Shown here one piece after another: positions 1 to 34,781 of a stretch of 34,781 nt of DNA (positions are counted from its first letter, which is position 1; the number at the start of each line of letters is the position of its first letter). Position numbers and translations under genes: made by a program. Source of the stretch: Acidobacteria bacterium 5-1 (GTDB taxonomy: Bacteria; Acidobacteriota; Blastocatellia; Pyrinomonadales; Pyrinomonadaceae); assembly GCA_002050455.1 (NCBI GenBank), contig MWZA01000221.1, positions 1 to 34,781 on the forward strand. Direction: 5' to 3'. The notes under the pieces were generated by a model, which had not been told where the DNA came from, made no database searches, and worked only from the letters and a program-made list of their open reading frames with translations.

Positions 1-790
1 CCGTCGCTCCGAAAGCCGCGGCAATTAATCCGCCGCCGTTGCTTCTGCGAATAAACCAAGTAAGCGGGTCATTAATAGTTGCGCCTTCACGAACCACAGC
101 AATATCGGTTTTACCGTCGCCGTCGTAATCGCCCGGCGCGACTAAATCATTGCTGAAACCCCAAGGTATGGAAAGAAATCCGCCGTCGGCTTTAAGTATA
201 AAGAAAACCGCTTGGTCGGTCGGCATAGTTCCGGGACGTTGAACGGCAAAATCAAATTTTCCGTCACCGTCATAGTCACCCGGCGCGGTATAATCGGGCG
301 TCGCACCGAATTGCGCGGCAAAAAAACCGCGTGTGCTCCCCATCACATACCAGGTCATTACTCCGTTGCTCCGGCGCGTAACCGCCACGTCTGTTTTTCC
401 ATCACCGTCATAATCTCTGGCAACCGGTTCATCTCCGGATGCACCGAAAAGAACGCCGGTAAAAGTGTTGTTTGAACTGTTTATCCGATACCAAACACCG
501 TCGGTATCACGCCAGACGGAAATATCAGCCTTGCCGTCGCCGTCGTAATCGCCGGGAGTTGGATAATCCGTGCTGTAGACACCAAACGGCTGAAAAGTAG
601 AGCCGCCGCCGCTTTTACTAATATACCAAACGTTGTCGGATGGACGCATTACCGAATAATCAGCTTTGTTGTCGCCGTCAAAATCTAAGGCTTTACGTAA
701 GCTGAGCTGAGCTGAAGCCGAAACAACTAAAAGTAAAACACAGGCAAAAACCACACTAATTTTGCCGCTTTTGGTCAAAATATTATTCAT
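1..790 (-). CDS. Secreted FG-GAP/VCBS repeat protein (C-terminus beyond left edge)
   Basis: The frame opens at ATG 790 and stays open to base 1, so the C-terminus is missing. About 263 codons are visible. The N-terminus has a signal peptide (a short basic region, then a hydrophobic stretch ending ASA-Q), so the product is exported. The rest is a series of FG-GAP/VCBS-like units of about 45-50 residues, each carrying a calcium-loop motif: DFDGDNKADYSV, DYDGDGKADISV, DYDGDGKTDVAV, DYDGDGKFDFAV, DYDGDGKTDIAV. Such repeats usually build a beta-propeller involved in adhesion or protein binding; the partner cannot be read here. The same repeat type forms the C-terminal third of the subtilisin 1.1 kb upstream, so the two genes probably share repeat ancestry. 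The start has no clear Shine-Dalgarno, but it is the only one that gives a proper signal peptide. Confidence 0.85.
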   Translation of the reverse strand, partial: MNNILTKSGKISVVFACVLLLVVSASAQLSLRKALDFDGDNKADYSVMRPSDNVWYISKSGGGSTFQPFGVYSTDYPTPGDYDGDGKADISVWRDTDGVWYRINSSNNTFTGVLFGASGDEPVARDYDGDGKTDVAVTRRSNGVMTWYVMGSTRGFFAAQFGATPDYTAPGDYDGDGKFDFAVQRPGTMPTDQAVFFILKADGGFLSIPWGFSNDLVAPGDYDGDGKTDIAVVREGATINDPLTWFIRRSNGGGLIAAAFGAT

Positions 791-934
791 TTTTTTATTC
801 CCTCTTTTAAAACTTCTTATTATAAGGTAATTAGACAAAAAATTTATGCCAAATAAATTAAGAAACTCAAATATACTATTAAACAACCGACAAATGCAAG
901 AAACTTTCAAATAAAATTTCCGTTTTATCGGTTA

Positions 935-1696
935 TTAATTCAAATTATTAATTCCGACTGCTATTCTACCCGTATAATCTATCCGGTGAAAATATATTTT
1001 CCGGTTCTGCCCAGCAAAGTATTCGTCAACCGCTTTTCTCGCGCCTTGCCAATGCCCGTAATCATCAATAATCAAAACGCCTTCGGGCGCAAGTCTTGGA
1101 CACAGATGAGTTAATTCGTGCTTGGTTGATTCATACCAATCAGTATCAAGCCGCAGCAGAGCCAGATTTGTCGGGAGAGTTTCCGGTATTGTGTCTTCAA
1201 CCTTGCCTTTGACAAAGCAGATATTTTCTTCGGGATAGCCGGTTGAAAGAATGTTTTGCCGGACATCTTCGATACTAGCATAACACCATTTCCCCTGCTC
1301 CCGGTTCATCTGCGACTGAGCCGAAACTCCATCGAAACTTTTATCAAACTGTGTCGGAGAAGACATTCCTTCAAACGTATCGTATAAATATAATTTTCTG
1401 CTCGTGTCGTTGTGAGCCAAAAGCGTTAGGGCAACAGTCATCATACTGCCGCCACGCCAGACACCGCATTCGGCAAAATCTCCCGCGATTTTATTGTTCG
1501 TAATATAAGATACGGCATTTATAAGACAAGCTATTCGCTCGATGCTCGTCATTGTGAACGGCTGGACAGTCGACACAATTTGCCGCTCTTCATCGGATAA
1601 ATCAGGAAAGGCTTCAAGGCTTGAATTATTTGAAGGTTTATATGCCACCAAATCAAATCCAAAATTATTTATGACTTTTTTTATCAGCGTTTTCAT
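935..1696 (-). CDS. TylF/MycF-family SAM-dependent O-methyltransferase
   Basis: A 253-residue protein matching the TylF (macrocin O-methyltransferase) family in length and motifs. The SAM-binding region shows ECGVWRGGS (residues 76-84) and DTFEGM (106-111). Later come LDTDWYEST (183-191) and DDYGHW (211-216), whose acidic residues correspond to the metal and substrate site of this family. Known members methylate sugar hydroxyls of macrolides, but most environmental members lie near glycan or surface-polysaccharide genes and their substrate is unknown. No glycosyltransferase or polyketide gene is adjacent here, only secreted repeat proteins, so the substrate cannot be assigned. There is no signal peptide, so it is cytoplasmic. 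It shares the strand with both neighbours, with gaps of about 145 and 170 bp, and is probably transcribed separately. Confidence 0.85.
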   Translation of the reverse strand: MKTLIKKVINNFGFDLVAYKPSNNSSLEAFPDLSDEERQIVSTVQPFTMTSIERIACLINAVSYITNNKIAGDFAECGVWRGGSMMTVALTLLAHNDTSRKLYLYDTFEGMSSPTQFDKSFDGVSAQSQMNREQGKWCYASIEDVRQNILSTGYPEENICFVKGKVEDTIPETLPTNLALLRLDTDWYESTKHELTHLCPRLAPEGVLIIDDYGHWQGARKAVDEYFAGQNRKIYFHRIDYTGRIAVGINNLN

Positions 1697-1864
1697 AGAA
1701 ACGATTCTGCAGCCTGGCTTTAATAAATCCGATTTCCAAATCTACGCAGCCGGAGCAAACTTTTCTCAACTTTCGCCTTTTTACTTTCTTATGTTTCTTT
1801 TCGGAACTTTAGATGCGTTCTGTAATTCAAAAGTCTGACCAAAACGGAAAATTTTGTAAAAAAA

Positions 1865-4303
1865 CTATTGGCTTTGCAGCAAATTGGCAGGAATTTTCAT
1901 CGTTGAATTTCCCCAACCAAAAGCCGAAAAGCCCGCCGTAGTTCCCTGAACGTAAAAAATACCGGCTTCATTTTGACCAGTGTTCGGTCGCCAGACGGCA
2001 AAATCTGTTCTGCCGTCGCCGTCGTAATCGCCCGGTGTCGGCAGATCTCCCGAAATACCGCCGAATTGGACGGTGTTAAAGTTTCCGTCAGAGCTTTTCA
2101 AATAATACCAAACGCCATTGGTCGTTCGCCAAACCGCAATGTCTGTTTTGCCGTCGCCGTCATAATCGGCGGGAACGATTTTATCAGTTGCGGAAGTGCC
2201 GAAAGCATTTACTATCAAACTATTATCAGAACTTTTTTGAATAAAAAATGTGTTTGCCGGAGAACCACTCGTCGGACGATAAACGGCTAAATCGGCTTTG
2301 CCGTCGCCGTCGTAATCGCCGCGCAGAGCTTTGTCGGTGTCGCTACCGAACTGATAGCCGCGAAAACCGCTAGCCGAGCCGAGAACATACCATACAAGCG
2401 TTCCGTTTTGCGCTCGCGTAACGGCAAAATCGGCTTTGCCGTCGCCGTCAAAATCCTGCGAAACAATCGGATTATCACCGGTTTGACCAAATTGAACGGC
2501 GGTAAAAGTGTTATTTTGACTTTGCAAAACATAGAACGTGCCGTTTGAATTGCGCCAAACGGCAATATCGGTTTTGCCGTCGCCGTCAAAGTCGTTCGGC
2601 ACGGGAATATCGTCGGCAAAAGAACCGAAATTAACGGCTGAATATCCGCCACTGCTTCGATAATTGTTCCAAATCATCGCGCCCGACACATTTTGGATTG
2701 CCGAATAATCGGTGCGTCCGTCGCCGTCAAAATCCATAAAGGCAGAACGCCGCGTGGTTTGATTTCCCGATTGTGAAACTATAAATGTCCGGTCGCCGAT
2801 TCTGATTGTGCCGCTTCGCGCGGCACCGGAATTTGCGGAAACGGTAAAAGTTATCGTGCCGTTGCCGCTCGAAGGATTACCGCTCGTAACGGTTATCCAA
2901 TTGGAATCGCTGATTGCCGAATAATCACAATTAGTCGGCGCAGCAACACTCACCGAAAAACTTCCGCCGCCCGCCGCCGCCGATTGCGAAGTACTCACCG
3001 GGTTAAATGTGCAAACCGTTTGATTTTGCAAAGCGCGGGCGACATTTATTCTGCCGCCGGTTTTAACGATGCCGTTAAACTGCGTGAGCGGGTCAACCGT
3101 ATTCATCAAAGTTGCCTTGAGTGAAGCGGGCGAAAGATTCGGATTATATGAAGAAAGCAGTGCCGCCGCGCCTGTCGCGTGCGGAGTCGCCATTGAAGTT
3201 CCGCTAAAGGTTATATAACTTGAATTTGAACTATTAAAAGTGCTTAAAATACCTGAGCCGGGCGCAGCCACGTCAACGCTGATTGCACCGTAATTTGAAA
3301 AACCCGAAAGCGTATCGGTTGAAGTTGAAGAGGCAACTGCCAAAATACCCGGACTCGTATAACTTGCCGGATAAAAAGGCGTGGTTTCGTTATTTTTGCC
3401 GGCATTTCCCGCCGCGAAAACATTCAAAATTCCGGCATTTCCGAGCGCGTCAATTGCATCCTTCGTCGCTTGGTCATAGCCGCAAGCCTCGCTGCAACCG
3501 CCGTAAGAATTATTGGTAACGCGGATGTTCACTCCGCGATTTTTCATCATTCGCACATAATTGTAGGCATTGATGAGCATTGTCGAGGTCGTGTCCGTGC
3601 CGCTCGGACTGTAAATTTTTATCGCCATTATTTTGACGTTCCAATTTACGCCGACCACACCCAACCCATTATTTCCGACTGCGCCGATTGTTCCCGCCGT
3701 ATGTGTTCCGTGTCCGCCTGCGTCGTCAATCGGGTCGGAATCGTTATAAAAAAAGTCGTAACCGTAGTAATCATCCGCAAAACCATTGCCGTCATCATCA
3801 ATTCCGTTTCCGTTTATTTCACCCGGATTGCGCCACGCATTTGCTGCAAGGTCTTCGTGCGTGTATCTCAAACCCGTATCAATATCAGCCACCACAAGAC
3901 TTGAACTTCCCACGCTCAAATCCCAAGCCAGAGGCGCGGAAATTTTCTGCATTCCATACATTGAACCGAATTGTGGGTCGCTCGGCGTGGCAAGCAGATG
4001 ATAGTAAAAATTCGGCTGCGCTTGTTCGACTTCCGCGCTGCTTTTATAAAGCAAAAGAGCTTGATTAACGCTCAAGTAGGCGGGAAGTTTTATTCTTTGC
4101 CAGCCGAGTTCGGGAAATTCCTCGACGACGGCTGCGCCGATCTGGTCGTTGGTCGCAAAAGCGGCGGCAGAAGCCGTGCCGTTTTTATATTTTACGAGCA
4201 ATTCGCCGTCGGCAAAAACCTTGTCGGATTTTTGCGCCGAAACAACTTGGCTGGAAATAAACATCGCCAAAACGAAATAAACAAAAAACTTCGCGGTTTT
4301 CAT
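1865..4303 (-). CDS. Secreted subtilisin-like serine protease (S8) with BACON domain and FG-GAP repeats
   Basis: An 812-residue secreted protease. Residues 1-23 are a signal peptide (cleavage near VSA-Q). Residues about 26-104 resemble a protease prodomain. The S8 catalytic domain (about 110-425) has all expected residues: Asp142 in DIDTG, His198 in GGHGTHTAG, oxyanion Asn300 in AAGN, and Ser370 in FSGTSMATPHATG. Residues about 430-513 form a BACON-like beta-sandwich (CDYSAISDSNWITVTSG, then GTIRIGDRTFIVSQSG). From 520 to the end there are about six FG-GAP/VCBS units with D(F/Y)DGDG(K/R)xDxAVWR motifs. It probably cleaves extracellular protein, with the C-terminal region binding a surface or substrate. 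ATG 4303 is used because it starts the signal peptide. The repeats are visible in the DNA as recurrent gccgtcgccgtcgtaatcg. Confidence 0.93.
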   Translation of the reverse strand: MKTAKFFVYFVLAMFISSQVVSAQKSDKVFADGELLVKYKNGTASAAAFATNDQIGAAVVEEFPELGWQRIKLPAYLSVNQALLLYKSSAEVEQAQPNFYYHLLATPSDPQFGSMYGMQKISAPLAWDLSVGSSSLVVADIDTGLRYTHEDLAANAWRNPGEINGNGIDDDGNGFADDYYGYDFFYNDSDPIDDAGGHGTHTAGTIGAVGNNGLGVVGVNWNVKIMAIKIYSPSGTDTTSTMLINAYNYVRMMKNRGVNIRVTNNSYGGCSEACGYDQATKDAIDALGNAGILNVFAAGNAGKNNETTPFYPASYTSPGILAVASSTSTDTLSGFSNYGAISVDVAAPGSGILSTFNSSNSSYITFSGTSMATPHATGAAALLSSYNPNLSPASLKATLMNTVDPLTQFNGIVKTGGRINVARALQNQTVCTFNPVSTSQSAAAGGGSFSVSVAAPTNCDYSAISDSNWITVTSGNPSSGNGTITFTVSANSGAARSGTIRIGDRTFIVSQSGNQTTRRSAFMDFDGDGRTDYSAIQNVSGAMIWNNYRSSGGYSAVNFGSFADDIPVPNDFDGDGKTDIAVWRNSNGTFYVLQSQNNTFTAVQFGQTGDNPIVSQDFDGDGKADFAVTRAQNGTLVWYVLGSASGFRGYQFGSDTDKALRGDYDGDGKADLAVYRPTSGSPANTFFIQKSSDNSLIVNAFGTSATDKIVPADYDGDGKTDIAVWRTTNGVWYYLKSSDGNFNTVQFGGISGDLPTPGDYDGDGRTDFAVWRPNTGQNEAGIFYVQGTTAGFSAFGWGNSTMKIPANLLQSQ

Positions 4304-4425
4304 AGACAGACCTCACGGAAACATTTCCGAGTGAACTTATTTTATATGTTTCGAGAAAAGAATGAAAGCAGATTCAGCCGAGAAGTTGAAACTACTTTGG
4401 TAAGAATTAGATTTTGTATAAAAAA

Positions 4426-4502
4426 TGGGGCGGCTAGAGGGAATTGAACCCTCGACATTCGGCTCCACAAACCGACGTTCTAACCCCTGAACTATAGCCG
4501 CC
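4426..4502 (-). tRNA. tRNA-His (anticodon GTG)
   Basis: On the minus strand the sequence folds into a full cloverleaf. The acceptor begins GGCGGCTA and includes the extra G(-1) that pairs with C73, a hallmark of tRNA-His. The D arm is AGTTCAGGGGTTAGAAC. The anticodon stem is TCGGT/GCCGA with loop TTGTGGA (anticodon GTG). The T arm is GAGGGTTCAATTCCCTC. The 3' CCA is encoded in the genome (bases 4428-4426). It lies 4 bp downstream of the HNH gene stop and may be processed from the same transcript. Confidence 0.95.
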
Positions 4503-4506
4503 ATAA

Positions 4507-4965
4507 CTATGCGTTGATAAAGACGTGCCGCTTATAATTAAATTCGGCAGCGGATTTGCGCCGATGGCAATTAGCGCAAAGCACATCACATTTTTGAATC
4601 TCCAACTCGACTCGATTCCACGATGAATTAGAAACTAAGTTTGAAATACATTCGGATTTCTTAGTTCTATCACGATGGTCGAATTCCAAAACGACAGGAT
4701 CGGATTCTCCGCAACCGGCACAGGCGTGATGCGTTAAATATTCAAAAACCTTTCGTGCATTCTGCTCACGAATTTTTCTGCGACTTGTGTTATGACTATC
4801 TCGATAATGCTGGTGATTTTCACGATACCGCTCATCCCAATTTGCCTTAAAACATGCCCGACACCAAGAAGCGCGTCCGTCTTTAGCGATTTTTTTCGCC
4901 GGAAACAAAAGCAAATCTTTTTCACATTTACATTTTGTGCAAACTTTTGTTTCGTTTTTTACCAT
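4507..4965 (-). CDS. HNH endonuclease with N-terminal zinc-finger pair, lying between two tRNA genes
   Basis: About 152 residues from ATG 4965; a TTG at 4989 would add 8 residues. The N-terminal part has two Cys pairs (CTKC and CRAC) that look like a small zinc-binding module. The C-terminal part is an HNH/treble-clef nuclease: CAGC, then VVLEFDHRD, then CDVLCANCHRRK, with the paired Cys as zinc ligands and the His residues as metal and catalytic sites. The arrangement is typical of phage-type and free-standing homing or restriction-like HNH proteins. The gene fills the space between tRNA-Arg (upstream) and tRNA-His (4 bp downstream), which suggests a selfish element integrated among tRNA genes. 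No intron, integrase or flanking repeat is visible. The cleavage target is unknown. Confidence 0.85.
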   Translation of the reverse strand: MVKNETKVCTKCKCEKDLLLFPAKKIAKDGRASWCRACFKANWDERYRENHQHYRDSHNTSRRKIREQNARKVFEYLTHHACAGCGESDPVVLEFDHRDRTKKSECISNLVSNSSWNRVELEIQKCDVLCANCHRRKSAAEFNYKRHVFINA

Positions 4966-5000
4966 AACACAAATACATTTATTCGGCAAAAATTGTCAAC

Positions 5001-5021
5001 AATCCAAAATCCAAAATTAAA
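5001..5021. repeat. Short heptad repeat (AATCCAA x2 plus degenerate unit)
   Basis: Two exact copies of AATCCAA followed by AATTAAA lie immediately beyond the tRNA-Arg 3' end, between that gene and the HNH gene. It is the smallest member of the dispersed 7-bp repeat family seen elsewhere in the window. Alone it could be chance. Confidence 0.5.
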
Positions 5022-5022
5022 A

Positions 5023-5096
5023 TGCCCCCGGCACGACTCGAACGTGCGACCCACAGCTTAGAAGGCTGTTGCTCTATCCAACTGAGCTACGGGAGC
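5023..5096 (-). tRNA. tRNA-Arg (anticodon TCT)
   Basis: The minus strand gives a complete cloverleaf: acceptor GCTCCCG paired with CGGGGGC (one G-U pair), D arm GCTCAGTTGGATAGAGC, anticodon stem ACAGC/GCTGT with loop CTTCTAA (anticodon TCT), and T arm GCACGTTCGAGTCGTGC. The discriminator is A at 5023. The next bases read TTTT, so the CCA end is not encoded and must be added, unlike in the neighbouring tRNA-His. Confidence 0.95.
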
Positions 5097-5292
5097 ATAT
5101 ATTAAAAAGCAAGTTAAGATGTTAGCGATTGTCGGATTTTAAGTCAAATTTAATAACGTAAGTGGTCGAAATTTTCGTTGCCGGTGTTTGTAAAAACTCA
5201 TCGTCGTTGTGCTTGAATTTGAAAAATCACAACATTCGCCATTTTCGTCCGATGTGCCTTGAATGTTCTTATAATTTTGGTAACTTGATAGA

Positions 5293-6192
5293 ATGACTTC
5301 CGAAAATTTCCGAAGCGGCTACGTCGCGCTGATTGGTCGCCCGAATGCGGGAAAATCTACATTATTAAATTACTTGGTTGGCGAAAAAATCGCCGCCGTT
5401 TCCAACAAACCGCAAACCACGCGCCATAAAATTAAAGGCATCGTTACGCTTGACGACGGGCAGATTGTTTTTATTGACACGCCCGGCGTTCATAAACCCG
5501 GCTACTTATTAAATCGAAGAATGATGTCCGCCGTTCACGATGCGATTTTGTCGGTTGATGTAGTTATTCTAATGCGCGACGCTTCGGTTTCGACGGGAAA
5601 CGGCGACAAATTTGTTTTGAATTTAATCAAACAATCGGAAAAGCCCGCCATCTTGGTTCTTAACAAAATTGACAAGGTTAAAAATAAAAAAGAACTTTTG
5701 CCGCTGATGGAATTTTACGCGAAAGAATATAATTTCGTAGAAATTGTGCCGATTTCCGCGCTCAACGGCGAAGCAATTGATAATCTTTTGCAGCAAATTG
5801 TCAAACATCTGCCCAAAGGCGAACCGCTTTTTGCCGAAGATGAAATGACCGACCAACCTTTGCGAACATTAGTTGCGGAAATGGTGCGCGAAAAAATCCT
5901 GCAAACAACGGGCGATGAAATCCCGTATGTTACCGCCGTCGTAACCGAAAAGTTTGATGAATCAGACCCGACGGTTACAAAAATTCATTGTGCAGTCTAT
6001 GTTGAAAGAAGCTCGCAAAAGGGAATAATCATCGGCAAAGGCGGCATCAAACTCAAAAAAATCGGCACGGAAGCCCGCTATGATATCGAAAAAATTTTGG
6101 GTAAAAAAGTTTTTCTTCAACTCTTTGTCAAAGTAGTCGAAGACTGGCGCAACCGCGAGCGCGATTTGGACGAAATCGGAATTATGGAGTAA
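5293..6192 (+). CDS. era: GTPase Era
   Basis: A 299-residue essential GTPase that binds the 3' end of 16S rRNA and helps mature the 30S subunit. All G motifs are present: G1 GRPNAGKST (15-23), the G2 region TTRHKIKG (42-49), G3 DTPG (62-65) and G4 NKID (124-127). The C-terminal KH domain shows GIIIGKGGIKLKKIG and then KVFLQLFVKVVEDWR. Length and order match the family. ATG 5293 is the only start that leaves a normal-length N-terminus before G1. There is no strong Shine-Dalgarno, but a TATAAT-like element at 5270-5275 would give a very short leader. It stands alone, with tRNA genes on the opposite strand upstream. Confidence 0.97.
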   Translation: MTSENFRSGYVALIGRPNAGKSTLLNYLVGEKIAAVSNKPQTTRHKIKGIVTLDDGQIVFIDTPGVHKPGYLLNRRMMSAVHDAILSVDVVILMRDASVSTGNGDKFVLNLIKQSEKPAILVLNKIDKVKNKKELLPLMEFYAKEYNFVEIVPISALNGEAIDNLLQQIVKHLPKGEPLFAEDEMTDQPLRTLVAEMVREKILQTTGDEIPYVTAVVTEKFDESDPTVTKIHCAVYVERSSQKGIIIGKGGIKLKKIGTEARYDIEKILGKKVFLQLFVKVVEDWRNRERDLDEIGIME

Positions 6193-6303
6193 TCTGCGAA
6201 ATCAAAAAGAATACAAAAAGTTTTATCTGCGTATCGAAAAACAGACTGCCGAAATTTAATGGTTACGGCAGAAGTATGCGCTAAATTCTGATAAAATGAA
6301 AAT

Positions 6304-6867
6304 GTGGAAAAAGTAAAAAGTTCGTCGCCGTCAACTAATTTAGGCGCAGTAATTGATGTTTTGGAAGATATGCAAGATGCCGAGATTATTTCTAATTATG
6401 CTGTCGGCGGCGCGGTGGCGGCTATTTTGCATTCTGAACCGATTTCAACCGTTGACCTCGACATCTTCTTTTTTCTCACTGAACCGCCAAAAGGTTTAAT
6501 TTTGTCTTTGGAGAAAATTTACGACTATGCTCGGCAAAATGATTTTACGTTTGATGCAGATTTTATCAACATTCACGGCTGGCTTGTTCAATTCGTTGAA
6601 GCCAGCAATAGCCCGCTTTGGACGGAAGCCGTTGAAACAGCGAAAATAATGCCGGTGGATAATCGTGCCGCCAAAGTTATTGATTTGGAACACTTAGCGG
6701 CAATGTGGATTTTTGCCGGACGTAAAAAAGACATTCGGAAAATCGAAATGTTTGATGAAGCCGGAACAATGGACGCAAAAATTTTGTATGATGTGTTATT
6801 GCGTTTCAATTTGCTAGACCGTTGGCAATTACAACAACATAATTTTTCCGATGAATACCAATTCTGA
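6304..6867 (+). CDS. Nucleotidyltransferase-fold protein (AbiEii/DUF6036-like)
   Basis: A 187-residue protein starting at GTG 6304; an ATG at 6296 is in another frame that stops at once. Residues about 34-60 carry the nucleotidyltransferase signature GGAVAAILH followed by TVDLDIFFF, where the Asp pair would bind the metal ion. Similar folds occur in AbiEii/MenT-type toxins and in uncharacterised DUF6036-like proteins. The end overlaps the next gene (71 residues) by 17 bp, so the two are translated together. The pair therefore resembles a toxin-antitoxin or enzyme-regulator module, but nothing in the sequence proves toxicity. There is no signal peptide. The specific family is uncertain; the fold is fairly clear. 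Confidence 0.7.
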   Translation: MEKVKSSSPSTNLGAVIDVLEDMQDAEIISNYAVGGAVAAILHSEPISTVDLDIFFFLTEPPKGLILSLEKIYDYARQNDFTFDADFINIHGWLVQFVEASNSPLWTEAVETAKIMPVDNRAAKVIDLEHLAAMWIFAGRKKDIRKIEMFDEAGTMDAKILYDVLLRFNLLDRWQLQQHNFSDEYQF

Positions 6868-7066
6868 AAAAGAAGCGATTGAAGATTTGAAGCGGCGCAA
6901 GGAAAATTTTCGGGCGTTCACTCACAGTCTTTCGCCGACAGAAAAAATTCGCCAACTCGAACTTCTCCAAAAACGTTATTATGAACTTCTGAAAGCACGG
7001 GAAGAAAACGGCGGGCGCAAAATTCCCGAAAAGTGGCAAAAGTGGCGCGATGCCCAAAACATTTAA
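6851..7066 (+). CDS. Small charged helical protein overlapping the nucleotidyltransferase gene
   Basis: A 71-residue protein from ATG 6851, rich in Lys, Arg and Glu and predicted by eye to be mostly alpha-helical (EKIRQLELLQKRYYELLK). I recognise no family. It has no Shine-Dalgarno of its own and begins inside the last 17 bp of the preceding gene, pointing to coupled translation and to a partner role such as an antitoxin or subunit. It is followed 27 bp later by the strong ribosome site of the kinase gene. It is probably a real gene because of the coupling and its composition, but function is unknown. Confidence 0.65.
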   Translation: MNTNSEKEAIEDLKRRKENFRAFTHSLSPTEKIRQLELLQKRYYELLKAREENGGRKIPEKWQKWRDAQNI

Positions 7067-7093
7067 CGTAAAAGAACGATTGGAGGCAAAAGA

Positions 7094-10000
7094 ATGACGG
7101 ATAGAGACAAACCGGACATTCAAAATTCCGGCATTTCAAACGAACACGAAACGACGATACAAACGCCAATTCCGACCGACGATAAAACGCTTCTGCTCTC
7201 CGACGCGCTGACGGTTGAAGCGATTGACGAACCGACGCGCAAGTTTGCCGCGCCTGCCAAAGAAACCCGAACCAATCACAAAACCGAAATTGAAACCGAG
7301 CCGACAGAAGTTTTGCAGGACGAATTGCAAGACGATGAAGTAGATGAATTAAAAACTGCGCCGGACGAAAACGCGCTCAAACCAAGTCGGCTGCGCTTTA
7401 CGGTGATTTGTTTGTTATTTCTCCTCGCAGTTGTAAATAGTCTTGTCGGATTTTATCAATACACTGCTACCAATGTTGATATAACCTGGGAAAACGGTTT
7501 TGCCTTTACTAATGGTAAATTTGTCTTTTTCAAGGAAAAGTCTAAATTAATTTCAGAAAAGCCTTTTCAAGTTAATGACGAATTGATAAGTATTAATGAA
7601 TTACCTATTAAAAAGAAAACGGATATAGACAAAATCAAAACCCTTCTCAGTCCGAACGAACAATATAAAGTTTTAATCAGTCGTGGTAATCAAATACAAG
7701 AAATACAATTTACGGCTGAACCTATTTCAATTCAAAAACAAATTGGAAAAACCATAGAAACCGCTATTTCACCAATTATTTTCATACTTACAGGGTTTTT
7801 CGTTTTCCTTTTAAAACCGAACGATAAACTTACAAATCTTCTTGCAGTAATGTTTCTCATGACCCCAGGTTCATCGGAGTATATTCATAAAATAGATTAT
7901 TCGTTAATCATAGCCGCCTTAACTAACCTCCATGTAATTATTACTGGACTGGCATCTGCAGTATTTCTACATTTCTTTCTAATTTTCCCGAAAAAAGCAT
8001 ATCTCCTACGCCGATACCCAAAAATTGAATACCTCCTCTACCTGCCTGCATTATTAGTTATAATTCCGTTCTATTTGTTTAAATATATGGAGGAGGTTGA
8101 GCAGGCGCGGTTACTCGATACATCAACTGACTTCATGTTTTATCTAATACCTATTTGTATCTCAGGTTATCTTTTAACAGGCTTAATATCATTGATAATA
8201 AGTTATTTACGCAGCGAGACAGTTGCGAAGCGTAAGATACGTTTTATTGTTATTAGCATATTGCTAATTCCTCTATCGTTTCCTCTACTAATTATAATTA
8301 TAATTCCCATAATGATACTCGATTCGATATTTTATAATAAAGAATATCTTACCAGTATCACGTCAGATTCTTTTACGCTTTTAGCACTGCTGACTTTTGC
8401 GTTGATTCCAATTACTTTTTCACACGCAATTGTTCGTCATAAAGTCATTCCGATTTCGTTCGTCATCCGGCGCGGTCTGCAATATCTGCTCGCAAAAAAC
8501 GCATTGCGATTGCTTTTAATTTTGCCGATTTTAGGAATTATTTGGAACATTGCCGCCAATCCAAACCGCACTTTAAGCGAAATACTTTTGAATAACTCGT
8601 TCACGTTTTATATTTGCATCGCGCTTGCCGTCGCGCTTGTTTTACTCAATCGTTTCGGTTTGCGTGAATGGGTTGACCGACGATTTTTCCGCGAGCAATA
8701 CAATCAGGAAAAGATTTTGCGCGAGTTGATTGAAGCCGTCAAAGAATCCGATTCGCTGGCGAAACTTTCGCGGCTGGTCAGCAGTAAAATTCAATTGGCT
8801 TTACACCCGGAAAGTATTTATCTTTTTTTCCGCGACGACGCGATGAACTCGGATTTCTCTCTCGGTTACACGACGAGCGGCACGAGCGGAAATTCGGCAA
8901 ACCTAAAACTTGCCGTCGAATCACCGCTGCTTCGTTTTATGCAGCAGGAGCGCGGCGCAATCGAGTTTCCGACGCGCCGCACCGATGATTTACCGAACCG
9001 CGAAAAATGCTGGCTGCGCGAAATAAATGCCAACTTGCTCGTCCCGATGCACGGCTCTGACGGCAAACTTGCCGGAGTTTTTTCCTTGGGAGAAAAGATG
9101 TCGCAGATTCCCTACACCGGACGCGATAAAGATTTGCTCGAAACTTTGGCGAATCAAATCGCGCTCGTTCACGAAAATCTGAATTTAAAAGACCGCGTAC
9201 GCCGCGAACAGCGAATTAAAACAGAAGTTCTCTCGCGCTTTGACGAAGGTAACATCAATCTTTTGAAAGAATGTCCGATGTGCGGCAGATGTTTTGACCG
9301 CGACACGCTGAAGTGCGCGAATGATAACTCGGAATTAACTTTCACTTTGCCCGTTGAACGAACAATTGAAAATCGTTATCGCCTTGAAAAACTTTTGGGC
9401 AAAGGCGGCATGGGCGCGGTTTATCAAGCAACTGACTTACGCATCAACCGCGTTGTCGCGCTCAAAATTTTAAGCGGTGCGATGTTTGGAAATAAAGACG
9501 CTCTGCGCCGTTTTGAACGCGAAGCGCAAACCGCCGGAAAATTAAATCATCGCAACATCGTAACAGTTTTCGATTACGGTGTTTTATCAACCGAAGGTGC
9601 ATTTTTGGTGATGGAATTAGTCAAAGGCGAAACTTTATCAGAAATATTGAAGCGCAAAGGAAAGTTGGATGCGGAAACTATTGTCGCGTGGTTTGGTCAA
9701 GTGCTTGACGGCGTGGAAGCGGCACACAAAGCCGGAATAATCCACCGCGATTTGAAGCCCGACAACATTTTTGTTACGCGCAATGAAGACCAAAGCGTGC
9801 GTTTGTGCATTTTGGATTTTGGTTTGGCGCGATTCAATGAACACGAATTTGCCGACAGCCTCAGCCTTCCGGGAACGGTGATGGGAACGCTCGGCTATAT
9901 GCCGCCCGAACAACTGCGCGGCGAGAAAGTTGATGAACGCAGCGATTTGTTTGCGGCGGGCGTAATAATTTATGAATGTCTGCACGGCGAAAAACCTTAC

Positions 10001-10171
10001 GCGGGCAAAACTTATCAGGAAATTGTGATGTCAATGGGCAAAGAAATTGAACTTGATAAAGATGAGTCGTTTGCAAAATTTTTTGAGCGCAGTTTGGCGC
10101 AAAAATCGGAAAACCGTTTTGCTTCGGCAAGTGAAATGAAAGAGAATTTATCAAACTCAAAAATTAAATGA
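7094..10171 (+). CDS. Membrane receptor Ser/Thr protein kinase (PDZ-like, multi-TM, GAF-like, Hanks kinase)
   Basis: A 1025-residue protein with a strong ribosome site (ggagg, 8 bp before ATG 7094). Residues 1-98 are acidic and disordered. TM1 is about 101-121. Residues about 128-212 look like a PDZ-type fold outside the membrane (FQVNDELISINELP). Several more TM helices span about 225-515. A GAF-like domain covers about 545-695. A Cys cluster CPMCGRCF (727-734, plus Cys741) follows. The Hanks kinase is at 762-1020: GKGGMGAVY (769-777), VALKIL (Lys791), HRDLKPDN (884-891) and DFG (908-910), so it should be active. Bacterial Hanks kinases usually carry the kinase at the N-terminus; here it is C-terminal, like a histidine-kinase layout. 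The next gene, prmA, overlaps by 4 bp. The DNA for the membrane part (about 7.44-8.35 kb) is more A/T-rich than its flanks. Confidence 0.9.
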   Translation: MTDRDKPDIQNSGISNEHETTIQTPIPTDDKTLLLSDALTVEAIDEPTRKFAAPAKETRTNHKTEIETEPTEVLQDELQDDEVDELKTAPDENALKPSRLRFTVICLLFLLAVVNSLVGFYQYTATNVDITWENGFAFTNGKFVFFKEKSKLISEKPFQVNDELISINELPIKKKTDIDKIKTLLSPNEQYKVLISRGNQIQEIQFTAEPISIQKQIGKTIETAISPIIFILTGFFVFLLKPNDKLTNLLAVMFLMTPGSSEYIHKIDYSLIIAALTNLHVIITGLASAVFLHFFLIFPKKAYLLRRYPKIEYLLYLPALLVIIPFYLFKYMEEVEQARLLDTSTDFMFYLIPICISGYLLTGLISLIISYLRSETVAKRKIRFIVISILLIPLSFPLLIIIIIPIMILDSIFYNKEYLTSITSDSFTLLALLTFALIPITFSHAIVRHKVIPISFVIRRGLQYLLAKNALRLLLILPILGIIWNIAANPNRTLSEILLNNSFTFYICIALAVALVLLNRFGLREWVDRRFFREQYNQEKILRELIEAVKESDSLAKLSRLVSSKIQLALHPESIYLFFRDDAMNSDFSLGYTTSGTSGNSANLKLAVESPLLRFMQQERGAIEFPTRRTDDLPNREKCWLREINANLLVPMHGSDGKLAGVFSLGEKMSQIPYTGRDKDLLETLANQIALVHENLNLKDRVRREQRIKTEVLSRFDEGNINLLKECPMCGRCFDRDTLKCANDNSELTFTLPVERTIENRYRLEKLLGKGGMGAVYQATDLRINRVVALKILSGAMFGNKDALRRFEREAQTAGKLNHRNIVTVFDYGVLSTEGAFLVMELVKGETLSEILKRKGKLDAETIVAWFGQVLDGVEAAHKAGIIHRDLKPDNIFVTRNEDQSVRLCILDFGLARFNEHEFADSLSLPGTVMGTLGYMPPEQLRGEKVDERSDLFAAGVIIYECLHGEKPYAGKTYQEIVMSMGKEIELDKDESFAKFFERSLAQKSENRFASASEMKENLSNSKIK

Positions 10172-11130
10172 CAGAAAATCAAAATAACTGGTTTGCCCTT
10201 GAAATTACTGTTAATGCACAAGCGGCTGAAGCGGTTGAATTTGCCTTAAACGAACTCGACGCGCCCGGCACGGAAATAAATAATTTGGGCGCAAGGCAAA
10301 ATGAAACTCTTTGTGTTATCGGCTATTTTAACGAAAAGCAAGACGATAAAACTGTGCAAAAACAACTTGATGAAGCCTTGCGAATTTACGGATTTAGCCA
10401 AGATGAAATTAAACAAATCGAATGGCGCAAAGTTGAAAACACCGATTGGCTTGCCGAATGGAAAAAGCACTGGAAACCGACGGAAACCGCAAAATTTATC
10501 ATCGCGCCGACTTGGGAAAAGGTCGAAAATACCGACAAAATTATTATTCGCATTGAGCCGAGTATGGCATTTGGAACGGGAACGCACGAAACGACAAAAC
10601 TTTGTCTGCGGGCGATAGAAGAAAATTATGAAAACGGCGAGAGTTTCTTCGATGTCGGGACCGGCACGGGGATTTTGGCGATTGCCGCCGCTAAGTTGAA
10701 GTCTGAAGTCTTGAGTCTTGAGTCTAAAGTCAAAAGAAATTCGACTTCAGACTTCAGACTTCAGACTCCAAACTTCAGACTCAAGACTCAAGACTTTATT
10801 TCAGCTTGCGACACGGACGAAGATTCGATAAAAATCGCCATCGAAAACGCCAAATTTAACGGGATTGATAAAATAAATTTTTATGTCGGCTCAATCTCGG
10901 AAAACACGCCGAAGTTTGATTTTGTCTGCGCGAATGTAACGGCTGACATAATTATTCCGATGCTTCCGTTATTGATTGAAAAGACGAACAAAAAATTGGT
11001 TTTATCGGGAATTTTGGTTGAGCAGGAAAATTTAGTTGCAGAAAAATTGCGGGAATTACGGATTAGTAATTTCAAAGTTCAAACTGACGGCGAGTGGGTT
11101 TCAGTATTAGTGGTAAATAGTAAGTGGTAA
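10168..11130 (+). CDS. prmA: Ribosomal protein L11 methyltransferase PrmA, with heptad-repeat insertion
   Basis: A 320-residue SAM-dependent enzyme that trimethylates ribosomal protein L11. Family landmarks are an N-terminal alpha/beta domain, FGTGTHETT (135-143), the SAM loop FDVGTGTGILAIAA (161-174), CDTDEDS (214-220) at the expected second strand, and FVCANVTADIIIPMLP. Between AAK and the ACDTD strand there are about 30 extra residues (176-211), encoded by a 105-bp array of 7-bp repeats; normal PrmA has only about 6-8 residues here. The array preserves frame because it is 15 units long. Start ATG 10168 overlaps the kinase stop (ATGA). The last codons (VVNSKW) are also made of heptads. Probably functional, with an external loop. 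Confidence 0.92.
   Translation: MTENQNNWFALEITVNAQAAEAVEFALNELDAPGTEINNLGARQNETLCVIGYFNEKQDDKTVQKQLDEALRIYGFSQDEIKQIEWRKVENTDWLAEWKKHWKPTETAKFIIAPTWEKVENTDKIIIRIEPSMAFGTGTHETTKLCLRAIEENYENGESFFDVGTGTGILAIAAAKLKSEVLSLESKVKRNSTSDFRLQTPNFRLKTQDFISACDTDEDSIKIAIENAKFNGIDKINFYVGSISENTPKFDFVCANVTADIIIPMLPLLIEKTNKKLVLSGILVEQENLVAEKLRELRISNFKVQTDGEWVSVLVVNSKW
10694..10798. repeat. Heptad-repeat insertion within prmA (two inverted arrays)
   Basis: Fifteen consecutive 7-bp units. Positions 10694-10735 hold GTCTGAA/GTCTTGA/GTCTAAA-type units, 10736-10742 is a spacer unit, and 10743-10798 holds GACTTCA x3, GACTCCA, AACTTCA, GACTCAA x2, GACTTTA. The second array is the reverse complement of the first, giving about 28-nt hairpin arms with three mismatches (about 10703-10730 against 10771-10798). 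The total of 105 bp is a multiple of 3, so the reading frame survives. Confidence 0.92.
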
Positions 11131-11182
11131 ATGGTAAATCAAAAATCCTTCTTACATTTACTACTTACCATTTATCACTAAT
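11106..11182. terminator. Heptad inverted repeat shared by the ends of prmA and the BNR gene
   Basis: TGGTAAA/TAGTAAG-type 7-bp units at about 11111-11138 and their inverted copies at about 11152-11182 form arms of about 28 nt with four mismatches. The prmA stop (TAA, 11128-11130) lies in the left arm and the stop of the convergent gene (TAG, 11180-11178) in the right arm. Its position between convergent genes suggests a bidirectional terminator; there is no long T tract, so this role is inferred. Confidence 0.6.
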
Positions 11183-13235
11183 TATCTTTCTTTGGCGGCG
11201 CGGCAGGCGGAATATCGCCGTCGTCGGTAATCGTAATCAGCGGCGTACGAGCCTTTGCTTTGTTCTTATTACTCATACGCAAAATTGGCGGTAACTTTGG
11301 ACTGCTCGCGGTTTTTATGGTTGAAAGTGTTTCGGAACGCTTTAGGATTGAACCGCTGCGACCTGCGACCCACAGCTCCATTCCGCCGCGATAAACAACC
11401 GCCTGCAAGGAATTGCTCGTGATATTCGGCTGAATTTCCCAATTCCTGCCGCCGTCGTCGGTTCGCAAAACCGCGCCTTGTTCACCGACGACAATTGCTC
11501 CATCGCGTTTGTAGGTAGTAACCGCGTAAAGATTTATTTGCAGGGAAGATTCCTGGTCTTGCCACGTTTCGCCGCTGTCTTCCGTTCGCAAAATTGTGCC
11601 GTTTGCACCGACGGCGTAACCTGTTTTTTCATCAAAAAACGAAAGTGCGTAAAGATTTTCCGTCAGGTTTGTTTTGATTTTTTTCCACGACAAACCGCCG
11701 TCGTCCGTCCGTAAAATTATGCCTTTGTCGCCGACAACCACGCCGCGTTTTTCATCGAGAAATTTTACGTCTTCGAGCCAAACCCGCGTGCCTGATTCAA
11801 ACTGTTCCCAATACGCGCCGCTTGAATCCGAGCGCAGAATCATACCGTTTGCGCCGACGGCAAAACCCGTTTTTTCATTAACAAAATAAACTCCCAAAAG
11901 ATCTTCTTTGACATTGGAGATGCCTTTTCCCCAACTCGCGCCGCTGTTGACTGTCCGCAAAACCGTGCCTTTGTCGCCGACTACGAAACCGCGTTCCGCG
12001 TTGATAAAATAGACGGCGTTCAGATTTTCTTCGACATTGGAAAAAACGGGAAGCCAATCTTTGCCGCCGTCATTGGTAATCCAGATTTTACCGCGTGAAC
12101 CGATGGCTATGCCCAAATCTTCATCAAGAAATGCCAAATCATTAACATCTTCGCGCCCGCCTTCGCTCAAACGCTGCCAACTGTAACCGCCGTCGTCGGT
12201 GCGGACAATCAAACCGCTTTCGCCAACCGCCCAACCCGTATATTGGTCGGCAAAATAAAGTGATACAAGTTTCGGATTTGTCCGTATATTAAACGGCAGC
12301 CAAGTATTTCCGCCGTCGCCCGTCAGCCAAACCATTCCGTTTGCGTCGGTCATTGAGCCGTTTTTGCCGTCCGCAAAACTCACCGAAAGAAAATCGGCAC
12401 GGCTGAAAATATTGATTTTCTGAAATGTTTCGCCGCCGTCTTCGCTTCGCGCCAGACAGCCGCCGTAACCGACGACGACAATTGTTTCAGCCGAAAGATA
12501 CGCCGCGCTAGCTATCAGAGAATTCTCGCACGGTTTATTTAATTTCCAAGTTTTTCTGCCGTTTCCGGTAGTTAAAACTGTTCCGTTTGCCCCAACAATA
12601 ACGCTTCTTTCCGCATCAAAAGCCGCAACTTTTAAAAGATGTTCGGTCGTTCCGCTCGCTTGCGGTTTCCAGGTAAAGCCGCCGTCGGAAGTTTTCAAGA
12701 TACGTCCGTAAGTTCCGACTGCCCAACCTGTCAGATAATTTTCACCGGCAAGTGTAACGCTGTAGAGATGATCTTTGACTTCGGTTATGGCTTGCTTCCA
12801 ATCTTTTCCTTCATTGTCAGTTGAAAAAATCGCACCTCGTGCGCCGACTATCACAGCATTTCGTTTATCTTTAACAAAAACGCCCGAAAGTATCGTATCA
12901 ACCGGCGTGTTTTGCTTTTGCCAGTGAAAACCGCCGTCGTTCGTGGATAAAATCGTGCTGTCGGCACCAACGGCAAAGCCTGTTTCTTTGTCTTTGGCAA
13001 AGTGAATCGCATAAAGCGGATTGCCTTGCGGAAGCGGATTTTGCCAAACCCAGCCGAGCGCGTTTCTTTTTTGCGCGGAAACCTTTTGAGTCCAAAGTCC
13101 AAAGTCCAAAGTCCAAAGTCCAGCCAAAAGCGCGAACGACACAAAAAAGAACACAGCAACGCGGCAACGCGGGGAAAATATTATCTGATTCTCCTTTTCT
13201 CCTTTTCTCCTTTTCTCCTTTTCTCCGACTCGCAT
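11178..13235 (-). CDS. Exported Ycf48/BNR-repeat beta-propeller protein
   Basis: About 685 residues built almost entirely of repeats of the form (G-x-A-V-G)-x-x-G-x-I-L-R-T-x-D-G-G-x-x-W, repeated more than ten times. This is the signature of the BNR / photosystem-II-stability (Ycf48, HCF136) propeller superfamily. In non-photosynthetic bacteria these are exported proteins of unknown role, perhaps binding or assembly factors. ATG 13235 is chosen because it overlaps the RNase HI stop (TGATG), giving translational coupling; an in-frame TTG one codon earlier is less likely. The N-terminus is odd: residues 3-15 come from an 8-bp microsatellite (GEKEKRRKGEKE) and the hydrophobic core of the signal peptide contains LWTLDFGLWT, encoded by a heptad array. 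The C-terminal 50 residues are low-complexity, Pro/Lys-rich. Confidence 0.88.
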   Translation of the reverse strand: MRVGEKEKRRKGEKENQIIFSPRCRVAVFFFVSFALLAGLWTLDFGLWTQKVSAQKRNALGWVWQNPLPQGNPLYAIHFAKDKETGFAVGADSTILSTNDGGFHWQKQNTPVDTILSGVFVKDKRNAVIVGARGAIFSTDNEGKDWKQAITEVKDHLYSVTLAGENYLTGWAVGTYGRILKTSDGGFTWKPQASGTTEHLLKVAAFDAERSVIVGANGTVLTTGNGRKTWKLNKPCENSLIASAAYLSAETIVVVGYGGCLARSEDGGETFQKINIFSRADFLSVSFADGKNGSMTDANGMVWLTGDGGNTWLPFNIRTNPKLVSLYFADQYTGWAVGESGLIVRTDDGGYSWQRLSEGGREDVNDLAFLDEDLGIAIGSRGKIWITNDGGKDWLPVFSNVEENLNAVYFINAERGFVVGDKGTVLRTVNSGASWGKGISNVKEDLLGVYFVNEKTGFAVGANGMILRSDSSGAYWEQFESGTRVWLEDVKFLDEKRGVVVGDKGIILRTDDGGLSWKKIKTNLTENLYALSFFDEKTGYAVGANGTILRTEDSGETWQDQESSLQINLYAVTTYKRDGAIVVGEQGAVLRTDDGGRNWEIQPNITSNSLQAVVYRGGMELWVAGRSGSILKRSETLSTIKTASSPKLPPILRMSNKNKAKARTPLITITDDGDIPPAAPPKKDN
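13083..13124. repeat. Heptad array GTCCAAA inside a signal-peptide coding region
   Basis: Four exact GTCCAAA units (13090-13117) plus a degenerate unit on each side, 42 bp in total. Read on the minus strand it encodes LWTLDFGLWT, part of the hydrophobic core of the BNR protein signal peptide. Confidence 0.9.
13191..13226. repeat. 8-bp microsatellite CTCCTTTT x4.5
   Basis: Four and a half perfect copies of CTCCTTTT, a different unit length from the heptads. On the minus strand this is repeated AAAAGGAG, which both encodes GEKEKRRKGEKE at the start of the BNR protein and offers multiple Shine-Dalgarno-like sequences. Copy-number change by slippage would shift the frame. Confidence 0.95.
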
Positions 13236-13693
13236 CAAATTTCTTTAACTCCAATCTCCGCCACGGCATCGTCTAAAATTCTCTCGTCAATTTTTCCCGA
13301 TTCGGCTATCTTTCGCGCCATTTTATCAGCGATTTCCTGAATTTCGTGTCCGGCGTGTCCTTTGACCCATTCCCAAGTAACATCATGCTTTTTCGCGGAC
13401 TTTTCCAGCTTTTCCCACCATTCGAGATTTGTCTTTTTGCGAAAATTTCCCGTCATTGTTTCGACGACGTAACGCGAATCGCTCAAAAGTCTGACGCGGC
13501 AGGATTCGCTCAAGTTTTTAAGCCCAATCCACGCCGCCGCAATTTCCGCCTGCTGATTGGTTGCACTGCCGAGATATTCGCCAAACGCCCGCCAATAACC
13601 GCGATAACCAAGCACGGCAACCGCCGCCGCTCGCGTCTCTCCTTTGCCGTTTCCAAGACTTGAGCCGTCGCAAACGATTGTAACTTTTTTCAT
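13235..13693 (-). CDS. rnhA: Ribonuclease HI
   Basis: A 152-residue RNase H-fold protein that degrades the RNA strand of RNA-DNA hybrids. The four catalytic acids are Asp9 in VCDGSSLGNGKGE, Glu50 in NQQAEIAA, Asp72 in LLSDSRYVVE and Asp123 in EIADKMA, with the flexible-loop His near 113 in VKGHAGHE. It keeps the basic-handle region EWWEKLEKSAKKHDVTWEWVKGH. Length matches bacterial RNase HI. ATG 13693 starts three residues before the first strand. Its TGA overlaps the start of the BNR gene, so the two are translated together, an unusual pairing with no obvious functional link. Confidence 0.92.
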   Translation of the reverse strand: MKKVTIVCDGSSLGNGKGETRAAAVAVLGYRGYWRAFGEYLGSATNQQAEIAAAWIGLKNLSESCRVRLLSDSRYVVETMTGNFRKKTNLEWWEKLEKSAKKHDVTWEWVKGHAGHEIQEIADKMARKIAESGKIDERILDDAVAEIGVKEI

Positions 13694-13760
13694 AAAACGA
13701 TAATTGATAAGCGTTTAACTATTTTAAGACAAAGTGGATTTAAGAGAAAAATTTTGAGAA

Positions 13761-14378
13761 TCAAAAATCGTTCATTTCGTTAAATTCCAACTGTTCTAAA
13801 ACCATTTGCGCGTCTTGGTTGTCAAACTCAAAGGCTTGTTGTTCAAGCGCAATGTGCGCGATTTCGTGATAAATCGGGTCGTCTAAAAGCGGCAATAAAT
13901 AAGAAACGGGCATCATTGCCAGAGTTTCAAAAGCAATCGCACGAATTTGTGCCAAGTCGGTCTGTCTGACAATTTCCGCAATTTCGCCAGCCGAGAATCG
14001 TTTTGCAAGTGTGTCGGCTAAAATGTCAAACTTGTTAAAATCATTGTTTTGCAAAACCCGCGTCGCAAGTTGGATAAAAACTTCGGCAGATTCGGTTTGA
14101 GATTGCAAAACGGACGAGCAAGTTTCCGCCAATTGTTTTATCTCACGCAGTTTCTCCGCGTCTTTCTTTACTTCCGTATCTTTCGCCTGTTCATCTAACG
14201 CGAAAAGCAAACGGCTCAATTCCCAATCAGCGTGGGTATCGTAAGAGAATTTTTGTGTCTGCGCGGGAAACGAACTTCCACTGCTTGCCTGCCACACACC
14301 AACCAACATTTTTTTTGTCATCGGGCGCAAACCTTCCCAAACACTGACGACTCGCGCTCCAAAATTTTTTATTGTCAT
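13761..14378 (-). CDS. Hypothetical helical cytoplasmic protein
   Basis: A 205-residue protein when read from ATG 14378; a TTG at 14408 would add ten residues. It is largely alpha-helical and acidic, with no signal peptide, no TM helix and no motif I recognise. The central part (AEKLREIKQLAETCSSVLQ) may form a coiled coil, and the C-terminus is Glu/Asp/Asn-rich. Codon use resembles the neighbouring genes. It lies between RNase HI (67 bp away) and the next unknown gene on the same strand. The function cannot be inferred. Confidence 0.6.
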   Translation of the reverse strand: MTIKNFGARVVSVWEGLRPMTKKMLVGVWQASSGSSFPAQTQKFSYDTHADWELSRLLFALDEQAKDTEVKKDAEKLREIKQLAETCSSVLQSQTESAEVFIQLATRVLQNNDFNKFDILADTLAKRFSAGEIAEIVRQTDLAQIRAIAFETLAMMPVSYLLPLLDDPIYHEIAHIALEQQAFEFDNQDAQMVLEQLEFNEMNDF

Positions 14379-14461
14379 TTCAATAAAGTAAGTTTGCAAT
14401 AAATACAAAACTTTGTAAATCGGAAATCAACCGCAAATTTTCGATTCGCCTGCTTCGATGC

Positions 14462-14782
14462 TCATTTTCTCATTCGCGTTTGCATTTCTTGGCGTGTTTC
14501 TTCCCGAATTTCTTCGTCGTCTTCGGCTTCAAACACTTCAACCAGTGCAAAAGGCGTTCCACCCAAACGCCGCAATTCCCACGTTTCGCGGTCTTTGCCC
14601 GAAGCGCGTGAAAACCAAGCCGCGTCCGTATCGGACGAAATAATCTCGACATCACCAAAAAGATTTTCCGGCGAAGCCGACAACTTTTGTTTTGTCGGCG
14701 CAGAAAGCAAAACACGGCTTAAATTCCAGCCGTGCTTTTTATATTGTGCCAAGATTTCTTGAATCTCGTGTGCTTCAATCAT
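14462..14782 (-). CDS. Hypothetical small acidic protein
   Basis: A 106-residue protein starting at ATG 14782, whose A is the last base of the preceding lipoprotein stop (TAATG), so the two are translationally coupled. The sequence has no membrane segment. It ends with a very acidic then mixed-charge tail (EAEDDEEIREETRQEMQTRMRK). No family is recognised. The central part (FGDVEIISSDTDAAWFSR, RETWELRRLGGTPFALVEVF) looks like a small alpha/beta fold. Coupling to a lipoprotein suggests a common process, otherwise unknown. Confidence 0.65.
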   Translation of the reverse strand: MIEAHEIQEILAQYKKHGWNLSRVLLSAPTKQKLSASPENLFGDVEIISSDTDAAWFSRASGKDRETWELRRLGGTPFALVEVFEAEDDEEIREETRQEMQTRMRK

Positions 14783-15408
14783 TATTTCGGCTGGTTGGGA
14801 GGCGGCATTTCGATTACTTTGTTACTGTTTGAGGAAGAAGGAAATTTGCCGTTGGCGTTTGGCGAAATCAGAATCTTTGTATTTGAAGATTCGTTTTCAA
14901 TTTCCGACTGTCCTTTGCGCGGTTTCTTATATGTATTTTTAAAAACATCGCCGACAGCAAGTTTCCAACCGCCATCTTCAAAAATAAACGGTAAATCTTC
15001 CCAATGGTTTTCCTGTTGATTATAAACCTCAACCGCACCAAAATTATCTTTTATTCGTTCGTCGCGTATTTCGGGTAAAAATGGGGCGAAAGTTGTTGCC
15101 ATAAATCCATTTTCCAAGATCGAGTCAACCGTTTTTTTCTGTAATTGTGCCTGATATTCGGCGAAACTCATTGTGTTTTTCGTCATCAATTGCTTGATTT
15201 TGTTAATATCTTTAGCTTTGACCGCCGCATACAGCATTTTGTATGCTTCGGTCGGCGATTGCGCTTTGATGATTTCCGTCGGTACGCCGCCCTTTTCTGT
15301 CGGCGTATTGCTTTTTTCCGCCGTTTGTTTTTGACACGCTAAACTTAAAAATGCCAGAGCTAGCAAAAAACCGGCTGTAATAATTTTGTTACTGATATTT
15401 GATTTCAT
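14782..15408 (-). CDS. Lipoprotein with NTF2-like (DUF4878-type) domain
   Basis: A 208-residue lipoprotein. The N-terminal hydrophobic segment ends in a lipobox LSLAC (Cys about 25), so it is lipidated and membrane-anchored. The region from about 50 to 165 (PTEAYKMLYAAVKAKDINKIKQLMT, then WEDLPFIFEDGGWKLAVGDVF) has the pattern of NTF2-like DUF4878-type domains, which fold as a cone and often bind ligands or act as stress proteins. The tail is low-complexity, Ser/Asn/Pro-rich. A candidate promoter lies about 35 bp upstream. It is followed by a coupled 106-residue unknown protein. Confidence is good for lipoprotein status and moderate for the domain. Confidence 0.8.
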   Translation of the reverse strand: MKSNISNKIITAGFLLALAFLSLACQKQTAEKSNTPTEKGGVPTEIIKAQSPTEAYKMLYAAVKAKDINKIKQLMTKNTMSFAEYQAQLQKKTVDSILENGFMATTFAPFLPEIRDERIKDNFGAVEVYNQQENHWEDLPFIFEDGGWKLAVGDVFKNTYKKPRKGQSEIENESSNTKILISPNANGKFPSSSNSNKVIEMPPPNQPK

Positions 15409-15440
15409 TCTTTTTCCAAAAATATATATTATTTAGAAAA

Positions 15441-15469
15441 AGTATAATTAGAGTTTTAACAAAAGTAAA
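15441..15469 (-). promoter_or_regulatory. Candidate sigma70-type promoter of the lipoprotein gene
   Basis: On the minus strand, TTTACT (15469-15464) and TATACT (15446-15441) are separated by 17 bp, with the ATG about 33 bp downstream of the -10. The match to TTGACA/TATAAT is 4/6 and 5/6. The region is A/T-rich, so chance matches are possible. Confidence 0.4.
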
Positions 15470-15684
15470 TTTAGACACGCGAATAAAAAGCAATATAAAC
15501 TTTTTTAAGATAAATTCTGTTTGCTGAACTGAAGTTTTAGAACCAATAAAAAATCCGGCGTGGGTTAATTACCAAAACCTATTAAACCAATTGATAATAT
15601 GCAACAAAATAAATTATTCTAACGTAGTTTTTTATAATGGCTTTTATCTAAAAACTGGCATATCTTAAAAATCAAAACCCAAAG

Positions 15685-16494
15685 ATGCAGAAAAAAATTT
15701 TAATTGTTGATGACCACGACGACTTAAAAAGTGCTTTAACGAAGGTTTTTAGCAAAATCGGCTATTTTGTAAAAACAGCGGAAAGCCGCAAAGAAGCCAT
15801 TGAACTCGACCAAACAAGCGATTTCGACTTGGTGATTACCGATCTAGACGGCGATAAAGCCTTTCCGAAAAAAGAAACCGAAGAACCCGCAGATACTTGT
15901 CTGCCGACCAAAAACGGCGAAGAATTCAGCCGCAGTTTTGTCAAAGCCTTCAAGATTTGCGCGACTAATTTTCAGCGCGAAAACTTCGACGAAGCCGAAC
16001 TGAAAGACCTTTTTGAAACTATTTTGAACTATAAGGCGCAGTTTGTTGACAAAACGAACACGGTCAAACACATTCGGGAAAAAATAGAATTTGAATTTCC
16101 AAGCGCGATTTCACTGATGCACAGTATTCTCGATTATTTAATGAAGCGCGTCGAAAAGGTCGGCGTAGTTGATACGGAAAATTCCAATCTTTTTATCGCT
16201 TTAGACGAAGCCTTCGTCAACGCCATTAAACACGGCAACAAATTTGACGCAAATAAAATCGTCCGCATTTCGGCTGAAGTTTCCAAAACTGAAGCGCGTT
16301 TTACCATCGAAGACGAAGGCGAAGGCTTCGACGTGAACTCGATTCCAGACCCGACGGATCCGGAAAATCTTTTCAAAGCATCAGGGCGCGGTGTTTTGAT
16401 AATTCACAACGTAATGGACGAAGTTCGCTACAACGAACGCGGCAATCGTCTGGAAATGGTAAAAAAGACCGAAGCGGAAAAATCAGACCGTTAA
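15685..16494 (+). CDS. Incomplete receiver-like domain fused to HATPase (RsbW/SpoIIAB-like)
   Basis: A 269-residue protein. Residues 1-57 look like the first half of a response-regulator receiver: acidic pair DDHDD (9-13) and phosphoacceptor-type Asp53 in LVITDLDGD. A charged insert follows, then LPTKNGEEFSR (73-83) resembling the receiver loop after the Asp; the Thr and Lys of strands 4 and 5 are not recognisable. Residues about 130-265 form a histidine-kinase-type ATPase: N-box EAFVNAIKHGNK (175-186), DEGEGF (210-215) and GRGVLI (234-239), with no HisKA dimerisation helices. This is the layout of serine kinases or anti-sigma factors such as RsbW. It probably couples a signal to a switch protein. 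A TATAAT-like box at 15633-15638 may belong to its promoter. Confidence 0.82.
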   Translation: MQKKILIVDDHDDLKSALTKVFSKIGYFVKTAESRKEAIELDQTSDFDLVITDLDGDKAFPKKETEEPADTCLPTKNGEEFSRSFVKAFKICATNFQRENFDEAELKDLFETILNYKAQFVDKTNTVKHIREKIEFEFPSAISLMHSILDYLMKRVEKVGVVDTENSNLFIALDEAFVNAIKHGNKFDANKIVRISAEVSKTEARFTIEDEGEGFDVNSIPDPTDPENLFKASGRGVLIIHNVMDEVRYNERGNRLEMVKKTEAEKSDR

Positions 16495-16499
16495 AATTT

Positions 16500-17003
16500 A
16501 TGTTTTGTCCAAACTGCGGCGCAAATAATTCTACCGAGCAAAAGTTTTGCCGTTCCTGCGGCTTGAATCTGGAAAAGAGCGCGGAATCACTGCTCGAACA
16601 AATCCCAACCGCGCAAAGCGCGAATTTGATAAAACAAACTCAACTCGTGGAAAAATTCGGAAACTTTGCTTTAGGCGGTTTCGGAGTCGTTCTTTTAACG
16701 GCGGTCGGCGCGATTATTTATTTCATTTTTGAAAAAATGATTTTAACGGGCGCGAATGTTTTAGCCGGAATTGCATTGATTGCGTTTTTGATTTTTGCAA
16801 TTTTGTCGTTAATTTTTGTAATTCTCAACGAATCAATCAAAGAAAAGAAGGCAAAAACAAATCCTGCGCTAAACGGTGAACTGACCGGAAATAAAGAAAC
16901 AGGGAAACTTTTGGAAGAAAAACGCTTCGAGTCGGTTTCGAGCGTCACGGAAAATTCGACCGAGATTCTTCCCGTCGAAAACAAAACTCGAAAAATCAAA
17001 TGA
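16500..17003 (+). CDS. Zinc-ribbon membrane protein
   Basis: A 167-residue protein with an N-terminal zinc ribbon (CPNCGANNSTEQKFCRSCG, residues 3-21) and two adjacent TM helices (about 58-80 and 85-110), then a charged, probably cytoplasmic tail. Such zinc-ribbon plus TM proteins are common in acidobacteria and Bacteroidota, and their functions are unknown. It starts 5 bp after the HATPase gene and its end overlaps nadE by 4 bp (ATGA), so the three genes probably form one operon. No further function can be read. Confidence 0.75.
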   Translation: MFCPNCGANNSTEQKFCRSCGLNLEKSAESLLEQIPTAQSANLIKQTQLVEKFGNFALGGFGVVLLTAVGAIIYFIFEKMILTGANVLAGIALIAFLIFAILSLIFVILNESIKEKKAKTNPALNGELTGNKETGKLLEEKRFESVSSVTENSTEILPVENKTRKIK

Positions 17004-18664
17004 AAGTTACCATCGGACAAATCAACACGACCAACGGCGACATCGAAGGAAATGTCGCCAAAATTTTGCGGGCAATCGAAAAAGCTAAACAGGACAGCTC
17101 GGATTTAATTGTTTTCCCGGAAGTCACCACACACGGCTACACCTCGTTCGATTGGTTTTTGGACGAAGACATTATCGAAACGGTCGAAAGACCTTTGCAA
17201 AGAATCATTCCCGAAACAAAAGGCATCACGGCGATTGTCGGAACTGTCCGCAAAACCGGAGACGCGAACGGTCGCAAACTCTTTAACTCCGCCGCCGTGA
17301 TTCACAACGGCGAACTGCTTGGCTTTGCCGACAAAACGCTTTTGCCCGAATACGACGTTTTTGATGACCCGCGTTATTTTGAGCCGTCAGACGTGCGAAA
17401 AATGTTTGAAATTGACGATAGAAAAATCGGCGTCGTCGTCTGCGAAGATTTCTGGAACGATAAAACTTTCTGGTCGGAAAGATTGTATGAAATTGACCCG
17501 GCGGACGAGCTTATTATGCAAGGCGCGGATTTAATTGTTTCGCTCAACGCTTCGCCATTTAACAAAGGCAAAATAAAATTGCGCTGCGATATGGTCGCGC
17601 ATCGCGCACGACTTCAAAAAAAGCCGGTTGTTTTCGTCAATCTAATCGGCGGAAATGACGGCATTATTTTCGACGGCGCAAGTCTCATTGCTGACGAAGA
17701 AGGCGATATTATTTTGCAGGCAAAAGCGTTTGAAGAATTTGTTGAAACGGTTGAACTCGATATTCGCAAACCGGATTCGCGCGGAATTACCGAAAACGAA
17801 TGCGAAACGATTCGTCAAGCTCTTGTTTTAGGAATCAAAGATTACGCGGCAAAAAACCAGTTTTCAAAAGCCGTTTTGGGACTTTCCGGCGGCATTGATT
17901 CGGCTTTGGTTGCGACTCTCGCGTGTGAAGCATTAGGTGCGGAAAACGTTCTTTCAGTGATGATGCCGTCGCCGTTTTCTTCGGAAGGTAGCATTAAACA
18001 TTCGGAACAGCTTGCAAAAAATCTCGGAATGCCAACGCGGTTAGAGCCGATTTCCGGCGCGTTTGAAGTTTTATTAAAACAAATGAATCTGCATAAACCG
18101 ACGCACGGCGGCGAAAATCTCGCGGCGGAAAATATGCAATCAAGACTTCGCGGCGTGACTTTGATGACAATTTCAAATGCCGAAGGAAGATTGGTTTTAG
18201 CAACCGGAAACAAATCCGAACTCGCCGTCGGTTATTGTACTTTGTATGGCGACACAAACGGCGGTTTGGCTGTTCTCGGCGACGTTTTGAAAACAGAGGT
18301 TTATCAAATCGCTAGACATATTAACGAAAGTGCCGGACGCGAAATTATCCCGAATGCGATTATTGAAAAAGCGCCGTCAGCCGAACTTGCGCCGAATCAA
18401 TTTGACCAAGATTCCTTGCCGCCGTATGATTTGATGGACAAAGTTTTAAAACTTTATTTCGAGCAGAAACTTTCTCCTGAGGCGATTATTGCAGAAGGAA
18501 ACGATTCAAGGTTGGTTTATGATTTGTTGAATAGAGTCGAATCTCCGGCTAACGAATTCAAACGCCGCCAACTTCCGCCGACTTTAATTATTTCACGAAA
18601 CGCAATCGGCATCGGACGCCGAAGACCTGTAACGCATCGCTATCGAAGAAACCCAAAAAACTAA
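17000..18664 (+). CDS. nadE: Glutamine-dependent NAD+ synthetase
   Basis: A 554-residue two-domain enzyme that converts nicotinic acid adenine dinucleotide to NAD+, using ammonia from glutamine. The N-terminal nitrilase-type glutaminase domain has the catalytic triad Glu41 (FPEVTTHGY), Lys112 (DKTLLPEYDVF) and Cys148 (VVVCEDFW). The C-terminal synthetase has the ATP pyrophosphatase loop LSGGIDSALVA (295-305), and later ATGNKSELAVGYCTLYGD and KAPSAELAPNQFDQDSLPPYD. Length and order match the family. ATG 17000 overlaps the preceding gene. The C-terminus ends in a basic stretch (RRPVTHRYRRNPKN), normal for this group. Confidence 0.97.
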   Translation: MKVTIGQINTTNGDIEGNVAKILRAIEKAKQDSSDLIVFPEVTTHGYTSFDWFLDEDIIETVERPLQRIIPETKGITAIVGTVRKTGDANGRKLFNSAAVIHNGELLGFADKTLLPEYDVFDDPRYFEPSDVRKMFEIDDRKIGVVVCEDFWNDKTFWSERLYEIDPADELIMQGADLIVSLNASPFNKGKIKLRCDMVAHRARLQKKPVVFVNLIGGNDGIIFDGASLIADEEGDIILQAKAFEEFVETVELDIRKPDSRGITENECETIRQALVLGIKDYAAKNQFSKAVLGLSGGIDSALVATLACEALGAENVLSVMMPSPFSSEGSIKHSEQLAKNLGMPTRLEPISGAFEVLLKQMNLHKPTHGGENLAAENMQSRLRGVTLMTISNAEGRLVLATGNKSELAVGYCTLYGDTNGGLAVLGDVLKTEVYQIARHINESAGREIIPNAIIEKAPSAELAPNQFDQDSLPPYDLMDKVLKLYFEQKLSPEAIIAEGNDSRLVYDLLNRVESPANEFKRRQLPPTLIISRNAIGIGRRRPVTHRYRRNPKN

Positions 18665-18745
18665 AATTAATTTGCAAGTAAAAATTTTCACTCCGTTCTG
18701 GGAACAAAAGACAAGTTCGATTGTCTAAAGAATGGAGGAATTTTT

Positions 18746-19300
18746 ATGGCTGGAAAATTTACAAATCCACTCGACAACATCCGTATAGCGTCGCCGTGCA
18801 AGGCAAATTGGGAAGAAATGTTTGGCAATGAAAGAAAACGTTTCTGCGGCGAATGCAAATTAAACGTTTATAATCTTTCGGGAATGTCGCGCAGGGAAGC
18901 GGAAAATTTAATCCTGCAATTCGAAGGAAGACTTTGTGTGAGATTTTTCAGACGCGCCGACGGCAGCATTTTAACGAAAGATTGTCCGGTCGGCTGGCAG
19001 GCAATTAAACATCGCGTTTCCAAAATGGCGACGGCTTTCGCTTCGCTCGTTTTTGGGGCTTTAAGCGGAATTGGTTTAGCAAATTATTTTGCTCAGTCAA
19101 ATAAGCCTATATCGTCGACGGGAGAAATCAATGTGGAAAATACTGACATCATAATGAAAACACTTCCAACACCGCAACCAGAATTTAAGTTGGGACAAAT
19201 CAAAATTTCGGATAAAGTTGAACAAGGTTACCCCACTGATGGCAGAATTAGTAACATTGAAGAAGTTCGCCAAGAAATAAAAAACCAGCGCAAACACTAG
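18746..19300 (+). CDS. Conserved Cys-motif protein with one TM helix (unknown function)
   Basis: A 184-residue protein with a good ribosome site (ggagg, 7 bp before the ATG). The N-terminal 85 residues hold a distinctive arrangement, SPCKANWEEMFGNERKRFC then CGECKLNVYNLS and LCVRFFRRADG then TKDCPVG, that I have seen as a conserved uncharacterised domain in Acidobacteriota and Planctomycetota-type genomes. Five to six Cys suggest metal binding or a redox role. One TM helix follows (ATAFASLVFGALSGIGLANYF, 20 central residues hydrophobic), then a loosely structured region that would be outside the membrane. There is no clear enzyme motif. It converges on the VWFA gene, overlapping its end by 4 bp. 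Confidence 0.75.
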   Translation: MAGKFTNPLDNIRIASPCKANWEEMFGNERKRFCGECKLNVYNLSGMSRREAENLILQFEGRLCVRFFRRADGSILTKDCPVGWQAIKHRVSKMATAFASLVFGALSGIGLANYFAQSNKPISSTGEINVENTDIIMKTLPTPQPEFKLGQIKISDKVEQGYPTDGRISNIEEVRQEIKNQRKH

Positions 19301-20412
19301 TTCTTCACAAAATAACCCTGCCGAGCGCGAACGCGAAGTTGGTTTGGATTATTTAATCCGACATTGATCTTGACGTATTTGTTGTTTGGAAAATCGCCAT
19401 CCGAATAATACTGCACAAGATATTGTGCGCGGAGTTCGTTGGCAAGCTGTCGGAAAATTGTCACTAAAGTTTCGGCGTTTTTTCTAAAGTTTTGAGAATT
19501 TTGCGATTGGTCTTTCAGATCAATCGGCAGTAGCTTTGGCAAAAACGCCGTGCCGCCGGTCTCACCGGCAAACTTTTGTAGGTTTGATTGCCCGAAAACG
19601 CTGCCTTGATTTAATTGATACGAGTTTCCGGCAGGATTTATCGAGTAAAATACCGAATCGGCGTTTTGCAAAGTTTGTAAAACTCTGTTTTGTTCGCGGA
19701 GGCTGGCTTCATTGCGGCTTTTAACCGTTAATTGATAGAGGCTTTTCGAGTCAATCGTATCTATTTTTTTGCCTAAATTTTTGTAACCGTTTTGAATTGA
19801 ATTTCGGATTCTCTCGCTGTTCGTATCTTCGCCGTCGGAAATTACAACCACCACTTTTCGTCTGCCCTGCGGCGCATTCTTTTGCAGATAATCGGCAGCG
19901 GCAAAAACCGAATCGTAAAATGCCGTGAATGATTTGGTTGGTTGAATTGATTTTATCGAGGCAGCGGATTTTTCAGCTGTATCACGCGCTTGAATCAACA
20001 CCGGATTTGCGCCGATGCTGAAGATTGTTGCACGGTCTTCCGGGCGCATTACTTCCTGCAAAAACTTTGCCGCCGTTTCCTGTTCAAATTGAAACATCGC
20101 GTCTGTGCTTGCAGATATATCTAACAATAAAGCTATTTCTAGCGGAACTTTTTCAGCGTCGGAAACCTGCGCTATTTCCTGCGGTTTATTTTCCTCTAAA
20201 ATGCGAAAATCCTGCGCTTTCAATCCCAAAACGGGCTGACCGTTTCTGTCCAAAACCGAAACCGGCACAACCACCAGACGTGAATCAATTTTAATTACTT
20301 CATCATCTTCTGCATTATTTTGCGGCGGTGTCGGTTGCGCTGTTTGAGCAAAAGCAGAAAAAGCAAAAGCAAAAATTAGTGCAGAAATAAATACAAGATG
20401 TTGTCGTTTCAC
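19297..20412 (-). CDS. VWFA-related exported protein (acidobacterial type)
   Basis: About 371 residues from GTG 20412, preceded by GAGGT at a good distance. A start at 20559 in the same frame is rejected because it would overlap the OmpA gene and put 49 residues before the signal peptide. Signal peptide: KRQHLVFISALIFAFAFSAFA. The VWA domain has the metal-ion site motif DISAS (LLLDISASTDAMF) and later VVVISDGEDTNS. This matches the VWFA-related domain (TIGR03436-type) that is abundant and almost restricted to Acidobacteriota. The C-terminal QYLVQYYSDGDFPNNKYVKI region is typical of the family. Its ligand is unknown. The ompA-family gene lies upstream and ends with a terminator. Confidence 0.88.
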   Translation of the reverse strand: MKRQHLVFISALIFAFAFSAFAQTAQPTPPQNNAEDDEVIKIDSRLVVVPVSVLDRNGQPVLGLKAQDFRILEENKPQEIAQVSDAEKVPLEIALLLDISASTDAMFQFEQETAAKFLQEVMRPEDRATIFSIGANPVLIQARDTAEKSAASIKSIQPTKSFTAFYDSVFAAADYLQKNAPQGRRKVVVVISDGEDTNSERIRNSIQNGYKNLGKKIDTIDSKSLYQLTVKSRNEASLREQNRVLQTLQNADSVFYSINPAGNSYQLNQGSVFGQSNLQKFAGETGGTAFLPKLLPIDLKDQSQNSQNFRKNAETLVTIFRQLANELRAQYLVQYYSDGDFPNNKYVKINVGLNNPNQLRVRARQGYFVKN

Positions 20413-20453
20413 GTTTTTATACCTCAATAAAATGTCAATTTTGCAAAACAAAA

Positions 20454-20512
20454 GGGCAAAAGGTGAAATGGATCTCGCCGTTTTCACCTTTGTTTTGCCC
20501 TTGCTGAATTTA
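20454..20512 (-). terminator. Rho-independent-type terminator after the ompA-family gene
   Basis: Immediately beyond the stop at 20516 the minus strand has GGGCAAAACAAAGGTGAAAA, a loop, then TTTCACCTTTTGCCC and a T-rich tail TTTTGTTTTG. The arms are + strand 20454-20468 and 20482-20500. It separates the gene from the VWFA gene downstream. Confidence 0.75.
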
Positions 20513-20515
20513 AAA

Positions 20516-21490
20516 CTATTGATCGTTGCTATTGGTCGAAGCATCTTTTCTGACTTCAACGTTTTGATTCAAGCCTTTGCTGACCGTTAATTTAACTTCA
20601 ACGCGCCGATTCTGAGCGCGTCCTTCACGAGTCGAATTATCGGCAACCGCTTGCGCTGCTCCAAAACCGTATGAAGTTCCGATACGGCGAAGCGGAATGT
20701 TGTGTGTTTCAATCAAATAATCAAGTACGGCTTGAGCGCGTCGTCGGCTCAATTCCTTGTTCTTTCTCGCGTTTCCGTCGGCAGAAGCAAAACCTGTAAC
20801 TTCGATCAGATAACCTTTCATAGTTAAAGCAGTCTGCGCCAGATTGTCAAGATTTTGTTTGGCATCCGGCGAAAGAACCGCACTTCCAACCTTAAAATTG
20901 ACAGTCTGAGATGTTTGAACAACAAAATCGTCTATAGACGAAATTCTCTGATTGGTCGCATTCACACCGGCAATTGCCGCATCAGCTGTATCTTGCGCGG
21001 CTTTGGCACCACCACGAGCCGCATTGGAAATCGCCATTAATTCGTCAATCTGCCCGGAAATGCGTTGAGCATTTTGTTCTGACTGAGTTAAACGGTCTTC
21101 AACCGGGTCGACGCGGCTTTGAATTGATTGCGCGACGCGCAAATCATCATCATCAAAACGCACTTTTTCTGCCGACAAACTGCCTACATTGTCACCACGA
21201 CCTTCAACCTGCAGATTCAAACCCCGAATAACTTGATCAGCAGCGATAGAATTGCCGCCGCCAAAAAATCCGCCTTTGGTTTTGATACTGGTATTGGGAC
21301 TAAGGACAACTCTCGTATTAACACCGGCGCTGTCCCGAACCGTGAAACTGTTGTTGTCTCTGGCAACGACAACGCCCTTAATTTTATATTTTTGACCACT
21401 CGCTAAATTGCGAACTTGCGCGTCCTGCGCGAAAACACTTGCTACGCTTATAAATAAAGCTAAAAGCAGTACCGGAAATTTTTTTAACAT
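20516..21490 (-). CDS. OmpA-family outer-membrane/peptidoglycan-binding protein
   Basis: About 324 residues from ATG 21490 (ribosome site AAGGAG, 9 bp upstream; an ATG at 21508 lacks one). Signal peptide: LKKFPVLLLALFISVASVFA-Q. The N-terminal 90 residues (YKIKGVVVARDNNSFTVRD, then VRFDDDDLRV) look like a beta-barrel-like domain of the DUF5666/OB kind. A helical, probably coiled-coil segment follows (residues about 115-185). The C-terminal OmpA domain shows VNFKVGSAVLSPDAKQNLDNLA, VTGFASADGNARKNKELS RRRAQAVLDYL and GRAQNRRVEVKL, including the peptidoglycan-contacting Asp and Arg. It probably tethers the envelope to the cell wall. A candidate promoter sits about 150 bp upstream and a terminator just after. 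Confidence 0.9.
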   Translation of the reverse strand: MLKKFPVLLLALFISVASVFAQDAQVRNLASGQKYKIKGVVVARDNNSFTVRDSAGVNTRVVLSPNTSIKTKGGFFGGGNSIAADQVIRGLNLQVEGRGDNVGSLSAEKVRFDDDDLRVAQSIQSRVDPVEDRLTQSEQNAQRISGQIDELMAISNAARGGAKAAQDTADAAIAGVNATNQRISSIDDFVVQTSQTVNFKVGSAVLSPDAKQNLDNLAQTALTMKGYLIEVTGFASADGNARKNKELSRRRAQAVLDYLIETHNIPLRRIGTSYGFGAAQAVADNSTREGRAQNRRVEVKLTVSKGLNQNVEVRKDASTNSNDQ

Positions 21491-21819
21491 ATATTGAACT
21501 CCTTCCAAAAATTAAAGTTTGGTTAAAATAATTAGCTATGACGTTCATTAAACGGGTCGGGTTGTCGAAACTTTTAAAGTTTTTATTTTATTTAAACGTT
21601 TCTTAAACTTTCGTTCAATATCATTACATAGCCTTATAAATTATACTGACGAACAAAATTTTTGCAACAATTATTGTGCCATTTGCCTAAACAAATGAAA
21701 ACAAAGACATAATATCAAAAATGGTTTTAATCTTACTGAGTAAAACGTTTTATTTACAGACAGCTTTTAGTAAAATACTGTTTTTATTTAGTTCACTCAA
21801 CAAAATATAACATTAGCAA
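21491..21819. other. Intergenic region between ompA-family gene and E2 gene
   Basis: A 329-bp A/T-rich gap. It holds a candidate promoter for the ompA-family gene (21640-21667). I see no further gene, tRNA or strong hairpin, and no convincing terminator for the E2 gene that ends at 21820. Confidence 0.6.
21640..21667 (-). promoter_or_regulatory. Candidate sigma70-type promoter of the ompA-family gene
   Basis: The minus strand reads TTGCAA (21667-21662), 16 bp spacer, TATAAT (21645-21640), a perfect -10. The transcript would have a leader of about 140 nt before ATG 21490. Confidence 0.5.
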
Positions 21820-23679
21820 TTACAGCGAAAATTGCGTTGTTTCGAGATATTCCTTCATAAACGACAATAACCTCTCAGCATCCGCGCCGTCAACGATCCG
21901 GTGGTCGTAAGTCAATGCAAAGTAAGCCATTGAGCGAATGGCGATCACATCGTCGCCGTCGTCGGTTGTCATAACCTTCGGACGTTTTTCGATTGTGCCG
22001 ACGCACAGAATAGCAACTTGCGGCTGATTGATAATCGGCGTTCCGAAAAGTCCGCCGAAAACGCCCGGATTTGTAATCGTAAAAGTTCCCCCTTGAACTT
22101 CATCGGGATTGAGTTTTTTCTTTCTTGCTCTATCTGCTAAATCATTTGCCGCCAAAGCCAAACCCGATAATGATAGTTGGTCGGCGCGTTTGATGACGGG
22201 AACAATCAAACCCCAATCGAGCGCAACTGCCATTCCGAGATTTACATCGCCTTTATAAATAATCTGGTCGCCTGAAACCTGCGAATTAACAATCGGAAAT
22301 TGCCGCAAAGCCTGCGTAACGGCTTGAAAAATAAACGGCATATACGACAATTTTGTGCCGTAACGCGCTTGAAATTCGGCTTTATTTTTGTCGCGGAATT
22401 TCGCCACATTCGTCATATCAAATTCATAAACGCTCGTTACGTGCGCCGAAGTTTGTTTCGAGAATGTCATATGTTCCGCGATTTTCCTCCGCATTACCGA
22501 CATCGGCTCAACTTTATCGCTGACGGAAGTCTTGAGTCTTGAGTCTTGCGAGAAACGAGTTTTTGGCTCTTGACTCTCTAAACGCGCCGGACTTTTCACG
22601 AGCAAATCCTGTGGTCGCAAAGCCGCGCCCGATTCGATAAAAGAGATAATATCTTTTTTCGTTACGCGCCCGCTCATTCCCGAACCTTCGATGCGCGAAA
22701 TATCAACGCCGTGTTCTTTGGCGATGTTGCGGACAAGCGGACTTGATTTTGTGCGGCGCAAATCTTCAACGCTCATTTGTCCGTTGCCCGTTACTGATTG
22801 CCCATTGCCGGTTGTATCTTCGACAGCATTTGGACGATCGTAGTCATAACTTCTGCCTTCGACTTCTTCGACTTCTTCCTTTTCTTCGGCAGGCATCGAA
22901 ACCATTTTCGATGCGGATATATCTGCGCTTGTCGCTTGCGCAGTGGCTTGTTCGGCTTGATTTTGTCCGGCGGCGGACGTTTGGCTTTGGACATTTGATG
23001 TTGGATTTTGAACTAAACTCGCCCCTTCCGCGCCGACTAAACCGACAACCGAGCCGACTTCAACTGTTTCGCCTTCCTTCGTGCGGATTTCGAGAAGCGT
23101 TCCCGCAATCGGCGACGGGACTTCAGCATCAACTTTGTCCGTCGAAATCTCTAAGAGCGATTCGTCCTTTTCGATTTTATCGCCGACGGCTTTTAGCCAT
23201 TTGGAAACCGTGCCTTCCGTGATGGATTCGCCCATTTGCGGCATTACGACTTCCGTTGAGTTTGCAGAGTTGATCGAGTTTTCCGAGTTGACTGAGTTAA
23301 TAGAGTTAGCTGTTGCGGCTTGTGCTTGCTCAACTAGTTCGGTTTGTTCTGCTTCAATAGTTTTAAACTCAACTTCATCAACCTTCGGAGTTTCAACTTG
23401 ACTTGGGACGTTAGACCTTGCACTTTGGACTGGCTCTGCGCCTTCTTCGCCCAAAATGCCGACAACACTGTTGACTTCAACCGTTTCACCTTCGCCGGCG
23501 CGGATTTCCAACAAAATTCCTGCCGACGGCGAAGGAACTTCGGCATCAACCTTATCGGTGGAAATTTCCAAAAGCGATTCGTCTTTCTCGACTTTTTCAC
23601 CAACCTGCTTTAACCATTTTGAAATAGTTCCTTCGGCGATTGATTCGCCCATCTGCGGCATTACGACTTCTACACTCAT
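21820..23679 (-). CDS. Dihydrolipoamide acyltransferase (E2) with two lipoyl domains
   Basis: A 619-residue E2 core of a 2-oxo-acid dehydrogenase complex, started at ATG 23679 (ribosome site GGAGA; an upstream ATG at 23778 would add a spurious hydrophobic leader). Domains: lipoyl 1 (2-80) and lipoyl 2 (about 144-220), each with a lipoylated Lys in STDKVDAEVPSP; a peripheral-subunit-binding domain (SSPLVRNIAKEHGVDISRIEGSGMSGRVTKKD, about 20-residue cores shown in part); and the catalytic domain ending with YDHRIVDGADAERLL, where His and Asp are the active-site residues. The substrate (pyruvate, 2-oxoglutarate or branched-chain) is not determinable. The linkers are built of 7- and 9-bp repeats. 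E1 and E3 genes are not in the window. Confidence 0.93.
   Translation of the reverse strand: MSVEVVMPQMGESIAEGTISKWLKQVGEKVEKDESLLEISTDKVDAEVPSPSAGILLEIRAGEGETVEVNSVVGILGEEGAEPVQSARSNVPSQVETPKVDEVEFKTIEAEQTELVEQAQAATANSINSVNSENSINSANSTEVVMPQMGESITEGTVSKWLKAVGDKIEKDESLLEISTDKVDAEVPSPIAGTLLEIRTKEGETVEVGSVVGLVGAEGASLVQNPTSNVQSQTSAAGQNQAEQATAQATSADISASKMVSMPAEEKEEVEEVEGRSYDYDRPNAVEDTTGNGQSVTGNGQMSVEDLRRTKSSPLVRNIAKEHGVDISRIEGSGMSGRVTKKDIISFIESGAALRPQDLLVKSPARLESQEPKTRFSQDSRLKTSVSDKVEPMSVMRRKIAEHMTFSKQTSAHVTSVYEFDMTNVAKFRDKNKAEFQARYGTKLSYMPFIFQAVTQALRQFPIVNSQVSGDQIIYKGDVNLGMAVALDWGLIVPVIKRADQLSLSGLALAANDLADRARKKKLNPDEVQGGTFTITNPGVFGGLFGTPIINQPQVAILCVGTIEKRPKVMTTDDGDDVIAIRSMAYFALTYDHRIVDGADAERLLSFMKEYLETTQFSL
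22526..22580. repeat. Heptad array in E2 linker before the catalytic domain
   Basis: GAAGTCT, TGAGTCT, TGAGTCT, TGCGAGA, followed by degenerate units including TTGACTC. The unit is the same as in prmA (TTGAGTC). It encodes QDSRLKTS and neighbouring residues between the subunit-binding and catalytic domains. Confidence 0.85.
22784..22819. repeat. Degenerate heptad array in E2 linker
   Basis: TGCCCGT, TACTGAT, TGCCCAT, TGCCGGT follow a 7-bp period and encode GNGQSVTGNGQ, the linker just before the subunit-binding domain. The copies are imperfect. Confidence 0.6.
22980..23016. repeat. Degenerate heptad array in E2 linker after lipoyl domain 2
   Basis: TTTGGCT, TTGGACA, TTTGATG, TTGGATT, TTGAACT units (minus strand TCCAAAA-like) with a 7-bp period, encoding QNPTSNVQSQTS. 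Related to the GTCCAAA array at 13090. Confidence 0.6.
23258..23311. repeat. Nine-bp tandem repeat (GAGTTNNNN x6) encoding (N-S-x)n
   Basis: Six adjacent units: gagtttgca, gagttgatc, gagttttcc, gagttgact, gagttaata, gagttagct. The minus-strand product is ANSINSVNSENSINSANS, a flexible linker between the two lipoyl domains. The 9-bp unit keeps frame regardless of copy number. Confidence 0.9.
23396..23434. repeat. Degenerate heptad array in E2 linker after lipoyl domain 1
   Basis: On the minus strand, AGTCCAA, AGTGCAA, GGTCTAA, CGTCCCA, AGTCAAG follow a 7-bp period and encode part of QSARSNVPSQVE. The AGTCCAA unit is the one found intact at 13090. Confidence 0.6.
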
Positions 23680-24119
23680 AAAATCTCCGTTTATTAAATA
23701 ATAACTGTATAAAATTACAAAAACCAAATAAATAGAATACAAGAAAATGTTTGATAAGAAAACAGAGGCGGAAAACAAATAACCTAACGCACGAATTTAA
23801 TGACTATCAAACGGCGTAATCAAAATCGCCACGCTTCCGAATCTAAATCTACAGATTGCGCGAATAAAACAATGAAAGACAGAAATTCTTCTGCTTTCGA
23901 TTGAAAATTTCCGGTAATGGATAAGGAACAAACTACCAGTCATTAACGTTTAACAACCCGACACCAAAGCATTTTCAAGTAATGTGTCAGGTTAAACAAA
24001 CGGCAGTAGAAGCAAACTTAGTATTGAAGTCGGTAGTGGAAATTGCTTGCAGACTTGGCAAAACGCGCTGAAATAAGATAGCTTAGAGCTAAATTAAAGA
24101 TTTTAAGGAAAATTCTATT
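23680..24119. other. Intergenic region between divergent E2 and ECF-sigma genes
   Basis: A 440-bp gap with no coding frame I can support, no tRNA, and no strong inverted repeat. It must contain the promoters of both divergent genes, but I see no clear -35/-10 pair. The part nearest the sigma gene has a TTGGCA at 24055-24060 without a good -10. A decayed gene cannot be excluded. Confidence 0.5.
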
Positions 24120-24677
24120 GTGGCTCAGGTTATTCTAAAACATATCGCGTCAGGTAATAAAAATGCTGTGCAAGAGTGTTTAGACACTTATGGCGGTTTA
24201 GTTTGGTCGCTTGCCCGTCGGATGTTGTCAAATTCCGAAGAAGTCGAAGATGCGGTGCAGGAAATTTTTATAGATATTTGGAAAAACGCCGGGCAATTTG
24301 ATGAAACACAATCTTCAGAAACGACTTTTGTGGCAATGATTGCGCGGCGGCGGTTGATTGACCGTCTAAGACGGGACAACCGACAGCCGTTTATAAATTC
24401 TTTAGATGATATTTTAGACGAACCGGAGAATGACGACCAAAGCATTCAAGTTTATGTCGAAGCCAAAGAAGCCGCCGAAGCGATGGAAGAATTGCGTCCC
24501 GAACAAAGGAAAATTCTTCATCTTTCGATAGTTCAGGGATTTTCGCATCAGGAAATTGCTGATGCCTTAAATATGCCGCTCGGCACGGTCAAAACACACG
24601 CGCGACGAGGATTAATGCAAGTTAGGGAGAATTTGGGATTAGGAAATTCAGAAGGGAGGTTACGGCATGAACAATAA
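24120..24677 (+). CDS. ECF-type RNA polymerase sigma factor (SigK-like)
   Basis: A 185-residue ECF sigma factor starting at GTG 24120 behind an AAGGA ribosome site. Region 2 reads VWSLARRMLSNSEEVEDAV then QEIFIDIWKNA, the -10 recognition helices. Region 4 reads LHLSIVQGFSHQEIADAL then GTVKTHARRGLMQVRENL, the -35 helix-turn-helix. The linker has an acidic insertion (DILDEPENDD). The next gene encodes an RskA-type anti-sigma factor, its start overlapping this stop by 11 bp, so the pair forms a switch: the anti-sigma holds the sigma at the membrane until a signal releases it. This subgroup is SigK/SigL-like. Confidence 0.93.
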   Translation: MAQVILKHIASGNKNAVQECLDTYGGLVWSLARRMLSNSEEVEDAVQEIFIDIWKNAGQFDETQSSETTFVAMIARRRLIDRLRRDNRQPFINSLDDILDEPENDDQSIQVYVEAKEAAEAMEELRPEQRKILHLSIVQGFSHQEIADALNMPLGTVKTHARRGLMQVRENLGLGNSEGRLRHEQ

Positions 24678-25548
24678 AGAAAAAAAAGAAAGGCTGCTGG
24701 AACTCCTTGCCGACCAAACTATTTTTGGTCTGAGTGAAGAAGAGTTGACAGAACTTGAACAGCTTAAAAGTCAATTTCCCGATTCAGAGAATTTTATCTC
24801 CTTAGAACTTGCTGCAACAGTTATTGGTTTGAAGAATTTAGATAATAATATCTCGATGCCCGAAAAATTGCGGGCGAAAGTTTTAGCTGATGCTGATGAA
24901 TTCTTTGGATTTTCGGAAAAACCTCAAACTGATGTAAATTTTCAGCCGAAATCGAAAACAACTGTCGGTAAATTGGCGACTGAAAATATTGGAAGCGGCA
25001 TTGGCGTTACATCAAGTCGTCGTTTTTGGCAGTGGTCTGGCTGGGCGTTTGCGGCGGCGGCTTGTATTGCGCTTGCTTTTAATTTATGGTTGACCCGCGT
25101 TCAGCCTCCACGAGAAATTGTTGAAAGTCCCGAAACTGTTCAAACTCCGACACCTGAATTGTCGGCGGCGCAAAAGCGTGAACAATTTATTGCCACGGCG
25201 CAAGATGTGGTTCAAACTAATTGGGAATCTCCGAAAGGAACAAAGGATATTTCGGGCGATGTCGTCTGGAGTAACTCTCAACAAAAAGGTTATGTGCGTT
25301 TTCGCGGTTTGCCCGCCAACAATCCCGACAGAGAAACATATCAGCTTTGGATTGTTGACCAACTGCGAAACGAAAAATATCCGATTAGCGGCGGAGTTTT
25401 CAACGTCAACGAAAGCGGTGAAATAATTGTACCGATTAACGCGGAACTAAAAATAAAAAAACCTAAAATGTTCGTTGTATCGGTTGAAAAACCGGGCGGT
25501 GTCGTTGTTTCCGATCCCAAAAGATTTTTAGCGTTCGCAAAGGTTTAA
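24667..25548 (+). CDS. RskA-type membrane anti-sigma factor
   Basis: A 293-residue protein with a ribosome site (GGGAGG) before ATG 24667. Residues 1-95 are the cytoplasmic anti-sigma part, starting with a helical EKKERLLELLADQTIFGLSE motif typical of RskA N-termini. A single TM helix lies at about 121-140 (WAFAAAACIALAFNLWLT). The exported C-terminal domain shows GDVVWSNSQQKGYVRFRGLP, YQLWIVDQLRN and VVSVEKPGGVVVSDP, the RskA signature. It is expected to bind and inhibit the sigma factor in front of it. Proteolysis is the likely release mechanism, as in the family. A terminator follows. Confidence 0.93.
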   Translation: MNNKEKKERLLELLADQTIFGLSEEELTELEQLKSQFPDSENFISLELAATVIGLKNLDNNISMPEKLRAKVLADADEFFGFSEKPQTDVNFQPKSKTTVGKLATENIGSGIGVTSSRRFWQWSGWAFAAAACIALAFNLWLTRVQPPREIVESPETVQTPTPELSAAQKREQFIATAQDVVQTNWESPKGTKDISGDVVWSNSQQKGYVRFRGLPANNPDRETYQLWIVDQLRNEKYPISGGVFNVNESGEIIVPINAELKIKKPKMFVVSVEKPGGVVVSDPKRFLAFAKV

Positions 25549-25575
25549 AGAAAATTTTTGAATAAGGTTTATTCG

Positions 25576-25614
25576 GAAGGCAAAGTGCATAAAATACTTT
25601 GCCTTTCGTGTTTT
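25576..25614 (+). terminator. Rho-independent-type terminator after the anti-sigma gene
   Basis: GAAGGCAAAGT (25576-25586) pairs with ACTTTGCCTTTC (25596-25607) around a 9-nt loop, followed by GTGTTTT. It ends the sigma/anti-sigma operon. Confidence 0.75.
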
Positions 25615-25645
25615 GAAATTTTTGTCGGCAGTCCCATAACAATCC

Positions 25646-25681
25646 AAAAAATAAAAAACGCGGCTTAAGGTAAAACCGCGT
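25646..25681 (-). terminator. Terminator of the small CGAR-protein gene
   Basis: On the minus strand ACGCGG (25681-25676) pairs with CCGCGT (25663-25658) around a 12-nt loop, then TTTTTATTTTTT. It faces the plus-strand terminator 30 bp away, isolating the two convergent units. Confidence 0.8.
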
Positions 25682-25726
25682 CTGGCAGGATATAGTTTGG
25701 TAGGATAAACGGGGATTGTTTATCGC

Positions 25727-25984
25727 TTAATTTTCATCAAACGATATTGCTGGGGGATAATAAAACGGACCAATAGTTTGTAAGGTTCTCGTGTCAAAAC
25801 CTTTACGCGCGCCGCAATTTAAGCAGGCGCGATAAGAAGTATTTCGGTTTGTAAAAGGACGGCTCATCTTTTTATGCCAACAACCAAAAAGTTTGCCGAT
25901 TAAACCAATTTTGTTGCCGAATGCACCGTTGGTTCGGTTGATAATTGATTCAGCGATTCGGTTTTGTTCTAAAACTATTTGCAT
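25727..25984 (-). CDS. Small conserved CGAR-motif protein (unknown function)
   Basis: An 85-residue protein with a very strong ribosome site (AGGAGG, about 9 bp before ATG 25984) and its own terminator, so it is almost certainly expressed. The core is FGCWHKKMSRPFT then SYRACLNCGARKGFD. The CxxCGAR signature with an upstream Cys-x-His pair suggests a small zinc-binding or treble-clef-type fold. I recognise this pattern as recurrent in Acidobacteriota but know no function. No membrane segment. It is a single-gene unit between two convergent or divergent neighbours. Confidence 0.78.
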   Translation of the reverse strand: MQIVLEQNRIAESIINRTNGAFGNKIGLIGKLFGCWHKKMSRPFTNRNTSYRACLNCGARKGFDTRTLQTIGPFYYPPAISFDEN

Positions 25985-26248
25985 ATTTATTTCCTCCTGA
26001 CATTAAATTGCAAATGAGATTGTCTGATTTTTAGACGCATCACGGGGAAAGTTTTGCGTTTTTTTTGATGAAATTTTATCTAGAAAGTTTGCTGCTTTTT
26101 AGCAGAACCCAAAAAATAAATTATCCCTCATCCATTCTTTTTTAACTGTTTTGACTAAAGCGCGAAGCAAATGATTGTAATTAGCTTTTCAATTTTCTTA
26201 AATTTCTTATCTTCGCTAAAATCATTTGTAAATTGGTTGAGGAAAATA

Positions 26249-27505
26249 ATGAAAAAATCACTTGTCAAAATTTTGTTTGTTTTTGCAATCGTCTTTACTT
26301 TTTTTACTTCCGCCATAGCTTGGGACGATACGGGACATAAACTTGCTGCCTATATTGCGTGGGAACAAATGTCGCCCGAAGCGCGTGAAAAGGCGGTCAA
26401 ACTGCTTTTGAGTGCGCCCGAAGATTCGGATTTAAGCGTCTTTTATCTGCAGGATTCGCGTTCCGCCGCCGCCAAACAGCGCGAGCTTTTTATGATTGCC
26501 AGCACTTGGGCGGATATTGTCCGCGATAAAAAATTCAAAAATCGGTATGAAAAATATCATCAGGGAAATTGGCATTATTCCGACACTTTTTGGCGTGAAA
26601 CAAACGGGAAAGTTGAGGTTTTGAATAATTTTGACGAGCCGAAAGGCAAAGCTGTCGAACAACTTTTCGCATTTGATAAGTTATTGCGCGACAATTCTGT
26701 CACAGACGGCGAAAAAGCAATTGCGCTGGCTTGGATTTTGCATCTCGGCGGCGATATTCATCAACCTTTGCATACTTCGGCGCGTGTTACGGAATTCGAA
26801 CCGAAAGGCGACCAAGGCGGAAATCTCTTTGAACTTACGCCGAAAGACACACCGCGTGAAGACAAATTAAATCTGCATTGGTATTGGGATTCAATCATCG
26901 GGCGAAACATTCCGCGTGTGAATGATGCTTGCGATTCGGAATATCTACCGGCAATCGCGCAGGAAATTACGAAAAAATTTCCCTTTGCAAAAATGCGAAA
27001 TCGTCTGAAACTCGGAAAATTTGACGAATGGCAGCAGGAAGGTTTTCAAATAGCTTCAACCAAACTATATCCGCCAACTTTGAAGCGTTACGAAAAGCCT
27101 TCCGATGAATACAAAAAGACGGCTTTCAACATTGCTGAAGAGCAAATCGCATTAGCGGGCTACCGCTTGGGACAAATGTTGAATAAAATTTTTGATAACC
27201 GCGAAATAACCAGAGAAAATTTTGAGAAAGAAAAATCGAAATATGAGAAACAGGCAAATGAAAGCGGAGAAACTATTGGACAAGGAGTAGATGACGCTTG
27301 GCTCTGGTTTAAAACTCGTGCGGCTTTAATAAAAACAGAAGATTTAAGAGATTCCACTATCGTTGTTGATGTCGAAAATTCAGTTGTAACACTTAGAGGG
27401 TCGGTTCGCGGTAAAGTGCAGAAAGAAATAGCTGCTCAAGTCGTTAAAGAAATAGACGGCGTAAAAGCAATAAAGAATTTATTGAAAATTATACTGAACC
27501 GTTAA
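26249..27505 (+). CDS. Exported S1/P1 nuclease with C-terminal BON domain
   Basis: A 418-residue protein from ATG 26249 (ribosome site GAGGA); an upstream ATG at 26171 would put 26 residues in front of the signal peptide. Signal peptide ends after SAIA, leaving Trp25 as mature residue 1, which with His30 forms the trinuclear zinc site typical of S1/P1 nucleases. Other ligands are seen in WADIVRD, HYSDTFW, LHLGGDIHQPLH, GDQGGNLF and LHWYWDSIIG. Such enzymes cut single-stranded nucleic acids and 3'-nucleotides in the periplasm or outside. Residues about 350-418 are a BON domain (DSTIVVDVENSVVTLRGSV, then IDGVKAIKNLLKI), which binds phospholipid or envelope. The fusion may tether the nuclease to the membrane. 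Confidence 0.92.
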   Translation: MKKSLVKILFVFAIVFTFFTSAIAWDDTGHKLAAYIAWEQMSPEAREKAVKLLLSAPEDSDLSVFYLQDSRSAAAKQRELFMIASTWADIVRDKKFKNRYEKYHQGNWHYSDTFWRETNGKVEVLNNFDEPKGKAVEQLFAFDKLLRDNSVTDGEKAIALAWILHLGGDIHQPLHTSARVTEFEPKGDQGGNLFELTPKDTPREDKLNLHWYWDSIIGRNIPRVNDACDSEYLPAIAQEITKKFPFAKMRNRLKLGKFDEWQQEGFQIASTKLYPPTLKRYEKPSDEYKKTAFNIAEEQIALAGYRLGQMLNKIFDNREITRENFEKEKSKYEKQANESGETIGQGVDDAWLWFKTRAALIKTEDLRDSTIVVDVENSVVTLRGSVRGKVQKEIAAQVVKEIDGVKAIKNLLKIILNR

Positions 27506-27529
27506 TAAATCAAACGAGAAACAAATGTT

Positions 27530-28597
27530 CTATATTGGCATATTCTCTAATTCGGAATCCTTTTTTCTTTTTCGTCCGAAAAACCACGCAATAAAAATTG
27601 AAATAACATACAAACACATCATCGGTGTCGCAAAAAGCATCATATTCGGAATATCGGCGGTTGGTGAAACCACTGCCGCGACAATCATAATTACCACAAT
27701 CGCAATCTTCCAACTTCTGACCAAAAATCCTGCAGTTACCAAACCGATTCTGGCTAAAACGTATGTGATTGCCGGCATCTGAAAAATAACGCCCATCGCC
27801 AGCATGATCAGCGTAACAAAATCAAGATAATCACTGGCACGAAGCAGCAAACGAAAATCCTCGCCAAGTCCAAGTAAATATCTTAACGCCGGCGGAAAAA
27901 GAATGTAATACGCAAACGCCGAGCCGATAATGAATGAAATTGAGGAAAGCACAATAAATGGAGTAACATATGAGCGTTCGTGTTTGTAAAGCGCGGGTGA
28001 AATAAAGCCCCAAATCTGCCACAACAAAAATGGAATTGATAAGGCGATTGCTGCATATAGCGAAACGGTTACATACAGCGTGAAAGGTTCAACCGCTGTT
28101 GTCACAATCATTCTTTCGTCCGTGCTTGTATTTTCAGTCGGTTCTTCAAAATTTACCGGCAAACGGATTCCTTTCGGAATTATTGCGTTGTATGTAAAAA
28201 TAGATTCGTCGGTAAAAAGCCCGATTCTTCCCTGCCCGTCTGTCGTAAATATCGCTTTTACGGAAGTTCCCGGCGAAACAACGCCCACTCCGAGTTTCGT
28301 GGCTTGGTCAAAGACATATCTTCCAGTGTCGCCTTCCGTTAAATTATCAAGTGATAAAACCTTCTCATTTCCAGTTAAACCTTCAACCGGAACTTCGCGT
28401 CTTTCAGCTTCCGAAAGTGCTTGGCGAATCGGGACGGACAAAAAATTATAGATTTCGTCGGATACAAACCAACACAAGAGAAATGCGATAACTACAATTA
28501 TTACAGAATTTATGAGCCTTCGGCGAAATTCGTCCAAATGTTCCAAAAATGACATTTGTTTGCCGAGTTCTTCCTTGTTTGTTTCTTCAGATTCCAT
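27530..28597 (-). CDS. tatC: Sec-independent protein translocase TatC with enlarged first periplasmic loop
   Basis: A 355-residue TatC. The E. coli protein has about 258 residues; the difference is a hydrophilic insert of about 100 residues at positions 62-162, in the first periplasmic loop. Landmarks are the N-terminal SFLEHLDEFRRRL, the conserved cytoplasmic region SPALYKHERSY, and six TM helices. TatC receives twin-arginine signal peptides and forms the translocon with TatA/TatB. It follows tatA on the same strand by 30 bp and ends the cluster. The insert is not recognisable as a known domain. Confidence 0.95.
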   Translation of the reverse strand: MESEETNKEELGKQMSFLEHLDEFRRRLINSVIIVVIAFLLCWFVSDEIYNFLSVPIRQALSEAERREVPVEGLTGNEKVLSLDNLTEGDTGRYVFDQATKLGVGVVSPGTSVKAIFTTDGQGRIGLFTDESIFTYNAIIPKGIRLPVNFEEPTENTSTDERMIVTTAVEPFTLYVTVSLYAAIALSIPFLLWQIWGFISPALYKHERSYVTPFIVLSSISFIIGSAFAYYILFPPALRYLLGLGEDFRLLLRASDYLDFVTLIMLAMGVIFQMPAITYVLARIGLVTAGFLVRSWKIAIVVIMIVAAVVSPTADIPNMMLFATPMMCLYVISIFIAWFFGRKRKKDSELENMPI

Positions 28598-28627
28598 TTT
28601 TGAAATGTTTAATAAAAAATTTTGTTT

Positions 28628-29038
28628 TTATAGCCAATCGCGTTTATCTGCAGAGTCTTTCTTAATTATTTCCGTTTTTTGAGGTTGAGGTTGTCCAATA
28701 TTTTTTTCAAAATCTTGGTAATTTATTTCTCTAACTTCCGGCACAAATATTCTATTTTCTTCTGTAACCAAATTTCCACCTATAGAATTTTCGGTAACTT
28801 TCGGTGTTTTTGAAACTGTATTCATTTCTTTTTCAATACTATTACTGTCTCCAAATTTTGCCTCTTGCTCCCAAGTTCTCTTAAAGTCATCAGTCGAGCG
28901 TCGAAACTCCATCATTAACTTACCTATTGTACGAGCTAATTCAGGTATTTTTCTCGGACCAAAAACTATCAAAGCTATTAGCCCTATCAACATTAATTCT
29001 GATGTCCCGATTGACTCGAGTATGAATAAATATAACAT
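28628..29038 (-). CDS. tatA: TatA/TatB family twin-arginine translocase subunit
   Basis: A 136-residue protein with an N-terminal TM helix (TSELMLIGLIALIVFGP), the invariant FGPRKIPEL hinge, and an amphipathic helix (ARTIGKLMMEFRRSTDDFKR). This is the TatA/TatB pattern, forming the pore or receptor with TatC. A Glu/Gly polar residue is present in the TM as in TatB-like proteins, and the long polar tail also fits TatB, so the symbol tatA is tentative. It lies 30 bp before tatC and 70 bp after selD on the same strand, consistent with a tat operon attached to the ori-region cluster. Confidence 0.9.
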   Translation of the reverse strand: MLYLFILESIGTSELMLIGLIALIVFGPRKIPELARTIGKLMMEFRRSTDDFKRTWEQEAKFGDSNSIEKEMNTVSKTPKVTENSIGGNLVTEENRIFVPEVREINYQDFEKNIGQPQPQKTEIIKKDSADKRDWL

Positions 29039-29108
29039 TCTTTAATTACTGAAATCTGTCCGATTTACTCTAAGAAAAAGCCTAAGCCCTTTATTTACAG
29101 TCGCTTGA

Positions 29109-30155
29109 CTAATCAACCTTTAATAAGAATCGTTTTTTTGATTTTACTCTGCCGATAATTTTCGCACCTTCAATCCTTTCGATATATTGTTCTGCTTTTT
29201 TTTCTTCTAAACTTATAAGCAATCCGCCCGCCGTTTGAGGGTCAAATAACGCACTCTGCATTTCTCTTGTTACATTTTTATTAAATTTAATGCTTTTGCC
29301 AACATACTCACGATTGTTTTTGTCGCCCCTCGTTAACATTTTTTGCTGAATCAAATCTAATACATCAGGCAAAAGCGGTATTTTACTTGATTCAATTTCA
29401 AGGGTTATGTTGCTTGCCTTCGCCATTTCAAACGCGTGTCCAAGTAATCCAAATCCGGTTATGTCCGTACAAGCATTTGCGCCAACTTTCTGCATTTCTT
29501 TTGATGCATTTTTTGCCGATTTAGTCATTATATTTAATGCGGCTTTTTTTGCTTTTTCACTTGCTTTTTCAAACTTAAGCCCCGTAATTATTACTCCTGT
29601 CCCAATCGGTTTTGTTAAAACCAAAATATCACCTGCTTTCGCGCCTGAGTTTTTTATAATTCTCTTTGGATGAATAATACCGGTTATTGCATAGCCAAAT
29701 TTAATTTCTTGGTCGTCAACCGAATGTCCGCCTAAAACAGCTACCTTCTCCTTATTTAAAGTTTTTTGTCCGCCTAATAGAATTTTTCCCAGCACGTCCC
29801 AATCCCCTTTTTGAGGATAGCAAACAATTGAAAGTGCTGTTAAGGGTGTTCCGCCCATTGCATAAATGTCATTCAAAGAATTTATTGCCGCTATTTGACC
29901 GTAAATTTCCGGTTCATCAGCAACTGGCGTAAAAATATCAACTGTCTGCACCAAACCTATTTGGTCATTTAAACGAAATACACCTGCATCATCAGATGTT
30001 TCAAATCCAACTAATACATCTTCAGTAAAATTTTGTTTTGGAAGTTTGCTCAAAACTTGAGCAAGGTCACCTGGGGCAAGTTTGGAAACTCAACCCGCGC
30101 CTGACACCATTTCCGTTAATCTCTTTTGTTCCATAACTTTAGTAATTGCAGTCAT
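29109..30155 (-). CDS. selD: Selenide, water dikinase SelD, a selenoprotein with in-frame UGA
   Basis: A 348-residue protein if UGA at 30092-30090 is read as selenocysteine (U22). The start ATG 30155 overlaps the parB stop (ATGA). The N-terminus is [12 protein letters not shown] then LTEMVSGAGUVSKLAPGDL. The family active site is (C/U)xxK in GAG(C/U)xxK(L/I)xP, so U22 and Lys25 align with E. coli Cys17 and Lys20. The rest is the AIRS/PurM-type fold: TDDAG-like FETSDDAGVF, TVDIFTPVADEP, GGHSVDDQEIKFG, TDITGFGLLGH and DPQTAGGLL. It makes selenophosphate from selenide and ATP, the selenium donor for Sec and selenouridine. Reading from 30053 alone would lose the catalytic residue. A hairpin just after the UGA is a plausible SECIS. 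Confidence 0.93.
30054..30083 (-). promoter_or_regulatory. Candidate bacterial SECIS hairpin after the selD UGA
   Basis: Starting 6 bases after the UGA, minus-strand AACTTG pairs with CAAGTT 18 bases later. Between the arms is an apical CAGGTGACCTTG that can fold into a short stem with a G-rich loop. This is the position and size of bacterial SECIS elements, which bind SelB. The loop details are not a proof; the UGA position in the active site is the main evidence. Confidence 0.6.
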
Positions 30156-31018
30156 TTACCATCTATAATCAAATCATAAATTCTATTTAAATCTGATTCG
30201 CTATAATATTCAATTTCTATTTTCCCACCAGTCCCTTTCCCGTCAGGAATTATATGAATTTGCGTGCTCAACTTTCTTCTCAATTTGGCTTCTGCGGTTT
30301 TTATATTTGCATCAATTTTTGGTTTTATTAGCTTATTATTAAATTCTTTTAATAGGTCCTTTCCTACTCTTTTAACAGCTTTTTCTGTTTCCCTAACTGA
30401 TAACGTCATTTCTAACACTTTATGAGCTATTCTTCTTTGTAATTCAACATCATCAGTCATTAAAAGGGCTCTTCCATGTCCCGGCGATATTTTTTCTTCC
30501 TCAACAAGTTTTTGAATATCTTCAGGAAGTTTTAATAAACGTAAGCAAGTTGTTATTACTGTGCGATTTTTCCCTACTCTTTCTGCAATCATCTCCTGTG
30601 TTAAACCTATTGAAATTATTAAATTTTTATAAGCTTTAGCTTCTTCAATCGCATTTAAATCCTGTCTTTGTATATTTTCAATTAAAGCTAACTCTAGCAG
30701 TTTATTATCATTTACTTCTTTAATAATCGCCGGAACTTTTGGCAAACCGGCTTTTTGTGAAGCTCTCCAACGTCTTTCACCGGCGATAATTTGATAACGT
30801 CCACCTCTTCGTCTAACTACTATTGGTTGTACTACACCATTAGCCTTTATTGACTGTGCTAATTCCTGTAAATTTTCTTCATTAAAATTAATTCTTGGTT
30901 GCTCAGAATTAGGATCAATTAAATCTACATCAATTTCTAGAAACTCTTCATTGTATTTATTTTTTCTTTCTTCTCCTAATAAGGCATTTAAACCCCTTCC
31001 TAAAGCTTTTTTACTCAT
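30152..31018 (-). CDS. parB: Chromosome-partitioning protein ParB
   Basis: A 288-residue ParB/Spo0J. Residues 35-90 show IDPNSEQPR and the CTPase motif GERRWRA (80-86). The DNA-binding helix-turn-helix is around 135-160 ([20 protein letters not shown]). The basic C-terminal region [12 protein letters not shown] and the terminal ISEIYYxx-type segment ([19 protein letters not shown]) dimerise. It binds parS near the origin, loads SMC and works with ParA. Its start overlaps the parA stop by 8 bp and its stop overlaps selD. Located beside mnmG, as in many bacteria. Confidence 0.96.
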
Positions 31019-31772
31019 GACTTAATATCTCCTTTGCTAATTGTATATAACTTTCTGCTCCGCGAGATCGAATGTCGTATAAAATTATTGGTTTGCCGTA
31101 ACTTGGTGCTTCTGCTAACCTTACATTACGCGGTATTACGGTATTTAGCACTTGTGAACCATAAAAATCCCTTAAATCTTTGGCTACGGCTGCTGAAAGA
31201 TTTGTCCTCTCATCATACATTGTTAATAACAGACCCTCTATTGTTAATTGTGGATTTAAACCACGTCTTATCCGTGCTAATGTGTCAAATAATTCTGTTA
31301 CCCCTTCCAAAGCAAAATATTCACACTGGATAGGCACTAATAAAGAGTTAGCCGCTGTTAATCCATTTAAAGTGAGTAAGCCCAATGATGGAGGGCAATC
31401 TATTATAATGAAGTCATAATCTTCTTTTATTTCATTTAATACTATCTTTAATTTATACTCCCGCTCCTTTTCATCAACTAATTCAATTTCTGCACCTGCC
31501 AAGTTTTTATCGGCTGGTAAAACCCATAATAAGGGTAATTCCGTTGTTTGAATTACTTTACTTATTTTTTCCTTTAAAATTAATACGTTGTATAATGTTT
31601 TTTGTGAAATTGTTCGTTTTATTCCAGCCCCAGATGTTGTATTTCCCTGAGGGTCTGCATCCACCAATAATACCCTTTTCTCTTCTACTGCTAAACCGGC
31701 AGCTAAATTAATTGAAGTTGTTGTCTTTCCAACTCCTCCTTTTTGATTTGCCACTGCAATTATTTTACCCAT
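31011..31772 (-). CDS. parA: Chromosome-partitioning ATPase ParA/Soj
   Basis: A 253-residue deviant-Walker ATPase. Walker A is KGGVGKTT (11-18) with the signature Lys, followed by [15 protein letters not shown] and [14 protein letters not shown]. It drives segregation with ParB and regulates replication initiation. It ends in AKEILSHE, overlapping parB. Upstream, a 35-bp inverted repeat separates it from mnmG. No separate Shine-Dalgarno stands out in the A/T-rich leader. Confidence 0.97.
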
Positions 31773-31809
31773 TATTTTTAATTATTTTTTAACAGTTTTT
31801 ATTTTTTCT

Positions 31810-31894
31810 ACTAATTACTTAGTAAAATGTGGCACGTTTTACATTATTAATTTAACCATATGTAAAACGTGCCACATTTTACTAAGTAATTAGT
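31810..31894. repeat. Perfect 35-bp inverted repeat between mnmG and parA (parS-like core)
   Basis: Arms at 31810-31844 and 31860-31894 are exact reverse complements with a 15-nt spacer. The repeat begins one base after the mnmG stop (31896). Each arm contains TGTGGCACGTTTTACA, which agrees with parS (TGTTTCACGTGAAACA) at 11 of 16 bases, including outer TGT/ACA and central CACGT. It could be ParB-binding, a terminator-like mRNA hairpin, or a remnant mobile element; no T tract follows in the gene direction. Confidence 0.95.
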
Positions 31895-31895
31895 T

Positions 31896-33782
31896 TTACT
31901 TTGAATAAGAAGATTTATTCGCACAAAGATGAACCAAAACTGTAGAAATAGCAGATGGAGTAAGACCGATAATATTTCGAATTTGACCAAAAGTTTGAGG
32001 TTTAGCCCTTTCTAACCGTTCTGTCATTTCATTAGACAAGCCACTTAAATTTTTAAAATCAAATTTTTCAGGAATTTTTAAATTGTCGCTGTGTAATAAT
32101 CTTTCATTGGCAATTCTTTGTGTTTTAATATAACCGTTATAAAGAGAATCAGCTAAAGCCGTTTCTAAATCCGAAAATTTAATTATAGAACTTATCTTAT
32201 TAGGTAAAAGGCGAAAAATCAATTCGGGATTAACTCCTTTTCTATGTGAAAGTTGAGATAAACTAATTTTATCTCCCAAATCACATTCTAATATTTGGGT
32301 TATTGTTCTATATTGGACGTCAGAGCGTTTTAGTCTGGTATTATCCAGAGTATTTCTTAAAAGAGCAATTCTATCACGTTTTTGATTAAACTTTACCCAC
32401 TCATTATTTTCTAAAAGACCACATTCATGTCCTCTAGGTGACAGACGTTGGTCAGCATTGTCATGTCTTAATGTTAATCGAGCTTCTGCCCGTGAAGTGA
32501 AAATCCGATATGGTTCATCAACACCATGTCGAATTAAATCATCAATCAAAACCCCAATATAAGCTTCATCTCTTCTCAATTGAAAAATATTTCTCTTATT
32601 TACATAAAAAACTGCATTTATTCCCGCGATTAATCCTTGACAAGCAGCTTCTTCATAACCAGTTGTGCCATTAATTTGACCTGCAAGGAAAAGTCCTTTG
32701 ATACGATTAGTTTCTAGTGATGGTCGTAATTCTCTCGGGTCTATAAAATCATATTCAATCGCATAACCTGGACGAATAATTTTTACATTTTCAAAACCAT
32801 TAATCATTTTAAGTAAAGATTGTTGTAACTCAGCGGGCAATGAAGTGGAAAAACCATTTAAATACACTTCATTTGTGTTATAACCCTCGGGCTCAAGAAA
32901 AAGTTGATGACGATTTTTATCAGCAAACTTTACAACTTTGTCTTCGATAGAAGGACAATAACGTGGTCCGATGCCTTTTATTTTACCTGAGTAAAGTGGA
33001 GACTGTTGTAAATTTTCACGAATTTTGTTGTGCAAATTATTATTTGTAAAACCAATATAACAATTTATTTGGGATTGTGGGATTTCTTCGGTAGAAAATG
33101 AAAAGTTAACCGGCTTCTCATCAGGGGGTTGGATTTCAAAAGCGTCCCAATCTATTGTTCTACCATCAAGCCGCGGGGGTGTTCCGGTTTTTAAACGTCC
33201 GACTGGAAACCCGATTTTCTTTAAACTTTGAGCTAATTCATTTGAGGCAGGTTCTCCGGCACGCCCGCCCGAAAAACTTCTTCTTCCAGTATGAATCGTC
33301 CCATTTAAAAAAGTCCCGGTTGCAACAATAACGGATTTACTTCCAAACTTACGAGTGTCTTGCAATTCCACACCAATAACCTTATTATTTTCAATAATTA
33401 AATCTACTATAACTCCTTGACGAAGATGAAGATTTGGAGTAGCTTCAAGCACACGACGCATCTCTGTTCGGTAAAGTGCGCGGTCAGCTTGGGCGCGCGG
33501 TGATTGAACAGCCGGACCTCGTGAACGATTTAAAAGTCGAAATTGGATACCGGTGCGGTCAATAATACGACCCATAATACCGCCTAATGCATCAATTTCA
33601 CGAACAATATGTCCTTTGGCAATTCCGCCAATAGCCGGATTACAAGACATTTGCCCAATAAAGTCCAAATTAATAGTAACAAGTGCGGTTTCCGCACCAA
33701 GACGTGCAGACGCAGAAGCAGCTTCGCAGCCTGCGTGTCCCGCTCCTATAACAATTACATCAAAAACTTCATCAAAAATCAT
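31896..33782 (-). CDS. mnmG: tRNA uridine-5-carboxymethylaminomethyl modification enzyme MnmG (GidA)
   Basis: A 628-residue FAD protein. The Rossmann motif [10 protein letters not shown] is at 13-22, followed by [25 protein letters not shown], whose core GGIAKGH is invariant, and later [26 protein letters not shown] and [16 protein letters not shown]. With MnmE it makes the cmnm5 group on U34 of several tRNAs. Length matches the family. The gene is typical of origin regions, next to parAB. A promoter candidate is seen 100 bp upstream. The usual rsmG (gidB) neighbour is not between mnmG and parA; the inverted repeat takes that place. Confidence 0.97.
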
Positions 33783-33861
33783 AATATTTGGATTATTTCA
33801 CAAAAGAATAAATCAAGCGAATAAATAGCCGGTGACATAACGAATCAATTATTAACAAAGA

Positions 33862-33889
33862 ATAATATTTGCCAATAAAGCAAAGACAA
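33862..33889 (-). promoter_or_regulatory. Candidate promoter of mnmG
   Basis: The minus strand reads TTGTCT (33889-33884), 16 bp, TATTAT (33867-33862), about 80 bp before ATG 33782. The matches are 4/6 and 5/6; A/T-rich surroundings make chance likely. Confidence 0.35.
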
Positions 33890-33905
33890 AAAGTGCTTGA
33901 CTGTT

Positions 33906-33929
33906 ATTGGTAAACAATTTGTTTCCAAT
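33906..33929. repeat. Imperfect 24-bp palindrome downstream of dnaN
   Basis: ATTGGTAAACAA followed by TTTGTTTCCAAT, nearly self-complementary with one bulged base. It is in the gap between dnaN and mnmG. Function unknown; it is not a typical terminator and not a DnaA box. Confidence 0.5.
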
Positions 33930-33959
33930 TATTTAAGCTATAAAAACGTTTATCTAACC

Positions 33960-34781
33960 TCATATTCTTAAAGGCATTACGATATACTTATATTCGTAAT
34001 TTGGATCATCGGCGATATTCATAAGAGTTTGTCCATTACTGTCCTTGAATTCAAACGCAATACGAAGGCGATTATTATTTTCTTTAACGCGAACGGTTTC
34101 GCCATTGGTTTCTTTTTCGGTTGTATCTGCGGCTTCAACTTCGCTTACTCCAACAACATTCAAAAATTCTTGCAGATATTGCGAATTAAAACCAATTTGC
34201 ACTTCTTCGCCGGTGTATTCGGCAGTAACCTTTTCGTGCGCTTCGCCTTCCTCACTAGATTGCGCTCCGATTTCAATTTCATTTGGTCTTATTGTCAACC
34301 TCACGGAACGAGTTCTTTCATCCGCCATCAACGCGACCCGACGAATTGCATTTTTCATTTCTTCAGCATCAAAAGTCGCAGTTTTATCATTGTCTTTCGG
34401 AATAACCATTTCATAATTCGGAAAAGTCCCGGAAAGTTTGCGTGTAATCAACAATCTACCGTCAACTTCAAAGTAAATATGATTAGCGTCTTCGCCAAAA
34501 CTAACATTACCTTTTGCATCGCGGGCGATTTTCGTCAATTCCATCAGAGCCTTCTTTGGTATAAGTGCATCCATAGTTTTGTTAGATGCGCCTTCAGGCA
34601 GTTTTTTTTCAATAAAGGCTAGTCGGTGTCCATCGGTTGCAATCATTCGCGCTGTGCCATCTTCAATCATAAATTTCGCACCGGAAACTGTAAAACGCGA
34701 TTGCTCGTTAGTTATGGCAAAAGCCGTATTATTGATAAAATGATTAAACATTTCGGCAGTAAGGCTCATTGGTGGACTTTT
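33960..34781 (-). CDS. dnaN: DNA polymerase III sliding clamp (beta subunit), N-terminus beyond right edge
   Basis: The frame is open to the last base of the window. The visible 273 or so codons are domains 2 and 3, and part of domain 1 is off the edge; an internal ATG at 34769 is not the start. Family motifs include ATDGHRLAF, ALIPKKALMELTKIA, LISR-like LLITRKLSGTFPNYEMVIP, GFNSQYLQEFLNVV and the C-terminal KYIVMPLRI, close to the conserved MPMRL end. The product is the ring that keeps the polymerase on DNA. Its position with mnmG-parAB places the window at or near oriC, and dnaA may lie further right. Confidence 0.96.
   Translation of the reverse strand, partial: KSPPMSLTAEMFNHFINNTAFAITNEQSRFTVSGAKFMIEDGTARMIATDGHRLAFIEKKLPEGASNKTMDALIPKKALMELTKIARDAKGNVSFGEDANHIYFEVDGRLLITRKLSGTFPNYEMVIPKDNDKTATFDAEEMKNAIRRVALMADERTRSVRLTIRPNEIEIGAQSSEEGEAHEKVTAEYTGEEVQIGFNSQYLQEFLNVVGVSEVEAADTTEKETNGETVRVKENNNRLRIAFEFKDSNGQTLMNIADDPNYEYKYIVMPLRI

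Follow-up and report, generated by a model that had tools for sequence, protein, structure and literature searches.

Sec-containing SelD (Sec, selenocysteine) is a long-known selenoprotein family, as described in the portions of the literature used here (PMC1794560, PMC4561486, PMC13188914). Parts of PMC1794560 place SelD with the bacterial selenoproteins of widest distribution and record three selenoprotein families with four selenoproteins for Acidobacteria. Sec is present in 19% of the SelD genes of a reference set (part of PMC4561486), and an acidobacteriotal test genome contains three known selenoproteins (part of PMC12013277). In the literature searched, with its partial coverage, no description of the SelD of Blastocatellia or of the parAB-selD gene order was found.

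The selD gene described here is similar to the Sec-containing SelD genes (bacterial SPS2) outlined in parts of PMC1794560 and PMC4561486. They share the UGA at the position of the catalytic Cys, the presence of selA and selB and a stem-loop downstream of the UGA. There is no essential difference between them; particular to the present gene are the position of the loop, 33 bases after the UGA, and that of selD, behind parB. The present selD is ordinary in kind.

The product also resembles the structure chains 3u0o, which we take to be E. coli SelD, and 2yye, 2zod and 2zau, presumably Aquifex SelD, in sequence family and in the positions of the catalytic residue and the Lys. The aligned chains carry Cys at the site, and the matched part of 2zau begins after it. 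Aquifex SelD presumably carries Sec in its native form, the solved chain being a Cys variant.

Reading frame and active site of selD

The window, a stretch of 34,781 nucleotides, is contig C101 of the draft assembly G000 (3.2 Mb, 223 contigs, 79% complete). On its minus strand a TGA at 30092-30090 lies in frame with 21 sense codons upstream, counted back to 30155, and 326 downstream, and the stop codon of selD ends at 29109. The ORF finder puts the selD start at TTG 30053 and leaves the active site outside the gene. This bears out the first-pass annotation, which held that the frame from 30053 lacks the catalytic residue and that automatic annotation would shorten the gene.

The same annotation proposed that extension through the UGA restores the SelD active site, and this proposal stands. 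The read-through product is similar to the TIGR00476 selD model over its full length (352.9 bits, cut-off 125) and matches structure chains named selenide, water dikinase. The alignment with 3u0o covers residues 12-318 and places U22 on C17 and K25 on K20, so that both the catalytic Cys/Sec and the Lys are accounted for. The TGA thus corresponds to U22 when residues are counted from 30155 and to U15 when they are counted from 30134. The residues around and ahead of the UGA are conserved in relatives. The match is the only one to SelD in this genome, as represented by the 79% complete assembly.

Start codon and gene neighbourhood

The start at 30155, chosen in the first pass, gives a product of 348 residues, and that at 30134 gives 341. 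We prefer the latter, because the 91% identical locus L018 lacks any ATG, GTG or TTG ahead of its Met8-equivalent codon, and because ATG directly precedes a conserved RLTEM-type motif, at the Met8 position, in 28 of 30 loci (TTG is found there in L031 and L035). Met8 (30134-30132) is therefore the more likely start by sequence comparison, and selD with Sec would occupy 29109-30134 on the minus strand. The ATGA overlap with parB noted earlier does exist in this sequence; it is not conserved, as L018 has none of the three start codons there.

All the neighbours of selD considered here are on the minus strand. parB (30152-31018; PF02195, PF17762) is the next gene upstream, followed further upstream by parA (31011-31772; PF13614, 225.6 bits) and mnmG (gidA; 31896-33782; PF01134, 567.7 bits). 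Downstream of selD are a tatA-type gene (28628-29038; PF02416) and tatC (27530-28597; PF00902). ParA and ParB are found ahead of selD in every near locus (L017-L035, 19 loci), and Tat genes also come into view in 14 of these. ParB is likewise seen in all 35 named loci run (L091-L124 and L152, a subset of the 62 named loci fetched). Thus, the location of selD is a feature of the clade; the parAB-selD order is usual there, and not unusual as had been supposed. In 11 more distant loci (L036-L046, flanks up to 1.5 kb) none of the five neighbours searched was found.

In genome G028 (99% complete) the order mnmG-parA-parB-tatA-tatC is kept, with tatA directly after parB and no selD between them. Neither selA nor selC is over the cut-offs in this genome, and it has no SelD-level match.

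Conservation of the UGA

Judged by its nearest relatives with named SelD, which are MAGs with the titles Acidobacteria, Pyrinomonadaceae or Blastocatellia bacterium, the genome probably belongs to an uncultured member of Pyrinomonadaceae (Acidobacteriota). We searched the proteins of 59 genomes of the class, G000 included, for SelD. It occurs with one in-frame TGA in 48 of them, again counting G000 (in G009 and G035 the gene is in pieces), and without TGA in five (G037, G041, G045, G049 and G053), where the site is Cys in every case. No SelD-level match was found in the remaining six (G005, G006, G008, G011, G012 and G028). Among the named loci, 61 of the 62 fetched are readable at the UGA site; 60 of these have TGA and one, L101, has Cys. 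Hence, the UGA of the present gene stands where homologues (L101 and L177-L181) carry Cys, and Cys is the other residue at the site in all six relatives.

Locus L101 (JACMMN010000106.1, 2209-8117) belongs to a Pyrinomonadaceae MAG. Its SelD is 67% identical to the present one, the codon at the site is TGC and the par-tat neighbourhood is retained. We regard it as an apparent Sec-to-Cys change.

In G005, G006, G008, G011 and G012 selA is present and selC is over the cut-off in all except G005, yet both SelD and parB, its usual upstream neighbour, are missing. Perhaps the same selD-parB block was lost from these bins, yet G008 is 95% complete. G002 has a second Sec-SelD on contig C97, which is probably L096 (MWYY01000084.1). 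The coverage given in the record names, 2.9 for the L096 contig versus 17.3, suggests that this copy is perhaps a contamination.

SECIS-like hairpin downstream of the UGA

A SECIS-like stem-loop of 8 bp is located at 30064-30046 (minus strand), with the loop GUU at 30056-30054 and 33 bases between the UGA and the loop. For all counts of helix pairing we used alignment A1 of 29 sequences, that is, 30 loci minus L027, which was left out for its deletion; the start-codon, Gln/Leu codon and recoding or energy comparisons include L027 and refer to 30 loci. In the helix (columns 29-36 with 40-47) 98.3% of the 232 cells are paired, compared with 91.1% in shuffles, and both sides have changed in 24 cells, compared with a shuffle mean of 7.8. 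None of 500 shuffles reaches its paired fraction or its number of doubly changed cells, and sliding the helix lowers the pairing to 20-50%. Shuffles often score as high on two of the five covariation measures, with 224 of 500 reaching the three pairs with a double change and 498 the eight extra pair types. The facing Gln and Leu codons are CAA/TTG in 20 loci and CAG/CTG in nine, with no mixed pair among these 29; the thirtieth, L027, has the deletion.

The hairpin is equally stable in 53 of 1000 synonymous recodings of this gene, and the evidence for it thus comes from the set of sequences, not from this sequence alone. In the same test the number ranges from 0 to 248 in the other 28 intact loci and is 688 in L027. 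The 66-base fold of this gene has z = -1.01.

The bSECISearch model of a bacterial SECIS, taken here from part of PMC13188914, has a loop of 3-9 nt, a stem of 4-16 bp, a G within the first two loop positions, a spacing of 16-37 nt and an energy of at most -7.5 kcal/mol. With its 3-nt loop, 8 bp, G first and then U, and the spacing of 33, the present hairpin fits the model, and its isolated-stem energy of -7.5 kcal/mol is exactly on the limit. This limit is missed in seven of the 30 loci (L020, L021, L027, L030, L033, L034 and L035).

The hairpin proposed in the first pass, beginning 6 bases after the UGA, is not confirmed; the supported one is that at 30064-30046. The candidate identifiable at the proposed place, an AAACTTG...CAAGTTT helix, has 79.8% of its cells paired, as in shuffles, with no compensatory changes, and was rejected. 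Another candidate, a helix of 4 bp that takes in part of the UGA, has 95.7% of its cells paired. It exceeds all of 500 shuffles in pairing, in the number of doubly changed cells (9) and in the covariation score. Its doubly changed cells are all at one pair, where they track a Val/Ala change common to lineages, and shared ancestry by itself may be enough to exceed shuffles of this kind.

In the Cys-containing L101 the stem is broken, with 5/8 pairs, and the best model hairpin has an energy of +1.5 kcal/mol. The set of its relatives (L091-L124 and L152) comprises 35 loci with L101 itself, or 33 without L101 and the deletion locus L103. All eight pairs are formed in 32 of these 33 and seven in L115; ten of the 33 have sequences already present in the 30-locus set. 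L103 is the same locus as L027 (G004:C361), a UGA-containing selD in which the deletion takes out the 3' arm of the hairpin. The selA of G004 is also split in two matches, either through decay or through an assembly error.

A more distant set of 26 SelD loci (L125-L151 without L140) was inspected for hairpins, and its counts have no chance control. Fourteen of these loci (L126-L131, L133-L138, L142 and L147) are of Bacillota, Rossellomorea, Alkalihalobacterium and Maledivibacter among them. Their SelD proteins are 43-49% identical to the present one and likewise have the UGA, and 12 of the 14 loci carry an 8/8-paired stem at +33, its sequence being different from that of the present stem. In eight loci of the set (L132, L134, L143, L145 and L148-L151) the loop of the best model hairpin is at +16 or +17, and five (L125, L139, L141, L144 and L146) show neither the +16/+17 nor the +33 register. 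We suggest from this comparison that SelD SECIS elements may exist in a near (~17) and a far (33) register, which cut across phyla. Both registers are inside the published spacing range.

Sec machinery of the genome

The genome encodes selA (C191:35775-37166; 551.1 bits, cut-off 267.9) and selB (C216:859-2763; 394.3 bits, cut-off 242.25). In the class, selA is over the cut-off in 57 of the 59 genomes, with G007 and G028 missing it. A tRNA-Sec is over the cut-off of 47 in 55 of the 59, where the best match is never below 60.8 bits; G000, G005, G007 and G028 fall short of the cut-off, the last narrowly (46.8). Hence, of the Sec system that the first-pass annotation expected in this genome, selA and selB are present and selC was not found; the best RF01852 match in G000, with 42.5 bits, is a tRNA-Ser. 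A selC over the cut-off was likewise not found in the closest relative G007, and a DNA-similarity search for selC in G000 and G007, run without a positive control, gave nothing. ARAGORN predicts tRNA-SeC (tca) in all five same-genus loci tested out of the 30 loci fetched.

The surroundings of selC in relatives suggest where the gene may be. In all eight relatives whose selC flanks were inspected by eye, a same-looking ORF is located within about 450 bases of selC, and in L074 this ORF is DprA. In G000 only the last 43 codons of dprA are present; contig C215 (13,439 bases) ends 2 bases away from them, and the missing front of the gene, the side where selC would lie, falls beyond this end. Since the contig ends inside dprA, the neighbour of selC in relatives, the selC of G000 is most likely in an assembly gap.

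Other selenoproteins and uses of selenium

The selenoprotein families searched were SelD, Fdh-alpha and AhpC-TSA. The search for AhpC-TSA covered 10 genomes and gave 23 matches in G000, 14 of which are listed; two of these 14 carry one TGA, which makes at least two UGA genes besides selD. In the match at C214:1511-1894 (L161) TPGU is aligned with TPGC of 5enu, and in that at C14:9066-9437 (L162) FTGGU is aligned with FTGIC of 1xxu, with the UGA on the catalytic Cys in both. We take the aligned Cys of 5enu and 1xxu to be the peroxidatic one. Judged on the matched stretches only, the former scores 158.3 against the NCBIfam cut-off of 140 for thioredoxin-dependent thiol peroxidase, and the latter reaches no family cut-off. 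The search for other UGA-containing genes, advised in the first pass, thus yielded at least two peroxiredoxins. As these genes exist, selD is not the sole selenoprotein gene, and a loop that maintains only itself was ruled out.

Formate dehydrogenase alpha gave no match in G000 at E <= 1e-60. A candidate second UGA gene at window position 14429 was rejected by eye, as its upstream stretch overlaps the ORF 14462-14782 in another frame and has no recognisable motif. A selenouridine synthase over the cut-off was found in none of the 59 genomes, which is in line with part of PMC1794560, where the selenouridine trait is absent from the Acidobacteria then sequenced.

Proposed role of selD and alternative explanations

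We suggest, with a probability of about 0.96 on the sequence evidence, that the gene is a bacterial selD with Sec as the catalytic residue, decoded by means of SelB and the stem-loop, and with a product that feeds SelA. The identification of selD as a selenoprotein gene in the first pass is thus supported by the in-frame UGA aligned with the catalytic Cys, by its conservation across the class, by selA and selB and by the two further UGA genes, and additionally by the covarying SECIS-like hairpin, which is broken in the Cys-containing relative. SelB with Sec-tRNA would bind to the stem-loop, which lies 33 bases downstream of the UGA, and the ribosome would then read the UGA at 30092-30090 as Sec. 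The resulting SelD would make selenophosphate from selenide and ATP. SelA would use the selenophosphate for Sec-tRNA, which would supply SelD itself and at least two peroxiredoxins.

The UGA could also be a sequencing error or a sign of decay, so that the gene either is dead or codes for a functional protein with Cys. The genome is indeed a fragmented and incomplete draft, and the relative L027 combines the UGA with a deletion in the downstream region. However, an error or decay is hardly credible, because SelD has one in-frame TGA in 48 of the 59 genomes, the site is TGA in 60 of the 61 named loci that are readable there, and the present gene has 326 intact codons after the UGA and a covarying hairpin. 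With translation from TTG 30053, the product would be SelD-like, with 314 residues and another function, and would lack the Cys/Sec loop. It is the frame given by a mechanical ORF caller, and the wider SelD family includes proteins without the catalytic loop. Nevertheless, such a start is very unlikely, given that relatives conserve the sequence surrounding and preceding the UGA and that the genome has selA, selB and further UGA genes.

A reading of the UGA as another amino acid, through a Trp code or suppression, is about as improbable as an error or decay. We found no support for it, and it would be a strange coincidence for UGA to stand at three catalytic Cys positions. Besides, three of the 18 window ORFs checked end in TGA, so that TGA seems to serve as a stop too, and the alternative residue at the site in six relatives is Cys. 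Sec at the UGA remains our preferred reading.

A broader interpretation is speculative, and we consider it rather unlikely as a whole. In it, the Sec form is the only SelD of the clade and forms an obligate positive-feedback loop, possibly a selenium switch of the all-or-none type, with selD retained next to parAB and the +33 SECIS register common with Bacillota. As no selenouridine synthase is over the cut-off in the genomes searched, the loop would serve selenoproteins only. If SelD exists solely in the Sec form, it has to be asked how cells would start the use of selenium from zero.

The annotation that cuts off the SelD active site is now corrected. Genes for the use of Sec are widespread in an acidobacterial class, as is evident from the distribution of selA. 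L101, with Cys at the site and the hairpin lost, represents a natural test of the role of the hairpin. We also note a difference close to the active site: at the Gly19 codon (window 30101-30099) the present protein reads GAGU, and most par-linked relatives have CAGU, with a Cys three residues ahead of the UGA.
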